NCBI RefSeq assembly: GCF_001550095.1
Contig: NZ_LRUC01000036.1
Location: 1 to 64,000 of the forward strand
DNA length: 64,000 nt
From: Celeribacter ethanolicus
GTDB lineage: Bacteria; Pseudomonadota; Alphaproteobacteria; Rhodobacterales; Rhodobacteraceae
Direction: 5' to 3'
The position numbers were made by a program, and so were the translations under genes. Below are positions 1 to 64,000 of the stretch, piece after piece; the stretch's first letter is position 1, and the number at the start of each line of letters is the position of its first letter. The notes below the pieces were generated by a model. That model had not been told where the DNA came from. It made no database searches and saw only the letters and a program-made list of their open reading frames with translations.

Positions 1-1
1 G

Positions 2-637
2 GGGTTTGGTCTGTGCTTTTTGCATCTGCGGAACGTCAAAGGTTTTGGCTGGAACCACAAACGCGTGTACCGCATCTACCGCGAGTTGGAGCTGAACATG
101 CGGATCAAGCCTCGGAAGCGGCTGCAGCGCGAGAAACCGGAACCGCTGGTCGTGCCTGAGGCCCCGAATGAGGTGTGGTCGATGGACTTTATGGCCGATC
201 AGCTGGCTGACGGTCGGGCATTCCGCACATTGAACGTGCTTGATGACTTCAACCGCGAGGGCCTGGCCATCGAAGTGGACTTCTCACTGCCCGCCGAGCG
301 CGTTGTTCGGGCGCTGGACCAGATCATCGCCTGGCGAGGCAAACCTCTGGCCATTCGCGTAGATAACGGCCCGGAATATGTCAGTGGCAGGCTCCAAACA
401 TGGGCCGAGAAGGCGGGGATCGGGCTGCTTTACATCCAGCCGGGCAAGCCCCAGCAGAACGCTTATATCGAGCGCTACAATCGGACAGTTCGCACCGAAT
501 GGCTCGGGCGATACCACTTCGAAAGCATTGAAGACGTGCAGGATCACGCAACGAAATGGCTCTGGACTTACAACAACGAAAGACCAAACATGGGCATCGG
601 CGGCATGACCCCGATACAGAAACTGACAGCAGCTTAG
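2..637 (+). CDS. IS3-family transposase (OrfB), 5' end outside window
   Basis: This is the catalytic (DDE, rve-type) half of an IS3-family transposase. The frame is open to the left window edge, so the start lies outside; the TTG at 20 is only an internal codon. Visible landmarks are the IS3 signature WNHKRVYR near the left end, the first Asp in WSMDF, the second Asp in VDNGPEY and the Glu in [10 protein letters not shown], followed by the usual C-terminal [16 protein letters not shown] tail. The catalytic triad is therefore intact and the protein may be active. The right inverted repeat probably lies just after the stop, where a cccctctaaaaatgggggg stretch (649-667) precedes a possible CA end near 679-680. 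The protein acts on DNA to move the element; a companion OrfA would lie to the left. Confidence 0.9.
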
Positions 638-685
638 ATTCTACTGATACGCCCCTCTAAAAATGGGGGGATTACCGAACAGCTT

Positions 686-778
686 CTAATGGTCCACTGC
701 GAACCTCTCCAGGGCAAGAAGCCGCATCAGCCGAGCATTCTCATCCTCAAAACGCGCAGCTTCTTCTCGAACAGAACA
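686..778 (-). pseudogene. possible IS3 OrfA-like C-terminal fragment
   Basis: Reading the minus strand, a 30-residue stretch between two stops ends in REEAARFEDENARL followed by MRLLALERF. The Glu/Arg/Leu-rich pattern resembles the leucine-zipper end of IS3-type OrfA proteins. No start codon or helix-turn-helix is present, so at best it is a remnant lying between two other transposase fragments. The similarity is short and the call is tentative. Confidence 0.22.
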
Positions 779-889
779 CTAACAACTCAGCAGCCCGATT
801 TCAGGGGGCTGGGTCAGGGGGGTAGATAGCCACAACAGGGGATGTTGCTTAGCCGCAATGAAAGTTTCGGTGGATGAGCTATCGAAGTC

Positions 890-1528
890 TTGACACTGGT
901 GGGTGCTCGTAAGAAATTTCGGCCCTATCGGACCGGTGTCTCGACGCTAGCTCCACTGGAACGGATCGAGATGGACGAGTGGCGCATTGATCTTATGACG
1001 CTCCTTGATGAAGGAGGGGCATTTGACGGCGCCCCATCGGGGTTGAGGGATCGTTTTCGGGTAGGACGTCGCTGGCTCTATGTCGCCATTGATGTTGCCA
1101 CACGCTGCATCCTCTCGATGCGGCTTTGCGAGAATCCAACACCCGAGGACGCGGTTCGCTCTCTGGAGCTCATCACCGTCGACAAGACGGCCATCTCTGA
1201 CGCTGCCGGTTGTGAGTCGCCTTGGGATCAGTTTGGAGGTTTCGGCGCTTTGCTGTCGGACCAAGGGCCCTCCTTCGTTTCCGACCTGTTTCGCACCGCC
1301 GTGACCGATCTTGGCGCAACTGTCGAAACCCCTCCTGCCGGACTCGCCGAAATGCGGGCCACCGTGGAACGTGTTTTCAGAACCTTCGGCGTCCAACTGA
1401 TGCCTTGGTTGTCAGGTCGGACGTTCTCAAATGTCGTAGAGCGTGGCGACTACCCTTCCGAAGCACTTGCCGTATTTACGGATGATGAGCTGACGGAAAT
1501 CCTCGTGCGATACGTCGTAGACGGATAG
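890..1528 (+). pseudogene. truncated Mu/TnsB-type DDE transposase core
   Basis: The 212-residue frame holds the integrase-core domain of a Mu/TnsB-type transposase and nothing else. The first Asp is in YVAIDVATR, the second in LLSDQGPSF, and the Glu in ATVERVFRTF, so all three catalytic acidic residues survive. The N-terminal DNA-binding part is missing: an in-frame TGA lies at 875. The reading stops abruptly after EILVRYVVD, where full-length relatives of roughly 600-700 residues continue. The right edge abuts, base for base within a few nucleotides, an unrelated Rep-type fragment on the opposite strand, which indicates deletion or recombination. The protein is unlikely to be functional. Confidence 0.7.
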
Positions 1529-1529
1529 G

Positions 1530-2365
1530 GTGGTGCAATTGCCCAAGGTAAGGGCGAGGATCATTTTGATCTGATCGGCCTTGTGGACTTCCTTCACGGC
1601 GCTGGCGCCCACATGGCTGCGCAGCTCGGTCAGGTCTTTGTCGGCGTCCACCTTTGCCAAGTCCCAAATCGCGTGGTTCGGCCAGCGGGCGCGGTTCGTG
1701 TCCATCGGGTCCGGTTCGCAATAGCGGATTTTCTCAAAGGCTTCCGCGATCACGTCGCCGAATTTGGCGTCGAAATCCTCTCATGTGGTGATGCCCCAGC
1801 GATCTTTCATGATCCGCTTGCCCGCCCGCACTTCCACGCGCCAGATTTGGCTCTCTGAACGGTCTTTCGGGTCCAGAGGGGGTAAGCCCTCGGAATTGAG
1901 ATTGGCATTCCACAATTCCCACCAGATCGGCTTGCGCTTGTCGGTGACTTCGAGACGCTTGTCATAGATGGTGACCTGTCGCCCCGGCATTTTGCCAACG
2001 GTGACAGAGGTGAAGCGCCAGGATTTTCCATTACTGCGCGTGTGGTCTTCGGGCGTCAAATGATCCGCCCGGTTCGTGTGGCTGTGGATCACAAAGTTCT
2101 CCGGCGTCAGTTCAAACTCAGGGGCCAGAATATCGACGCAGAAGCCGGTGCGTCCGATGCTGACCTGTCGCGGGCCATAGCGCACGCCCACACCTTTTTG
2201 GCGAGCAATATGCTCCAGAAGAGATGTCTTGCCGCCGCCCGGTTCGGCTAAAACGACGACTACTTTGAAATCCGCAAAAAGAACCTCTTCCGAAATCGAC
2301 TTATCCCCAACGAGCAGTGTGCGCGGAATATGAAAAAAGTGGTTCATTCCCATTTCCGGGTACAA
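1530..2365 (-). pseudogene. chimeric NTPase N-terminus fused to plasmid/phage Rep-like C-terminal half, with in-frame stop
   Basis: Read from 2365 (or the internal ATG near 2347), the first ~50 residues (FFHIPRTLLVGDK, VVVVLAEPGGGKTSLLEHIA) look like the start of a STAND/NACHT-type NTPase with a Walker A motif. At about 2195-2205 the frame passes without interruption into a different protein (QVSIGRTGFCVD, GRQVTIYDKR, KPIWWELWN, WRVEVRAGK) that resembles replication-initiation factors of small plasmids or phages. A TGA at 1781-1783 interrupts it at KDRWGITT*EDFDAKFGDVI, most simply a TGG-to-TGA change. The same frame then continues to about 1530 before running into the truncated Mu-type transposase. 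I see two fused gene remnants plus a nonsense mutation; the family names rest on motif recognition only. Confidence 0.55.
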
Positions 2366-2477
2366 TTTGTTTTCCTGTTCGGTGGGTTCGTGATCAGCGA
2401 GTATGTCTGAAGATATACCTCTTCACCAACCTTCAACGAAAGAACAAAACGCGCCAGGGGTAGTCGTGGGGTGGGGC

Positions 2478-3280
2478 TCAGAACTCTAGTACGAAGGCCG
2501 GATCGAATTCGACCTCCTCGTCTGGATATCCCCGCTGGTTCGTGACAAAGCGGATCGGACCGTGGTCGGCTTCGAGCGTTCGACTTTCTCCCTCGTGGCT
2601 GTGCCCCCAGATCCATGCGTGGATATCGAGGCCCCGTATTTCGTCCCAGAGATCGCAGGCAAACCCGTTATTCATCGCGCGCTTCTCGTGGCCGCCGATG
2701 ATGCGCCACGGGGCGATCAGCTCGCGCAGCGGCAGGTGGTGGGTCATGACCACGGTTGGGCCTTCATATGGCGTGCGCAGGGCGGCGAGGATCGCAGCCT
2801 TGTTCTGCGCATGACGTTCCAGCATATCGTCAATGGTAAAACAGGTATCGGGCGCGGTGCGAATGGCGCGGTAGTCCTGCATGTCGGCCGAGACCATGAT
2901 CCCCGCGAGGTCGTCGAACTCTGGATAGAGCCGCAGGTCCGTCCAGAGCGTTGCACCAATGATGCGTACACCCGCGATCTCGGTGGTCGCGCCATGCAGA
3001 CGCGGATATCGAGGCTTTCGGCGCGCAAAACGGCAAGCTGGTGCTCTTCGTCCGCCAACAGTTCCGACCAGACCGAGCCATAGGGTTCATGGTTGCCCCA
3101 GATCACGATGGCAGGGCAGTCGTATTTGCGCGGCGCCCGCGCCGGGATCTCCAGATGGCGGCCCCGCGTGTGCGTATCGCCCGCGATCAGAACTCCGTCC
3201 ACCGGCGCGGACAGGTCGGGCAGTTCGAAGCCACCCCAGAATTCGTCATGCAGGTCGCTCCAGACCAGAAACCGCGCCAT
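2478..3280 (-). pseudogene. calcineurin-like metallophosphoesterase, single frameshift
   Basis: The N-terminal part begins MARFLVWSDLHDEF (metal-binding DLH) with GDTHTRG and IWGNHE (GD and GNHE motifs). The C-terminal part contains MTHHLP and WIWGHSHEG (GHSH), completing the metallophosphoesterase motif set. The two halves are in different frames. Conceptual translation switches frame at about 2998-3002, where adding one base between DIRV and HGATTEIAG would restore a protein of about 267 residues. With that base the family pattern is complete, so this is either a very recent pseudogene or a sequencing error. It lies in the mobile-element debris, and a short remnant just upstream ends 9 bases before its start. 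Confidence 0.7.
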
Positions 3281-3289
3281 CGCACCCGT

Positions 3290-3382
3290 TCACGCCACAT
3301 ATTCCCTGGCGATACCGTAATCGGCCAGCGCGAAGAGCACCACATCGAGGTTCGTTACGCCCAGTTCCGTGGCCTTGCGCAT
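3290..3382 (-). pseudogene. C-terminal remnant of a small unidentified protein
   Basis: About 30 residues are readable (MRKATELGVTNLDVV, FALADYGIAREYVA) ending in TGA 9 bases before the metallophosphoesterase start. The composition looks protein-like, but there is no ribosome binding site and no recognisable domain. It could be a tiny leader gene or the tail of a gene lost when the surrounding mobile DNA rearranged. Confidence 0.25.
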
Positions 3383-3650
3383 AAGCACGGCCTGCCCGCA
3401 TGAAATCTTGATTCGTCACACCATTATTGTGACTAATCAGGATTAGTTTCCTTTTTAGCATGGTTTGCTTCCTTTTTCGTCAAGATAGCCCCCCTCTGGG
3501 GGAACCCCGCCGAAAGAGCGGGGAAGACCGCGGGTCGCCAGATGCTGCCCTCTCCTGCCCGGCGGTGCGCTTTGCGCAAATCTGGCTGGGGAAACGCTAT
3601 CCGAATCCAGAGCACCGGTTGTCGTCTGCAATGCGACAAGAGGTGCCGAA
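3383..3650. other. non-coding stretch between remnants
   Basis: I see no convincing gene here. The strand contains short GC-rich inverted repeats (cccccctctggggg near 3488; ccccgccgaaagagcgggg near 3504) and then grades into an IS3 tail. Small open frames on both strands lack ribosome binding sites and protein-like composition. Confidence 0.4.
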
Positions 3651-3896
3651 GCGGGCGTGCGCATTTCAATGGACGGACGCAGGCGTTATCTCGGCAACAT
3701 CTTCATCGAGCGTCTGTGACGGTCATTGAAGCAGGAAGCAGTCTATCTCGAAGAGATCAGTGATGGTTTCTAGGTCCGTCACGTAATCAAGGATTGGACG
3801 ATGTTCTACAATACCAAGCGACCTCATTCCGCTCTTGATCGGCGAACTCTGGACGACGCATATTGGGCTGGCTTGGCAAAGCAAAAAGCAGCATGA
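3651..3896 (+). pseudogene. IS3-family transposase C-terminal remnant with two in-frame stops
   Basis: The frame from 3651 reads GVRISMDGRRRYLGNIFIERL, a TGA at 3717, RSLKQEAVYLEEISDGF, a TAG at 3771, then VRHVIKDWTMFYNTKRPHSALDRR and DDAYWAGL to the stop at 3894. The catalytic Glu region (NIFIERL) and the YNTKRPHSALDRRT tail are diagnostic of IS3-family OrfB. The TGA replaces the expected Trp of ERLWRSLK and the TAG a Gln. The element is dead and its 5' part is absent. It is a different IS3 subgroup from the transposase at the left edge. Confidence 0.75.
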
Positions 3897-3993
3897 AACC
3901 TAAACCCGATCCACCTTAGAAACGCTGCGAAACTGTCCGAAAAACCGGGACCACGTCACTGTGATGGCGCCAAGTTGTAATGGAGATTGTGTC

Positions 3994-4905
3994 ATGTTGT
4001 TCAGAGAATCTGTTTTCCTTATTGCCGTACTGTCGGCTTCTCCGGCTTTTTCCGGCGACCTTCCTTTCGGTTTTTCGACACAGGTCGCATGCGAAACGGT
4101 CGCCGGGCGTGTCGGGTTCGTCGAGGGAGCGGCGGTTCTCGATCTGGGAGGGGAGGTTTCCCACCTGCATCAGTCGGTTTCGGCGTCGGGAGCGAAATAT
4201 GAAACCGAAGCGGGCGATCTGGTGTTCTGGATCAAGGGGGATGAGGCCTCTTTGGTCGCTGGCGGGACGGAGCAGGCGTGTCTTCTGAGCCTGGAGGCTT
4301 TGGGTTGGACGGCCGGTGGCAATGAGCCAGGCTGGCGGATCGGTGTGACGGAGGGGCGACTTGAGGCGCTTCTCGATTATGGCGAAACCGGTTTTGACAA
4401 GGACCTGCCTGAGGCCCGGCTTTTCGACGGCGCATTGTGGTACGATTGGCCGGATTTGGCCCTGTTTCTGCGTCCGACCCTTTGCCATGACGACATGACG
4501 GGCATGCCCTATCCCGAAAGCGTGACACTGAAACGTGGTGAACAGGTGCTGCGCGGGTGCGGCGGTGCACCTCTCGCGCTTTTGAGCGGATCGGGCTGGC
4601 GTATCGAGGATATTGCCGGACAGGGCGTGATTGACGCGAGCGATGTGACGTTGACTGTCTCTCCCGAAGGACAGGTGTCGGGGCAGGCCGGTTGCAATCG
4701 TTATACCGGCGGGGTGGAGTTGACCGGAGAGGGGCTGACATTCGGGCCGCTGGCATCGACCCGGATGATGTGTCCGGAGGCGCTGATGGTGCAGGAAGCC
4801 CGCTATTTCGAGCTGCTGTCCACCGTGGATCGGTTCGACATCGACGAGACCGGGGCGCTGGTGCTCTATGGCCTCGACGAGGCGGTGATCACCGCCCGCC
4901 GCTAA
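3994..4905 (+). CDS. secreted MliC-like / META (HslJ-like) domain protein
   Basis: A 303-residue exported protein. The ATG at 3994 was chosen because GGAG at 3982-3985 sits 8 bases upstream and a signal peptide (LFRESVFLIAVLSASPAFS) follows directly. Three parts are visible. An MliC-like segment comes first (VACETVAG, SASGAKYETEAGDLVFWIKGDEA, EQACLL), related to lysozyme inhibitors. A middle block with RPTLCHDDMTGMPYPESVTL resembles periplasmic COG3650-type proteins. A C-terminal META domain (VSGQAGCNRYTGG, LASTRMMCPEALMVQEARY) resembles HslJ. Expected location is the periplasm; a role in lysozyme or envelope-stress tolerance is inference. It is a single gene ending at a strong convergent terminator. 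Confidence 0.75.
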   Translation: MLFRESVFLIAVLSASPAFSGDLPFGFSTQVACETVAGRVGFVEGAAVLDLGGEVSHLHQSVSASGAKYETEAGDLVFWIKGDEASLVAGGTEQACLLSLEALGWTAGGNEPGWRIGVTEGRLEALLDYGETGFDKDLPEARLFDGALWYDWPDLALFLRPTLCHDDMTGMPYPESVTLKRGEQVLRGCGGAPLALLSGSGWRIEDIAGQGVIDASDVTLTVSPEGQVSGQAGCNRYTGGVELTGEGLTFGPLASTRMMCPEALMVQEARYFELLSTVDRFDIDETGALVLYGLDEAVITARR

Positions 4906-4909
4906 ATGC

Positions 4910-4937
4910 AAACGCCGCCCCGGATGGAGCGGCGTTT
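4910..4937. terminator. bidirectional intrinsic terminator
   Basis: AAACGCCGC and GCGGCGTTT form a 9-bp perfect stem around a 10-base loop. It lies between the convergent META-domain gene and ilvD, so it can serve both. Confidence 0.75.
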
Positions 4938-4963
4938 CGTGTCTTTTGGGCTGGATCAGAGCC

Positions 4964-6808
4964 TTATTTTGCCTCGTCGGGCAGGATGCGCACCCCGCCT
5001 TTGTCCGCCGACGATGCGAACATCGCATAGGCCTTGAGCGCGGTCGAAACGGCACGCGGGCGCGGCGCAGCGGGTTTCCACGGCAGCGGGCCTTTGGCCT
5101 CGCGACGGGCCGCCAGAGTGGCGTCATCCACCTTGAGGTTGATCGAGCGGTTCGGGATGTCGATTTCGACGATATCGCCGGTTTCCACCAGACCGATCAG
5201 ACCGCCCTCAGCCGCCTCGGGAGAGACGTGGCCGATCGACAGGCCAGAGGTGCCGCCGGAGAACCGCCCATCGGTCAGAAGCGCGCATTTCTTGCCCAGA
5301 CCTTTGGATTTCAAATAAGATGTCGGGTAGAGCATTTCCTGCATCCCCGGACCACCCTGTGGGCCTTCATAGCGGATGATGACGACCTCACCGGCCTCGA
5401 CTTTGCGCGTCAGAATGCCTTCAACGGCGTCGTCCTGAGACTCGAACACATGCGCCGGGCCGGAGAATTTCAGGATGCTGTCATCGACACCCGCCGTTTT
5501 CACGATACAGCCACGTTCCGCAATATTGCCGAACAGAACCGCGAGACCGCCGTCTTTCGAGAACGCATGTTCAACGGAACGGATCACGCCGTTTTCACGG
5601 TCGGTGTCGAGTTCCTTATAGCGGTTCTCGGTCGAAAACGCCTGTGTCGTGCGGACGCCACCGGGGGCCGCACGGAAGAAGGTTTCGACTTCGGGGTCAT
5701 TGGCAACTGTCACGTCCCATTTGGAGATCGCCTGCGCCATCGTATCGGAATGCACCGTGCGCACATCGCCGTGCAGCAACCCGCCACGATAGAGCTCGCC
5801 CAGAATGCCAAAGATACCCCCGGCGCGGTGGACGTCTTCCATATGGACGTTGTGAATGTTCGGCGCGACCTTGCAGATGCCCGGCACTTTGCGCGACAGA
5901 CGGTCGATGTCCTGCATGGTGAAATCCACCTCGCCCTCATGCGCAATGGCCAAAAGGTGCAGAACCGTGTTGGTCGACCCGCCCATCGCGATGTCGAGGG
6001 ACATGGCGTTTTCAAAGGCTTCGAACGTCGCAATCTCGCGCGGCAGAAGCCCCTTTTCCTCATCGTCATAGTGACGCTTGGTGATCTCAACGATCTTGCG
6101 CCCGGCCTCAAGGAAGAGGTTCTTGCGATCCGCATGTGTTGCCAAGGTCGACCCGTTGCCCGGCAACGCCAGACCCAGCGCCTCGGCGAGACAGTTCATC
6201 GAGTTCGCGGTGAACATCCCGGAACAGGAGCCACAGGTCGGGCAAGCATTCTGTTCGAACGCATCCACCTGTTCGTCGGTGTATTGATCGTCGGCGGCGG
6301 CAACCATGGCGTCCACGAGGTCGACGGCGCGTTCCAGATCGCCGATCTGCACCTTGCCAGCTTCCATCGGGCCGCCGGAGACGAAGATCACCGGGATGTT
6401 GAGGCGCATCGCGGCCATCATCATGCCGGGGGTGATCTTGTCGCAGTTGGAGATACAGACCATGGCATCGGCGCAATGTGCGTTGACCATATACTCGACC
6501 GAATCCGCGATCACTTCGCGGGAGGGCAGGGAGTAGAGCATGCCGTCATGGCCCATGGCGATGCCGTCATCCACCGCGATGGTGTTGAACTCTTTTGCCA
6601 CACCACCGGCTTTCTCGATCTCGCGCGCCACCATCTGCCCGAGGTCCTTGAGATGGACGTGACCGGGGACGAATTGCGTAAACGAGTTCACCACGGCGAT
6701 GATCGGCTTGCCGAAATCGCTGTCGGTCATGCCGGTTGCGCGCCAAAGGCCGCGGGCGCCGGCCATGTTGCGACCATGGGTGGAGCGACGGGATCTGTAA
6801 TGTGGCAT
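4964..6808 (-). CDS. ilvD: dihydroxy-acid dehydratase
   Basis: Catalyses dehydration of 2,3-dihydroxy-isovalerate and 2,3-dihydroxy-3-methylvalerate in valine/isoleucine synthesis, in the cytoplasm, using an Fe-S cluster. The 614-residue length matches the family. Recognisable blocks are [26 protein letters not shown] at the start, [10 protein letters not shown] (cluster Cys near residue 122), [19 protein letters not shown] (Cys near 190-195), [12 protein letters not shown], and [21 protein letters not shown] near the end. GGAAAG lies 8 bases before the ATG. The leader contains two small hairpins. It is monocistronic as far as seen, downstream of a LacI-type regulator that need not control it. 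Confidence 0.97.
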
Positions 6809-6834
6809 CTTCTGTTCTTTCCGCTACGACTGAT

Positions 6835-6881
6835 CGCCCGGCAAAACGGGCGTTGACGCTCCTTAAATCTTTCGGAGCGTC
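6835..6881. promoter_or_regulatory. tandem hairpins between lacI-type gene and ilvD
   Basis: Two perfect inverted repeats lie in the 136-base gap: CGCCCG-gcaaaa-CGGGCG (6835-6852) and GACGCTCC-N11-GGAGCGTC (6855-6881). On the minus strand the larger hairpin could end the upstream LacI-type transcript, while the smaller one sits 27 bases before the ilvD start. Neither is followed by a clean T run on that strand, so a leader/attenuator role is an alternative. Confidence 0.4.
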
Positions 6882-6944
6882 ATTTCCAGTCACGATGGCC
6901 TGTGCGATCTTGAATAAAGTTGCTGAAAACCCTCCTGGAAGGGA

Positions 6945-8003
6945 TCAGATCGGCTTTTTCTTGCGCTTAAGCGTGTCACCATAGGCAAGGGAGGGTTCGA
7001 GCGTGACCACCTCGCCGCCGGGCGCGTCAGGGGTTTCGACCCGTTTGGCAATGATTTCCGCAGCGGCGCGCCCGATCTCCAGACGGCAGGCGTCCATCGT
7101 GGCAAGTTTGCGCGGCAAGCCGTCGAGGAACTCAATGCCGTTGAACCCGGCCAACCCGATCTGCCCCGGCACGTCGATGCCGTTGTCTAGGCAATACATC
7201 AGCCCGCCCGCCCCGATCATGTCGTTGGAATAATAGAGAAAATCCAGAGGGTTCTCCTCGTTACGCTTGAGGATCGCCTCGGTCATCTCTCGCCCCTTCT
7301 TGAGCGCGGAGCCGCCCGAGTAGAATTCGCTGTCGGCGATCTCAAGTTTCGCTTTGGCCAGCACCTCGGTGAAACCTTCGAAGCGTTTCCGGGCACGGTG
7401 GTCGAGCGGCATCTTGGTGCCGAGGAAGCCGATGCGTTTGTATCCGGCATCAATGATGGCCTGCGCCATTTTGCGTCCGGCGCGACGATGTGAAATCCCC
7501 ACGGCCGAGTCGATCGGTTCGCCGTCCGTGTCCATAATCTCGACAATCGGAATGCCCGCGGCGCCGAGCATCGCCTTGGCGGCTTCTGTATGCTCAAGCC
7601 CGGCAATGATCACGCCGGAGGGACGCCAGGACAGCATCTGATAGAGCACCGCCTCTTCGCGCTCCGGTTTGTAATTGGTGATGCCGACAACGGGTTGAAG
7701 CTCTGTTTCCTCAAGCACATCGTTGATCCCGGTCATCACCTCGGGGAAGACCATGTTCGACATGGAGGGAATGATCACCGCAACGAGGTTGACGCGTGAA
7801 GATGCCAGTGCGCCAGCGATCTTGTTCGGCACATAGCCAAGCTCTCGTGCGGCTTCGAGCACCTTGGCCCGGGTGCTTTCCGAAACATCGCCACGGTTAC
7901 GCAGCACCCGGCTGACCGTCATTTCGGACACGCCGGAGGCCTCGGACACGTCGCGCAACGTCAATGGGCGCTTGGGGGGCGTATTTCCGGAACCCTGCGA
8001 CAT
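6945..8003 (-). CDS. LacI/GntR-type transcriptional regulator
   Basis: A 352-residue regulator with an N-terminal LacI helix-turn-helix (LTLRDVSEASGVSEMTVSRVLRN) and hinge (YVPNKIAGALASSRVNLVAVIIPS), followed by a periplasmic-binding-protein-like sugar-sensing domain. Residues such as GIPIVEIMD, GISHRRAGRKMA and DFLYYSNDMIGAGG are typical of the GntR (gluconate-type) subgroup, so a sugar-acid ligand is plausible but unproven. AGGAGG precedes the ATG by about 8 bases. No transport or catabolic gene is adjacent, so its target cannot be read from context. Confidence 0.9.
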   Translation of the reverse strand: MSQGSGNTPPKRPLTLRDVSEASGVSEMTVSRVLRNRGDVSESTRAKVLEAARELGYVPNKIAGALASSRVNLVAVIIPSMSNMVFPEVMTGINDVLEETELQPVVGITNYKPEREEAVLYQMLSWRPSGVIIAGLEHTEAAKAMLGAAGIPIVEIMDTDGEPIDSAVGISHRRAGRKMAQAIIDAGYKRIGFLGTKMPLDHRARKRFEGFTEVLAKAKLEIADSEFYSGGSALKKGREMTEAILKRNEENPLDFLYYSNDMIGAGGLMYCLDNGIDVPGQIGLAGFNGIEFLDGLPRKLATMDACRLEIGRAAAEIIAKRVETPDAPGGEVVTLEPSLAYGDTLKRKKKPI

Positions 8004-8095
8004 GACGTGACCCTCCTGAATGTTTTGAATTATTTCCTTAAGTTTACATCATAAAACGGCCTTGTCCACGCGTTGTGCACGCGGTATGTTATCGC

Positions 8096-8244
8096 TAAAA
8101 AATTTGATTGTGCGCATTCTGGCTGAACGAGGTGGCGAATGGCTCTCAGTCGTGCAAAATATTTGCATGTCACCCACGCTTCGTCGCGGAGGGAATATGC
8201 GGATCGCAAAAGGGGGAGCGGTGGGCCAACTTGCTCCCCCTTTT
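8096..8244 (+). ncRNA. candidate intergenic small RNA
   Basis: In the 301-base gap between the LacI-type gene and tRNA-Arg I see a possible promoter (TTGTGC at 8073-8078, 17-base spacer, TAAAAA at 8096-8101). A perfect 12-bp terminator stem with T tail lies at 8208-8244. Nothing between them looks like a gene. A transcript of about 140 nt would result. The -35 match is weak, so this is a proposal only. Confidence 0.28.
8208..8244. terminator. strong bidirectional intrinsic terminator
   Basis: AAAAGGGGGAGC and GCTCCCCCTTTT form a perfect 12-bp stem around a 13-base loop, with A and T tracts giving terminator function in either direction. No protein gene ends here on either strand, which is the main argument for a small RNA nearby. 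Confidence 0.7.
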
Positions 8245-8304
8245 CACATTTCGCGCTTCGCCTCTTGTCTCCAAACCCCGCGCCCGGCTAAGTAAGTCCC
8301 GTGT

Positions 8305-8381
8305 GGTCCCGTGGCTCAACTGGATAGAGCAGCCCCCTCCTAAGGGGCAGGTTGCAGGTTCGAATCCTGCCGGGATCACCA
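8305..8381 (+). tRNA. tRNA-Arg (anticodon CCT), CCA encoded
   Basis: A full cloverleaf can be drawn: acceptor GGTCCCG with CGGGATC, D stem GCTC/GAGC, anticodon stem GCCCC/GGGGC with loop CTCCTAA (anticodon CCT, reading AGG), and T stem GCAGG/CCTGC with loop TTCGAAT. The discriminator A is followed by an encoded CCA. Length is 77 nt with CCA. Confidence 0.96.
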
Positions 8382-8497
8382 TCATTCTGCTGTCTCTTCC
8401 GGGCGCATGTCCCGTGCATGTGATCCAGTGTGACCAAGTAATGGTTTGGCAGATGAGCTGCGACCCGCCTGACTACTTCCTGTGTAGGTTGTGATGA

Positions 8498-9013
8498 TCA
8501 TGGGCATCTCGGAACACCTAAGCGTATCAGCTCTGCGCCGGAAAGTCGTGTGGCTGTGTAGATTTTGTAGCGGGCTTTCGTCATATACCAGTCCCTGACC
8601 GCTGCGGGGTAATAAGAGGCAATGATGCGGGACCATTGATCGAACTCGGTCTGACTGAGTTTCTCGCCGAACCTGTAGGGGCCGTGAAAGCCGAAGCTGG
8701 TCTGTGGCGAGACACAGACGTTATCGGCGCCGAGAAACATCGTGCAGCTCGACATGCAGGTGCCTCGGCGGATTTCGACACGTTGCCCGAGCCTGTTGAT
8801 CTCCTCGATCTCGTCGTGACGGGCGCGGACGCTTCCCCCGGGATCGCCATTGATGACAATTGTCGCACCTGGCTGTTGCGATCTTGGCCGGGCGGCATTG
8901 GCCTCCGTGCCCCAGATGGAGAGGCAAAGGGAGATGGCGAGAAAGGGCGCCATACACGCGTATAAGTCTTGGGCGCGCGCTGCGAGCGCACGACCGGTTC
9001 GATTGGAAAACAT
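8498..9013 (-). CDS. exported ClpP-like (COG3904-type) protein
   Basis: A 171-residue protein with a signal-type N-terminus (MFSNRTGRALAARAQ, FLAISLCLSIWGTEANA). The start at 9013 is preferred over an upstream ATG at 9061 because GGGGTG precedes it at good spacing. The mature part has the pattern of the periplasmic ClpP-like family: INGDPGGSVRARHDEIEEIN, EIRRGTCMSSCTMFLGA, and SFGFHGPY, in which a Ser/Cys-rich nucleophile region and a His are conserved. Proteolytic activity is not established for this group. It sits immediately downstream of the exopolysaccharide cluster on the same strand but behind a terminator, so it is probably independently expressed. Confidence 0.65.
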   Translation of the reverse strand: MFSNRTGRALAARAQDLYACMAPFLAISLCLSIWGTEANAARPRSQQPGATIVINGDPGGSVRARHDEIEEINRLGQRVEIRRGTCMSSCTMFLGADNVCVSPQTSFGFHGPYRFGEKLSQTEFDQWSRIIASYYPAAVRDWYMTKARYKIYTATRLSGAELIRLGVPRCP

Positions 9014-9040
9014 GAAAATCACCCCACGTGACAAGCCTGG

Positions 9041-9062
9041 GGTGTTCTCACCCCGGAACACC
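9041..9062. promoter_or_regulatory. dyad upstream of the ClpP-like gene
   Basis: GGTGTTC-N8-GAACACC is a perfect 7-bp inverted repeat 28 bases upstream of the ClpP-like start. It could be a repressor operator or a short RNA hairpin in the leader. Confidence 0.3.
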
Positions 9063-9141
9063 GATCCCCATCGGTTCAGGTGAGATTAGAGCAGAGAAAA
9101 CCTAAAGAAGTATTGAGCCTCTGGTTGCAGGGGCCGCAAAG

Positions 9142-9171
9142 AAAAAAGCACTCCGGCTGGAGTGCTTTTTT
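9142..9171. terminator. intrinsic terminator at the end of the polysaccharide cluster
   Basis: AAAAAAGCACTCC and GGAGTGCTTTTTT pair perfectly around a short loop, with A and T runs on both flanks. It lies 30 bases after the stop of the 74-residue YjbE-like gene on the minus strand. Confidence 0.85.
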
Positions 9172-9200
9172 CTATCTTCTCTGAAAGCGTCTCGAGTGAC

Positions 9201-9425
9201 TTAGTTCGTTGAGGTGGTGCTGGTGGTGCTGGTCGACGAGCTGCCGCCTCCGCTCGCCAGCGCCACCCCCAGAAGACCGATGGTTGGCGCAAGCAGGGGG
9301 AGGAAGTTCTGCACATCGCCTGCGGGCGGCAGAGTCACCTGCTCGTCGCCGGTCGCCTCCTGAGCGAAGGCTGCGGGCGCGGTGACAGCGAGGGCGGACA
9401 TCAGCAAAATTGCATATTTGGACAT
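9201..9425 (-). CDS. YjbE/GfcA-like small secreted Ser/Thr-rich protein
   Basis: A 74-residue protein with a clear signal peptide (MSKYAILLMSALAVTAPAAFA), a Pro/Leu-rich middle and the C-terminus LGVALASGGGSSSTSTTSTTSTN. The architecture of signal peptide, hydrophobic VGVALA segment, glycine run and Ser/Thr tail is that of E. coli YjbE and GfcA, whose genes head the yjbEFGH and gfc (group 4 capsule) operons. Here it is the last gene on the minus strand of a set containing Wza-, Wzc-, YjbF- and YjbH-like genes, which supports the match. Its molecular function is not known. Naming rests on pattern and context, since low-complexity tails can arise independently. Confidence 0.6.
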   Translation of the reverse strand: MSKYAILLMSALAVTAPAAFAQEATGDEQVTLPPAGDVQNFLPLLAPTIGLLGVALASGGGSSSTSTTSTTSTN

Positions 9426-9610
9426 GGTGTACTCACTATATTGATGGAAGTCCCCCGGAATGATCAGGGAAACAGTTCAACTTTAACGATAGCATACGCG
9501 ACTCAGCGTCAGATTACATCGAAAAAACTTATGGTTCGTTTATTTCGGTGCCGTTTTGCCGAGTGTGCGTAAAAACTAGCACAGGCCTGGCCGATGATGT
9601 TTCGCGATGC

Positions 9611-10966
9611 TTAGTCGATTGCGGCAATCCCTGTTGTGATCAGGGAGGGGGTGATTTGGCTGATCGTGCGGTTCCATTTGGTGACCGGCTGTTCAGCGAC
9701 AAAGACGATGTCATTCGGGCGCAACTCGAACCGCGCGGCCAGGGCCAGCTCTGCCGCGTTCTTGACGTTCAACTGCCATGCGGTGAGCGCATCGAATTCC
9801 ATCGGATCGTCCGAGGTGCGCAGCACGTAGATGTGCCGCGGATCCGCAGTTTGAATCGCAAGCCCCTTGCCGCCCTCATAAAGCGCGTCGGCGAGGCTGG
9901 CTTGTCGGCCGAGGGGCAGGATAAAACGCCCCTGTTGTTTGACCTCGCCCGTCAGGTAGACATAGTCCCGATCCGTGGCATCCAGCGCGACCTGTGCCTG
10001 ATAATTGCTCCGGGCTTCCTCTAGCTGATCGCGGCGTAGGGCGACCTCGGTTTGCAATTGCGACAGGGCAGCGGTGCGGGCATTCTGGCGGTATTCGGCG
10101 AGTTGAATCTGCTGGGCGAAATAGGCGGAGGCCTGGTCCAGCTGATAGGCGTCATCGACAAAGACACTGTCGCCGGCCAGCAGCGGGATCTTCTGGATGC
10201 GACTGTTGGCGTAAAGCGATTCGAGCGGCACCTGATAGATCGTGCCGTTGCGGTAAATCCGTACGGAGGTGTAATCGAGATTTGCGGCCGTGGTGCCCCC
10301 AACCTGAGCCAGTGCCTCATCGAGATACAGCGGTGTCAGCGTGACCGGGATCACGCCGGGCGTGGAGACCGCGCCGCCGATCGAGACCTTCTTGGAGTTG
10401 AACTGTGAAATCTCAAGGCTGAATGTCGGTTCGATTTGTGCGGCGACCAGGCTTTGGAACAGGGTCGCTTCCGCCTCCTCGAGCGTCAGCCCGGCAATGG
10501 CGACCCGGCCCACATCGGGAATGGCGATGCTGCCGTCATCCTGCACCGTATACCCTTGGCGGCTGTTCTGGGCGGCCAGGAGGCCGGAGAGTTCTGCGAC
10601 GGATGTGCCTGCGGGGGTCGCCAGCAGCACCACATCGCCAATGCCGATCTTGTAAGGCTGGGGCGTCACGGACGGGGGCAGACGTGTCTCAAGCGCATCG
10701 GGGCGGTTCTGCGCCGTATAGGCCGGTTCCGGGACGGCCCCCGTTCCGCGCAGACCGCTACCCGTGCCTGCCGTCGCCTTGAAGGCGGCGGGAAGGTCAT
10801 GGGGGGTGTAGGCGGAGCGGTTGGCGACCAACACGGATTGTGGCGTGACCTGCACCACCCGAACCTTGGCCTCATCTGTGGTGCCCGAAACCACGCGTTG
10901 ACTGTGATATGCGGCACCACAGGAGGAGAGTGCCAGGGTCGTGATGAAAGCAACGGCGATACGCAA
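9611..10966 (-). CDS. Wza/GfcE-like polysaccharide export lipoprotein
   Basis: A 451-residue outer-membrane exporter component. The lipobox LSSC puts the lipidated Cys at residue 16. A polysaccharide-export (PES) domain begins around PYKIGIGDVVLLATP and continues through YTVQDDGSIAIPDVGRVAIAGLTLEEAEATL. It is followed by SLBB-type repeats (VSIGGAVSTPGVIPVTLTP; YVYLTGEVKQQGRFILP) with a coiled stretch between them (YRQNARTAALSQLQTEVALRRDQLEEARSNYQ). The C-terminus WNRTISQITPSL may be the amphipathic outer-membrane helix of Wza. It partners with the tyrosine kinase encoded 147 bases upstream on the same strand. Confidence 0.9.
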   Translation of the reverse strand: MRIAVAFITTLALSSCGAAYHSQRVVSGTTDEAKVRVVQVTPQSVLVANRSAYTPHDLPAAFKATAGTGSGLRGTGAVPEPAYTAQNRPDALETRLPPSVTPQPYKIGIGDVVLLATPAGTSVAELSGLLAAQNSRQGYTVQDDGSIAIPDVGRVAIAGLTLEEAEATLFQSLVAAQIEPTFSLEISQFNSKKVSIGGAVSTPGVIPVTLTPLYLDEALAQVGGTTAANLDYTSVRIYRNGTIYQVPLESLYANSRIQKIPLLAGDSVFVDDAYQLDQASAYFAQQIQLAEYRQNARTAALSQLQTEVALRRDQLEEARSNYQAQVALDATDRDYVYLTGEVKQQGRFILPLGRQASLADALYEGGKGLAIQTADPRHIYVLRTSDDPMEFDALTAWQLNVKNAAELALAARFELRPNDIVFVAEQPVTKWNRTISQITPSLITTGIAAID

Positions 10967-11113
10967 CGGGTCAGTCCTTGTTCAAATGCACAGCTTAGAG
11001 CTGTCATAACGAAAAATAACGCGCGCAACCATTCGGTTTTCCTTTTGGCGATGGGGAAGCGCGTCAGGCGCCTCGAAACCGAGGCAGATCATGGGAGATG
11101 TCCTGAGATTCGG

Positions 11114-13189
11114 TCAGTTTGTGTAATACTTGGCGCCATAAGAGCCGTAGGCCCCATAGGAGTCCCCGTAGCCATAGTGTTTCATGCCTTTCGGGTCGAT
11201 CTGGTTGAGCACCAGCCCGGTGACACTCACTCCGACAGTCTCGAACATCCGCAGCGCGTCCCGCACCTGGGTCTTCGTGGTCTTGTCCCAATGGACGGTG
11301 AAGAGCACCGTATCGGCATGTTGAGCGACAACCCGCGCATCGGGGACGACGAGGACCGGCGGCGTGTCGATAATGACCATGTCATAGGCTTTGCGCGCGG
11401 TTTCAAGGAAGTCTGCGAATCTCTCGGAGGACAGGATATCTGCGGCATTGACGTTCGAGGGTTCGCTGATGAGGATGTCGGCCTTCATCACCGGATCGTG
11501 CATGACGGCCTCCTCGAGGGAGATCTCCCCGGCGAGAACGGCCATGATCCCCTTGGCGTCCTTGACGTCGAGATACTGGCTGAACACACGGCGTCGGATA
11601 TCGCCTTCGATCAGCAGGACCTTTTTCCCGAGCCCGACGAAATTCTGGGCCAGCGCGAAGGAAACCGTGGTTTTCCCTTCACCGGGCAGAGAGGAGCTCA
11701 GCATGATGATTTGCGGTGTCTTGTCCAGCCCGGACAACATCACGGAGGTTCGAAGGTTGCGGACCGCCTCGGCCGCCGCAGAGGCCGGTTTGTCCGCAAG
11801 ATATTCCAACCCTTCGCGACGGTTGTTCGAGGGCAGAAGCGGGATTTGTCCCATCACGGACAGGCCGGTTTCCGCCTCAAGATCGGAGGCCTGCCGGTAG
11901 CCGTGTTGCCGCATTTCCCACAGCAAGGCCAAAGCCGCGCCGATCATGGCGCCAAGAATAATCGACATGGCCAGAATGAGCGATTTGCGTGGCTCTGAAG
12001 GTCCGTCGGGCAATACCGCGTTGGACAGAATACGGCTGTCCGCCTGTTGAATGCCTTCCTGTGCCGATGTCTCCTTGAGGCGGCTCAGGAAATATTCGTA
12101 CAGCAACCGGCTGGCCTCGGCTTCGCGGGTCAACTGCTGAAGCTGGATCAGCTCGTCGCTTTGCCTGGCGATATCCGCCTCACGCATCGCGATGCTGGTT
12201 TCGAGGGATTGCACCTGTGCCTCTGTGCGCTGCACCTGCGTGGAGGCTTGCATCACAAGCTGGTTGAACCGGGCGTCGAACGCGGCGCCCTCACCCGTTT
12301 CGTGATACAGTGTCGCCAGACGAGGATCGCCCGCAACTTCGGCTTTCTGTCCGGCGGAGGCCGTTTTCGCCGCGTTCAACGCGTCCAGCCGTGCGGTTTC
12401 GCTTTGCAGGGAGGTGCGCATGGTCTGAAGCCGCTCGCGCAACTCCTTGAGCTGACGTTCGAGCGCCTGGACGGTTTCGATGCTGACGACTTCCGAATTG
12501 GCCGAGAATTCCGAGACACGCGCTTCGGCCTGTTCCAGCTCCAGTTTGAGGTCCGCGACCCGTGTCGTGAGCCATTCTGAGGCATCGCGGGTCGCTTCGA
12601 ATTTCACATCCATCTGATAGAGAATGTATTGTTCCGCGATCGTATCGGCGAGCAGGGCGGATTTCTCCGCAGCTTCGGTTTCGACCGTGACTTGCAGGAC
12701 ATAGGTATTGGGCACGTTGCGCACGGACATGCGTTCCAGCATGGCGTTGATTGCCAGAGTGGTCTGCTGGTCTTGCGTCGGCCTGTCGCGCTCCGAGCCG
12801 GTCAGAACATTCCTGAGCCTGGTTTTCAGGCCGGGTGGCACAAGGGTGGCGTTGAACTCGGGGTCTTCCGTCAGCTTCGCGGCAGTGACGACGCGCTCGA
12901 GCAGGCGGCGGCTTTTGAGCACCTCGACTTCGGTGTTGATGGCTTCGGAATCGGTTCCGAGGCTTGGCAAGACCGCGCCGAGATCCAGCAACTGTTCACC
13001 AGAGGAATCGAGCAGGATCACGGAGGTGGCCCGATATTTCGGGGTCGCAATTGCAAATGCGTAAACGGCACCAATCAGGGCGCAAGCCACGATGCTTGCG
13101 AGAATCCACAGTTTCTTGCGCCAGAGCACGCTGAGCAAGGCGCCAAGGTCGATCACGTCGTCGTCGGAGATGTTCGGGGAGGAGGGCAA
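11114..13189 (-). CDS. Wzc/Etk-like polysaccharide co-polymerase with BY-kinase domain
   Basis: A 691-residue inner-membrane protein controlling polysaccharide chain length and export. An N-terminal Wzz domain starts with DDVIDLGALLSVLWRKKLWIL leading into a transmembrane helix. Long periplasmic coiled coils follow (residues ~180-380), then a second membrane span (SLILAMSIILGAMIGAALALLWEM). The cytoplasmic bacterial tyrosine kinase domain has Walker A SSLPGEGKTTVSFA (~498-511) and the A'/B motif MVIIDTPPVLVVPDARVV (~605-620). The C-terminus is a tyrosine cluster (HYGYGDSYGAYGSYGAKYY), the usual autophosphorylation site. No low-molecular-weight tyrosine phosphatase is present in this cluster. 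Confidence 0.93.
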   Translation of the reverse strand: MPSSPNISDDDVIDLGALLSVLWRKKLWILASIVACALIGAVYAFAIATPKYRATSVILLDSSGEQLLDLGAVLPSLGTDSEAINTEVEVLKSRRLLERVVTAAKLTEDPEFNATLVPPGLKTRLRNVLTGSERDRPTQDQQTTLAINAMLERMSVRNVPNTYVLQVTVETEAAEKSALLADTIAEQYILYQMDVKFEATRDASEWLTTRVADLKLELEQAEARVSEFSANSEVVSIETVQALERQLKELRERLQTMRTSLQSETARLDALNAAKTASAGQKAEVAGDPRLATLYHETGEGAAFDARFNQLVMQASTQVQRTEAQVQSLETSIAMREADIARQSDELIQLQQLTREAEASRLLYEYFLSRLKETSAQEGIQQADSRILSNAVLPDGPSEPRKSLILAMSIILGAMIGAALALLWEMRQHGYRQASDLEAETGLSVMGQIPLLPSNNRREGLEYLADKPASAAAEAVRNLRTSVMLSGLDKTPQIIMLSSSLPGEGKTTVSFALAQNFVGLGKKVLLIEGDIRRRVFSQYLDVKDAKGIMAVLAGEISLEEAVMHDPVMKADILISEPSNVNAADILSSERFADFLETARKAYDMVIIDTPPVLVVPDARVVAQHADTVLFTVHWDKTTKTQVRDALRMFETVGVSVTGLVLNQIDPKGMKHYGYGDSYGAYGSYGAKYYTN

Positions 13190-13293
13190 CGCTAACTTGT
13201 TCCTTTTACATGATACTTTTTGAGATCAATCCGAAAACCGAGAGGACGGCAACTGTGTTTCGGCCATACCCCTTTTTGTCGCAGGACTGAGTT

Positions 13294-13947
13294 TCAAGGT
13301 TTGATGAGCCGGAGGGCCAATTCACCGGTCTCCGTACTGACCCACTGACGTGACTGTACGATGGTCCGGGTGCCGCGCTCCACCCAGAACAGATTGCGAA
13401 AAGCCATCTGGCCGTTCCGGCAGGTTTCATAAAACAGCTCTGTGTCCGCGGTGTAACTTTCGCTGAGCTGAACGGGTTCCTGTTTCTCGCGGGTGATCTG
13501 ACAGCGGAAGGCAAAGGTCTCGGCGGTGCTTCCTTCGGTGAGCAGGGTGACGAAACGTTCGGTGACAGTTTCCCGCCCGGATGTGAGGGCCGCCCGCGTG
13601 GCTCGCGCATCCGCCGCGAGCTGATCGTCGCCGAAGCCGCGCGTGGCAATCAACATCCCGTCCTTCATCCCAAGAGACAGCCGGTCCGGAGAAATCCAGG
13701 TTTCCTCGCCCCTGGCATTGACCGTCTGGCGCAGGAAGATCGTGTAGGCGTTTTCGCCGTTCTGAAGCCCGGCCACATAGCCCGGGGCTCCTGAGCGTTG
13801 GGCCGCGAGAAAGTCGGCTCCGGGTTCGAACCCTTTGGAACGGTTGAAGAATTGCTGGGCGAGCGCGGACTGGTTCGGGTCCGACGAACAGCCGCTCAGC
13901 ACCGCGACAAAGCCGAGCAGGAGTGCGATGCGGGTCTTCACGCTCAT
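13294..13947 (-). CDS. yjbF: YjbF/GfcB-family lipoprotein
   Basis: A 217-residue lipoprotein with lipobox LSGC (Cys20). The body, with FFNRSKGFEP, GGLQNGENAYTIFLRQ-like and TWISPDRLSLGMKDGMLIATRGFGDDQ segments, is typical of the YjbF/GfcB group found in exopolysaccharide and group 4 capsule operons. The ATG at 13945-13947 overlaps the stop of yjbH (ATGA), so translation is coupled. Location is the periplasmic face of the outer membrane; mechanistic role is not established. Confidence 0.85.
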   Translation of the reverse strand: MSVKTRIALLLGFVAVLSGCSSDPNQSALAQQFFNRSKGFEPGADFLAAQRSGAPGYVAGLQNGENAYTIFLRQTVNARGEETWISPDRLSLGMKDGMLIATRGFGDDQLAADARATRAALTSGRETVTERFVTLLTEGSTAETFAFRCQITREKQEPVQLSESYTADTELFYETCRNGQMAFRNLFWVERGTRTIVQSRQWVSTETGELALRLIKP

Positions 13948-16055
13948 CTCCAGAACCTCCCCCAACGGTCTTCCAGCTCGTTTGTCTGGCTGGCCCTGAC
14001 CACCTCGTAAAGCCGGTTGCGCACATCGAGCCGCGCACCTCCGTCGCGCTGGACCGGGCGGATGGTCGTGCCATAGCCGCCTTGCACCGGCGCGCCGCTC
14101 AGCCAGTCGATCGGGACGGTGAAGCGAATCCCCTTGTCGAAGGAGCCTTCGCCGAAATCGTCGAAGGAGACATCGGTGAGGGTGAAAAAGGCGCCGACCC
14201 GGAAGCCATTGTCGAATTCGCGGTCGAGAGAAAACGTCGCGCCATAATCCCCGGCGAGATAGCGCCCGACATCGACCTGGCCGAGATAGCCGCGACCGAA
14301 ATCGTAATAGACCGAGGCATGGCCGGTCACGATGTCGTACTCCTGAAATCCGAAGAGCTGATCGAATTCCCTCTGTTTCGCGTAGTTCACTTCGGCACCA
14401 AGCGCGAGCGGACCGTTGACCGGTTTCCAGAGCAGTTCCGTGGACAGGCCCCCATACATGGTTTCCAGATAACCCGCGGTCACCCGGCCAAAGAGGTTTT
14501 TGCCGGGGCGGAAGAAATATTCCGCCGTGAGATGCTTGATCTCCAGATCGGATTGCTTGGCATATTCGACGATATCGGTGCGCACATGGGGCAGGACCGA
14601 ATTGGACGGACGGGTGCTTTCGTCGAGGTTGCCGATGACCGGCTGCCGGATTGCCCCGGAAAAGATCAGCCCGCGCATCGGCTTGAAGGCGGCTTCGGCC
14701 TGAAGACCCAGATCGGCGCGCAGGGGGCTGTCGGGGTCGAACAGCGCGGGGTCGAGATAGGGGCTCAGACGCCAGTCGAATTTGGGATAGGTCCCGGTAA
14801 TCGTCGCAGCCTCCGTACGGGGCGCGTCCTCGAAACCGGCGCGGGCATAGCTGCGCCAACTGCCATCGAGATCGTATTCCAGCGCTTCGAGATCGTCGCG
14901 GCGCAGGGTGGTGCGCGCGGTGGTCATCCCGTTCGCGGTGCTTTCCACGCGAAAGGTCGTCACCGTCTCGGGCAGATGATTGGCCAGAACCCGGGCCGTG
15001 CGGCCGAGCGTCTGGGCCTCGGCCGGATAACGCCCGTTGGCAATGCGCACCGTGGCGGTCGCGCCCTCGACCGTGATGCCTTCGAGCGTGATGCCCTGAT
15101 CCCGGAGCGCGGCGGACAGGGGGCTGTTGCCGGTCTGAACACTGCCTTCATTCCAAGACAGCGCCGCGGCGCTCTGGCGCGGCATGAGGGCTGGCGGGGC
15201 TTCTTCGATGCCGCTGGCATAGGCGGGGGTCCGTGGGTTGATCGGCAGGCTGGCCATGAAGCCGATCTCGGAGCCGTGCAGCGCATAGACCGTCAGATCC
15301 GCCCCGTTGTCGAACCCGTAGGACAGCGCGGCATTGACGGGGGTCTTGTGCTGGAAACCGGCATTCGCGACCTCGGTTTCATAGGCATCGGAGGAATATT
15401 CCAGTTTGAAGGACAGGCGTGGATTGATCTGATAGGCCAGCCCGCCAAACAGCGCCGCATCGCCATGGAACCACTGGTCCACGTCGAGCTGCCCGGTGTC
15501 GCCACCTGCGCCTTGCACCTCAGAACGGGTCTTGAAACTGTCGGAGAGCGCGCCCAGAGGGTTCGAAAAGCCGCCATAGCTGCCCAGACGCCCCCAACCG
15601 ATCCCGCCGGTGACCGCCAGGCGGTCGTCCATGAAATGTTTGGTGGCCGCGATATATTCCGACCCGTATAGCCCGGTGCCCCCGAAGTCGCGGAGGCCGA
15701 TCACCATCGAAGGGCGCAGCTCGGTTTCCACGGCGAAAAGATAGCCCAGATCGAAGCTCCGGTCGTATCGCGTGGTGCCCGCCCCATCGAAGGCGTCGAC
15801 AATCGCATAACGGAAACTCCCGAAAACCCGAGGCGTGATCTGAAAACTGAGGTTGTACTTCTGCGTGCCGCTATGGAAAGCCGTCGACAGTTGCAGGGTG
15901 CCATCTTCGAAGACATCGCCGGAGGGCATGTCGATGAGACCGGGAGTACCGAACTCGGAGACCGGAAACTTGAGTTCCACATCCTGGCTCAGAGCGGGTG
16001 TGGCGGACATGGCTGCGGAGACCCAAAGCCCATGAAAATATTTATGAAACGTCAC
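13944..16055 (-). CDS. yjbH: YjbH/GfcD-family outer-membrane exopolysaccharide protein
   Basis: A protein of about 703 residues. A GTG at 16053-16055 with GAGG upstream gives a signal peptide ending near ATPALSQD; an earlier ATG at 16154 is possible but puts an unlikely leader in front. Repeated beta-strand patterns (FGSFRYAIVDAFD, YDRSFDLGYLFAVE, LRPSMVIGLRDFGGTGLYGSEYIAATK, LSFKLEYSSDAYETE) match the YjbH beta-barrel family, and the C-terminal half is a second barrel-like region. Its length agrees with E. coli YjbH/GfcD (about 700). It is the first gene of the minus-strand cluster and overlaps yjbF by 4 bases. Confidence 0.85.
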   Translation of the reverse strand: MTFHKYFHGLWVSAAMSATPALSQDVELKFPVSEFGTPGLIDMPSGDVFEDGTLQLSTAFHSGTQKYNLSFQITPRVFGSFRYAIVDAFDGAGTTRYDRSFDLGYLFAVETELRPSMVIGLRDFGGTGLYGSEYIAATKHFMDDRLAVTGGIGWGRLGSYGGFSNPLGALSDSFKTRSEVQGAGGDTGQLDVDQWFHGDAALFGGLAYQINPRLSFKLEYSSDAYETEVANAGFQHKTPVNAALSYGFDNGADLTVYALHGSEIGFMASLPINPRTPAYASGIEEAPPALMPRQSAAALSWNEGSVQTGNSPLSAALRDQGITLEGITVEGATATVRIANGRYPAEAQTLGRTARVLANHLPETVTTFRVESTANGMTTARTTLRRDDLEALEYDLDGSWRSYARAGFEDAPRTEAATITGTYPKFDWRLSPYLDPALFDPDSPLRADLGLQAEAAFKPMRGLIFSGAIRQPVIGNLDESTRPSNSVLPHVRTDIVEYAKQSDLEIKHLTAEYFFRPGKNLFGRVTAGYLETMYGGLSTELLWKPVNGPLALGAEVNYAKQREFDQLFGFQEYDIVTGHASVYYDFGRGYLGQVDVGRYLAGDYGATFSLDREFDNGFRVGAFFTLTDVSFDDFGEGSFDKGIRFTVPIDWLSGAPVQGGYGTTIRPVQRDGGARLDVRNRLYEVVRASQTNELEDRWGRFWR

Positions 16056-16357
16056 TCCGCACCTCAAGCTTTTGGAGTCGTATAGCTTGCCTGACCCGAC
16101 ATGAAAACTCTCCTCTATATTGTGCGGCAGAGGATGTGCCGTCAAACAGGTCATATTGTGTCATTTGCATCGGTCGGCGCTTTTTCGCTCTTAAATTCAG
16201 CGGAGAAATGTCGTTGGCGTCTGCGGCAGGGGGGGCGCGCCCGGTGTTGAAACAGGGGAAAGGACCTCTGGAAACCCGTGCGCAGAGACCATAGCTTTTG
16301 CAGGCAGAAGGCGATGGGGGCTGCCCCGTCGAAAGCCGAGCTGAAAGGACCGCCCTA
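16056..16357. other. divergent intergenic region of the polysaccharide cluster
   Basis: This 302-base gap separates yjbH from the divergent phosphatase gene. Apart from the candidate minus-strand promoter at 16117-16145 I see a GC-rich run (ggggggg near 16232) and no further gene. Confidence 0.5.
16117..16145 (-). promoter_or_regulatory. candidate sigma-70 promoter of the yjbH cluster
   Basis: On the minus strand TTGACG (16145-16140) and CAATAT (16122-16117) are separated by exactly 17 bases. A start near 16110 would give a leader of about 55 bases before the yjbH GTG. Confidence 0.45.
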
Positions 16358-17140
16358 GTGCTCAGACATTTGTTCCGCCGCAGCAGGCCCCAGATGACGG
16401 AGGCGCCGCTCCCGCAGCGTTTCGATGGGGGCGCTCCGGTGCCCGAGGGGGCGCTGGCCATTGTCGGGGATCTTCATGGCCAGCTTGCCTGTCTGGACAG
16501 GATGATCGACCAACTGTCCGAGCGCGCCGGATCGTCGCGCTGGATTTTCGTCGGTGATTTCATTGATCGCGGGGACCACAGCGCCGAGGTCCTCGACCGT
16601 CTCAGGACGCTCGAATCGGACCGTCCCGACACGGTGTTCCTCCTCGGCAACCACGAAGAGATGATGCTGGCTTTCCTGAGGGACCCTGAACAGGCTGGGA
16701 ACCGCTGGATGCGCCATGGCGGATTGCAGACCATGGCAAGTTTCGGGTCGTTCCAGCTTGGGGTGCAAAATGCGCCCGAGGCGTTGCGCGTCGCGCGGGA
16801 CCGGCTTGTGGAGGTCATGCCCGAGGGGTTGCAGACCTGGCTCGCCGGGCGACCGCGGTGGTTCGAAAGCGGCAATGTGGCCGTGGTGCACGCCGGGGCC
16901 GATCCCGCGACGCCGATGGGATTGCAAAAGGATCAGTCCCTGACATGGGGGCACCGCGCTTTTGGGCAGCAGGCCCGCAAAGACGGTGTCTGGGTCGTGC
17001 ATGGCCATACAATCGTCGATCTGCCACAGGAGAAGAACGGTGTCATTTCCATAGACACCGGGGCCTATGCGACGGGGCGTTTGACGGCAGCGTTGATCGC
17101 CGACGGCCATGTCGAATTCGTGCAGGCCCGAGCGCAGTGA
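16358..17140 (+). CDS. PPP-family serine/threonine phosphatase
   Basis: A protein of about 260 residues with the complete PPP metallophosphatase signature: GDLHG (~36-40), GDFIDRGD (~65-72), GNHEEMM (~97-103) and VVHGHTI (~212). The GTG at 16358 is preferred: GAAAGG lies about 10 bases upstream and the frame before it has no ribosome binding site. Members dephosphorylate phospho-Ser/Thr (sometimes Tyr) proteins in the cytoplasm. It diverges from the polysaccharide cluster, whose tyrosine kinase lacks the usual Wzb/Etp phosphatase, so a functional link is conceivable but not shown. Confidence 0.85.
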   Translation: MLRHLFRRSRPQMTEAPLPQRFDGGAPVPEGALAIVGDLHGQLACLDRMIDQLSERAGSSRWIFVGDFIDRGDHSAEVLDRLRTLESDRPDTVFLLGNHEEMMLAFLRDPEQAGNRWMRHGGLQTMASFGSFQLGVQNAPEALRVARDRLVEVMPEGLQTWLAGRPRWFESGNVAVVHAGADPATPMGLQKDQSLTWGHRAFGQQARKDGVWVVHGHTIVDLPQEKNGVISIDTGAYATGRLTAALIADGHVEFVQARAQ

Positions 17141-17162
17141 TGCGTCGGAGCCTCTTGAGCGT

Positions 17163-17495
17163 TCATCTGCGCATGGATCTGCCGGCCTGGACCCCTTCTC
17201 CGAACGCCAGAGCGATACGTGCGAAGAGATCTTGTTGCGTTGGACCGGAGGGGGACGCGAGCGGTGTCGGGGGCGTCTGACGTTTCGTGGCGAGAGCCAG
17301 GGCCATGAGGCCGGCGCCGACGTAAAGCAGCCCGATCACGAGAGCGGCGAATTGTGCGCCGTGCAGGGCGGAAAGCACGAGCCAGGCTGCGACGGTCAGA
17401 AAACCGGTCCCGACCAAAAGCAGGAGCAGTCCGACCGAGGCCCAGGCCGCACGACGTGCGCCCCGGGCCACTCTTGTGTGAACGGCGTTCAGCAT
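17163..17495 (-). CDS. phage-holin-III-like small membrane protein
   Basis: A 110-residue protein with two hydrophobic helices (ASVGLLLLLVGTGFLTVAAWLVL and FAALVIGLLYVGAGLMALALA) and a charged tail. This is the layout of the holin-superfamily-III/DUF1469-type proteins commonly paired with DUF883 genes. It starts 8 bases after the DUF883 gene, with TGAGG as ribosome binding site, and is probably co-transcribed from the EcfG promoter at 17866-17891. No lysis genes are near, so the holin name describes fold, not function. Confidence 0.65.
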   Translation of the reverse strand: MLNAVHTRVARGARRAAWASVGLLLLLVGTGFLTVAAWLVLSALHGAQFAALVIGLLYVGAGLMALALATKRQTPPTPLASPSGPTQQDLFARIALAFGEGVQAGRSMRR

Positions 17496-17503
17496 GAGAG
17501 GCC

Positions 17504-17830
17504 TCAGCGACGCGCGGTCAGAAGGCCGACGAGAAAGCCGACACCCGCCGCGATTCCGACCGAGGCCGCCGGATTGGCACGCACTGCCTGTTCCGCGCCG
17601 GTATAGGCGTCGCGGGCCTGTTTGCGGGCGTGCTGGGCGGTTTCCGCGCCTTTCTTCTTCGCGGCTTCATAGGTCTCTTCCGCGGTGGCGCCGATCTGCT
17701 CTTTCTGAGCGCGGCCATAGTCTGCCAGCGTGCTGGTCAGCGCCGCCACATCGGCTTTCAGGGTTTCGAGTTGAGCCGAAAGATCTGCAGACGTTTGTTC
17801 GACGGCATCATTGGTTTGAACGCGAGCCAT
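17504..17830 (-). CDS. DUF883 (YqjD/ElaB-type) membrane-anchored protein
   Basis: A 108-residue protein: a long amphipathic helix (DLSAQLETLKADVAALTSTLADYGR, then TAEETYEAAKKKGAETAQHARKQ) and a C-terminal membrane anchor (NPAASVGIAAGVGFLVGLLTARR). This is the YqjD/ElaB/DUF883 pattern; E. coli members are stress-induced inner-membrane proteins that bind ribosomes in stationary phase. The ATG at 17828-17830 was chosen over upstream in-frame codons because GGAGAC precedes it and MARVQT begins the conserved domain. A consensus EcfG promoter lies 36 bases upstream. Confidence 0.85.
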   Translation of the reverse strand: MARVQTNDAVEQTSADLSAQLETLKADVAALTSTLADYGRAQKEQIGATAEETYEAAKKKGAETAQHARKQARDAYTGAEQAVRANPAASVGIAAGVGFLVGLLTARR

Positions 17831-17865
17831 GATCAGTCTCCTTTTCGTTTCCATGTTGCCGACCC

Positions 17866-17891
17866 AACGCGCAGACCGATCAGAATGTTCC
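17866..17891 (-). promoter_or_regulatory. EcfG-type general stress promoter (DUF883 operon)
   Basis: On the minus strand GGAAC (17891-17887), a 17-base spacer and CGTT (17869-17866) match the alphaproteobacterial EcfG consensus exactly. The DUF883 start is 36 bases downstream. Confidence 0.8.
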
Positions 17892-17904
17892 GGGAAACCC
17901 GTTC

Positions 17905-17930
17905 GGAACCAATCCATGAAAGCCTGCGTT
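17905..17930 (+). promoter_or_regulatory. EcfG-type general stress promoter (DUF1328-dps)
   Basis: GGAAC (17905-17909), 17 bases, CGTT (17927-17930). It points at the DUF1328 gene at 17987, and probably dps beyond, and lies back to back with the DUF883 promoter, 13 bases apart. Confidence 0.8.
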
Positions 17931-17986
17931 GACTCCCCAGACCGCGTCAGTTGACGCACCAAACAATCGCAACTTAGGAGGCTCCC

Positions 17987-18160
17987 ATGCTTGGCTGGGC
18001 ACTTACTTTTCTGATCGTCGCGATTATCGCCGGGGTTTTTGGCTTCGGTGGCATCGCAAGCGCATCCGCCGGGATCGCGCAAATCCTGTTCTTCATCTTC
18101 ATCGCCCTGTTCCTTCTGGCGATGGTCGCGCGTGCGGTTCGGGGCAAGCCGCCGGTTTGA
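17987..18160 (+). CDS. DUF1328 (YtjA-family) small membrane protein
   Basis: A 57-residue protein ([45 protein letters not shown], then a short basic tail [10 protein letters not shown]) consisting almost wholly of two membrane helices, the YtjA/DUF1328 pattern. A perfect AGGAGG (17976-17981) lies 5 bases before the ATG. It follows an EcfG promoter and precedes dps by 53 bases, suggesting a stress-induced envelope protein. Molecular function is unknown for the family. Confidence 0.9.
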
Positions 18161-18213
18161 TCCGGTGCACCCCTGTCCCCCTTCGCCAACATCACATTTG
18201 AAAGGAACGCATC

Positions 18214-18711
18214 ATGGCAGATATTCTTGAAACAACTCCCGCAGCGACATCGGTCAAAACCGGGGTGAAATCCCCGAAACCCGTGGCAACGGGTCTCGCG
18301 CAGGTGCTGACGGACACCTACACGCTGCTCCTGAAGACCCATATCTATCACTGGAACGTCGAAGGCCCGTTGTTCTACAGCATTCACACGCTGACCGAGG
18401 AACAATACGATGCACTGTTCGCGGCGACCGACGAGTTGGCCGAACGCATCCGCGCGCTTGGGCAACTGGCGCCGATGTCGGTGAGCGATGTTCTGGGGGG
18501 CGCGAAACTCAAGGACGCGCCCAAGTCGCCGAGCGCCCATGACATGGTGGCCGATTTGGCGTCCGACCACGAACATCTCGCGGCCCAGATGCACAAGCTG
18601 ATCAAGCTCGCGGAAGAGCATGATGACGATGTGACGGCCGATCTGGCGACCGCGCGCGCGGCATTTCATGAGAAAGCGGCCTGGATGCTTCGGGCGATTG
18701 CGAAATCGTAA
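18214..18711 (+). CDS. dps: Dps-family DNA-protecting ferritin-like protein
   Basis: A 165-residue Dps protein, which forms dodecameric shells that oxidise and store iron and protect DNA under starvation or peroxide stress. The ferroxidase-centre signature is visible: TYTLLLKTHIYHWNVEGPLF with the conserved His pair, and the downstream DELAERIRALG with Asp/Glu ligands. The N-terminal VKSPKPVATGLAQ is a short Lys-containing extension. A ribosome binding site GAAAGGAACG precedes the ATG. There is no separate promoter that I recognise, so it is probably read from the EcfG promoter in front of the DUF1328 gene, and it ends at a strong terminator. Confidence 0.92.
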   Translation: MADILETTPAATSVKTGVKSPKPVATGLAQVLTDTYTLLLKTHIYHWNVEGPLFYSIHTLTEEQYDALFAATDELAERIRALGQLAPMSVSDVLGGAKLKDAPKSPSAHDMVADLASDHEHLAAQMHKLIKLAEEHDDDVTADLATARAAFHEKAAWMLRAIAKS

Positions 18712-18733
18712 CGTCCTGAACGCCTGTCATAAC

Positions 18734-18766
18734 AAACGCCCCGCCGGGAGACCGACGGGGCGTTTT
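18734..18766. terminator. intrinsic terminator between dps and phyR
   Basis: AAACGCCCCGCCGG and CCGACGGGGCGTTTT pair with one mismatch around a GAGA loop. Its A- and T-rich flanks suit both convergent genes. Confidence 0.8.
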
Positions 18767-18789
18767 CATGTCGAACGGATCGGTGTCGC

Positions 18790-19602
18790 TCAGGACACCA
18801 GGGTTTCCGTGCTCGAAAAGAACATTGCCTGCGACACGGCGGAGCGCACCTGTTCCTCGCTGTAGGGTTTGGTGATGACGAAAGCCGGTTCCGGGCGTTC
18901 GCCGGTCAGAAGACGTTCGGGGAAGGCGGTGATGAAGATCACCGGAATGTCGGCGGCGCTCTTGAGGATGTCGTTCACGGCGTCGATGCCCGACGAGCCA
19001 TCGGCGAGCTGGATGTCGGAAAGGATCAGATCGGGGCGGGTTTCCGCAGCAAGTTTCACCGCTTCGCTGGCGATGCTGGCCACACCGGTGATCTGATGGC
19101 CCATGTCCGCCACGATGCCCTGAAGATCGAGCGCGATGATGGCTTCGTCCTCGATCACCATGACGCGGCCCTGAATGCTGTCGACCATTTCCGTTTCCGC
19201 GACACTCAACAGGTGTTCGACCTCATCGGCATCGGTGCCCATGATTTCGGCCACCTCGTCGAGGGTGAATTCCTCGATTGTGTGTAGCAAAAGCGCCTCG
19301 CGGGTGTTGGGCGTCAGGCGGCGCAGGTGGGCCTGGGCGCGTTTGGCGAGCCCTGTCTCGTCCTCGCCCGTCGGCGCACCGGCACTCGACCAGATCAGGT
19401 GAAATGCGTGGAACAAAGCCACTTTCGGGCTTTCGATCTGATCGAACACCGAACGATCGCTCAGCAGCGCCTCAAGCGTGGTCGCCGCGTATTTGTCCCC
19501 GGTCTGCTGGTCTCCGGTCAACGCACGCGCATAGCGGCGCAGATAGGGTAGAAGGCTGGCCACAACCAGGGACAGTTTCTTCTCTGTCGGAGCTGTCGAC
19601 AT
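18790..19602 (-). CDS. phyR: PhyR anti-anti-sigma response regulator
   Basis: A 270-residue central switch of the alphaproteobacterial general stress response. The N-terminal two-thirds is an EcfG-like sigma domain (VASLLPYLRRYARALTGD; TREALLLHTIEEFTLDEVAEIMG) that, once the protein is phosphorylated, binds NepR and frees EcfG. The C-terminal receiver domain has VMVIEDEAI, the phospho-acceptor Asp in LILSDIQ (about 194) and FVITKPYSEE. The ATG at 19600-19602 is preceded by AAAGGACG. It diverges from nepR-ecfG across a shared, nearly palindromic EcfG promoter region, implying positive autoregulation. Confidence 0.95.
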   Translation of the reverse strand: MSTAPTEKKLSLVVASLLPYLRRYARALTGDQQTGDKYAATTLEALLSDRSVFDQIESPKVALFHAFHLIWSSAGAPTGEDETGLAKRAQAHLRRLTPNTREALLLHTIEEFTLDEVAEIMGTDADEVEHLLSVAETEMVDSIQGRVMVIEDEAIIALDLQGIVADMGHQITGVASIASEAVKLAAETRPDLILSDIQLADGSSGIDAVNDILKSAADIPVIFITAFPERLLTGERPEPAFVITKPYSEEQVRSAVSQAMFFSSTETLVS

Positions 19603-19629
19603 AAATTTCGTCCTTTTTTCGATTTTCTC

Positions 19630-19655
19630 GGAACCGAACGCAAAGGAGACGCGTT
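19630..19655 (+). promoter_or_regulatory. EcfG promoter for nepR-ecfG
   Basis: GGAAC (19630-19634), 17 bases, CGTT (19652-19655), pointing at nepR 69 bases downstream. Confidence 0.85.
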
Positions 19656-19662
19656 TGGTTCC
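19637..19662 (-). promoter_or_regulatory. EcfG promoter for phyR
   Basis: On the minus strand GGAAC (19662-19658), 17 bases, CGTT (19640-19637), pointing at phyR. It overlaps the nepR promoter over 19 bases, and the two together form an inverted repeat with one mismatch. Confidence 0.85.
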
Positions 19663-19723
19663 CAAAAGGGTGTTAATTTTTTCGGGATGTCATCTCCCAA
19701 GGTGGCCCGAGACGGGAAAGACA

Positions 19724-19876
19724 ATGGCGCAGCACAGATCAAAACACGAGCTCGACGAGCAAATCGAGGCAAACCTCAAAAGAGTTTATCAAAAGACGCT
19801 GGAAGAAGAGATTCCTGACCGGTTTCTTGACCTGCTTGAGAAACTCAAGGAACAGGATGCCCAGAATGACCAGTGA
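19724..19876 (+). CDS. nepR: NepR anti-sigma factor
   Basis: A 50-residue protein, MAQHRSKHELDEQIEANLKR, VYQKTLEEEIPDRFLDLLEKLKE, containing the NepR signature (NLKRVY, EEIPDRFLDLLEKL). NepR sequesters EcfG and is titrated away by phosphorylated PhyR. It overlaps ecfG by 11 bases, so translation of sigma and anti-sigma is coupled. The two-helix fold and length match the family. Confidence 0.93.
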   Translation: MAQHRSKHELDEQIEANLKRVYQKTLEEEIPDRFLDLLEKLKEQDAQNDQ

Positions 19877-20474
19877 GGACAGTTCGACCCGGAGTGGCCT
19901 TGATAACGGCGCCGCACTCGATCCGCGCGAGGAGATCGTCACCCATCTGCCCGCAATGCGTGCCTTTGCCCTCAGCCTTACCCGGAATCCGTCGCAAGCG
20001 GACGATCTTGTGCAGGATGCGGTGATCAAGGCCTGGAAGAACCTGTCGTCCTTTCAGGTCGGCACCAACATGCGGGCCTGGCTTTTCACCATCCTGCGCA
20101 ACACTTTCTATTCCGACCGGCGCAAGAGAAAGCGCGAGGTGCAGGACACGGATGGCGTCTTCGCGGCCACGCTTGCCAAGAAGCCGGATCATGACGGGCG
20201 CCTCGCAATGGCCGATTTCGAAGCCGCCTTCGTGCAGCTCAAGGCCGAACAGCGTGAGGCACTGATGCTTGTGGGCGCGATGGGCTTTTCCTATGAGGAA
20301 GCCGCCGAGACCTGTGACGTGGCGGTGGGCACGATCAAGAGCCGGGTCAACCGCGCGCGGCAGCGGCTTACGGAACTGATGGAACTCGAAGAAGGTGAAA
20401 CCCTTGAGTTGACCGATCAGGAGACCATGGCCGTGATGAGTTCCGCCGTGCCGAGCCGGGGGACTGCTGCGTGA
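19866..20474 (+). CDS. ecfG: EcfG-type general stress sigma factor
   Basis: A 202-residue ECF sigma factor. Region 2 (LPAMRAFALSLTRNPSQADDLVQDAVIKAWKN) binds the -10 element, and region 4 (QREALMLVGAMGFSYEEAAETCDVAVGTIKSRVNRARQRL) the -35. The YSDRRKRKREV linker is typical of EcfG proteins. The ATG at 19866 lies inside nepR (overlap 11 bases). It is transcribed from an EcfG-consensus promoter, indicating autoregulation, and its stop overlaps the start of the downstream kinase. Confidence 0.93.
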   Translation: MTSEDSSTRSGLDNGAALDPREEIVTHLPAMRAFALSLTRNPSQADDLVQDAVIKAWKNLSSFQVGTNMRAWLFTILRNTFYSDRRKRKREVQDTDGVFAATLAKKPDHDGRLAMADFEAAFVQLKAEQREALMLVGAMGFSYEEAAETCDVAVGTIKSRVNRARQRLTELMELEEGETLELTDQETMAVMSSAVPSRGTAA

Positions 20475-22219
20475 CGGCGAAAAACTGGCGTGGTTACGTC
20501 GACGGTTTGGGATTGCGCATCGCGGCGCTGCTGTCGATTGCGCTGTTCCCGATCGGTTTGATCGCCGTTTCGATCACGCATCAGTTTTCCGAGGCCGCAG
20601 ACGAGCGGGCGCAAAGCAACCTGCTGGCGCTGACGGCGCAGGCCGCAGCGGGGGAGGAGGCCTTGATCCGCACCGGCTTCGGTTCCACGGATGCGCTCGC
20701 GGCGGTGATCCCGTCGATCGAGGCCGACACGTCGGCCTGCAATCGGATTTTCGTGGATTTCATTGCCGATAATCAGGCGTTTTCCTTTGCCGGCTATGTC
20801 GGGACGGATGGTATCCTGAAATGCGGATCGAGCGCGGTCGGTTACGATTTCAAGGGGCGCGAAGTCTATCAGGGCATGATGCAGCATCCCGGCCCGCGCA
20901 GCGATCTGATTTTCAATGCGCCGATCAGCAAGACATCGGTCATCGTCCTGTCCGCGCCGGTCTATCGCGACGGCGCCTTCGATGGCTATGTGACCGTTTC
21001 CCTGCCACATAACGAAACCCGAATGAAGCTGGAGAACCAGCCGGTCGACCGACCGGTGGATCTCATCACCTTCAACAATGAGGGCGAAATTTTGAGTGCG
21101 GCCGGAGGATTGCAGGGCGTGGTCGGGGAATTACCCGCCGGGCGTCCGCTCGTCGGTTTGGCCGGGCAGTATCGCTTTTCCTTCACAGGTCAGACCAACG
21201 ATGGCGAGGAGCGGGTCTTTGCCGTGGTTCCGATCCTGCGCGATCAGGTTTACGCCATCGGCAGTTGGCCGCAGGAGCGGCTCTCGGTTGCGCCGGGTCT
21301 GTCCATTGCTTCGCCGATGTTCTTTCCGATCGCCATGTGGCTGACCAGTCTCGGTGTGGCCTATTTCGCGGTGCACCGGCTGGTGATCAAGCCGATCCGT
21401 CGCCTGAGCCGTGACATGCGCGATTTCGCCGTCACGCGGCGCCACGAACAGCGTTCCCGGGACACCGGACTGCCGCGTGAGCTGCGCGAAATCGACCAAA
21501 CCTGGCACAATCTGGCGGAAACCGTGATAAGGGACGAGGCGGAGCTCGAGGACACGATTCACGACAAATCCGTGTTGCTCAAGGAGGTCCATCACCGGGT
21601 CAAGAACAACCTGCAACTGATCGCCTCCATCGTGAACATGAAGGTGCGCAAGGCGAAAACCCCCGAGGCGCGCTTTGCCCTCAAGGAGGTGCAGGGCCGT
21701 GTGATGAGCATCGCGACGGTGCACCGTAGTCTGTATGAGACCACGACCGAAGGCCGGGTGCGCGCCGACGAGCTGATGCGCAGTACCATCGGCAAGCTGG
21801 TCAGCGCCAGCGTCGCCAATGAGGCGCATCTGAAAAGCACGGAGGAGTATGATCCGGTCGTGCTCTATCCCGATCAGGCGGTGCCTTTGTCCCTGTTGGC
21901 CACCGAGGCCACGACCAATGCGCTGAAATACATCGGTCGCCCTGAGGAGGGCATGCCCAGGATCGAGGTGCGGCTGAAGACGCTCGAACCGGGCACTGCG
22001 CGTTTGATCGTGTCCAATACCAAGGGGACGCCGCTTTTGCCACCCGAACAGGTGAGCGGCACAGGGCTTGGCACCAATCTGATCAAGGCGTTCGCCCAGC
22101 AGCTTGGCGGCAAGCTGGAGGTCGAGGACGGTGATGTTTTCTTTAGCGTCGTCGTGGATTTCCCGATTGCTTCCTTTGACGAGGCGCAAAGGGACAGCGA
22201 GATCGTCGAAGTGGACTGA
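20471..22219 (+). CDS. HWE/HisKA_2-type sensor histidine kinase of the general stress response
   Basis: A 582-residue membrane kinase. An N-terminal helix (IAALLSIALFPIGLIAVSI) is followed by a periplasmic sensor region of ~230 residues and a second helix (SPMFFPIAMWLTSLGVAYFAV), then a HAMP-like linker (KPIRRLSRDMRDFAVTRR). The HisKA_2 dimerisation/phosphotransfer block has His in KEVHHRVKNNLQLIASI (~370-385), and an ATPase domain (LLATEATTNALKYIG, GTGLGTNLIKAFAQQLGG) follows. This kinase class is known to phosphorylate PhyR. The GTG at 20471 overlaps the ecfG stop (GTGA), so it belongs to the nepR-ecfG operon. The signal sensed is unknown. Confidence 0.9.
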   Translation: MTAKNWRGYVDGLGLRIAALLSIALFPIGLIAVSITHQFSEAADERAQSNLLALTAQAAAGEEALIRTGFGSTDALAAVIPSIEADTSACNRIFVDFIADNQAFSFAGYVGTDGILKCGSSAVGYDFKGREVYQGMMQHPGPRSDLIFNAPISKTSVIVLSAPVYRDGAFDGYVTVSLPHNETRMKLENQPVDRPVDLITFNNEGEILSAAGGLQGVVGELPAGRPLVGLAGQYRFSFTGQTNDGEERVFAVVPILRDQVYAIGSWPQERLSVAPGLSIASPMFFPIAMWLTSLGVAYFAVHRLVIKPIRRLSRDMRDFAVTRRHEQRSRDTGLPRELREIDQTWHNLAETVIRDEAELEDTIHDKSVLLKEVHHRVKNNLQLIASIVNMKVRKAKTPEARFALKEVQGRVMSIATVHRSLYETTTEGRVRADELMRSTIGKLVSASVANEAHLKSTEEYDPVVLYPDQAVPLSLLATEATTNALKYIGRPEEGMPRIEVRLKTLEPGTARLIVSNTKGTPLLPPEQVSGTGLGTNLIKAFAQQLGGKLEVEDGDVFFSVVVDFPIASFDEAQRDSEIVEVD

Positions 22220-22250
22220 GCCACGGAGGCTGCGCGCTGAACCGGGCGCC

Positions 22251-23267
22251 TCAGGACGTGTACGGTGTTTCGGGTCCAAGCCCCCGGAACACCGCCAATC
22301 CCCAGACCAGAAGCGGAATGGCGATAAACCCGCCGACCGGCCCCCAGAGCCAGAGCCAGAAGCACAGCGACAGAAACACCAGGAGCGGATTGACCTGCAT
22401 ATGTCGTCCGACAAGTGTCGGCGTAACGAATTGCCCTTCGAGGGTGTTCAGCGCGACGAATGTCAGCGGCGGCAGCAATGATGCGGCTCCGTCAAAGGCC
22501 ATGATGCCCGCGATCAGCAGCGATACGGCGACCATCGCCGGGCCGATATAGAGGATGAAATTCATCAGTGCTGCAACGACACCCCAGAGCAGTGCGCCCG
22601 GAAGGCCCATGGCCGCAAAGGCCCCGGCGACGATCGCTCCGAAACAGGTGTTGATCAACGTGATGGTCAGGAAATAGCGCGATACCCGCGCGTCCGCATC
22701 GTGCAGACAATCGAGCGACGGTCCTTCGGGATGCAGTTTTGCAAGCCCCGCGTAAACCTCGTCCCGCGACAGAAGGATGAAGAACAGCGCACCGGCAAAG
22801 AGCAGAATCTGGGCGATCAGCGAGGGGGCGGCAAAGAGCGCATCTCCGAGTGAGGGCAGGGCCACGGATTGTGCCCCGTCCGAGCCGGAGGTGTCGGGCG
22901 CGATCGTGTCCTGCACCTCCTTGGTCACGTCGCTGATCCCGCGAAACACCTGGCGCAGGTGGCTGAGGCCCTCTCTCAACTCGTATTTGATACTCGGGAT
23001 TTGCGCATAGGCCTGTTCGACCACCGGTTCGGCCAGAAAGAACAGGGCCGCGATCAGTGCCAGCACGGAGGCAAAACTCATCAGCGCGCCCATCGCCGGC
23101 GGCACACCGAGACGTTTCCAGAAGGCGGAGACCGGCGAGAGCACCACGGCACAGACAAAAGCTAGGACGAAGGGCGCAAGCAGGGCTTGCGACAGATCAA
23201 GTGCCGCGATCACGGCAATGAGCGTCAAGATGATCAAGGCCCAATGCCCTCGCGCGCTTCGCGTCAT
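22251..23267 (-). CDS. AI-2E/PerM-family transporter
   Basis: A 338-residue integral membrane protein with about eight helices, typical of the AI-2E (PerM/TqsA) family: WALIILTLIAVIAALDLSQALLAPFVLAFVCAVVLSP at the start, VGGFIAIPLLVWGLAVFRG near the end, and the conserved TPTLVGRHMQVNPLLVFLSL. The ATG at 23265-23267 is favoured by GGAGA 8 bases upstream; the earlier ATG at 23288 lacks one. An exact EcfG promoter match precedes it, which puts it in the stress regulon. The substrate is unknown; members move quorum signals, ions or organic solutes. Confidence 0.85.
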   Translation of the reverse strand: MTRSARGHWALIILTLIAVIAALDLSQALLAPFVLAFVCAVVLSPVSAFWKRLGVPPAMGALMSFASVLALIAALFFLAEPVVEQAYAQIPSIKYELREGLSHLRQVFRGISDVTKEVQDTIAPDTSGSDGAQSVALPSLGDALFAAPSLIAQILLFAGALFFILLSRDEVYAGLAKLHPEGPSLDCLHDADARVSRYFLTITLINTCFGAIVAGAFAAMGLPGALLWGVVAALMNFILYIGPAMVAVSLLIAGIMAFDGAASLLPPLTFVALNTLEGQFVTPTLVGRHMQVNPLLVFLSLCFWLWLWGPVGGFIAIPLLVWGLAVFRGLGPETPYTS

Positions 23268-23291
23268 ATTATGGTCTCCATTTTGCATCAC

Positions 23292-23317
23292 AACGCGCGG
23301 CACGGCGGCCGGGTTCC
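23292..23317 (-). promoter_or_regulatory. EcfG-type promoter for the AI-2E transporter
   Basis: On the minus strand GGAAC (23317-23313), 17 bases, CGTT (23295-23292), 25 bases upstream of the preferred start codon. Confidence 0.75.
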
Positions 23318-23410
23318 GAAGCACGGTCGATCGCAGCTTGATTGCGGCCTGCCGAGACCATAACTTCAACGCAGACCGTCAGGCTCCCATTGCGCTGGGC
23401 CGACGCTAGG

Positions 23411-24166
23411 ATGGTGCTGTTTCATATGTCTTTTCTCGAACCCGAGATTTTCCCCTTTCTGATCGCTGCCGGGCTTGTCCTGTTTCTTCTGGTCCTCGAA
23501 CTTCTGTTGCTGACAACCGGCCTGTCGAGCGGGGCGCCCGCGGCGGAATTGGGCGAGATGCCGGATCTCGATGTGGACCTTGCCGGGATGAGTGCGCCGG
23601 AGTTGGCGGCCGAACTGGAGGTGCCGGTCGATCTGGCCGCCGAGATCGAGATCGGACTGGCTGAGGCAGAGCTTCCCGAAGTGTCCGGTGAGGGCGCCTC
23701 GGTCCCGTCTTCCGGTGGGCTTCCCGATTTTCTCGGACTGCGCAAGCAACCCCTGACCATCTGGCTGGCGATTTTCCTCGCGCTCTTCGCGGGGACGGGG
23801 CTTGCGCTGCAATCCGGGATGATGGCCGTATTCGGTCAGATGTTGCCGCGCCTCGCCGCCGTGCCGCTGGCGCTCATCCCCGCGCTTGGGCTCACCCGGA
23901 CCCTCTCCGGCGCACTGGCACGTCTGATCCCGCGCGATGAAACCGCCGCGATTTCCGAGCGCAGCCTCGGGCGCCGACGCGGCACCGTCATCGTCGGGAC
24001 CGCCCGGCGCGGCAGTCCGGCGCAGGTGCGGATTACCGACGGTTACGGCAACACTCATTACGCCATGCTGGAGCCGCTCTCCGACAGGGACGAAATCCCG
24101 CAAGGGGCGGAAGTGCTCGTCCTGCGACCGCGCGGTGGAGAGTTGCGCCTCGTTCAGCTCGGGTGA
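23411..24166 (+). CDS. YqiJ-family membrane protein with OB-like C-terminal domain
   Basis: A 251-residue protein. An N-terminal helix (FPFLIAAGLVLFLLVLELLLLTTGL) precedes an acidic, Leu-rich linker (LDVDLAGMSAPELAAELEVPV, IEIGLAEAELPE). A further hydrophobic block (LTIWLAIFLALFAGTGLALQSG; LPRLAAVPLALIPALGLTRTLSGAL) follows, then a C-terminal NfeD/OB-like domain (RRGTVIVGTARRGSPAQVRITDGYGNTHYAMLEPL, EVLVLRPRGGELRLV). This is the YqiJ partner of the flotillin YqiK. Start could also be the ATG at 23426. The linker is longer than usual and its repeated LAAELEV/LAAEIEI pattern is notable. Confidence 0.8.
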   Translation: MVLFHMSFLEPEIFPFLIAAGLVLFLLVLELLLLTTGLSSGAPAAELGEMPDLDVDLAGMSAPELAAELEVPVDLAAEIEIGLAEAELPEVSGEGASVPSSGGLPDFLGLRKQPLTIWLAIFLALFAGTGLALQSGMMAVFGQMLPRLAAVPLALIPALGLTRTLSGALARLIPRDETAAISERSLGRRRGTVIVGTARRGSPAQVRITDGYGNTHYAMLEPLSDRDEIPQGAEVLVLRPRGGELRLVQLG

Positions 24167-24216
24167 CACATCCTCAGACTTATGACCCACCACACTCTTG
24201 AAACAGGATATTCCAG

Positions 24217-25899
24217 ATGAATCTCATTCTTGGCGTTGCCATGCCCTTCCTGCTCATCATCGTCGCGTTCCTCGTCGTGGCGCTGGCCTTCGCGCGCATG
24301 TACAAACGCTCCACCCGCGAGGTCAGCCTTGTGAAAACCGGTACGGGCGGGCGCAAGGTGATCATCGACGGCGGCACTCTGGTGGTGCCGGTGTTGCATG
24401 AGGTCACCCGTATCAACATGCGGACCACCCGGCTTGAGGTGCGCCGCGACGGCAATTCCGCTCTGATCACCAAGGACCGTATGCGGGTCGATGTCGGCGT
24501 GGAATTCTACGTCACGGTGCAGGCGACCGAAGAGGGCATCGCGCGCGCCGCCCAGACGCTGGGCGACCGGACGTTCGACGAACGCGCGCTGCGCGAGATG
24601 GTCGAGGGCAAGCTGGTCGATGGTCTGCGTGCCGTGGCGGCCAAGATGGATCTCGACGATCTGCACGAGAATCGGGCGAATTTTGTCCAGCAGGTGCAGC
24701 AGACGGTCACCGAAGACCTGCGCAAGAACGGTCTCGAACTCGAATCCGTGTCGCTGACCGCGCTCGATCAGACTCCGCTCGATGGGCTTGATGAGAACAA
24801 CGTGTTCAACGCCGAAGGTTTGAAGAACCAGGCGGAGCGTATCGCCGACAGCCGCAAACAGCGTGCGGCCATTGAGGCGGAGGCTGAGGTTGCCGTGGCA
24901 CGCTCGCGTCAGGAAGCGGAGGTCAAACGCTACGAGGTCGAGCGTGAGCAGGAAGAGGCCCGCGTTGCCCAGCGTGTGAAAATGGAAGAACTCGGCGCGC
25001 GAGAAGCTGCCGAGAAAGCCCGCAAGCATGAAGAAGCCGCGACAGCCGCCGAACAGGCCCGGATTGCGCGCGAGAAATCCATCGAGATCGCCGAGCAGGA
25101 GCGCCGCAAGGCGATTGAGATCGCCGAACAGGAGCGTCAGATCGCGGTGGCCGAGAAATCCGAGGCCGAAAGCCAGGCCCGCGCGCGCGCCGATCTGGCG
25201 AAGGCCGATGCGATCAAGGCGACCGAATCCATCGAAACGGAGCGTCGCGTGGCGGAAGGGGAGCGTCAGAAACGCCTGACCATCCTTGCCGCAGAGGAAG
25301 AGGCCGAGAGAAACGCGACCTCGATCCGGGTGGCGGCGAAGGCCGAACGCGAAGCGGCGGACGACCGGGCGGCGGCGATGCGCGAACTGGCGCAGGCGGA
25401 AGCCGACAAGGTGACGATCCGCGCCGAGGCCGAAAAGGCCGAACAGCTTGCCCAGGCCGACGGGATGCGCGCCCAGAAACTCGCCGAGGCCGAAGGGACG
25501 CGGGCGCTGGCCGAGGCGGAAAACGGCTTGTCGGCGGCGATCATCGACTTCCGTCTCGCCAAGGCGCGGCTTGAAGCCATGCCGCAGATCGTCGCCGAAA
25601 TGGTGAAACCGGCGGAGAAAATCGGCGGTATCACCATTCACAAGGTCGACGGCCTGACCGGTGGCGGGGTCTCGGGTGTCGAGGCGCCGAAATCCGGGGG
25701 CGACGGGCTGGTCAATCAGGCCTTCGACGAGATGCGCAAGATGGCGTTCCAGCTTCCGGCGCTCGATGCGATCGGCAAGCAGGTCGGCTTGAACATGGAA
25801 AAGGGCATGGGCCAGATGGTGGCGGATGTGCTCGACGTGCCAGCGCCTGTGACGCCCGCGCCGACAGCCGCCGAAAAACCGGCGGTTCCGGAGGCATAA
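24217..25899 (+). CDS. YqiK-type flotillin family protein
   Basis: A 560-residue flotillin/SPFH protein. An N-terminal membrane helix (ILGVAMPFLLIIVAFLVVALAFARM) anchors it. The SPFH/band-7 domain follows (VSLVKTGTGGRKVIIDGGTLVVPVLHEVTRINMRT; DRMRVDVGVEFYVTVQ), then a very long coiled coil rich in Glu, Ala and Arg (residues ~200-440, with IEIAEQERRKAIEIAEQERQ). The C-terminal region (MEKGMGQMVADVLDVP) carries a Pro/Ala tail. Flotillins organise membrane microdomains. It pairs with the YqiJ-type gene 50 bases upstream. Confidence 0.9.
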   Translation: MNLILGVAMPFLLIIVAFLVVALAFARMYKRSTREVSLVKTGTGGRKVIIDGGTLVVPVLHEVTRINMRTTRLEVRRDGNSALITKDRMRVDVGVEFYVTVQATEEGIARAAQTLGDRTFDERALREMVEGKLVDGLRAVAAKMDLDDLHENRANFVQQVQQTVTEDLRKNGLELESVSLTALDQTPLDGLDENNVFNAEGLKNQAERIADSRKQRAAIEAEAEVAVARSRQEAEVKRYEVEREQEEARVAQRVKMEELGAREAAEKARKHEEAATAAEQARIAREKSIEIAEQERRKAIEIAEQERQIAVAEKSEAESQARARADLAKADAIKATESIETERRVAEGERQKRLTILAAEEEAERNATSIRVAAKAEREAADDRAAAMRELAQAEADKVTIRAEAEKAEQLAQADGMRAQKLAEAEGTRALAEAENGLSAAIIDFRLAKARLEAMPQIVAEMVKPAEKIGGITIHKVDGLTGGGVSGVEAPKSGGDGLVNQAFDEMRKMAFQLPALDAIGKQVGLNMEKGMGQMVADVLDVPAPVTPAPTAAEKPAVPEA

Positions 25900-25932
25900 G
25901 CCTCATTCCGCTGGTTTCACGGATATGATGGG

Positions 25933-25964
25933 CGGTCGCGACGGGAGAGATCCCTTCGCGACCG
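25933..25964 (+). terminator. intrinsic terminator after the flotillin gene
   Basis: CGGTCGCGA and TCGCGACCG form a perfect 9-bp stem around a 14-base loop followed by tttgcttt. Confidence 0.7.
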
Positions 25965-26020
25965 TTTGCTTTCCGCCAAGGCAATAGACAGGGCGGTCCG
26001 GCGCGCGTTAAGGACATCGC

Positions 26021-26923
26021 ATGGCCTTCACACTCAAACAGCTTCGCTATTTCATCGCGGTCGCCGAGAGCGGCACCGTGTCGGGTGCGGCCCAGGCGCT
26101 CGCAATTTCGCAATCCGCCGTCACGGAGGCGATCCGGGAGCTGGAGGCGGATCTCGGTGTGCCGCTCTTCACTCGCCATCCGCGCGGTCTCGACATCACC
26201 CACAAGGGGCATCAGTTCCTGCGTCACGCGACCGGGATTCTGGCGGGCGTGTCGGATGCGCGCCACGCCCTGACGCAGGAGAGTGAAGACCTGACGGGGA
26301 CGCTTCATGTCGGGGTAACTTCGCTCGTGGCGGGCTATGTCCTGTCGGATATTCTCGCGCGATTTCGCCGCGCCAACCCGCAGGTGGAGGTGACGGCGCT
26401 GGAGGATACGGGCGACTATCTTGAGCACCTTTTGGTCGGTGGCGAGTTGGATGTGGCGGTGATGGTGACCACCAATATGCGCGACCGCATGGCGCTTCAG
26501 ACCGAGATCATCGACACCTCGCCCTATCAGCTCTGGCTGCCGAACGGGCATGAGTTGACGACTCGTCCATCAGTGTCGATTGAGGACCTGACGGATGAGC
26601 CGATGATCATGCTCAGGATCGACGAGATCGAGGAGGCGACGCGCAAACTCCTGTCGGCTTTCGGGGCGCGTCCGCGCGTGGCGTTTCGCACCCGGTCGGT
26701 GGAGGCGGTGCGGTCGCTGGTCGCGACGGGGGCGGGAATCGCGCTTTTGCCGGAGATGGTGTATCGCCGCTGGTCTCTCGAAGGGGACCGCATTGTGTCC
26801 AGAGATGTCTCGGGAAGCCTACCTGTTGTGCAGGTTGGAATCGTCTGGCGCAAGGGGGCGCCCCTCACGCGGGTGACGCGCGAATTTATTCTGGCGGCAC
26901 AAACCCATAAAAACACAAAGTAA
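26021..26923 (+). CDS. LysR-type transcriptional regulator
   Basis: A 300-residue LysR regulator: helix-turn-helix LKQLRYFIAVAESGTVSGAAQALAISQSAVTEAIRELEADLG and an effector-binding domain beginning GTLHVGVTSLVAGYVLSDIL. AAGGACAT precedes the ATG. It lies immediately upstream of, and in the same direction as, the polyamine-type ABC transporter operon, with two dyads in the gap; control of that operon is plausible. In E. coli the equivalent ydcSTUV-patD operon is associated with a different regulator type, so the pairing here is a local feature. Confidence 0.9.
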   Translation: MAFTLKQLRYFIAVAESGTVSGAAQALAISQSAVTEAIRELEADLGVPLFTRHPRGLDITHKGHQFLRHATGILAGVSDARHALTQESEDLTGTLHVGVTSLVAGYVLSDILARFRRANPQVEVTALEDTGDYLEHLLVGGELDVAVMVTTNMRDRMALQTEIIDTSPYQLWLPNGHELTTRPSVSIEDLTDEPMIMLRIDEIEEATRKLLSAFGARPRVAFRTRSVEAVRSLVATGAGIALLPEMVYRRWSLEGDRIVSRDVSGSLPVVQVGIVWRKGAPLTRVTREFILAAQTHKNTK

Positions 26924-26929
26924 AATTAC

Positions 26930-26950
26930 GGTATCAAAATTTCCGATACC
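26930..26950. promoter_or_regulatory. inverted repeat, possible LysR operator
   Basis: GGTATC-N9-GATACC just after the LysR stop, an A/T-rich centre of the kind bound by LysR proteins. Confidence 0.4.
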
Positions 26951-26970
26951 CAAAACCTGAGAATTGAATT

Positions 26971-26994
26971 TGTGAAACCGATAAGAGTTTCACA
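26971..26994. promoter_or_regulatory. perfect palindrome upstream of the ABC transporter operon
   Basis: TGTGAAAC-N8-GTTTCACA is an 8+8 perfect inverted repeat 47 bases before the binding-protein start. It is a likely protein-binding site; a short RNA hairpin is the alternative. Confidence 0.5.
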
Positions 26995-27041
26995 GGCTTG
27001 TGCGCAAGGGAGAGCAACCTCCCATCGCAACAGGGAAAGCC

Positions 27042-28208
27042 ATGATGACACAGATTTTCAAGGCCTGCGTGTCGGGCCTCGCGCTCACCGCGGCCACCGC
27101 CGTTCCGCTCCAGGCCGCCGATATGATGACCGAGCTTGGAACGGGCGAAGGCGCCGTCTCCATCGTCGCCTGGCCGGGCTATATCGAGCGCGGTGAAACC
27201 GATCCGGCCTTTGACTGGGTGACCAAATTCGAAGAGGCCACCAGCTGTAAGGTCGAGATCAAGACCGCGAACACCTCCGACGAGATGGTCGCACTGATGA
27301 ACGAAGGCGGGTTCGACCTTGTGACCGCCTCCGGCGACGCCTCGCTGCGCCTCATCGCGGGCGGGCGGGTTCAGTCGATCAACACTGATCTGATCCCGAG
27401 CTGGGCGCGGGTCGATGACCGCCTGAAAGATGCGCCCTGGCACACCGTCAAAGGCACGCATTACGGCACACCCTTCATGTGGGGGCCGAATGTGTTGATG
27501 TACAACACCGAAGCCTTCCCCGAAGCGCCGACGAGCTGGAGCGTGGTGTTCGAAGAGATGACTCTTGCCGATGGCGAAAGCAACAAGGGCCGGGTGCAGG
27601 CCTATGACGGGCCGATCTATGTGGCCGACGCCGCGATGTACCTGATGGCGCATCAGCCGGAGCTGGGCATCACCAGCCCCTATGAACTCAATGAAGATCA
27701 ATACGCCGCAGCACTCGATCTTCTCCGCACCCAGCGCACACTGGTGTCGCGCTACTGGCATGACGCCTTCATCCAGATTGATGACTTCAAGAACGAAGGT
27801 ATGGTTGCTTCGTCGTCCTGGCCCTTCATGGTCAATCTCTTGAAGGCTGACGGTGTGGCGGTCGCCTCCGTGATCCCGGAAGAGGGCGCGACGGGCTGGG
27901 CCGATACGCTCATGCTGCATAGCGAGGCGGCGCATCCGAACTGTGCCTATATGTTCATGGAGCACTCCCTGAACTCCAACCTGCAATCCGACCTTTCCGT
28001 CTGGTTCGGCGCCGTACCGTCCGTGCCGGAGGCCTGTGCCGACGGTTCGGGCATGCAGACCGCCGAGGGCTGTTCCGAGAACGGCCTCGACGATTTCGAC
28101 AAGATCCGCTTCTGGCAAACTCCTGTGTCGAGCTGTGAAAGCCAGGGTAGCTGTGTGCCTTATTACCGCTGGGTCTCCGACTACATCGGTGTGATCGGCG
28201 GCCGCTGA
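27042..28208 (+). CDS. polyamine-type ABC transporter substrate-binding protein (YdcS-like)
   Basis: A 388-residue periplasmic protein with a signal peptide (IFKACVSGLALTAATAVPLQA). The mature part (VSIVAWPGYIERGETDPAFDWVTKFEEATSCKVEIKT, FDLVTASGDASLRLIAGGRVQSI, GTPFMWGPNVLMYNTEAF) matches the spermidine/putrescine-binding PotD/YdcS group. Several Cys residues near the C-terminus (ACADGSGMQTAEGCSE, SSCESQGSCVPYY) may form disulfides. Start ATG at 27042, with GGGAAAG upstream. It is the first gene of an importer operon ending in an aminobutyraldehyde dehydrogenase, which points to putrescine or a similar diamine as cargo. Confidence 0.88.
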   Translation: MMTQIFKACVSGLALTAATAVPLQAADMMTELGTGEGAVSIVAWPGYIERGETDPAFDWVTKFEEATSCKVEIKTANTSDEMVALMNEGGFDLVTASGDASLRLIAGGRVQSINTDLIPSWARVDDRLKDAPWHTVKGTHYGTPFMWGPNVLMYNTEAFPEAPTSWSVVFEEMTLADGESNKGRVQAYDGPIYVADAAMYLMAHQPELGITSPYELNEDQYAAALDLLRTQRTLVSRYWHDAFIQIDDFKNEGMVASSSWPFMVNLLKADGVAVASVIPEEGATGWADTLMLHSEAAHPNCAYMFMEHSLNSNLQSDLSVWFGAVPSVPEACADGSGMQTAEGCSENGLDDFDKIRFWQTPVSSCESQGSCVPYYRWVSDYIGVIGGR

Positions 28209-28264
28209 TCTTAAAACCGCCCGGACCCAGGAGCGGTCCGGGCGCCCTCCCTGAAAGACCAAAG

Positions 28265-29248
28265 ATGACTGATGCAGTAACCTTCCGGGGCGTGTCGCGC
28301 CATTTCGGAATTGTGAAAGCCGTGGATGAGGTGGATCTCTCGATCCGCGATGGCGAGTTTTTTGCCATGCTCGGGCCGTCGGGCTCCGGCAAGACCACCT
28401 GCCTGCGCCTGATCGCTGGCTTCGAACAGCCGACCGCGGGCCATATCGAGATTTTCGGCGAACGCGCCGAGGGTGTGCCGCCTTACCTGCGCAATGTGAA
28501 CACTGTGTTCCAGAACTACGCGCTCTTCCCGCATATGAATGTGCGCGACAACGTGGCCTTCGGGCTTCGGGTCAAGGGCGTCGGCCGCGCCGAACGTCAC
28601 CGTGCCGCGGAAGAGGCTTTGGAGCTTGTCGAGCTGGGCGGCTATGGCAATCGTCGTGCAGGCGAGCTTTCGGGCGGGCAGCGTCAACGCGTGGCTCTGG
28701 CCCGTGCGCTGGTCAACAAACCGCGCGTCGTTTTGCTCGACGAACCTCTGGGCGCGCTCGATCTCAAGCTGCGCGAACAGATGCAGGAAGAGCTGCGGAA
28801 ATTGCAGCGCGCTTTGGGGTTGACCTTCGTGTTCGTCACCCACGATCAGGACGAGGCCCTGTCGATGGCCGATCGTGTCGCGGTGTTTGCCGAGGGTAAA
28901 ATCCAGCAGGTCGGCACCTCCGAGGACATCTATCGCCGTCCCAACACCCGCTTCGTGGCGGATTTCGTCGGCTCGTCGAATGTGCTTCCCGCTGATCTGG
29001 TGGGGGCGGGCGCGTCGGGGCAATGGGCCTCTCTGCGTCCTGAAGATGTTGTGCTTGATGCCTCCGGGCGTGAAGCCACGGTGACGGGGCGTTATTTCCA
29101 CGGGCGTGTCACGAAGCTCTCGCTGGATCTGGCGGGCCAGAGCCTCACCGCCCTGATCCCGGCCCGGGAGGATGCGCCCGAGATCGGTGAGACGACAAAG
29201 ATTTCCTGGGACCCGGCCCGCGTGCATGTGATGGGGCAGGGCGCATGA
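28265..29248 (+). CDS. polyamine-type ABC transporter ATPase (PotA/YdcT-like)
   Basis: A 327-residue ATPase: Walker A GPSGSGKTT (near residues 37-45), Q-loop FQNYALFPHM, signature LSGGQRQRVALARAL, Walker B VVLLDEPLGALD, switch His in VFVTHDQDEAL. A C-terminal TOBE domain (WASLRPEDVVLDASGREATVTGRYFHGRVTKLSLDLAG) is present as in PotA. The stop overlaps the next permease start by 4 bases (ATGA), showing translational coupling. It energises uptake through the two permeases that follow. Confidence 0.93.
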   Translation: MTDAVTFRGVSRHFGIVKAVDEVDLSIRDGEFFAMLGPSGSGKTTCLRLIAGFEQPTAGHIEIFGERAEGVPPYLRNVNTVFQNYALFPHMNVRDNVAFGLRVKGVGRAERHRAAEEALELVELGGYGNRRAGELSGGQRQRVALARALVNKPRVVLLDEPLGALDLKLREQMQEELRKLQRALGLTFVFVTHDQDEALSMADRVAVFAEGKIQQVGTSEDIYRRPNTRFVADFVGSSNVLPADLVGAGASGQWASLRPEDVVLDASGREATVTGRYFHGRVTKLSLDLAGQSLTALIPAREDAPEIGETTKISWDPARVHVMGQGA

Positions 29249-30198
29249 GCGATCTCTCCTCAAATGCGGCCATTTTTGCCCCGCGTTCCGGCCCGCTGGC
29301 GCGCACGGTCGACTGGATCATCCGTCACCCGCGGATGTTCACCTTCCTCATGGTGCTGCCGATCACGCTTTGGTTGGGCATCGTCTATATCGGGGCTCTG
29401 ATCGCGCTTCTGATCCAGAGTTTCTTCTCCATCGACGAGTTCTCCGGCATCATCGTGCATGAGGTCACGCTCAAGACCTATGGCGAGCTTTTGCGGCCCT
29501 ATAACCTCGACATCATCCTGCGCACGGTTGGCATGGCCGCGGCCGTTACTGTAGCCGCCGCGATTGTCGCCTTTCCCATCGCCTATTTCGCGGCGCGTTA
29601 CGCCAAGGGGAAATGGAAGGCGCTGTTCTATATCGGCGTGATGCTGCCCCTGTGGTCAAGCTATCTCGTGAAGGTCTACGCTTGGAAACTTGTGCTCGCG
29701 AAGGAGGGCATTCTGAACTGGGTCTTTGCCAAGCTGCATCTGACCTGGCTTTTGGACGGGGTCCTGTCGATCCCGGTGATTGGCGGCAATTCCCTGTCCG
29801 TGAGCTATATCGGCACCTTCCTCGTGTTTCTCTACATCTGGCTGCCCTATATGATCATCCCGGTGCAGGCCTCTCTGGAACGTGTGTCCAAAGACCTGAC
29901 CGAAGCCGCCGCCGATCTGGGCGCGACGCCCAAGCAAAGCTTTCGCATGGTGCTGTTTCCGCTCGCACTTCCGGGTGTTGTGGCGGGTTCCATCTTCACC
30001 TTTTCCCTGACGCTCGGCGATTACATCGTGCCGCAGATCGTCGGCAACTCGCGCCTCTTCATCGGGCAGGCGGTCTATACCCAACAGGGCACCGCCGGGA
30101 ACATCCCGCTCGCCGCCGCTTTCACCGTGGTGCCGATCGTGATCATGGGGATTTATCTCTGGGGCGCGCGCAAAATGGGGGCTTTCGATGCACTCTGA
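29245..30198 (+). CDS. polyamine-type ABC transporter permease (PotB/YdcU-like)
   Basis: A 317-residue inner-membrane permease with six helices and the EAA loop (EAAADLGATPKQSFRMVLFPLALPGVVAGSI) that docks with the ATPase. The N-terminal cytoplasmic segment (SDLSSNAAIFAPRSGPLARTVDWII) precedes the first helix. It overlaps the ATPase gene by 4 bases and the next permease by 11, so the two permeases are made together. Confidence 0.92.
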   Translation: MSDLSSNAAIFAPRSGPLARTVDWIIRHPRMFTFLMVLPITLWLGIVYIGALIALLIQSFFSIDEFSGIIVHEVTLKTYGELLRPYNLDIILRTVGMAAAVTVAAAIVAFPIAYFAARYAKGKWKALFYIGVMLPLWSSYLVKVYAWKLVLAKEGILNWVFAKLHLTWLLDGVLSIPVIGGNSLSVSYIGTFLVFLYIWLPYMIIPVQASLERVSKDLTEAAADLGATPKQSFRMVLFPLALPGVVAGSIFTFSLTLGDYIVPQIVGNSRLFIGQAVYTQQGTAGNIPLAAAFTVVPIVIMGIYLWGARKMGAFDAL

Positions 30199-30997
30199 CA
30201 CCCGTTCACCTCTGGGCCTGAAAATTGCCGCCTTCGGAGGCTTGTTCTTTCTCCTCGCTCCCATCGCGCTCATCTTCCTCTATGCGTTTTCGACCGAAGA
30301 AAAGAGCTTTCAATGGCCGCCGCCCGGTTTCACCACCAAATGGATCGGCGTCACCTTGGGGCGCGCGGATGTGTGGCAGGCCATGGGACTTTCCGTCAAA
30401 GTTGCCGCGATCTCGACCGTTCTGGCGCTTCTCCTCGGCACGCTGACTGCTGCCGCTGTGGCCCGGTCCAAATTCTTCGGACGCGAAACCATTTCGCTTC
30501 TGGTGATCCTCCCCATCGCTTTGCCGGGGATCATCACCGGGATTTCACTGCGGTCCGCGTTTTCGCTTCTGGACATTCCGTTCAGCACTTGGACCATCGT
30601 TTTGGGGCACGCGACCTTTTGTATCGTGATCGTCTACAACAACGCGGTGGCCCGGTTCCGGCGGACCTCCGGCGCGCTGATCGACGCCTCTATGGATTTG
30701 GGGGCGGATGGCTTGCAGACCTTCCGCCTCGTGATCCTGCCCAATATCGCAACCGCTTTGCTGGCGGGGGGGATGCTGGCCTTTGCCCTCAGTTTCGATG
30801 AGGTCATCGTCACCACATTCACCGCCGGCAACCAGACCACCTTGCCGATCTGGATGCTCGAAGAGCTCGTCCGCCCGCGCCAACGCCCTGTGACCAATGT
30901 GGTCGCCATGGCGGTCGTGATCGTGACGGTCCTTCCGATCCTTGCGGCCTATTATCTGACCAAAGACGGCGAACACACCGCCGGTTCCGAGAAATAA
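30188..30997 (+). CDS. polyamine-type ABC transporter permease (PotC/YdcV-like)
   Basis: A 269-residue permease with six membrane helices and an EAA-like loop (DASMDLGADGLQTFRLVILPNIATALLAGGMLAFALSFDEVIV), typical of PotC-type proteins. Its ATG lies within the end of the preceding permease gene. It completes the transporter and is followed after 18 bases by the dehydrogenase gene. Confidence 0.92.
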   Translation: MHSDTRSPLGLKIAAFGGLFFLLAPIALIFLYAFSTEEKSFQWPPPGFTTKWIGVTLGRADVWQAMGLSVKVAAISTVLALLLGTLTAAAVARSKFFGRETISLLVILPIALPGIITGISLRSAFSLLDIPFSTWTIVLGHATFCIVIVYNNAVARFRRTSGALIDASMDLGADGLQTFRLVILPNIATALLAGGMLAFALSFDEVIVTTFTAGNQTTLPIWMLEELVRPRQRPVTNVVAMAVVIVTVLPILAAYYLTKDGEHTAGSEK

Positions 30998-31015
30998 GAA
31001 CAGGGAGACACCCCC

Positions 31016-32452
31016 ATGACGACCCTCATGAGCACGCAAATGCTGATCGGCGCGAAACTCGTTTCCGGCACCGAGACCGAGGAAAACATCCTCAATCCGC
31101 GCACGGGAGAGATCATCACGACCCTGCCGGAGGCCTCGCTGGCGCAGGTCGAAGAGGCGGTTTCGGCGGCCGAGAAGGCCTTTGAAGGCTGGTCCCGCAC
31201 CACGCCCGCCGAGCGCTCCGGCTATCTGTTGAAGATCGCCGATAAGATCGAGGCGGAGGCGGAAAACCTCGCCGCGCTCGAAGCGCTCAACTGCGGCAAA
31301 CCCGGTCCTATGGCGCTGGGCGACGAGTTGCCCGCGATCATCGACTGTTTCCGGTTTTTCGCAGGTGCTGTGCGCTGCATGACCGGGCCTGTGGCTGGCG
31401 AATATCTTGCGGGCCATACCTCGATGATCCGCCGTGACCCCATCGGGATCGTCGCCTCCATCGCGCCGTGGAACTATCCGCTGATGATGATGGCATGGAA
31501 AATCGCGCCCGCCATCGGGGCGGGCAACACGGTGGTGTTCAAACCCTCCGAGCAGACCCCGTTGACAGCCCTTGCCATGGCGAAAATCTTTGCCGAGGTC
31601 CTGCCGGAAGGTGTGGTGAATATCATTCTCGGACGTGGTGAGACGGTCGGTTCCGCTCTGATCAACCACCCGAAAGTGGCCATGATTTCGCTCACTGGCG
31701 ACATCGCGACAGGGCGCAAGATTTTGGAAGCCGCGAACAAGACGATCAAACGCACCCATCTCGAACTGGGCGGCAAAGCGCCGGTCATCGTGTTCAACGA
31801 TGCCGATCTTGAGGCTACGGTGGCGGGGCTTCGTGCGTTCAGCTTCTACAATGCGGGTCAGGACTGTACTGCCGCCTGCCGCATTTATGTTCAAGGCGAG
31901 GTTTACGACAAATTCGTCGCCGATCTGACCGACACGGTCGCCGACATTCCCTTTGGCAACGAGGACGACAGCCTCAACGAGATCGGCCCGCTGATTTCCT
32001 TGCGGCAACGCGACCGGGTGGCGAGTTTCGTGGCGCGTGCGCGCGAGGCCAATCATATCGAGATCACCACCGGCGGCGAGATTCCCGAGGGTCCGGGCTA
32101 TTACTACAAACCGACCGTGGTCGCTGGTGCGCTCCAAACCGACGAGATTGTGCGGCGCGAGGTGTTTGGTCCAGTGGTGTCCGTCACCCGGTTTGACGAG
32201 CCGGAAGAGGCGATCAAATGGGCGAATGACAGCGATTACGGCCTCGCCTCCTCGGTCTGGACCAAGGATGTCTCCAAGGGCATGCAGGTCGCGGCCAAGC
32301 TTCAGTACGGTTGCACCTGGGTGAATACCCATTTCATGCTCGCCAACGAAATGCCGCACGGGGGCATGAAGCAATCGGGCTATGGCAAGGATATGTCGTC
32401 TTACGCGCTCGAAGACTATTCGGTCGTGCGTCATGTGATGGTCGCGCATTGA
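31016..32452 (+). CDS. gamma-aminobutyraldehyde dehydrogenase-like aldehyde dehydrogenase
   Basis: A 478-residue NAD-linked aldehyde dehydrogenase. Catalytic Glu is E250 in LELGGKAP and the nucleophile C284 in [11 protein letters not shown]; cofactor segments are [32 protein letters not shown] and SLTGDIATG. The [14 protein letters not shown] block and length match E. coli PatD (YdcW), which oxidises 4-aminobutyraldehyde to GABA during putrescine breakdown. Being last in a polyamine importer operon, as in ydcSTUV-patD, supports that role. GGGAGA is the ribosome binding site. Confidence 0.88.
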
Positions 32453-32549
32453 CGGGACGCTGACGGGCGATGTCAGGCACCGCCCGTCTGGTGTTTCTTT
32501 GGGGGGGGGGCGTGCAGCACCAGCCCGATCCGGCCTTCATTGCACATGA

Positions 32550-32575
32550 AAAGGGCACCGGTTTCGGTACCCTTT
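32550..32575. terminator. bidirectional terminator between the dehydrogenase and ppsA
   Basis: AAAGGGCACC and GGTACCCTTT pair with one mismatch around a short loop. The convergent genes end on either side. Confidence 0.55.
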
Positions 32576-32594
32576 GTCGTGGTCAAAGCCGGTT

Positions 32595-37083
<4,489 letters not shown>

Positions 37084-37087
<4 letters not shown>

Positions 37088-37368
37088 CCGCCCCCCGCCC
37101 CCCGCATGACGATGTCGAACAGGCCGCCCGCCGCGCCGTCGCACGCGAGAAAATGGGCCGCGCCGTGCCGGAACCCTCGCTCGGCGCCCGTTTGGGGCAG
37201 ATCGGCATTCTCGGCTGGGCCATCGTGACGCCGATCCTGATCGGTATCGTTTTGGGACGCCTTGCGGATCGGCATTTCGAGACGGGGATTTTCTTTACCG
37301 CGCCCGCGATCTTTATCGGTGCAGGCATCGGGTTTTACAGCGCATGGAAATGGATGCACAGCCAATGA
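37084..37368 (+). CDS. atpQ: AtpQ, AtpI-like membrane protein of N-type ATPase
   Basis: A 94-residue protein with a basic N-terminus and two helices (LGQIGILGWAIVTPILIGIVLGRLAD; IFFTAPAIFIGAGIGFYSAWKWM), the AtpI/AtpQ layout. It probably assists c-ring assembly or Mg2+/ion handling, as proposed for AtpI. It occupies the third position typical of N-ATPase operons and overlaps both neighbours by ATGA. Confidence 0.8.
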
Positions 37369-37634
37369 CCGAGCAAACCTATATCCTTCTCGGCCTGCTT
37401 CTCGGCTTTGCCGTTGGTCTTCTGCATTTCGCCTCGCTCAGACGCGTGACGGCGATGTATCTGTCGGGCACCTCCACGGCGCGCGCGATCATTCTGCAAC
37501 TTGGGCGCCTCGTTCTGGTTGCCGCTCTGCTCGTGTTCCTTGCGCTGAAAGGCGCGCTGCCCTTGCTGGCCGGGGCGGGGGGGCTGCTCCTTGCCCGCAT
37601 CGTCATCCTGCGCCGCAGCCGGAAGGAGGGATGA
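37365..37634 (+). CDS. atpR: AtpR, N-type ATPase-specific membrane protein
   Basis: An 89-residue protein with three predicted helices and a conserved-looking basic loop (LHFASLRRVTAMYL), matching AtpR, which is found only in N-ATPase operons. A role in c-ring assembly has been suggested in the literature on these operons but I know of no firm demonstration. The ATG at 37365 overlaps the atpQ stop; an upstream ATG at 37344 is inside atpQ and lacks a ribosome binding site. Confidence 0.78.
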   Translation: MTEQTYILLGLLLGFAVGLLHFASLRRVTAMYLSGTSTARAIILQLGRLVLVAALLVFLALKGALPLLAGAGGLLLARIVILRRSRKEG

Positions 37635-38326
37635 TGGACAACCCGCTTTCCATTGAGCCGCTTTTCCACATCGGCCCGGTGCCCATCACCCAGCCGGTCG
37701 TGGTCACATGGGCGATCATGCTGGCGCTTGGGGTGTTTTCCTATGTCGCCACGCGGCATCTCAGGATCGTCCCCACGAAAACCCAGACCGTTCTGGAGCT
37801 TTTCGTCACCACCATCGAGGGGCAGGTGCGCGATGTGATGAATGGCGATCCGAAACCCTATCGCACGTTGATCGGGACGATATTCCTGTTCATTCTTGTG
37901 GCCAACTGGTCCTCGCTCATTCCGGGGATCGAGCCGCCCACGGCGCATATCGAAACCGACGCCGCACTGGCGCTCATCGTTTTCGTCGCCATTCTCAGGT
38001 TCGGCATCGGGTCGCGCGGGGTCAGGGGCTATCTCGCCACCTTCGCAGAGCCCACCTGGGTGATGATCCCGCTCAACATCGTCGAACAGATCACCCGCAC
38101 CTTTTCCCTCATCGTGCGCCTTTTCGGCAATGTCATGAGTGGGGTCTTCGTGATCAGCATCGTGCTTTCTCTTGCCGGTCTGTTTGTGCCGATCCCGCTC
38201 ATGGCGCTCGATCTGCTCACTGGCACGGTGCAGGCCTATATCTTCGCCATTCTCGCCACGGTCTTCATCGGCGCGGCCGTCGCCGAGACTCCATCCCCCC
38301 AGTCAAAGGAGGACATATCCCAATGA
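37634..38326 (+). CDS. atpB: N-type ATPase a subunit
   Basis: A 230-residue membrane stator subunit that forms the ion half-channels. The essential Arg lies in [13 protein letters not shown], and ANWSSLIPG and the C-terminal helix [21 protein letters not shown] are typical. Start: tandem ATGs at 37631 and 37634; the second has AAGGAGG at better spacing, the first gives an ATGA overlap with atpR. It overlaps atpE by ATGA. Confidence 0.9.
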
Positions 38327-38571
38327 CCGAAAATCTCATCGAAGTCGCCTCGGTTCTGGCCGCGGCCATTGCCGTCGGTCTCGGCTCTATCGGTCCCGCT
38401 TTGGGCGAAGGCCGCGCGGTGGCCGCCGCGATGGACGCCATCGCCCGTCAGCCCGAAGCCGCAGGGACGCTCAGCCGAACACTGTTCGTCGGTCTCGCGA
38501 TGATCGAGACCATGGCCATCTACGCGCTGGTGATCGCGCTTCTGGTGCTGTTCGCCAACCCCTTCGTCTGA
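38323..38571 (+). CDS. atpE: N-type ATPase c subunit (probable Na+-type site)
   Basis: An 82-residue hairpin protein: helix 1 [21 protein letters not shown], polar loop ARQPEAAG, helix 2 [25 protein letters not shown]. Ion-site candidates are E29 (in GEG), E62, T63 and Y67. They align with residues Q32, E65, S66 and Y70 of the Na+-binding Ilyobacter c ring; T67 of that site is Met here. The paired Glu (29 and 62) is characteristic of N-ATPases and suggests Na+ coupling, which is inference. Confidence 0.9.
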
Positions 38572-38581
38572 GGGGCATTTT

Positions 38582-39316
38582 ATGACCATCGACTGGTGGA
38601 CCTTAGGTCTTCAGACCGTCAACGTCCTGATCCTTTTGTGGATTCTGGCGCGGTTCCTGTTCCGTCCCGTGGCGAAGATCATCGCGGAGCGTCAGGCTGC
38701 CGCGCATGCGGCGCTGGATGAGGCCGAGGCGGCGAAACACGCCGCAGAAGCCGCCCGTGCCGAAGCGGAGGCCGCCAGGCAGGCGGTTCTGAGGGAGCGT
38801 GCGGAGAAAATCGCCGAGGTGCGCAAGGACGCCGAGGCCGAGAAACAGCGCCTCATGGCAGAGGTCCAGGCCGAACTGGACAAGGCGCGCGGGCAGGCGA
38901 AAGACGAGCTGGCGCGCCAAGGCAGGGCACAGCAAGAGGCGCTGTCGGAACAGGCCGGGGTGCTGGCCGGTGACATTGCCGACCGGCTTTTGGCGCGTCT
39001 GCCGAAAGAGGCGCGCGTGGCGGGGTTCATCGACGGGCTTGTGGAGGCCGTGGCGCAATTGCCGGAGAGCACGCGGGCAGGGATCGGGTTGCACGGTCCG
39101 GTGCCGCTTCGGGCGGCGCAGATGCCGACGGAGGCAGAGATCGCCCAACTGCGCGCTGGGCTTGACACGACCCTTGGGCGCGCGGTCGAGATCGAAGTGA
39201 CGGAGGCTCCCGAACTGATTGCCGGTCTCGAACTCGACACGGCCACGGCCATCGTGCGCAACCATTTCCGCGCCGATCTGGATCGTATCACGGCGGAGGT
39301 GCGCAAGCATGACTGA
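38582..39316 (+). CDS. atpF: N-type ATPase extended b subunit (b-delta-like)
   Basis: At 244 residues it is about 80-90 longer than a normal b subunit. The N-terminal membrane helix ([25 protein letters not shown]) and the long Ala/Glu/Arg coiled coil (~30-135) are b-like. The C-terminal ~95 residues ([63 protein letters not shown]) resemble the C-terminal domain of delta subunits. The operon contains no separate delta (atpH) gene, so this extension probably supplies the stator cap on F1. That assignment is inference from pattern and absence. Confidence 0.85.
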
Positions 39317-40823
39317 GACCCCGGAGAACTGGCTCGACGAGAAACGTGTGAGACTGGCGCAGACCGCTCTGGCGCCGGAGGCCGAGCCCGTCGGCTGGGT
39401 CGCTCGTGTCGCCGACGGCATTGCGCAGGTCACCGGCCTGCCGGATGTCGCGTTGGGCGCTCTCTTGCGGTTCGAGAACGGCGGCTATGCCTTTGCGCAT
39501 AGTCTCGATCGTGACGAAATCGCGGCTGTCCTGCTCGACGATACCGCCTTGGTGGCGGTGGGTGAACGGGTGTCCGACACCGGCGATGTGCTGCGTGTGC
39601 CGGTGGGAGAGGCGCTTTTGGGGCGTGTCATCGACCCATTGGGGCGCCCGATGGACGGTCGCCCCGCGCCGCAGACCACGGAAACCCTGCCGGTCGAACG
39701 CCCTGCGCCGGAGATCATCGAGCGCGATCTGGTCTCCGAGCCGCTGGAAACCGGCGTTCTGGTGGTCGACAGCCTGTTTGCGCTGGGCCGGGGTCAACGT
39801 GAGCTGATCGTCGGCGATCACGCGACGGGCAAGACCGCGCTCGCCGTTGATGCTATCGTGAACCAGAAGAACACCGATGTAATCTGCATCTACGTCGCCG
39901 TCGGTCAGCGCGCCACGGCGGTCGAGCGGGTCGTCTCCGCAGTGCGCGAACATGGCGCGCCGGAGCGGTGTATCTTCATGGTCGGCACGTCCTCTGCCCC
40001 GGCGGGTCTGCAATGGATGGCGCCGTTTGCGGGCATGACCATGGCGGAATATTTCCGCGACAAGGGGGAGGACGTTTTGATCGTGATCGACGATCTGACG
40101 CTGCATGCCGCGACACACCGCGAACTGGCTTTGCTCACCCGCGAACCGCCGGGGCGGGAGGCCTATCCCGGGGACATCTTCTACCTCCACGCCCGGCTTC
40201 TGGAACGGGCGGCGAAACTGTCGCCCGAGCTTGGCGGCGGGTCGATCACGGCGCTTCCCATCGCCCAGACCGATGCGGGCAACTTGTCGGCCTATATTCC
40301 GACCAACCTGATCTCGATCACCGACGGTCAGATCGTTCTGAACACCCATCTGTTCTCCGCCAACCAACGTCCCGCCGTCGATGTCGGGTTGTCGGTCAGC
40401 CGGGTCGGCGGCAAGGCGCAGAAACCTGCACTTCGGGCGGTATCGGGCCGGGTTCGGCTCGATTATGCGCAGTTTCTGGAACTCGAAATGTTCACCCGGT
40501 TCGGCGGGATTTCCAATGCGCGGGTCAAGGCACAGATCGCGCGCGGGGAACGCATCCGCGGCCTTCTCACCCAACCGCGCTACAGCGGCTTGCGGTTGGC
40601 CGATCAGGTGGCCTTGCTGGCCTCCCTGGCCGATGGCGCCTTGGACGAGATTGCACCGGAGGCAATCCCGGTGTTCAAGTCGCAGCTTCCCGGTTGGCTC
40701 GACCGGACAGCGCCGGAACAGGTCACGGCGGTGATGCAAAGTGGCAAGCTCGACGAGGAGGTGCGTGGCCCTCTGGTGGCGGCGGTCAAGGCGTTAGTGC
40801 AGACACTCGAGGTCCCGTCATGA
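39309..40823 (+). CDS. atpA: N-type ATPase alpha subunit
   Basis: A 504-residue non-catalytic nucleotide-binding subunit: Walker [14 protein letters not shown] (~168-180), [11 protein letters not shown], and SYIPTN-like [16 protein letters not shown] followed by the Arg finger region ([12 protein letters not shown]). The second ATGA-style coupling is lost here: its ATG lies 8 bases inside atpF. Walker A has His-Ala (GDHATGKT) where the main enzyme usually has GDRQTGKT, a mark of the divergent N-type group. Confidence 0.92.
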
Positions 40824-41659
40824 GTGAACGCTTTGCCGAGATTTCCGCGCGGATCGAGACGGTTCACAAGCTGTCGTCGGTGATCACGGCGATGCGCGGG
40901 ATCGCGGCCTCGCGGGTGCAGGACGCGCATCAGCATCTTGACAGCATCCGAACCTATGCCGCCACCATCGGCGCGGCGATCGGACAGGCGTTGACGCTTC
41001 TGCCGCCGCCCGATGCCGGGGGCAGTGCGGGCAGGACGGGCCGTAACGCGGTTCTGGTGTTCGCTGCCGAGCAGGGGTTTGCCGGGACCTATTCCGAGCG
41101 GGTGTTCGACGTGGCGAAAGGGGCGCTTTCGGAGGAGGCGGAGTTGTTCCTGATCGGGGATCGTGGCCTGTCGGTGGCGGAGGACCGGGGGCTGAGCGTC
41201 GCTTGGTCCGCGCCGATGATCCTGCATGCGGCCCAGACCGCGACGCTGGCCACGAAGATCACGGAGGCGATCTTTGCCGAACAGGGGCTCACGCGCGTCA
41301 GTCTGATCCATGCCTGTCCCGGGGGCACGGAAGAGATGAAGATTGCGATCAAAACCCTGGTGCCCTTCGATTACGGGCGCTTTCCAGAACCCAAGACACG
41401 GGTGGCACCGGAGATCACCCTGCCGCCGGGGAAACTCTTGCAAAGCCTTGTGGAAGAATACATTTTTTCCGAGTTAAGCGAGGCGGTGATGCTCTCCTTC
41501 GCGGCGGAGAACGAGGCCCGGATGCGGGCGATGATCGCGGCGCAGGAAAACACCGAGGAGACGCTGGAAGAGATGATCAAGACCTCGCGGCGGCTTCGGC
41601 AGGAAGAGATTACAGGCGAGATCGTGGAGCTTGCGACCGCAAGCCTCATGCAGGCCTGA
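40820..41659 (+). CDS. atpG: N-type ATPase gamma subunit
   Basis: A 279-residue central rotor subunit. The N-terminal helix ([34 protein letters not shown]) and C-terminal helix ([43 protein letters not shown]) are the coiled-coil shaft. The central part is diverged and somewhat shorter in conserved motifs than the usual gamma. It overlaps atpA by ATGA and closes the nine-gene set. Confidence 0.88.
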
Positions 41660-41671
41660 GGAGGAGGGCCG

Positions 41672-42646
41672 ATGGCCAAGACAGAGGACATCCGCGCGCG
41701 CAAACCCTTGCCCGTGCGGGAGGACATGCGGGAGATCGAACTGCCGGAGTGCCTGCCGAAATCGGAGCAGGAGGACGTGCAGGCGCCGGAGCTGATCCGC
41801 CGCATCATGGCTAGTCCGAACTATCGCCTGGCGGACGAGGACGTGGATTTCCTCAACGAAGACGAGATGCGCGGCGCGCGGCTGATGCTCGACTATCAGA
41901 AGGCGGAAATGCTGTTGCAGGAGCAGGGCATTGCCCATTCCATCGTGGTCTTTGGCGGGACGCGCATTCCGGAGCCCTACGTGGCGCGAGCGAGGGTGGA
42001 TGAACTGCGACGCGAATGTGCGGCCTGTCCCGGGGATGCGGAGCTGAAACAGAAACTCGCGATTGCCGAGCGGGTGGCGGCGAAAAGCCGGTATTACGAC
42101 GTGGCGCGCGACTTTGGGCGTCTCGTCGGTGCCGAGGAAGGACCGCACGGCAACCGTCTTGTCGTCGTCACGGGCGGCGGGCCGGGGATGATGGAGGCGG
42201 CGAACCGCGGCGCAAGCGAGGCCGGGTCGCGCACCGTGGGTCTCAATATCAACCTGCCGCGCGAACAATTCCCGAATCCCTATATCACGCCGGGCCTGTG
42301 TTTCCGGTTCCGCTATTTCGCCCTGCGCAAGCTGCATTTCCTGCTGCGCGCCCGGGCATTGGTGGTGTTTCCTGGCGGCTATGGCACGCTCGATGAGCTG
42401 TTCGAGACGCTGACCCTGATCCAGACCCGGAAAATCCGCCCCGTACCGGTGATCCTCGTTGGGCGGGACTATTGGAGCCGGGTGTTCGATGTCGATTTCC
42501 TCATGGAGGAAGGCGTGATCGACCCTGAAGACCGCGATCTGTTCTGGTTCGCGGAAGAGGCGCAGGAGATCTGGGACGACATCCTGCGCTGGTATGCGCG
42601 CACCGGGCGCGATCTCGTCGCCCCGCCTGAAAGGAGACCGGAATGA
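41672..42646 (+). CDS. LOG-family (TIGR00730-type) Rossmann-fold protein
   Basis: A 324-residue protein with a ~90-residue N-terminal extension before the Rossmann core (HSIVVFGGTRIPEP). The core contains GGGPGMMEAANRGASEAG (~168-185) and PGGYGTLDELFETLTLIQT (~235-253), the paired signatures of LOG cytokinin-riboside phosphoribohydrolases and related nucleotide 5'-monophosphate hydrolases. GAGGAGGG is the ribosome binding site and only 12 bases separate it from atpG. It overlaps the beta-CASP gene by ATGA, so the pair seems part of the ATPase transcript. Confidence 0.88.
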   Translation: MAKTEDIRARKPLPVREDMREIELPECLPKSEQEDVQAPELIRRIMASPNYRLADEDVDFLNEDEMRGARLMLDYQKAEMLLQEQGIAHSIVVFGGTRIPEPYVARARVDELRRECAACPGDAELKQKLAIAERVAAKSRYYDVARDFGRLVGAEEGPHGNRLVVVTGGGPGMMEAANRGASEAGSRTVGLNINLPREQFPNPYITPGLCFRFRYFALRKLHFLLRARALVVFPGGYGTLDELFETLTLIQTRKIRPVPVILVGRDYWSRVFDVDFLMEEGVIDPEDRDLFWFAEEAQEIWDDILRWYARTGRDLVAPPERRPE

Positions 42647-44022
42647 AAATTTCCTTCCACGGAGCCGCCCGCGAGGTGACGGGCTCGTGCCATCTGATCG
42701 AATGCGGGGGCAAGAAGATCCTTGTCGATTGCGGCATGTTTCAGGGTGGGCATGAGCTTCATGACGATAATGCCGCGGAGTTCGGATTCAATCCGAAAGA
42801 CATCGACGTGGTGTTGCTGACCCATGCCCATCTCGACCACTGCGGGCGTTTGCCCTTGCTGGTGAAACGCGGCTTTGACGGCGAGATCATCGCCACATCG
42901 GCCACCCGCGATCTGGCGCGGCTTGTGATGATGGATTCCGCGCATCTCCACGAAGAAGAGGCGCGGCGGCACCATCGTCATGGCGAGCGGGGCGGTCACA
43001 ACGAGCCGCTCTATGACACGATGGATGCGCTCGATGCGGTCGACCTGTTCGGGCGCAACGCGGCCTATCGCCAGCCGATTCATCTCTTTCCCGGCATCAC
43101 GGCGACCTATTTCGACGCGGGCCATATCCTTGGCTCCGCCTCAATCCGATTGGAGCTGTCGGAGAACGGGCGGCGCAAGGTTGTGCTGTTCTCGGGCGAT
43201 CTCGGACCACAGGAGCGTCCGCTTCTGAACAACCCGGTGCCGCCGGACGATGTCGACGTGGTGATCATGGAGACCACTTACGGCGATCGTGATCACCGCA
43301 GTCTGGAGGCCTCGGTCGAGGAGTTCTACGATGCGGTCAATGCGGCGGATGCCCGTGGCGGCAATGTCATCATCCCGACCTTTGCTTTGGAACGGGCGCA
43401 GGAATTGCTCTGGTTTCTTCGCGACGGTATGACCAAGGGGCGCATCCGGCGCTCGATGGCGGTGTTCCTCGACTCGCCGATGGCGATCTCTGCGACGCGG
43501 ATTTTCAAACGCCATCAGGATGTCATGCGCCCGGAGCTGCGCGATCAGTTTCGCGCGGGCAAGGACCCGTTCGATCTGCCGGAGCTGCATTTCACCCGTG
43601 AGGCGCAGGATTCGATGGCGCTCAACCGCATCCGTTCCGGTGCGGTGATCATGGCGGGGTCGGGCATGTGCACTGGCGGGCGGGTGCGTCACCACCTGCG
43701 TCATAACCTGTCACAGGCGGATTGTTCCGTGATTTTCGTGGGCTACGCCGCCGAGGGCACTTTGGCGCGGATCATCATCGACGGGGCGAAAGAGGTGAAA
43801 CTCTTCGGCGAGATGATCCCTGTGCGGGCGCAAATCCATACGATCAACGGATTTTCCGCCCATGCCGATGCCGACGATCTTCGGCACTGGCTGGGGCAGA
43901 CCGGCACGCCGGAACGTGTGTTCCTCGTCCATGGCGAGGCCCGCGCGATGAAGGCCTTTGCCGAGACGCTGGATGTGCCGGAGATCGAGATGCCCACCGT
44001 GGGGCAGAGTTTCGATCTCTGA
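42643..44022 (+). CDS. MBL-fold / beta-CASP RNA-metabolising hydrolase
   Basis: A 459-residue protein of the CPSF/beta-CASP type. The metallo-beta-lactamase zinc motif is THAHLDHCGRLP (~60-71). Further metal-site residues lie in FDAGHILGSASI, FSGDLG and the beta-CASP motif A METTYGDRDH. The C-terminal part contains IIMAGSGMCTGGRVRHHL-like (AVIMAGSGMCTGGR) and IHTINGFSAHADADDL with the final His motifs. Such proteins cleave RNA endonucleolytically or exonucleolytically. An insertion EEEARRHHRHGERGGHNEP near residue 105 is His-rich. It ends at a strong terminator, closing the N-ATPase region. Confidence 0.9.
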   Translation: MKISFHGAAREVTGSCHLIECGGKKILVDCGMFQGGHELHDDNAAEFGFNPKDIDVVLLTHAHLDHCGRLPLLVKRGFDGEIIATSATRDLARLVMMDSAHLHEEEARRHHRHGERGGHNEPLYDTMDALDAVDLFGRNAAYRQPIHLFPGITATYFDAGHILGSASIRLELSENGRRKVVLFSGDLGPQERPLLNNPVPPDDVDVVIMETTYGDRDHRSLEASVEEFYDAVNAADARGGNVIIPTFALERAQELLWFLRDGMTKGRIRRSMAVFLDSPMAISATRIFKRHQDVMRPELRDQFRAGKDPFDLPELHFTREAQDSMALNRIRSGAVIMAGSGMCTGGRVRHHLRHNLSQADCSVIFVGYAAEGTLARIIIDGAKEVKLFGEMIPVRAQIHTINGFSAHADADDLRHWLGQTGTPERVFLVHGEARAMKAFAETLDVPEIEMPTVGQSFDL

Positions 44023-44060
44023 GGTGAGACCGTCGACGAAAGTGGCGATGAAAAATTAGG

Positions 44061-44096
44061 CGCCCTGCCCGAATCTCCCGCGATTCCGGCAGGGCG
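44061..44096 (+). terminator. terminator closing the N-ATPase/LOG/beta-CASP operon
   Basis: CGCCCTGCC and GGCAGGGCG form a perfect 9-bp stem with an inner GAATC/GATTC stem, followed by ttgcgtttt. Confidence 0.8.
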
Positions 44097-44176
44097 TTGC
44101 GTTTTCGCCGTGAAGCCATCGGGACCGCCTTCTAATCTGGCTGCAAACCAGACTGCGAAAGGGCGAAGGCAGGACT

Positions 44177-47100
44177 ATGGCGATCTACGCATCCATTCAT
44201 CACGTCACCCATTACAAATACGATCGCAACGTCGAGCTTGGCCCCCAGATCATCCGCCTGCGCCCCGCGCCGCATTCGCGCACCCGGGTGATTTCGCATT
44301 CGCTCAAGGTGACGCCCGCCGGGCATTTCGTGAACCACCAGCAAGACCCTTACGGCAACTGGCAGTCCCGCTTCGTCTTCCCGGAACCGGTGCGCGAATT
44401 CAAGATCGAGGTCGATCTGGTCGCGGATATGACCGTCTATAACCCGTTCGATTTCTTCGTCGAGGAAAGTGCGGAACATTGGCCGTTCGAATACCCGGAC
44501 GATCTCAAGGACGATCTGGTGATCTACCGCACGCCGGAGCCCGAAGGTCCGCTTTTGGCGCAATTCATGGGCGCGCTCGATTTCCCGAAAGATGGGGAAA
44601 AGGTCCGCACGGTCGATTTCCTTGTCGGGCTGAACGCCAGGATTTCCGATTTCGTGGATTACACCATCCGCATGGAACCGGGGGTGCAGACGCCGGATGA
44701 GACGCTGTCGTGCAAATCCGGGTCGTGCCGCGACAGTTCCTGGTTGCTGGTGCAGGTGCTGCGCCATCTGGGTTTTGCCGCGCGCTTCGTCTCCGGTTAT
44801 CTCATTCAGCTCAAACCCGATCTTGAGGCGCTCGATGGGCCCTCCGGTACGGATCACGATTTCACAGACCTGCACGCCTGGTGCGAAGTCTTCCTTCCCG
44901 GTGCGGGCTGGATCGGGCTCGATCCGACTTCCGGGCTTTTGACCGGGGAAAGCCATATTCCTCTGGCTGCGACGCCGCATTATCGCAACGCAGCGCCCAT
45001 CGCCGGGGGCTTTTCCTCGGTCGGCACGCCCGAGGTCACCTTCGATTTCGACATGCAGGTCAAACGCGTGGCCGAACATCCCCGGATCACCAAACCCTTC
45101 TCGGAGGAAAGCTGGGATCGGCTCAACGCGCTGGGACACAAGGTGGACGAGGCGCTGAAAGAGGGCGACGTGCGCCTGACCATGGGCGGCGAGCCGACCT
45201 TTGTGTCGATCGACGATTTCGAGAGCGATGAATGGAATACCGCCGCCGTCGGGCCGCAAAAACGCGGATTGGCCGACAAGCTGATCCGGCGTCTCAGGGA
45301 TCGCTTTGCGCCCGGTGGTTTCCTGCATTACGGGCAGGGCAAATGGTATCCGGGCGAAAGCCTGCCGCGGTGGACCTTTTCACTCTATTGGCGTCATGAC
45401 GGCAAACCGGTCTGGAAGAATCCCGATCTGATCGCCAAGGAAGACACGCCTGCCCCCGCCGGGGCGAAAGAAGCGGGCGATTTCATGAAAAGCTTTGCGG
45501 CGAACCTTGGCGTCGATCCGGAGAATGCCCAGCCTGCTTATGAGGACCCCGGCGAGTGGATTTTGAAGGAATCGCTCCTGCCGGAAAACGTCACGCCGGA
45601 GAACAACAAGCTCAAAAACCCCGAAGATCGCGCGCGTTTCGCCCGCGTGTTCTCCCGTGGCCTGACAGAACCGTCGGGCTATGTTTTGCCGATCCAGCGG
45701 TGGCAATCGAAAGCGGGGTCGAGCTGGCTCTCCGAGCTTTGGAAAACCCGACGCGGGCATCTGTTTCTGATCCCCGGTGACAGCCCGGTGGGCTTCCGCC
45801 TGCCGCTCAATGCCTTGCCCTATATCCCGCCCGCCGCCTATCCCTATTCCTACCCCGCCGATCCGATGATGGATCACGCGCCTCTGCCGGATTTCCATGC
45901 CGCACTCGACGAACGCCGCAAAAAGGTGCGCGAAGAGATCGCCCAGATGGAACGGGAAGAGGCCGCGCGCATCGCATTGGAGGCCAAGGAGCGCGCCGAG
46001 ATGCTGCCCGAAACCACGGGCGAGCGCAGTCAGCCGGTGTCCGAGGCGCAGAGCGACGGTGTGGAACGGCAAAGGATCATGGCGCAGGGCGTCGATCCGA
46101 AAGGCGGTCAGGTGCGGACCGCGATCACCATCGAGCCGCGCGACGGACGTTTGTGCCTGTTCATGCCGCCCTGTGAGACGTTGGAGGATTATCTCGAACT
46201 GCTCGCCACGGCGGAAACCACCGCCGAGGAGCTTGGCCTGCCGATCCATATCGAGGGCTATTCCCCGCCGCACGATCCGCGTCTCAATGTCATTCGCGTC
46301 GCCCCCGATCCGGGTGTGATCGAGGTGAACATTCATCCGGCCCATAGCTGGGACGATTGTGTGGCGACGACCGAAGCGATCTATGAAGAGGCGCGCCAGT
46401 CGCGGCTTGGCGCCGACAAGTTCATGATCGACGGGCGGCACACCGGCACAGGCGGCGGCAACCACGTTGTGGTCGGTGGCGCGACGCCGTCGGACTCGCC
46501 TTTCCTGCGGCGTCCGGATTTGCTCAAGTCGCTGATCCTGATCTGGCAACGGCACCCGTCGCTGTCCTACCTGTTCTCGGGTCTGTTCATCGGCCCGACC
46601 TCTCAGGCCCCGCGCATCGACGAAGCCCGCCACGACACGCTCTACGAGCTGGAAATCGCGCTGTCGCAGATCAAACCGCCCTCCGAGGCCGCCGTGCCGC
46701 CCGCGTGGCTGGTCGACCGTCTCTTGCGCAACATGCTCACCGATGTGACCGGCAACACCCACCGGGCAGAAATTTGCATCGACAAACTGTTCTCCCCCGA
46801 TGGGCCGACCGGCCGTCTGGGCCTTGTCGAATTCCGCGGTTTCGAGATGCCGCCGGACCCGCGCATGTCTCTGGCGCAGCAGCTTCTGTTGCGCGCCATC
46901 ATCGCGCGCTGTTGGAATGTGCCCATTGAGGGCAAGCCGGTGCGCTGGGGCACGGTGCTGCACGACCGCTTCATGTTGCCGCATTACCTCTGGGATGACC
47001 TGCTCTCGCTTCTGGCCGATCTCAAACATCACGGGTTCGACATGGACCCGGAATGGTACAAGGCGCAGGCCGAGTTCCGTTTCCCCTTCTGCGGTCAGAT

Positions 47101-47632
47101 CGAAGCGGAAGGCGTGCATCTTGAGGTCCGCCAAGCACTTGAGCCTTGGCATGTGCTGGGCGAAACCGGCGCCATCGGCGGCACGGTGCGTTACACGGAC
47201 AGCTCCGTCGAGCGACTTCAGGTCAAGATGACGACGCTGCATCAGGACCGCTATCGGATCATGTGCAACCGCCGCCCCGTGCCTTTGGCGAAAACCCAAA
47301 CCTCCGGTGTTTCGGTCGCGGGCGTTCGGTTCAAAGCCTGGCAACCGCCTGAAGCGCTGCACCCGGTGTTGCCGGTCAATGCGCCGCTGCATTTCGACAT
47401 TTATGACGATTGGAGCGGGCGTCCGATTGCGGGCTGTACCTATCACGTCGCGCACCCTGGCGGGCGGAACTACGACACCTTCCCCGTCAATGGTAACGAG
47501 GCAGAGGCGCGGCGTCTGGCGCGGTTCGAACCTTATGGCCATACCCCCGGAAGCTATACGCCGGGAACCGAAGTGCCGCACCCGGAGTTCCCCTTGACGC
47601 TTGACCTCAGACGGCCCATTGGGCTCATCTGA
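44177..47632 (+). CDS. transglutaminase-like protein with DUF2126 C-terminal region
   Basis: A 1151-residue cytoplasmic protein with no signal peptide. An N-terminal bacterial transglutaminase domain opens with [32 protein letters not shown]. Its catalytic triad is intact: C184 in SGSCRDSS, H233 in [10 protein letters not shown]249 in GLDPTSG. After residue ~320 comes DUF2126 ([75 protein letters not shown]), conserved but of unknown activity. It is the first gene of a three-gene operon with a circularly permuted ATP-grasp/alpha-E protein and another transglutaminase. Such operons have been predicted to make, attach or cleave peptides; no substrate is known. Confidence 0.9.
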
Positions 47633-47662
47633 GGTATCTGACGACGAGACCGGACTTTCGCA

Positions 47663-50083
47663 ATGACGCAAAACCCGATACGGGTCTCCGCCCAGCCGGA
47701 CCTGTTTGCCTCCTATGGGCAAACCTCCGGTGTGGCCGACGAGCTGTTCGACGCCACGGGCCAGATGCGGCCCGTGTGGCGCCGTTTTGTCGATCGGTTT
47801 TCCCGGCTGTCTCCTGAAGACATCCGCGCCCGCTTTGAGCGCGGGGATCAATACCTGCGCGATGCGGGCGTGTTTTTTCGGCAATATTCCAACGATCCCC
47901 TCGCCGAACGCGCCTGGCCGCTGTCGCATATTCCGGTGATCCTGCATGAGCTGGAATGGGAGCATATCTGCGCGGGTCTGACGCAACGCGCCGATCTGCT
48001 CGAACGAGTGATGGCCGATCTTTACGGCCCCGGCAGCCTTGTCAGTGACGGCCACTTGCCCGCGGAACTGGTGGCGCGCTCGCCGCAATGGTTGCGCCCG
48101 ATGGTGGGGGTTGAGCCGCGCGGCGGGCATTATCTGCATTTCATCGCCTTCGAGATCGGGCGCTCGCCGGATGGCTCGTGGTTCGTTTTGGGCGATCGCA
48201 CGCAGGCACCTTCGGGGGCGGGCTTTGCGCTTGAAAACCGGATGGCGACGGGGCGGATTTTCCCCGAACGCTTCCCGCGCGCGCATATTCACAAACTGGC
48301 CGGGTTCTTCAGCGCCTTCCGCGAGGCGACCGAGGAGCTGGCTTCGCCGTCCTACAAACACCCGCGCATGAGCGGCATCCTGACGCCCGGACCGTCGAAC
48401 GACACCTATTACGAACATACCTATATCGCGCGCTACCTCGGCATGATGCTGCTCGAAGGCGAGGACATCGTGGTCGAGAATGGTGAGGCCATGGTGCGGA
48501 CCATCGAGGGGTTGCAGCCGCTTGGCATGCTCTGGCGCCGGATCGACGCCCTGTTCGCCGATCCGCTGGAATTCAACCCCACCTCGCAGATCGGCACGCC
48601 CGGTCTGATGGAGGCCGTCCGCACCGGGCATCTGGCGATGGCCAATGCGTTTGGCTCGGGTGTCTTGGAAATGCGGGCGATGATGGCGTTTCTGCCCCGG
48701 ATCAGCGAGGTGCTGATGGGGGAGGCTCTCAAACTGCCGAACATCGCGACGTGGTGGTGCGGTGGTGTGAACGAGCGCAACTATGTGCGAGACAATGCCC
48801 AAAACATGCTGATCAGCCCGGCGGATGCGGTGGACTTGCCCTTTGATCTTGGCGCGACCACGGCGCTGGGCGGCGAGTTCCGCGGCACGGCTATGGGGTC
48901 TATTGCTGACTGGCTCGATCGCGAAGGCGACCGGTTGGTGGGACAGGAGGCGGTGACGCTCTCGACCACCCCAGCTTGGGATGACGATGGTGAAAGCGGA
49001 AGCCTCGTGCCGCGTCCGATGACCGTGCGGGTCTTTGCGGCGCGGACTGCGCTGGGTTGGCATTTCATGAAGGGCGGCTACGCGCGGATCGGCAGTTCCG
49101 ACGACGCCACGGCGCTTGCGATGCAGCGCGGCGGGTCCGTGGCCGACGTTTGGGTGGTCTCCGACCGGCCTCTGCCGAAGGAAGGTCCGAAGCGTCAGGT
49201 GGAAGGCAATTATCGCCGCGTCAGCCCCGGCGTGCTTCCGGCGCGCGCCGCCGACAATCTGTATTGGCTCGGGCGCTATATGGAGCGGACCGAGGATGCC
49301 GCGCGTCTGGTACGGGCCTATCATCTGCGGCTGGCAGCGACCGACAACCGCAACGATCCGCGTCTGAAGATGTTGCGCGACTATCTCGAAGGCTTCGGTA
49401 TCGACCTTGCTCAGCCCATGCCCGAAGCTCTGATCACCCGGATCGCGGCGGCGCGCAATTGTGCCATGCGGGTGCGGGACCGGTTCTCGACCGATGGCAT
49501 GTCGGCGCTTGGCGATCTGTTGAAAACCGCGACGCGGATGCTTGAAACGGTTCAGCCCGGCGATGACAGTGCGCGGGCTATGTCGGTTTTGGTGCGCAAG
49601 ATCGCCGGGATCACCGGGCTCGTGCATGAAAACATGTATCGCTTTGCGGGCTGGCGGTTTCTGAGTTTCGGGCGTGCCCTTGAACGTGCCGATGCGATGG
49701 CCGCCCTTCTGGCGGCGTTTTCCGATCCGAAAGCGCCCGAAGGCTCGCTCGATCTTGCGGTCGAGGTGGGCGATTCGATCATCACCCACCAGCGTCGGTA
49801 TCGTGTTGAGAGCAATCGCGACACGGTGGTCGATCTTCTGGCGCTCGATGCCGACAACCCGCGCGGGTTGTTGTTCCTCGTGCGGGAACTGCGCAAACAT
49901 GCCGAGGCTTTTCCCAACGCACAGCTGCATGGCCGTCCGTCGGAATTGCTCCGGGTGATCCTGCCGCTTGAGACCGGGATCGCCTGTGCCCGGACCGAGG
50001 AAATGACGGTGGCGCGGTTCAATGCGATCCGGGGCGAGTTGGCGCGCATCTCCGATCTGCTGTCCTCGATCTATTTGAGGTAA
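47663..50083 (+). CDS. circularly permuted ATP-grasp / alpha-E domain protein
   Basis: An 806-residue two-domain protein. Residues ~60-490 are the circularly permuted ATP-grasp region (formerly DUF404/DUF407): SDGHLPAELVARSPQWLRPMVGV, GSWFVLGDRTQAPSGAGFALENR, ILTPGPSNDTYYEHTYIARYLGMMLLEGEDIVV, GSGVLEMRAMMAFLP and NIATWWCGG. Residues ~510-806 are an alpha-E domain (formerly DUF403) starting VSPGVLPARAADNLYWLGRYMERTEDAARLVRAYH. ATP-grasp enzymes join carboxylates to amines, so a peptide-ligase role is predicted; the fusion with alpha-E in one chain is common in proteobacteria. It lies 30 bases after the first transglutaminase gene and 3 bases before the second. Confidence 0.9.
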   Translation: MTQNPIRVSAQPDLFASYGQTSGVADELFDATGQMRPVWRRFVDRFSRLSPEDIRARFERGDQYLRDAGVFFRQYSNDPLAERAWPLSHIPVILHELEWEHICAGLTQRADLLERVMADLYGPGSLVSDGHLPAELVARSPQWLRPMVGVEPRGGHYLHFIAFEIGRSPDGSWFVLGDRTQAPSGAGFALENRMATGRIFPERFPRAHIHKLAGFFSAFREATEELASPSYKHPRMSGILTPGPSNDTYYEHTYIARYLGMMLLEGEDIVVENGEAMVRTIEGLQPLGMLWRRIDALFADPLEFNPTSQIGTPGLMEAVRTGHLAMANAFGSGVLEMRAMMAFLPRISEVLMGEALKLPNIATWWCGGVNERNYVRDNAQNMLISPADAVDLPFDLGATTALGGEFRGTAMGSIADWLDREGDRLVGQEAVTLSTTPAWDDDGESGSLVPRPMTVRVFAARTALGWHFMKGGYARIGSSDDATALAMQRGGSVADVWVVSDRPLPKEGPKRQVEGNYRRVSPGVLPARAADNLYWLGRYMERTEDAARLVRAYHLRLAATDNRNDPRLKMLRDYLEGFGIDLAQPMPEALITRIAAARNCAMRVRDRFSTDGMSALGDLLKTATRMLETVQPGDDSARAMSVLVRKIAGITGLVHENMYRFAGWRFLSFGRALERADAMAALLAAFSDPKAPEGSLDLAVEVGDSIITHQRRYRVESNRDTVVDLLALDADNPRGLLFLVRELRKHAEAFPNAQLHGRPSELLRVILPLETGIACARTEEMTVARFNAIRGELARISDLLSSIYLR

Positions 50084-50086
50084 GCC

Positions 50087-50977
50087 ATGCTTTATGATGT
50101 CAGCCTGACCATCGACTATAGCTATGATGCCGCCTCCGACCGGACGCGTAACATCCTGCGGCTTTTGCCCTCCGATATCCCCGGCGTGCAGACCGTGCGG
50201 CAAAGACTGCTAACGGTCCATCCGCGCCCGCAGGAGCGCCGCGACGGGCGCGATTTTTTCCTCAACGAAACCAGTATGGTGGCGTGGCACCGGCCGATTG
50301 ACGCGCTGAAACTGCAACTGACCGCCCGGATCGAACGGTTTGAACCGGCACCGATTTTCGACTTCTCACCGCCGCTCGACGAGTTGCATCATGAGCTGTT
50401 GATGGTGCCGTCTCTCGCCCCGGAAGCGCCGCATCATTTCATCGCCGCCTCGCCGCGCGTCGCGCTTTCGGGGGCGATTACGGAGTATGCCTGGGAGTGC
50501 CTGAACGAAGGCGTGACCGCCTTGGGTGCGGTCGAGGCCGTTGGGCGGGCGCTCAATCGCGACATGGCTTTCGATCCGGAGGCGACCGATGTCGATACGC
50601 CGCCCGAGGAGGCGTTTGAGAAACGCCACGGCGTCTGTCAGGATTTCGCCCATGTGATGATTGCGGCCCTGCGCGGCATTGGCATTCCGGCGGGGTACGT
50701 TTCGGGTTTTCTGCGCACCTTCCCGCCGCCGGGTCAGCCGAGGCTCGAAGGCGCGGATGCGATGCATGCCTGGGTGCGCGCCTGGGTTGGCAACCAATTG
50801 GGCTGGATTGAATTCGACCCGACGAACAATCAGTTCGCCGGGACGGATTACATCACCATCGGCTATGGCCGCGATTACGAGGACGTGGCCCCCGTCCGGG
50901 GCGCGATGCGCACCTCCGGCGGGCATGAAACCTCACAGGCGGTCGATGTGCTGCCGATCGAAGAAGGCGCGGCTTAG
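50087..50977 (+). CDS. transglutaminase-family protein
   Basis: A 296-residue protein: N-terminal beta region (LYDVSLTIDYSYDAASDRTRNILRLLPSDIPGVQ) and a transglutaminase core with C184 in HGVCQDFAHVMIAALR, H227 in AMHAWVRAW and D244 in EFDPTNNQF, followed by YITIGYGRDYEDVAPVRG typical of the bacterial group. Only 3 bases separate it from the ATP-grasp gene, so the three are surely one transcript. A peptidase or transamidase role on the ATP-grasp product is predicted. Its last 4 bases overlap the end of the convergent gene. Confidence 0.9.
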   Translation: MLYDVSLTIDYSYDAASDRTRNILRLLPSDIPGVQTVRQRLLTVHPRPQERRDGRDFFLNETSMVAWHRPIDALKLQLTARIERFEPAPIFDFSPPLDELHHELLMVPSLAPEAPHHFIAASPRVALSGAITEYAWECLNEGVTALGAVEAVGRALNRDMAFDPEATDVDTPPEEAFEKRHGVCQDFAHVMIAALRGIGIPAGYVSGFLRTFPPPGQPRLEGADAMHAWVRAWVGNQLGWIEFDPTNNQFAGTDYITIGYGRDYEDVAPVRGAMRTSGGHETSQAVDVLPIEEGAA

Positions 50978-51939
50978 ACCGACGCCAGAAGGGCTTCGAT
51001 ATGCGCCGGCCCTGTGGGGCGAATGCCGGTGGGATTGAGCGCCTTGATCGAATAATAGCCTCGCGTGATGTGATCCATATTCACCGTTGCCCGGATGCCC
51101 GGAAGGCGCAGAATGCGCTCCATATAGGCCGAGAGGCGAGGGTAATCCGCGATCTGTTTGCGATTACATTTGAAGATGCCGTGATAGGCGGCATCAAAGC
51201 GGATCAGGGTCACGAAGGTGCGAATATCCGTTTCGGTCAGATGTTCGCCGAACTGGTAGGTGCCGGTGAGCCGGTCTTCCAACGCTTCCAGCATCTCGAA
51301 CACGCCCTCGACCGCCTCATCGTAAGCCTCCTGCGAAGAGGCAAACCCTGCCTTGTAGACCCCGTTGTTGAGCTTGTCGTAGATCTGCGGGTTCAGCGCG
51401 TCGATCTCGCCTGCGAGCTCCTCCGGGTAGAGCCGGACATCCGAGGGCACGAGATGTTCAAACGCGGTGTCGAGCATGCGGATGATGTCGGCGCTCTCGT
51501 TGTTGACGATGGTTTCCGTCTTGGTGTCCCACAGAACCGGCACCGTGGCCCGCCCTGACACATGCGGATCGGCGCGGGTGTAAAGCTCGTGAAGATAGGC
51601 GGCCCCATACAGCGGATTGGCCACGTCGGCGCCCGGATAGCCGCCGAATTGCCACCCCTGATCGGTCAGCGTCGGGTTCAGCACCGTCACGGGAATGATT
51701 TCTTCGAGCCCTTTGAGGGCCCGCGCCATCAGAGTGCGCGAGGCCCAGGGGCAGATATAGGCGACGAAAAGCCGGTAACGCCCGGCTTCCGCCTTGAAAC
51801 CGCCCACACCCGTCGGCCCCGCAGAGCCGTCCGGCGTGATCCAGTTGCGAAAGCTCGACACTTGCCGCACGAAGCGGCCTTTCTTGTCGGCCTTCTGAAC
51901 CGGGGTCCAGTTTTTCGTCCAAACGCCTTCAACAAGCAT
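50974..51939 (-). CDS. yqjG: glutathionyl-hydroquinone reductase (YqjG/ECM4-type GST)
   Basis: A 321-residue Xi-class glutathione transferase that reduces glutathionyl-hydroquinones. The catalytic Cys is near residue 64 in YICPWASRTL, and the family marks SFRNWITPDG, VLWDTKTETIVNNESADI and DIRTFVTLIRFDAAYHGIFKCN are present. It starts 11 bases after the dioxygenase gene on the minus strand, suggesting an operon for quinone/catechol handling, divergent from a LysR regulator. Confidence 0.92.
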   Translation of the reverse strand: MLVEGVWTKNWTPVQKADKKGRFVRQVSSFRNWITPDGSAGPTGVGGFKAEAGRYRLFVAYICPWASRTLMARALKGLEEIIPVTVLNPTLTDQGWQFGGYPGADVANPLYGAAYLHELYTRADPHVSGRATVPVLWDTKTETIVNNESADIIRMLDTAFEHLVPSDVRLYPEELAGEIDALNPQIYDKLNNGVYKAGFASSQEAYDEAVEGVFEMLEALEDRLTGTYQFGEHLTETDIRTFVTLIRFDAAYHGIFKCNRKQIADYPRLSAYMERILRLPGIRATVNMDHITRGYYSIKALNPTGIRPTGPAHIEALLASV

Positions 51940-51950
51940 GATCGGCCCTC

Positions 51951-52769
51951 TCAGTAATAGACGAAGCTGCGCATCGAGACGGAGCCGATGTCGATCGAGT
52001 CGTTCATGAACAGCAGATGGTCGTCTTTGTCCGAAGCCCCCGCGATGGTGAGCGCAGGCAGGTAGTGATCAAGCGACGGGTGCGCCATTTTCAACAGATT
52101 GCCGAGCCCTTGCCGGTCGCTCAGCGTGGCGTGGTCGCGCATTTGCAGACGGTCGGCAAAGAGATCGTCGAATTCTTCGGCCCAGTCATAGGGCTTGCCG
52201 CCCCAACGCATGGTGCGCAGGTTGTGAACCACGTTGCCGGAACCCAGAATCAGCACGCCGCGATTGCGCAGCTCCTTGAGTGCCTGTCCGATCTCAAGAT
52301 GATGCGGCAGGTCCTTGGTCATGTCGATCGACAGTTGGAACACCGGCACATCGGCGCCCGGATAGAGGAATTTCAACACCGACCACGCGCCGTGATCAAG
52401 CCCCCAAGTGTCGTCGCCTGCGGCATGGTGGCTGGCCAGCAGGCTCACCACTTCTTTCGCCACATCGGGCGCACCGGGGGCAGGGTATTGCTGGGCGAAA
52501 AGCTCGTCCGGGAAGCCATAGAAATCATGGATGGTTTTCGGCATGCGCGAAATATCCACCAGCGTCGAGCCCCGGGTCATCCAGTGCGCGGAGACCACGA
52601 GGATCGCCTGTGGATGCGGCAGGGCATTGCCGAGCGCAGACCAGCTGCGGGAATATTCGTTGTCTTCGATGGCGTTCATCGGGCTGCCATGGCCGAGGAA
52701 CACGACCGGCATGCGGTCGGAGGATTTCAGGCTGTCTTTGAGCTGACGAAGCTGTTGTACGATGCTCAT
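51951..52769 (-). CDS. ygiD: 4,5-DOPA extradiol dioxygenase-like protein (YgiD family)
   Basis: A 272-residue LigB-superfamily protein. Metal-ligand His residues are in VFLGHGSPMNAI, VVSAHWMTRGS and TWGLDHGAWSVLKFLYP, and GSGNVVHNLRTM is conserved. E. coli YgiD opens the ring of DOPA; the physiological substrate is uncertain. GGAG precedes the ATG. It is co-transcribed with the glutathionyl-hydroquinone reductase gene, consistent with disposal of catechols or quinones. Confidence 0.9.
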   Translation of the reverse strand: MSIVQQLRQLKDSLKSSDRMPVVFLGHGSPMNAIEDNEYSRSWSALGNALPHPQAILVVSAHWMTRGSTLVDISRMPKTIHDFYGFPDELFAQQYPAPGAPDVAKEVVSLLASHHAAGDDTWGLDHGAWSVLKFLYPGADVPVFQLSIDMTKDLPHHLEIGQALKELRNRGVLILGSGNVVHNLRTMRWGGKPYDWAEEFDDLFADRLQMRDHATLSDRQGLGNLLKMAHPSLDHYLPALTIAGASDKDDHLLFMNDSIDIGSVSMRSFVYY

Positions 52770-52785
52770 GGTCGTCTCCTTTCAT

Positions 52786-52807
52786 CGCTCTTCCGATCTG
52801 GGATCGG
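52786..52807. promoter_or_regulatory. dyad in the ygiD-lysR divergent region overlapping an adapter-like 14-mer
   Basis: CCGATC-TGG-GATCGG (52793-52807) is a perfect 6-bp inverted repeat midway between the divergent genes and could be the LysR operator. Its left arm overlaps CGCTCTTCCGATCT (52786-52799), identical to the end of the common Illumina adapter. Confidence 0.3.
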
Positions 52808-52914
52808 GGCGCGAGCGGTCTGATGTCTTGCATAGAAGATGGCACTTGCGCGGATCGAATAGAATGGCGAAGGTGTGGAATAACTTTCTCCATATTGTTC
52901 TTAATGAGGATGCC

Positions 52915-53841
52915 ATGGATCTGATCGACGGATTGCGCGCCTTTGTCGCCACGGCGGAGACCGGGTCTTTTACCGGGGCGGCGGACCGGCTTGGGATCTC
53001 CAACCGGCTGACCTCGAAATATGTGGCCGAATTGGAAGAGCGCCTTGGCGTGCGCCTGTTGCAGCGAACCACGCGACGAGTGGGGCTGACCTCTTCGGGG
53101 GAAGATCTCCTGTCCCGTGCGCCGGCGCTTCTCGACGATCTCGACGCCATGCTGGGTGAGGTCACCGAAGACACGCGCGGATTTTCCGGTACGATCCGCA
53201 TTTCGGCTCCCGTCACCTTTGGCGAGGTCTACGTCAAGGATCTGCTGGCGCGCTTTGCAGCGCCGCATCCGGAACTGATCATCGACCTGCGGCTGAGCGA
53301 CGCCTATGTCGATCTCGCGTCCGGGGGCATTGATCTGGCCTTTCGGATCGGGGCCTCGGCCGTGTCCTCGCTCAAACGTCGCAAACTCGGCATGCTGAGC
53401 TCGGTGCTCGTGGCGTCCCCGGCCTATCTCGACGCCCAGGGCATTCCGGAAAAGCCCGAAGACCTGATAGATCACCAATGCATTCTCGATACCAACCGGC
53501 GCAATCCGATGCGCTGGCCTTTCGGGCCGGAGGGGCAGGAGGTGTTCATACAGGTGCCGGGGCGGTTTATGGTCAACAGTGCCCGCGCCGCCCGCGATCT
53601 GGCGGTTGCCGGGCATGGCGTCGCCTTTTGTCCGACCTTCGTTCTGGGCGACGATCTCGAGGCGGGGCGACTTGTGGCCTTGATGCCGGAGAGTGTCGGG
53701 CCTCAGCATCCGGTCAGCGTCGTCTATCTCGAAGGGCGCACCCTGCCGCGCAAGGTGCGGGCGCTGATCGACTTTGCTTTGGTGGATTTCCGACGCACCG
53801 GCGGGTTGGCGAACGGGACGGAAGAAAACCCGCAAACTTGA
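52915..53841 (+). CDS. LysR-type regulator, divergent from ygiD-yqjG
   Basis: A 308-residue LysR regulator: IDGLRAFVATAETGSFTGAADRLGISNRLTSKYVAELEERLGVRLLQRTTR is the winged helix-turn-helix, followed by a short form of the effector domain (GTIRISAPVTFGEVYVKDLLARFAAPHPELIIDLRLSD) typical of the group that controls quinone and aldehyde reductases. The ATG at 52915 (GAGGA 5 bases upstream) is preferred over an ATG at 52864. Divergence from the reductase/dioxygenase operon suggests it regulates that operon. Confidence 0.88.
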   Translation: MDLIDGLRAFVATAETGSFTGAADRLGISNRLTSKYVAELEERLGVRLLQRTTRRVGLTSSGEDLLSRAPALLDDLDAMLGEVTEDTRGFSGTIRISAPVTFGEVYVKDLLARFAAPHPELIIDLRLSDAYVDLASGGIDLAFRIGASAVSSLKRRKLGMLSSVLVASPAYLDAQGIPEKPEDLIDHQCILDTNRRNPMRWPFGPEGQEVFIQVPGRFMVNSARAARDLAVAGHGVAFCPTFVLGDDLEAGRLVALMPESVGPQHPVSVVYLEGRTLPRKVRALIDFALVDFRRTGGLANGTEENPQT

Positions 53842-53851
53842 CCTGAGCCAA

Positions 53852-53871
53852 GGTCAGGGCGCATCCTGACC
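53852..53871. terminator. hairpin after the LysR gene
   Basis: GGTCAGG-N6-CCTGACC is a perfect 7-bp stem 10 bases after the LysR stop. No T tract follows. A second overlapping dyad, TGACC-N8-GGTCA (53839-53856), makes a regulatory site an alternative. Confidence 0.35.
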
Positions 53872-53942
53872 TGTAGCTTCACTCCGACACGACCCATTGC
53901 GGGCCCATTCGGGGTCCGCGGGGCAGCTCGGGAGACATAGCC

Positions 53943-55859
53943 ATGAAAACCGTCACCATTCTAGGACCGTCACAATCCGGCAAATCGGCATTGGCCGCGG
54001 CGCTTGCCGGGCTCGATACGGGCAAGCCCCGTTCTCTGAGCCTGTTCGGCGAGACCGCGGTGACCCTGTTTCGTTATCTCGATGAGGATTGGGCGCTTCT
54101 CGATTGCCCTGGCGGGGCCGAAGGGTTGGCGCAGGCCGGTGCGGCGCTTGCCGTGAGCGACGCTGCCGTGCTTTGCGTTCCGGCGGAAGCCGAGGCGGCG
54201 GTTCTGGCTGCGCCGTATTTGCGGCTGCTGGAGGCGTCCGGCCTGCCGACGCTTGTTTTCATCAACAAGGTGGATGCCGCCACCGACCGCACCGCCGAGA
54301 TTGCAGCGGCGCTTCAGGCCTATTCTGCCCATGGCATCGTGTTGCGCGAAGTGCCGATCCGCGAAAATGGCGAGATCACCGGCATGGTCGATCTGATTTC
54401 CGAACGCGCCTGGGCCTTCAAGGAAGGCGAGCGTTCGGCTTTGGTCGAAATGCCGGATTCCGCCCGCGCGCGCGAAGCGGAGGCCCGCGCCGAGCTTTTG
54501 GAACATCTCGCCGATTTCGATGATCGACTGCTCGAAGAGCTGATCGAAGATCAGAAACCGATGTCCGATGAGCTTTACGACGTGGCGACGAAAGTGTTGC
54601 AGCATCATGACCTGATCCCCGCCTTTCTCGGCTCCGCGACGGGGGCCAACGGGCTGACGCGGCTGATGAAAAGCCTGCGTCACGAGGTGCCTGCGGTGGA
54701 TACACTCACCGAACGCTTCGGTGCGACGCCGGTGGCCGTCGGGATTTTTGCCGATCAGATCAAACACCTTGGCAAGACCGTTCTGATCCGTGCCGTGGGT
54801 GAGACGTTGAAACCGGGCTCTGTGCTGATGGGGGAAACCATTGGATCACTGGTCGACATCGACACGAAAACCGCGCTCTCCAAATTGGCTCCGGGAGCCA
54901 TCGGGCTGACCGTGAAAACTGATCATCTCGGCTTGCGCGCGCCGATCTATGGCGCCTCGGAGGCCATCGACACGCCCGACTGGGCCGTGCCGCACAAACC
55001 GAAGAACCGGGTGCTTTTGGCGCCGCAAAACGAACGCGACGAGGCGCGGCTTTCGGCGGCGCTCGGCAAGCTGGCGGACATCGACCCCGGTCTGGCCATT
55101 GAACAGGATGCGCAAAGCGGCAAGGCGGTTCTGGCCACCCAGGGGGCGTTGCATCAGCGGCGTGTGCTCGAAAAACTCACCGAGGTGTTCGGTGTTCCCG
55201 TCGACACCCAACCTATCCCGCCCGCGTTGCGGGAGACCATCTCGAAACCCGGCGGCACGCATTATCGCCACCGCAAACAATCCGGCGGTGCCGGGCAGTT
55301 CGCCGATGTGGTGATCGAGGTCGCGCCGCTGGCCCGTGGCGAAGGCTTTGTCTTCGAGGAAGTCGTGAAAGGCGGCGCCGTGCCGCGCAACTACATGTCC
55401 GCCGTCGAGGCGGGGGTGCGCGATGCGCTGGCCGAAGGACCGAACGGTCTGCCGGTCGTCGATGTGAAAGTCACGCTCACCGATGGCAAGCATCATGCCG
55501 TGGACAGTTCAGACTTCGCCTTCCGGACGGCGGCGAAGGCGGCGGTGCGCGAGGCCTTGGCCGCGTGCAAACCGGTGGTGCTGCAACCGATCGACAAGAT
55601 CGCGATTCACGTGCCGAGCGTCTATTCCGGCGGGTTGATGCCGATGGTGACCGGGCTCAAAGGGCAGGTGCTCGGCTTTGACGCCCATCCCGATGCCGCT
55701 GGCTGGGATGTGTTCAACGCGCTCCTGCCCGCCATGGCCGAGGGGGAGCTGTTCCAGTCCCTGGGCGGTGCGACCCGGGGTACGGCTTGGTTCGAGGCGG
55801 AGCTCGATCATTACGAGGAAACCTATGAACCTTTGGCACAGCTTGTTCCTGCGGGATGA
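53943..55859 (+). CDS. elongation factor G-like GTPase (EF-G paralogue)
   Basis: A 638-residue translational GTPase paralogue, about 60 shorter than canonical EF-G. P-loop is GPSQSGKSAL (8-17), G3 is DCPGG, and G4 NKVD starts near residue 108. The canonical switch I RGITI motif is missing; the corresponding region reads PRSLSLFGETAVTLFRYLDED. Domains II-V are present (PVAVGIFADQIKHLGKTVLIRAVGETLKPGS; GTHYRHRKQSGGAGQFADV; GGLMPMVTGLKGQVLG). Such EF-G-like proteins are thought not to act as the main translocase; their role is unclear. It stands alone between a LysR gene and macAB. Confidence 0.87.
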   Translation: MKTVTILGPSQSGKSALAAALAGLDTGKPRSLSLFGETAVTLFRYLDEDWALLDCPGGAEGLAQAGAALAVSDAAVLCVPAEAEAAVLAAPYLRLLEASGLPTLVFINKVDAATDRTAEIAAALQAYSAHGIVLREVPIRENGEITGMVDLISERAWAFKEGERSALVEMPDSARAREAEARAELLEHLADFDDRLLEELIEDQKPMSDELYDVATKVLQHHDLIPAFLGSATGANGLTRLMKSLRHEVPAVDTLTERFGATPVAVGIFADQIKHLGKTVLIRAVGETLKPGSVLMGETIGSLVDIDTKTALSKLAPGAIGLTVKTDHLGLRAPIYGASEAIDTPDWAVPHKPKNRVLLAPQNERDEARLSAALGKLADIDPGLAIEQDAQSGKAVLATQGALHQRRVLEKLTEVFGVPVDTQPIPPALRETISKPGGTHYRHRKQSGGAGQFADVVIEVAPLARGEGFVFEEVVKGGAVPRNYMSAVEAGVRDALAEGPNGLPVVDVKVTLTDGKHHAVDSSDFAFRTAAKAAVREALAACKPVVLQPIDKIAIHVPSVYSGGLMPMVTGLKGQVLGFDAHPDAAGWDVFNALLPAMAEGELFQSLGGATRGTAWFEAELDHYEETYEPLAQLVPAG

Positions 55860-55880
55860 AGTGACGCATGGGCATGAGAC

Positions 55881-55915
55881 AAAACCGCCGGGACTTCGGG
55901 TTCCGGCGGTTTTTC
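55881..55915 (+). terminator. terminator after the EF-G-like gene
   Basis: AAACCGCCGG and CCGGCGGTTTTT form a stem with loop gacttcgggtt region and a T run on the plus strand. Confidence 0.75.
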
Positions 55916-56018
55916 GTGATGATTTTCCGGTGGACGCGACGGAGTGTGCGCCTATCTGCGTATCATGTCTTAAATGCGGGTTTCACGGCCCGTTTCTGTT
56001 TCGCTTGAAAGGTTTGTC

Positions 56019-57182
56019 ATGAAAACCCCGTTGCGCCTGCTGATCGTCGCTCTTGTGGTTGTGGCCGGATATTTCGGTTGGACCTGGTACAGGGGGGATG
56101 CCGAAGTTGCGCCACCGCAGACGGCGGAGGTGGCCCGCGGCACGGTGCAGCAAACCGTCCTGGCCTCCGGTGTGATTGAGGCGAGCCAACTGGTCAGCGT
56201 CGGCGCGCGGACCTCGGGTCAGATCGAGGAACTGGCGGTTGCCTTGGGCGATACCGTGGCGGCAGGCGATCTGATCGCGCAGATCGACAGCGAAGATCAG
56301 CAGAACGACCTTTTGCAGGCGCAGGCGGATCTCGCCAATATCGAGGCACAGATCGCGGCGAAGCGCGCCAATATCAAACAGGCGGAACTGAGCCTGACCC
56401 GGGTCACCAGCCTTCATGCCCAGAATTACGCGTCGCAGGAAGATGTCGAGGCGGCCGAGGCGACGCTTGAGGTCTATCAGGCCGAACTCGATGCCTTGAA
56501 CGCGCAAAGATCCAGTGCTGAGGTCAAGGTTTCGACAGCGCAGATCGCGCTGGACCGGACGAAAGTGACCGCGCCCATGGCCGGAACGGTGGTCGCCGTT
56601 GTGGTGGACGCGGGCCAGACGGTGAACGCCAGCATGGATGCCCCGACCATTGTGAAGCTTGCCAATCTCGACAAGATGATCGTCAAGGCGGAGATTTCCG
56701 AGGCCGATGTCGTGCATGTCGCGCCGGGGCAGAGGGTTAGCTTCACCATCCTGGGCGAACCGGACAAGGCGTTCGAGGCCACCGTGCGTGACGTCGAGCC
56801 TGCGCCGTCCGAGATTGAGGACAGCGACACGATCAGCACGGATGAGGCGATCTATTACAACGGGCGGCTCGAGGTTGAGAACCCCGACCATCTGTTGCGC
56901 ATCGGCATGACGACCGAAGTGTCCATCGTGCTGGACGAGGCGGTCGATGTGCTGACCGTGCCGTCTTCGGCGCTGAGCGGCGGGGCGGACGGGCGTTACA
57001 CGGTCGAGATTTACGACGCAGCCGACAACACGCGCCAAGCCCGGCAGGTCGAGGTTGGCCTGAACAACAAGGTAATCGCGGAAATCACGTCGGGCCTGAA
57101 CGAGGGCGATCTCGTGGTGACAGGTGCGGCGGTGAGCGCCGCGACCGGCAGCACCCGGATGGGGCCGGGAGGGATGTTCTGA
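56019..57182 (+). CDS. macA: MacA-like periplasmic adaptor (HlyD family)
   Basis: A 387-residue membrane-fusion protein with an N-terminal membrane anchor (LRLLIVALVVVAGYFGWTWY). Lipoyl halves are VSVGARTSGQIEELAVALGDTVAAGDLIAQID and LDRTKVTAPMAGTVVAVVVDAGQTVNA. A coiled-coil hairpin lies between them (NDLLQAQADLANIEAQIAAKRANIKQAELSLTRV), and beta-barrel domains follow. It would bridge MacB to an outer-membrane TolC channel, which is not encoded here. ATG at 56019 with AAAGG upstream; MacB starts one base after its stop. Confidence 0.9.
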   Translation: MKTPLRLLIVALVVVAGYFGWTWYRGDAEVAPPQTAEVARGTVQQTVLASGVIEASQLVSVGARTSGQIEELAVALGDTVAAGDLIAQIDSEDQQNDLLQAQADLANIEAQIAAKRANIKQAELSLTRVTSLHAQNYASQEDVEAAEATLEVYQAELDALNAQRSSAEVKVSTAQIALDRTKVTAPMAGTVVAVVVDAGQTVNASMDAPTIVKLANLDKMIVKAEISEADVVHVAPGQRVSFTILGEPDKAFEATVRDVEPAPSEIEDSDTISTDEAIYYNGRLEVENPDHLLRIGMTTEVSIVLDEAVDVLTVPSSALSGGADGRYTVEIYDAADNTRQARQVEVGLNNKVIAEITSGLNEGDLVVTGAAVSAATGSTRMGPGGMF

Positions 57183-57183
57183 G

Positions 57184-59130
57184 ATGACCGAACCGCTTAT
57201 TTCCGCGCGTGGCATCAGCCGCTCGTTTCAGGCCGGGGACGAAACCATCACCGTGCTGCGCGATGTCGATATCGACATTTATCCGGGCGAGATGGTCGCG
57301 ATCATCGGCGCTTCGGGGTCGGGGAAGTCGACGCTGATGAATATCCTTGGCTGTCTCGATCGGGCCAGTTCCGGGACCTACAGTTTCAGTGGCAAGGATG
57401 TGAGCGATCTCGAACCCGACGAGTTGGCGCAGCTCCGGCGCGAACATTTTGGTTTTATCTTCCAGCGCTATCAACTGCTTCCCGATCTCGATGCCGTGGG
57501 CAACGTGGAAGTCCCCGCGATCTACGCCGGGGCCGGTCGGGCGGCGCGGCGCGAGCATGCGAAAGAGCTTCTGACCCAGTTGGGGCTCGACACCCGCCTC
57601 GATCACAGGCCTTCTGAATTGTCGGGTGGCCAGCAACAGCGGGTCTCTGTTGCGCGCGCTCTGATGAACGGCGGTGAGGTGATCCTCGCCGACGAGCCCA
57701 CAGGTGCGCTCGACAGCAAAAGCGGCGAAGACCTGATCAACCTGCTTCTGGAACTGAATGCCAAGGGCCACACCATCGTCATGGTGACACACGATCCAAA
57801 GGTGGCCGAACACGCCCATCGGATCGTCGAGATCAGCGACGGGCGGATCATTTCCGACACGCGCAAGGAAGATGGCGCATCGTCACGGGCCACAATCGAA
57901 CGTCCCATGAAACAGGCCGCCGGGCTGGGCGCCTCTTTCCGGCGCCTGACCGAAGCCTTCAACATCTCGCTCAAAGCCATGCTGGCCCATCGCACGCGGT
58001 CTTTCCTGACCATGCTGGGCATTATCATCGGCATCGCCTCGGTGGTTCTGGTGGTGGCGCTCGGAAACGGGTCGCAGGAGAAGGTGCTGGAGAACATCTC
58101 CTCGCTCGGGACGAACACGATCACCGTGCGGGCAGGCTCCGGTTTCGGGGCGCGGGATCAGGGACGGATCGAGACGCTCGTGCCGTCGGATGCCGATGCG
58201 CTGGCGCTCATGGATCTTGCCGACAGCGTTTCGCCTGCCGTCTCGTCCTCCGCGACGGTGCGTTATCGCAATACCGAAGCCTCGGCGTCGATCAATGGCG
58301 TGTCCGGCGATTACTTTCAGGTGCATGCCTATGAGACGATCCTAGGCTCCGCGTTCGGCGATGAGGACATCGAGGGCTACACGCAGGTTGCCGTGATCGA
58401 CGAGGACACAGAGGACACGTTTTTCGATGAAGGCACCGATCCGCTCGGCGAGGTGATTTTCCTCGGCAACGTGCCGGTTCGGGTGATCGGCATCGTGCGC
58501 TCCACCGGCGCAACCTTCGGCCCTTCGTCGCTCAATGTCTGGGTGCCCTATACCACGGCTATGGCGCGGGTCTCCGGCCAGGATAACCTGAGCAGCATCG
58601 GTGTCCGGGTTGCCGACGATTACGACATGGATCAGGCCGAGGTGGAAATCACCGCGCTTCTGACCGCACGTCACGGCACCAAGGATTTCTTCCTGTCGAA
58701 CTCCGACACGATTCGCGAAACCATCACGTCGACGACTCAGACGCTGACCTATCTCGTGGCGATGATCGCGGTGATTTCCCTTGTTGTCGGCGGTATCGGC
58801 GTGATGAACATCATGCTCGTCTCCGTCACCGAACGGACCAAGGAAATCGGCGTGCGCATCGCCATTGGTGCCAGGCGTTCGGATATCGTCAGCCAGTTCC
58901 TGATCGAAGCGGTCATGGTCTGTCTCGTCGGCGGTGTGCTCGGTATTCTAGGCGCGCTGACCGGCGGCTATCTGATTGAGGAATTCGCCTCCAGCGTGCG
59001 GTTGAGTTTCTCGACCACCGCGATTGTCGTGGCATTTCTGTCGTCGACCCTGATCGGCGTGACCTTCGGCTTCCTGCCAGCCCGCAATGCCGCACGGCTC
59101 GATCCGGTGGTGGCGCTGAGCCGGGAATGA
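57184..59130 (+). CDS. macB: MacB-like ABC export protein
   Basis: A 648-residue fusion of an ATPase with a four-helix mechanotransmission permease. Walker A GASGSGKSTLMN (42-53), signature LSGGQQQRVSVARAL (~145), Walker B VILADEPTGALDS. The first helix (RSFLTMLGIIIGIASVVLVVALG) precedes a ~220-residue periplasmic domain, and the last three helices follow (LVAMIAVISLVVGGIGVMNIML and onward). With MacA and TolC, relatives expel macrolides, lipopeptides or heme from the periplasm; the substrate here is unknown. Confidence 0.92.
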   Translation: MTEPLISARGISRSFQAGDETITVLRDVDIDIYPGEMVAIIGASGSGKSTLMNILGCLDRASSGTYSFSGKDVSDLEPDELAQLRREHFGFIFQRYQLLPDLDAVGNVEVPAIYAGAGRAARREHAKELLTQLGLDTRLDHRPSELSGGQQQRVSVARALMNGGEVILADEPTGALDSKSGEDLINLLLELNAKGHTIVMVTHDPKVAEHAHRIVEISDGRIISDTRKEDGASSRATIERPMKQAAGLGASFRRLTEAFNISLKAMLAHRTRSFLTMLGIIIGIASVVLVVALGNGSQEKVLENISSLGTNTITVRAGSGFGARDQGRIETLVPSDADALALMDLADSVSPAVSSSATVRYRNTEASASINGVSGDYFQVHAYETILGSAFGDEDIEGYTQVAVIDEDTEDTFFDEGTDPLGEVIFLGNVPVRVIGIVRSTGATFGPSSLNVWVPYTTAMARVSGQDNLSSIGVRVADDYDMDQAEVEITALLTARHGTKDFFLSNSDTIRETITSTTQTLTYLVAMIAVISLVVGGIGVMNIMLVSVTERTKEIGVRIAIGARRSDIVSQFLIEAVMVCLVGGVLGILGALTGGYLIEEFASSVRLSFSTTAIVVAFLSSTLIGVTFGFLPARNAARLDPVVALSRE

Positions 59131-59141
59131 GTGCACATATC

Positions 59142-59170
59142 TTGACTAAAAAACTAGGATAATCTATCCG
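59142..59170 (+). promoter_or_regulatory. candidate promoter of the exbB-exbD-exbD-tonB operon
   Basis: TTGACT (59142-59147) and TATCCG (59165-59170) are separated by 17 bases in an A/T-rich patch between macB and the operon. The -10 match is weak and no clear Fur- or Irr-type box is visible. Confidence 0.3.
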
Positions 59171-59214
59171 AGGGCAAACGCCAGCTGAATGGATCAGCCA
59201 GCTACACGCATAGT

Positions 59215-59907
59215 ATGGTGACTGACATGGATGATTCGGCTCTCTTTGCCTCTCTGTTCGACTTTCTTGCCAAGGGCGGTCCCTCGATCTGGGCGATCGC
59301 GGCGCTGTCGGTGATCACGCTGGCGCTGATCTTCTGGAAGCTCTGGGATCTGGCCTATCTCGGGGCCTGGCGCAGCACGTCCGCCGGAGAAGAGGCGATT
59401 GCTCTCTGGGCCAGAGGTGACGTCGCCGGAGCCGAAGCCCGTCTGGCCGGGCGTAAGGGGCTGCGTTCGCGCTTCATCCGTGCCGCTTTCGAGGCCCATG
59501 GCAATTCCGCCTATGACGATACCGGGGCTGAGGCGGAAACAACGCGGATCGCAAAGGGCTTTCTCGCCCGTGCGCGGTCCGGTCTGCGTCCGCTCGAACT
59601 GATCGCAACCATTGCGCCTCTTCTGGGTCTTCTTGGCACCGTGCTCGGTATGATCTCCGCCTTCCAGACGCTTCAGGAAGCGGGGGCCAAGGCCGATCCG
59701 GCGCTGCTTGCGGGTGGCATCTGGGAGGCGCTTCTGACCACCGCCGCCGGGATGGCCGTGGCAATCCCGGCCTCCATCGCGTTTACCGGCTTCGAGGCGG
59801 TTGCCGACCGTCTGCGTCACGAGTTCGAGGATATGGCGACCCGCATCTACCTGCGCCCGCGCGACGTGGCGCAGCAACCGGTCCCGATGGCGCAAGCGGC
59901 GGAGTGA
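59215..59907 (+). CDS. exbB: ExbB/TolQ-type proton channel subunit
   Basis: A 230-residue membrane protein with three helices: SIWAIAALSVITLALIFWKLW, LELIATIAPLLGLLGTVLGMISAFQ (with the conserved TIAPLLGLLGTV block) and TTAAGMAVAIPASIAFTGFEA. It forms the motor that couples proton flow to TonB. The start could be 59215 or the ATG at 59227. First of four overlapping or closely spaced genes. Confidence 0.9.
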   Translation: MVTDMDDSALFASLFDFLAKGGPSIWAIAALSVITLALIFWKLWDLAYLGAWRSTSAGEEAIALWARGDVAGAEARLAGRKGLRSRFIRAAFEAHGNSAYDDTGAEAETTRIAKGFLARARSGLRPLELIATIAPLLGLLGTVLGMISAFQTLQEAGAKADPALLAGGIWEALLTTAAGMAVAIPASIAFTGFEAVADRLRHEFEDMATRIYLRPRDVAQQPVPMAQAAE

Positions 59908-59910
59908 CCC

Positions 59911-60291
59911 ATGGAGTTCGGCGCACCCCGGCGCAAGCACCGCATGTCGCTCACGCCGATGATCGACGTGGTCTTCTTGCTTCTGGTGTTCTTCATGCTG
60001 GCCTCGCGTTTTGGTTCTCCGGCGCAATTGTCCCTGACGCTCGGCGGCGGCGCGGCGCAGGGCTATTCCGGTCCGCCGCGTCTGGTGCGTGTCGGTGCGG
60101 AAGAGTTGAAACTCAACGGTGCGGTTGAGGACGAAGAGGCGCTGGTCGCCCGTTTGCAGGAGTTGGTGGATAGCCCGGAGGATATCGTGGTGCTGCGACC
60201 CGACGATGCCGAGGTTCCGCTGCAAAGGCTTGTGAGTGTGATGGAATGGTTGGGCGAGGCCGGGTTCACCAATCTGGTTCTGGTGGAGTGA
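59911..60291 (+). CDS. exbD: ExbD/TolR-type protein (first copy)
   Basis: A 126-residue protein: one membrane helix (LTPMIDVVFLLLVFFMLASRF) with the conserved functional Asp in PMIDVVFLLLVFF, followed by a periplasmic domain (DIVVLRPDDAEVPLQRLVSVMEWLGEAGFTNLVLV). It starts 3 bases after exbB. Confidence 0.88.
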   Translation: MEFGAPRRKHRMSLTPMIDVVFLLLVFFMLASRFGSPAQLSLTLGGGAAQGYSGPPRLVRVGAEELKLNGAVEDEEALVARLQELVDSPEDIVVLRPDDAEVPLQRLVSVMEWLGEAGFTNLVLVE

Positions 60292-60294
60292 GCG

Positions 60295-60723
60295 ATGGAT
60301 TTCTCTGAAACGCCCCGCCCGCAGGCCTCTGAGAGCGTCGTTCCGATGATCAACGTCGTCTTCCTGCTGCTGATCTTCTTCCTGATGACCGCGGAAATCG
60401 CGCCACCCGATCCGCTTGAACTCGATCTGCCGGACGCTGGCGTCGAGGCCGAAATCACCGCCCCCCTGCCGCTTTATTTGGGCAGGGACGGCACGCTCGC
60501 TTTCCGGGATGTGCAGGGCGAGGAGGCGGTGTTGCGGGCGCTCGAGTTGGAACGCATCGCGCTTTGTGCCGATGGCGGTTGTGAGGGCGCGAGCGGGCCG
60601 TCGATTGCCATGAGTGCGGATCGCGAGGTCTCGGCCGCGACACTGGCCGCGCTTCTGCCGAAACTGGCGGCACTCGGGTTTCCAAAGGTGGAACTGGTGA
60701 CCCGGGCAGGAGGTGGGGCATGA
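60295..60723 (+). CDS. exbD: ExbD/TolR-type protein (second copy)
   Basis: A 142-residue protein, distinct from the first: the helix reads VVPMINVVFLLLIFFLMTAEI, with Asn where the proton-path Asp of ExbD normally sits (PMIN versus PMID). It then has PPDPLELDLPDAGVEAEI and a periplasmic domain with two Cys (ALCADGGCEG). The loss of the key acidic residue suggests a non-conducting or structural partner to the first ExbD. It overlaps tonB by 4 bases. Confidence 0.85.
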   Translation: MDFSETPRPQASESVVPMINVVFLLLIFFLMTAEIAPPDPLELDLPDAGVEAEITAPLPLYLGRDGTLAFRDVQGEEAVLRALELERIALCADGGCEGASGPSIAMSADREVSAATLAALLPKLAALGFPKVELVTRAGGGA

Positions 60724-61541
60724 ACCGTGTTCTGACCGGCACGCTCTTTGTCTCGCTCGCGCTCGGTGCGCATCTTGCGGTCGCCGCTGTGGCATTGATG
60801 GATCATTCCGCTGGCACGGCGGCCTCTGGCGAAGGCGGTGAGGATCTCCTGTCGCTTCAGGCCTCGAACGTGGCGCTGGCGGCCATGGTCGAGCGTTGGG
60901 AAGAGGTGCCGGAAATGGCCCCCGATCTGCCGAGGGCTCCGGAACCGCCCAAACCGGTCATGGAGGCTCTGGAGGATATTCCCGAACTCGATCTGGCTCC
61001 GAACGCCATGGCGCTTCCGGTGCCGATGCAGCCCGTGGAACAGGCGGATGCGTTTGATGCGCCGGAACCGCCGAAAGCCCCGGAACCGCCGAAGCCGGAA
61101 CCGAAACCCGCTCCGAAAGCACAACAGTCGCAGCAGGCGCAACGCGCTGTGCAGGGTAGCGATCGCTCCAGCGAGGAAGCCCGTGCCGCAGGTCGTGGCG
61201 GAGGACAGCAGGCGGGCGAGGCCCGTGCGTCGCAAGGTGCGGGGCTCAGTGCGGCCAAGCGCCAGTCGGCCCTGTCGAGCTGGGGGGCAAGCATCCGCTC
61301 ACGCATCGAACGTCGCAAGCGGGCGCCGCGTGGGGCCGGCGCGGGGATCGTGACCGTGAGTTTCCGGGTCAGCCGCGAGGGCGCTTTGCTGAGCGTCGGT
61401 GTGGCGAAAAGCTCGGGCAATCCGGCTCTCGACGCGGCGGCGGTCGAGGCGGTGAAACGGGCTGGCCGCTTCCCGGCGGCGCCAGCGGAGTTGACCGACG
61501 CCAGCTATCCGATGAGCCTGCCGATCAGATTCTCTGGCTGA
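60720..61541 (+). CDS. tonB: TonB-type energy transducer
   Basis: A 273-residue protein: N-terminal membrane helix (RVLTGTLFVSLALGAHLAVAAVAL), a Pro/Glu/Lys-rich spacer (PEPPKPVMEALED; EPPKAPEPPKPEPKPAPKAQ) spanning the periplasm, and a TonB C-terminal domain (WGASIRSRIERRKRAPRGAGAGIVTVSFRVSREGALLSVGVAKSSGNPALDAAAVEAVKRAGRFPAAP) that contacts outer-membrane receptors. It belongs to the exbB-exbD-exbD operon; no receptor gene is in the window. Confidence 0.9.
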   Translation: MNRVLTGTLFVSLALGAHLAVAAVALMDHSAGTAASGEGGEDLLSLQASNVALAAMVERWEEVPEMAPDLPRAPEPPKPVMEALEDIPELDLAPNAMALPVPMQPVEQADAFDAPEPPKAPEPPKPEPKPAPKAQQSQQAQRAVQGSDRSSEEARAAGRGGGQQAGEARASQGAGLSAAKRQSALSSWGASIRSRIERRKRAPRGAGAGIVTVSFRVSREGALLSVGVAKSSGNPALDAAAVEAVKRAGRFPAAPAELTDASYPMSLPIRFSG

Positions 61542-61609
61542 GCCGAGGGCACTGGTCTGATGGGGGTTAAGCGTCTAGCATGATGCGGACGCTTTCCACG
61601 GGAGCCGCC

Positions 61610-62488
61610 ATGCCAGACCATCGTGCCGCTTATCTCGGGGCTTCCGGCCGGATCGGGGGGCTTCTTCGCGTGGCGGAACGGCTATTTCCGGAGGACGCCC
61701 CAGGATGTCTCTGGCAATACCGCGCTGCGGACTCGTGCACTGAGAACTCATTCCTTTGGTCGGACTTCCGCGACCCCGCGCCTTTGGTTGCTGCGCGGAG
61801 CCAGCATGGTTTCGATTGTATTTTGATATTTTCTGGCGCAAGCGGGGATAAAGACGATCCAGATTCGATGCGAGTCCATGTCACCACTGTCGATCATGCG
61901 ATCACGGCGGGGCTGCGTGCCGGGGTGTCACGCTTTCTTGTGGCCTCGTCTTCCGCCGTCTATGGCCCGGGCCGGGGCAAACCGTTTCGCGAAGAGGATC
62001 TCCTCGCGCCGATCAATGCCTATGGCCATGCCAAGGCCGAGATGGAAACCCTCTGCACCCGTCGCGCCGCGATGGAGGGGATCGAGATTTGTGCTCTGCG
62101 GATCGGCAATGTCGCCGGGGCGGATATGCTTTTGGGCAATGCCCGGTCTCGTGCGGGTGCCAGCCTGTCGCTCGATATCTTCCCGGATGGGCACAGCCCT
62201 GAGCGGTCTTATATCGGCCCGGTGACGCTGCTGCGCGTGTTGCGTGCCTTGAGTACGCTCCAGAGCCTCCCGCCGGTGCTCAATCTTGCGGGCGCGCGCC
62301 CTGTGGCCATGTCCGATCTGCTTGATGCGGCGGGGGTGCCTTGGACTGCGCGCCCGAGGACCGATGCCGGACATCAGAAGATTTCCCTGGCGACATCCCG
62401 TCTGGCGCGGCTGTGCCCCGAGATTGAACTGAAAGCCTCGGCGCAAGAGATTGTTGCCGAATGGAATGCTGTGAGGGCCGGAACATGA
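61610..62488 (+). CDS. NAD-dependent epimerase/dehydratase-like (SDR) protein
   Basis: A protein of about 292 residues of the extended SDR type. The N-terminal nucleotide motif is GASGRIGGLL. The catalytic triad is represented by SSSAVYGPG (Ser) and YGHAKAEME (Tyr-x3-Lys), and LRIGNVAGADML follows as in sugar epimerases. Start at 61610 (MPDHRAAYLG) with GGGAG upstream is preferred over 61580. It overlaps the sugar transferase gene by ATGA, so it likely supplies a nucleotide sugar to polysaccharide synthesis. Confidence 0.82.
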   Translation: MPDHRAAYLGASGRIGGLLRVAERLFPEDAPGCLWQYRAADSCTENSFLWSDFRDPAPLVAARSQHGFDCILIFSGASGDKDDPDSMRVHVTTVDHAITAGLRAGVSRFLVASSSAVYGPGRGKPFREEDLLAPINAYGHAKAEMETLCTRRAAMEGIEICALRIGNVAGADMLLGNARSRAGASLSLDIFPDGHSPERSYIGPVTLLRVLRALSTLQSLPPVLNLAGARPVAMSDLLDAAGVPWTARPRTDAGHQKISLATSRLARLCPEIELKASAQEIVAEWNAVRAGT

Positions 62489-63090
62489 GCTTTGGAAAAC
62501 GCCTGTTCGATCTGTCGCTGGCTGTGTGTCTCGGGCTGCTGTCGCTGCCGGTGATCGGAGTTCTGGCCGCAGTGATCCTGCTGCGCGACGGGCGACCGGT
62601 GTTTTTCCTGTCCGAGCGGATGAAAACGCCGGAACAGGGCTTTCAGTTGGTCAAGTTTCGCACCATGACCCTTTCGGCGACCGACAGCGGTGTGTCCGGT
62701 GGCGACAAGACAGATCGCATCACCCGCACAGGCGGGTTTCTGCGTCGCACCCGGCTCGATGAACTGCCACAGCTCTGGAACATCCTCAGAGGTGACATGT
62801 CCTTTGTCGGGCCACGTCCTCCCCTGCGGCTCTATGTCGAGCGTCACCCGGAACTTTACCGGACCGTGTTGCAGAACAGGCCGGGGGTGACAGGGCTTGC
62901 AACCCTGACGTTTCATGCCCACGAGGCGCGTCTTTTGGTCGATTGCGTTACACCTGAGGCGACGGATGCGGTCTATTCCCGCAGATGCGTGCCCCGGAAA
63001 GCACGTCTGGATTTGCTCTATAAGAAAAACGCAAGCATTTGTTTTGACGTGAAGATTATTATAAAAACTTTGCTTGGCGTGCTGAGGTAG
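62485..63090 (+). CDS. WcaJ/ExoY-type undecaprenyl-phosphate sugar transferase
   Basis: A 201-residue initiating glycosyl-1-phosphate transferase. One N-terminal membrane segment (LFDLSLAVCLGLLSLPVIGVLAAVILL) is followed by the conserved catalytic core: GFQLVKFRTM, LRRTRLDELPQLWNILRGDMSFVGPRPPL and RPGVTGLATL. It starts lipid-linked sugar assembly on the inner membrane. The size matches the short ExoY/PglC-like type that lacks the extra N-terminal domains of WcaJ. Confidence 0.92.
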   Translation: MSFGKRLFDLSLAVCLGLLSLPVIGVLAAVILLRDGRPVFFLSERMKTPEQGFQLVKFRTMTLSATDSGVSGGDKTDRITRTGGFLRRTRLDELPQLWNILRGDMSFVGPRPPLRLYVERHPELYRTVLQNRPGVTGLATLTFHAHEARLLVDCVTPEATDAVYSRRCVPRKARLDLLYKKNASICFDVKIIIKTLLGVLR

Positions 63091-63222
63091 CGCCGTTTTG
63101 GCATGCCGCTGACGATGCCTCGATTTCCGTCAGACGTTTTCGGCGCTGTTATTGGCTTGTTAACTTTACTCTGACTAATTTGAGAAAAGTGGGATGGAAA
63201 CACACTGTAAGGCGAGTTGGTC

Positions 63223-64000
63223 GTGTACAGGAAAGTACTTATCGTAGGTTTGACGTCTCTGCCGCGCAATGTGATCCGCGCGGTGATCCTGATGTCCGAT
63301 TTTCTGGTACTGACGCTCTCGCTTCTCCTGAGCCTGCAGCTTTTGCCTGGAATGGAGGTGGCCGGAGACAACGTGACCCTGCTTTGGCTTTGCGGTGCGC
63401 TGATGACCGGGGGGCTGTTGCTGAATGTGATATTCCGATTGGATCGGATCAAACTGGTCATGCTGAACTCACGGGACCTGATGACCATCTTTCGGTTCAG
63501 CCTCGGCATCGCCCTGGTGCTCTGGGCTGCGAGCGTTGCGCTCGGCGTGCCGCATTCCGGGGCCGCGGTGTTGACTTTCGGCATCTTCGTCTTTGCGGGT
63601 CTGGTGGTCTCGCGTGCCATCGCGGTTTCGATCCTCAGCGGACTGCGCGAGCATTTGCACAGGCGCAAGAGCGTGGCGATTTTCGGGGCCGGTGCTGCGG
63701 GGGTGCAGCTTGCGTCGGCCATGGGGCAATCGCCGGATCGACGGGTGGTGGCCTTCTTCGATGACAATCCTGCAATGCAGGGCATGGACATCGGAGGGAT
63801 ACCGGTTCTGCCCTCCGGGAATCTGGTGCAGGATGTCTTTCGCAATGCGATTTCCGAGGTGATGATTGCCCTGCCGGACAGTGCCCGCAAGCGGCGTGAT
63901 ACGATTGTCGATCTGTGTGAGCGGGTCGATATCCCGGTCCAGATTCTGCCTTCTTTCATTGATATGCTGGTCGAGCGCGGGAATGCGCGATTGCGGACGG
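63223..64000 (+). CDS. FlaA1/CapD-type polysaccharide biosynthesis protein, 3' end outside window
   Basis: The frame is open from GTG 63223 to the window end (about 259 residues visible). It shows the four-helix N-terminus of the FlaA1/CapD/WbpM family (VIRAVILMSDFLVLTLSLLLSLQLL; LLWLCGALMTGGLLLNVIF; FRFSLGIALVLWAASVALGV; VLTFGIFVFAGLVVSRAIAV). The first nucleotide-binding domain follows (VAIFGAGAAGVQLASAMGQS; VAFFDDNPAMQGMDIGGIPVLP). The catalytic dehydratase/epimerase domain must lie beyond the window. Start: an in-frame TAA at 63208 excludes earlier codons; TTG 63217 is the alternative. Confidence 0.82.
   Translation, partial: MYRKVLIVGLTSLPRNVIRAVILMSDFLVLTLSLLLSLQLLPGMEVAGDNVTLLWLCGALMTGGLLLNVIFRLDRIKLVMLNSRDLMTIFRFSLGIALVLWAASVALGVPHSGAAVLTFGIFVFAGLVVSRAIAVSILSGLREHLHRRKSVAIFGAGAAGVQLASAMGQSPDRRVVAFFDDNPAMQGMDIGGIPVLPSGNLVQDVFRNAISEVMIALPDSARKRRDTIVDLCERVDIPVQILPSFIDMLVERGNARLRT

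Follow-up and report, generated by a model that had tools for sequence, protein, structure and literature searches.

A DUF2126 protein as candidate ligase beside a putatively degenerate permuted ATP-grasp protein in a transglutaminase operon of Celeribacter ethanolicus

Introduction

Which protein of a three-gene transglutaminase/ATP-grasp operon makes bonds, and which proteins cut them? This question is raised by a locus within a 64,000-nucleotide stretch of Celeribacter ethanolicus DNA (hereafter, the window). A first-pass annotation had described two transglutaminases, here termed A and C, flanking a single-chain permuted ATP-grasp/alpha-E protein (B), with intergenic gaps of 30 and 3 bases. 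The open reading frame coordinates agree with this layout (Table 1), and its assignment to the predicted amidoligase/transglutaminase type of operon was upheld. The substrate had been called unassigned, and neither a proven substrate nor a known product was found in the literature searched.

Table 1. Features of the A-B-C operon, in nucleotide positions of the window
Feature	Position	Strand	Basis or remark
Protein A ORF	44177..47632	+	1151 aa; ORF list
Protein A domains: transglutaminase-like, aa 1-285; DUF2126 ligase-like, aa 286-1145		+	domain search and conservation
Triad C184, H233, D249 of A	44726..44923	+	codons start at 44726, 44873, 44921
DUF2126 (PF09899) domain of A	45032..47611	+	1323.2 bits
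GGEPT, aa 337-341 of A	45185..45199	+	invariant; weak profile alignment
DPGVIEVN, aa 711-718 of A	46307..46330	+	conserved; weak profile alignment
GTGGGNH, aa 757-763 of A	46445..46465	+	conservation only
Protein B ORF	47663..50083	+	806 aa; ORF list
CP_ATPgrasp_2 domain of B	47933..49090	+	domain search
G177-D178-R179 of B	48191..48199	+	E-D-N in stand-alone relatives at the same place
S385 of B	48815..48817	+	aligned with Lys367 of stand-alone relatives
Alpha-E domain of B	49235..50077	+	domain search
Protein C ORF	50087..50977	+	296 aa; ORF list
Protein C, stand-alone transglutaminase-like cysteine hydrolase (predicted)	50087..50977	+	core domain and triad C184/H227/D244

Results and discussion

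The A-B-C operon is widespread: gene B followed gene A in 93 of the 99 usable loci of the locus comparison, and one genome scan for these genes matched at least 593 stretches. As gene order and strand are kept in relatives, the arrangement is not a product of chance. The neighbours of 105 loci were clustered, and none of the 26 largest clusters kept a constant position across the majority of loci. The biggest cluster, drawn from 30 loci and found in mixed positions, consists of ABC-transporter ATPases, as identified from its representative only. A zinc metallopeptidase recurs among the neighbours. None of the three proteins was assigned to a family by NCBIfam. Anti-phage defence was considered and rejected, as PADLOC models matched none of the three proteins at E 0.01.

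Both A and C possess a transglutaminase core domain and a Cys-His-Asp triad, as determined by domain search and alignment. The previously proposed triads were confirmed: all three sites of A were found in 103 of 103 sequences, and C184, H227, and D244 of C in 95, 95, and 92 of 95, the window copy being included in both sets. However, three quarters of protein A consist of a DUF2126 domain, which was absent from the first-pass description. DUF2126 of the class loci shares 51-70% identity with the window copy, and 110 polar positions within residues 286-1151 are at least 97% conserved among the 103 sequences.

Some of these conserved segments are reminiscent of glutamine synthetase. We take GGEPT to be the counterpart of the G-x-E-x-E metal motif and DPGVIEVN that of the second metal-binding region, and GTGGGNH resembles the NGSG-x-H loop. 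DUF2126 was compared by profile with six proteins of the same genome, of which five are glutamine synthetases and one is a GCS2 protein. The comparison with glutamine synthetase was not significant (best E 0.036, probability 1.4%); two motif regions aligned weakly (E 0.036 and 0.16) in the same order, and the single GCS2 protein gave nothing of note. In a Foldseek search with the model of A, which is of medium confidence (pLDDT 70), 18 of the 50 rows listed were glutamine synthetases or gamma-glutamylmethylamide synthetases, with E values of only 0.034-0.42; the other listed rows were transglutaminases and a few others.

Domain searches confirmed the single-chain architecture of protein B, with a CP_ATPgrasp_2 domain (418.5 bits) and an alpha-E domain (171.2 bits). 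In ATP-grasp enzymes, the D...E-x-N motif supplies the Mg ligands, and the loop lysine and Gly-rich loop bind ATP. Residues Glu159, Asn161, Lys320, Lys367, Asp427, and Asn459 were each present in 22 of 22 stand-alone ATP-grasp relatives. In the alignment of 96 fused B homologs, Asn161 and Asp427 were retained in none, Glu159, Lys320, and Asn459 in one each, and Lys367 in seven. Among five catalytic positions, 87 B proteins retained none and the remaining nine retained one. The first Asp of D...E-x-N was found in 58 of the 96; window B has E164, G177, and R179 at this motif, and S385, L396, and T399 at the places of the ATP-binding Lys and Gly-rich loop. The glycines of this loop, which is hard to align, occurred in 5, 21, and 24 of the 96 homologs. 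On this alignment, B is a degenerate permuted ATP-grasp protein without the usual metal- and ATP-binding residues. The loss of such residues had been named in the first-pass annotation itself as evidence against its reading of B as a ligase; with no E-x-N, loop Lys or Gly-rich loop in the alignment, that reading is not supported. Because the usual catalytic residues are gone from B, the joining reaction is more likely performed by a neighbouring protein.

Alternatively, B might be a rewired enzyme, in which an Asp-Arg motif replaces the metal-binding E-D-N and supports another reaction or another use of the nucleotide. The pocket does not seem to drift freely: the Asp-Arg motif is conserved where stand-alone relatives have E-D-N (commonest form DRTQAP), Arg stands at the place of Asn161 in 87 of the 96 homologs, and equivalents of Asp282, Arg429, and Asp468 are found in all of them. 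The model of B is predicted to keep the permuted ATP-grasp fold, matching 3n6x (TM 0.87 by target) as well as glutathione synthetases, and a precedent exists in SidJ, a pseudokinase which, according to an excerpt of the literature, was found to glutamylate proteins. The places of the loop Lys and the Gly-rich loop, however, are variable in sequence and length, and the model has a pLDDT below 50 at residues 391-410. This variable, low-confidence loop makes loss likelier than rewiring, and we consider a rewired enzyme unlikely.

A four-gene operon on another contig of the same genome (C35) encodes an ATP-grasp, an alpha-E, a transglutaminase, and an Anbu protein, and its ATP-grasp retains all compared catalytic positions in the alignment. 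The earlier remark that a COG3484-type peptidase is absent from the window was correct for the A-B-C operon, which contains no Anbu peptidase; a genome search gave two proteasome-family matches, on C51 and C35 and not on C30, the one on C35 being of the Anbu type. The 'missing' peptidase thus exists in the genome, on another contig. The two transglutaminases had also been suggested as possibly the only hydrolases, which is at odds with the Anbu protein and the further transglutaminase encoded on C35.

A stand-alone ATP-grasp was found in 19 of 21 genomes with DUF2126 (this genome included) versus 26 of 121 others, a comparison made with Fisher tests that ignore phylogeny and genome size; the two exceptions are assemblies of 84% and 74% completeness. 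ATP-grasp and alpha-E genes adjoin gene A in loci L038, L043, L049, and L133-L136. Fused B was not seen in four of the 21 DUF2126 genomes, in two of which (G025 and G124) gene A lies near a contig end, and it occurred without DUF2126 in five genomes. As A and B are also found apart, B is not an obligate subunit of A. The initial model, in which three genes suffice for a complete system, B ligating peptides and A and C serving as the hydrolases, is in line with the domain names and the operon order. However, it overlooked DUF2126, and both the residue losses in B and the frequent presence of a stand-alone ATP-grasp in DUF2126 genomes speak against it, so that we regard it as highly improbable.

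The operon is best read as a bond-making and bond-cutting module. With slightly better than even confidence, we propose that DUF2126 is its ligase, that B is a non-catalytic or rewired partner, and that the system works with an active-type ATP-grasp. The DUF2126 domain of A would activate a carboxylate with ATP and join it to an amine; by analogy with the DUF2126 superfamily, this may be the gamma-carboxylate of Glu. The fused and the free transglutaminase-like domains would act on bonds of that kind, by hydrolysis or by transfer. B itself would not catalyse; as a subunit that binds substrate or regulates, it may belong to the active ATP-grasp/alpha-E pair whose genes lie elsewhere in the genome.

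Published expression data from relatives point to control by NtrC or nitrogen. For an ntrC mutant of Burkholderia cenocepacia, I35_5080-83 (DUF404/407, DUF403, and two transglutaminase-like proteins) are listed with values of -6.0 to -9.4. For Pseudomonas putida, one study gives in its first strain column an 11- to 15-fold increase of PP_2686-2688 and a value of 1.12 for the Anbu gene PP_2685; PP_2685 was up 11-fold in a second study and by a log2 value of 4.4 in a third. Scans for sigma-54 sites before gene A in relatives gave 2 of 101 at a score of at least 11 (0.25 expected), which is no clear enrichment, and 3 of 101 at a score of at least 10 versus 3.3 expected. No sigma-54 signal was seen in the scan near the window operon, nor any sigma-70-type promoter at 43900-51200 (1.3 expected). 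We infer, less firmly, that the system may serve nitrogen-limited growth.

The system might act on a small nitrogen compound instead of tagging proteins: A would gamma-glutamylate an amine or amide, to be set free later by the cysteine hydrolases and Anbu, for scavenging or storage in nitrogen starvation. Consistent with this, relatives are under NtrC control or are induced together with urea transport genes, an excerpt of a marine metagenome study links these domains to urea metabolism, and the weak fold matches of A include gamma-glutamylmethylamide synthetase. However, none of these data bear on the window operon itself, A would be a large protein for a small-molecule ligase, and the protein-tag reading is equally unproven. 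We hold this possibility at somewhat less than an even chance; it specifies the substrate for the DUF2126-ligase proposal, and both can be true.

A more speculative extension, which we deem rather unlikely, is that B founds a conserved pseudo-ATP-grasp family beside the DUF2126 ligase, with an active paralogue elsewhere in the genome. In a bacterial conjugation system that is nitrogen-controlled and has a proteasome-like Anbu peptidase of its own, B would then act as substrate adaptor or as allosteric switch.

The proposed shift of the ligase role from the ATP-grasp to DUF2126, together with a degenerate B, indicates which protein to assay and which mutants would be meaningful. An active ATP-grasp partner is to be sought elsewhere in the genome, and what Anbu/alpha-E/transglutaminase systems build becomes a directly testable question.

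Comparison with known systems

Predicted amidoligase and peptide-tagging systems reportedly contain ATP-grasp, alpha-E, transglutaminase-like, and glutamine synthetase-like ligase parts, which the window operon has in common with them, DUF2126 being the candidate for the ligase part. In contrast to these systems, its ATP-grasp is devoid of catalytic residues and the peptidase is encoded on another contig. They were described by Iyer et al. (2009), as cited in the available parts of PMC6376114 and PMC5666114. The Anbu operon comprises the same domain families as the A-B-C operon; unlike the latter, it has split genes, an active-type ATP-grasp, and an Ntn peptidase, but no DUF2126. The putative glutathionylspermidine synthase 3n6x and the glutathione synthetases share the predicted fold of B, whereas the E-D-N, VVK, and Gly-rich loop kept in 3n6x are lacking in B.

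Rv2569c is, as we assume, the C-type neighbour of Rv2566. It is called a serine protease in the available part of a 2024 paper. In Rv2566-type proteins, as predicted for A, the N-terminal part is a transglutaminase-like domain, and a domain of a ligase superfamily is fused to it; an ATP-grasp neighbour is not treated in the excerpt of PMC2588565. RloABC and RimBK of Pseudomonas employ an unrelated retropepsin-like peptidase, and the available text of PMC12239564 mentions neither alpha-E nor DUF2126; still, according to the same text, RloABC follows the logic of ATP-grasp, transglutaminase-like protein, and peptidase, and RimBK that of ligase and peptidase, as in the system described here.

Operon and domain content

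An ORF search and residue check confirmed the open frames of the first-pass annotation, the gaps of 30 (A-B) and 3 bases (B-C) and both Cys-His-Asp triads (C184/H233/D249 in A, C184/H227/D244 in C). DUF2126, which makes up residues 286–1145 of A (1323 bits, Pfam), had been overlooked. The other Pfam domains are Bact_transglu_N and Transglut_core in both A and C, and CP_ATPgrasp_2, CP_ATPgrasp_1, and Alpha-E in B. No NCBIfam family matched A, B, or C at E 0.01.

Positions of the A-B-C operon and of other features mentioned
Feature	Location	Strand	Remark
A	44177–47632	+	transglutaminase-like, DUF2126
B	47663–50083	+	permuted ATP-grasp, Alpha-E
C	50087–50977	+	transglutaminase-like
Glutathione S-transferase gene	50974–51939	−	convergent to C; 4-base overlap with its end
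Four-gene run L033	contig C35		ATP-grasp, Alpha-E, transglutaminase, proteasome family, in this order
Sigma-54-like site, B. cenocepacia locus	L134:5383		
Gene named like Peptidase_Mx, Caballeronia	L136:7814–8875		adjoins A

Degenerate ATP-grasp of B

B had been proposed to act as a peptide ligase. Judged from its sequence, its ATP-grasp is degenerate: most of the usual residues for ATP and Mg are missing from 96 fused B proteins (ATP-grasp joined to Alpha-E) aligned with 22 stand-alone permuted ATP-grasps, numbered by the C35 protein. In ATP-grasps such as glutathionylspermidine/glutathione synthetase, an E-x-N motif and a preceding Asp bind Mg, and Lys and a Gly-rich loop bind ATP. Glu159, Asn161, Lys320, Lys367, Gly373, Gly374, Gly376, Asp427, and Asn459 were each present in 22/22 stand-alone proteins. 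Among the 96 B proteins, Glu159 was kept in 1, Asn161 in 0, Lys320 in 1, Lys367 in 7, Asp427 in 0, and Asn459 in 1; Gly373, Gly374, and Gly376 were kept in 5, 21, and 24, counts that depend on the alignment because the loop varies in length in B. None of Glu159, Asn161, Lys367, Asp427, and Asn459 remained in 87 B proteins, and one remained in 9. The place of Asp146 is taken by Asp (58) or Glu (38). Since equivalents of Arg429 and Asp468 occur in 96/96 B proteins and Arg stands at the Asn161 place in 87, the site appears to have settled into a different conserved form and not to be in decay.

When 92 sequences were placed in an unrooted tree, a branch supported at 100/100 separated the 20 stand-alone proteins left after thinning from all others; the divergent long ORFs L169 and L172, the latter on a very long branch, were counted on the B side. 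The model of B (pLDDT 83.8) matched 3n6x best (E 2.2e-29), followed by glutathione synthetases, and residues 391–410, at the missing loop, were among its poorest parts. Among papers on these domains or on permuted and degenerate ATP-grasps, as far as their text was available and with the key 2009 paper excepted, none was found that describes B as inactive.

DUF2126 domain of A

DUF2126 shares 51–70% identity with that of the window across the class loci, and 110 polar positions reach a conservation of 97% or more among 103 sequences. Over whole proteins A is more conserved than B (55–73% versus 29–55%). In Foldseek, the model of A (pLDDT 70) matched best 3isr, a bacterial transglutaminase-like protein (E 3e-9); after it, 18 of the 50 matches listed were glutamine or gamma-glutamylmethylamide synthetases, at E 0.034–0.42 for this pLDDT 70 model. 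When DUF2126 was compared as a profile with five glutamine synthetases from the window's genome, its GGEPT and DPGVIEVN regions fell in the right order, but without significance, on the two metal-binding regions of glutamine synthetase. Both comparisons are no more than compatible with a glutamine-synthetase-like ligase domain. The genome encodes five proteins with a glutamine-synthetase catalytic domain, on contigs C2, C13, C38, and C41; a distance of about 1.2 kb separates the two on C2.

Spread and layout of the operon

DUF2126 was found in 21 of 142 genomes of the same class, the window's own included. A scan of public contigs for A matched at least 593 stretches; the best 80 loci were kept, judged by title mostly Alphaproteobacteria with one Nitrospirales MAG. 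Four plasmid-collection records (Burkholderia cenocepacia, Enterobacter roggenkampii, Caballeronia, Azospirillum), 20 class loci, and the window brought the set to 105, of which 6 end downstream of A, leaving 99 for gene order. B follows A on the same strand in 93/99 loci, its frame beginning at most 300 bases from where A ends in 85 of them, and C is present too in 90. The commonest layout, at 83 loci, is A-B-C with no further core gene. ATP-grasp and Alpha-E genes adjoin A in seven loci (L038, L043, L049, L133, L134, L135, L136).

The E. roggenkampii locus L135, on IncFII plasmid NZ_CP116251.1, carries ATP-grasp, Alpha-E, A, B, and C. Transposase genes of the IS110 and IS6 families lie to one side of it and one of IS26 type to the other, so that the locus may be mobile. 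At L168, L170, and L171, B and C are paired in genomes where DUF2126 was not found, which suggests that B-C is a separate module.

Peptidase_Mx (PF15887), a putative zinc metallopeptidase that also bears a zinc ribbon, was met repeatedly in the neighbourhood of A, as a cluster from 10/105 loci (including L044, L048, L088, L093, L099, L107, L111, and L126; domain assigned from L126 alone), upstream on the opposite strand in 8/10. In the family search of 142 genomes it exceeded the cut-off in 8, all 8 with a stand-alone permuted ATP-grasp and 5 with DUF2126, and had no match in the window's genome.

A possible partner ATP-grasp and the Anbu peptidase

CP_ATPgrasp_2 matches in the 142 genomes, drawn from nearly as many families, were split by open-frame length into stand-alone (45 genomes) and fused (22). 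The stand-alone form occurred in 19/21 DUF2126 genomes versus 26/121 others (Fisher p 1.8e-9, phylogeny and genome size ignored); the completeness of the two exceptions is 84% and 74%. Of the 21 genomes, 17 carry fused B and 14 Anbu. In two of the four without fused B (G025, G124), A lies near a contig end; another five genomes, which lack DUF2126, do carry fused B. All 35 Anbu genomes encode a stand-alone ATP-grasp.

The window's assembly (4.2 Mb, 52 contigs) contains six matches to the transglutaminase core, two to Alpha-E, and two to the proteasome family, the stronger of which, on C51, is taken to be HslV. The last gene of the C35 run was called Anbu from its position and relatives. A proteasome-like peptidase is thus indeed absent from the window, as first noted, but encoded elsewhere in the genome. 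C35 Anbu starts M-T-Y; removal of Met would give Thr1, Asp17, and Lys at 32, the residues that PMC6376114 puts forward as candidates for catalysis. In that study, the ATP-grasp of a Yersinia Anbu operon released phosphate, and neither Anbu peptidase activity nor a stable complex could be demonstrated.

Nitrogen control in relatives

According to the available part of PMC5491218, a B. cenocepacia cluster that comprises DUF404/407 and DUF403 genes and two genes of transglutaminase-like type is NtrC-dependent (−6.0 to −9.4 in an ntrC mutant). The locus in another strain (L134) reads ATP-grasp, Alpha-E, transglutaminase, A, B, C, and we infer that it corresponds to this cluster. Its −24/−12-like sigma-54 site (11/12 positions) lies about 65–80 bases before the point where its first gene, that of the ATP-grasp, probably begins. 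A 12/12 site precedes the ATP-grasp/Anbu operon of L179. The site scan showed none near the operon of the window and no clear sigma-54 signal before A among its relatives. As far as the accessible text of PMC7801951, PMC3325844, and PMC8050072 goes, the P. putida Anbu operon responds to nitrogen limitation, as does the urea transporter; for Anbu itself (PP_2685), however, PMC7801951 lists just 1.12 in its first strain column.

Proposed mechanism

In the most economical reading, DUF2126 would be the bond-making part of A, its transglutaminase-like domain and that of C would cut or transfer the bond, B would bind something without the usual ATP-grasp chemistry, and the system would use an active ATP-grasp as well. 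No known product of A-B-C was found in the literature text available. B differs from its solved relative 3n6x, which has the full motifs.
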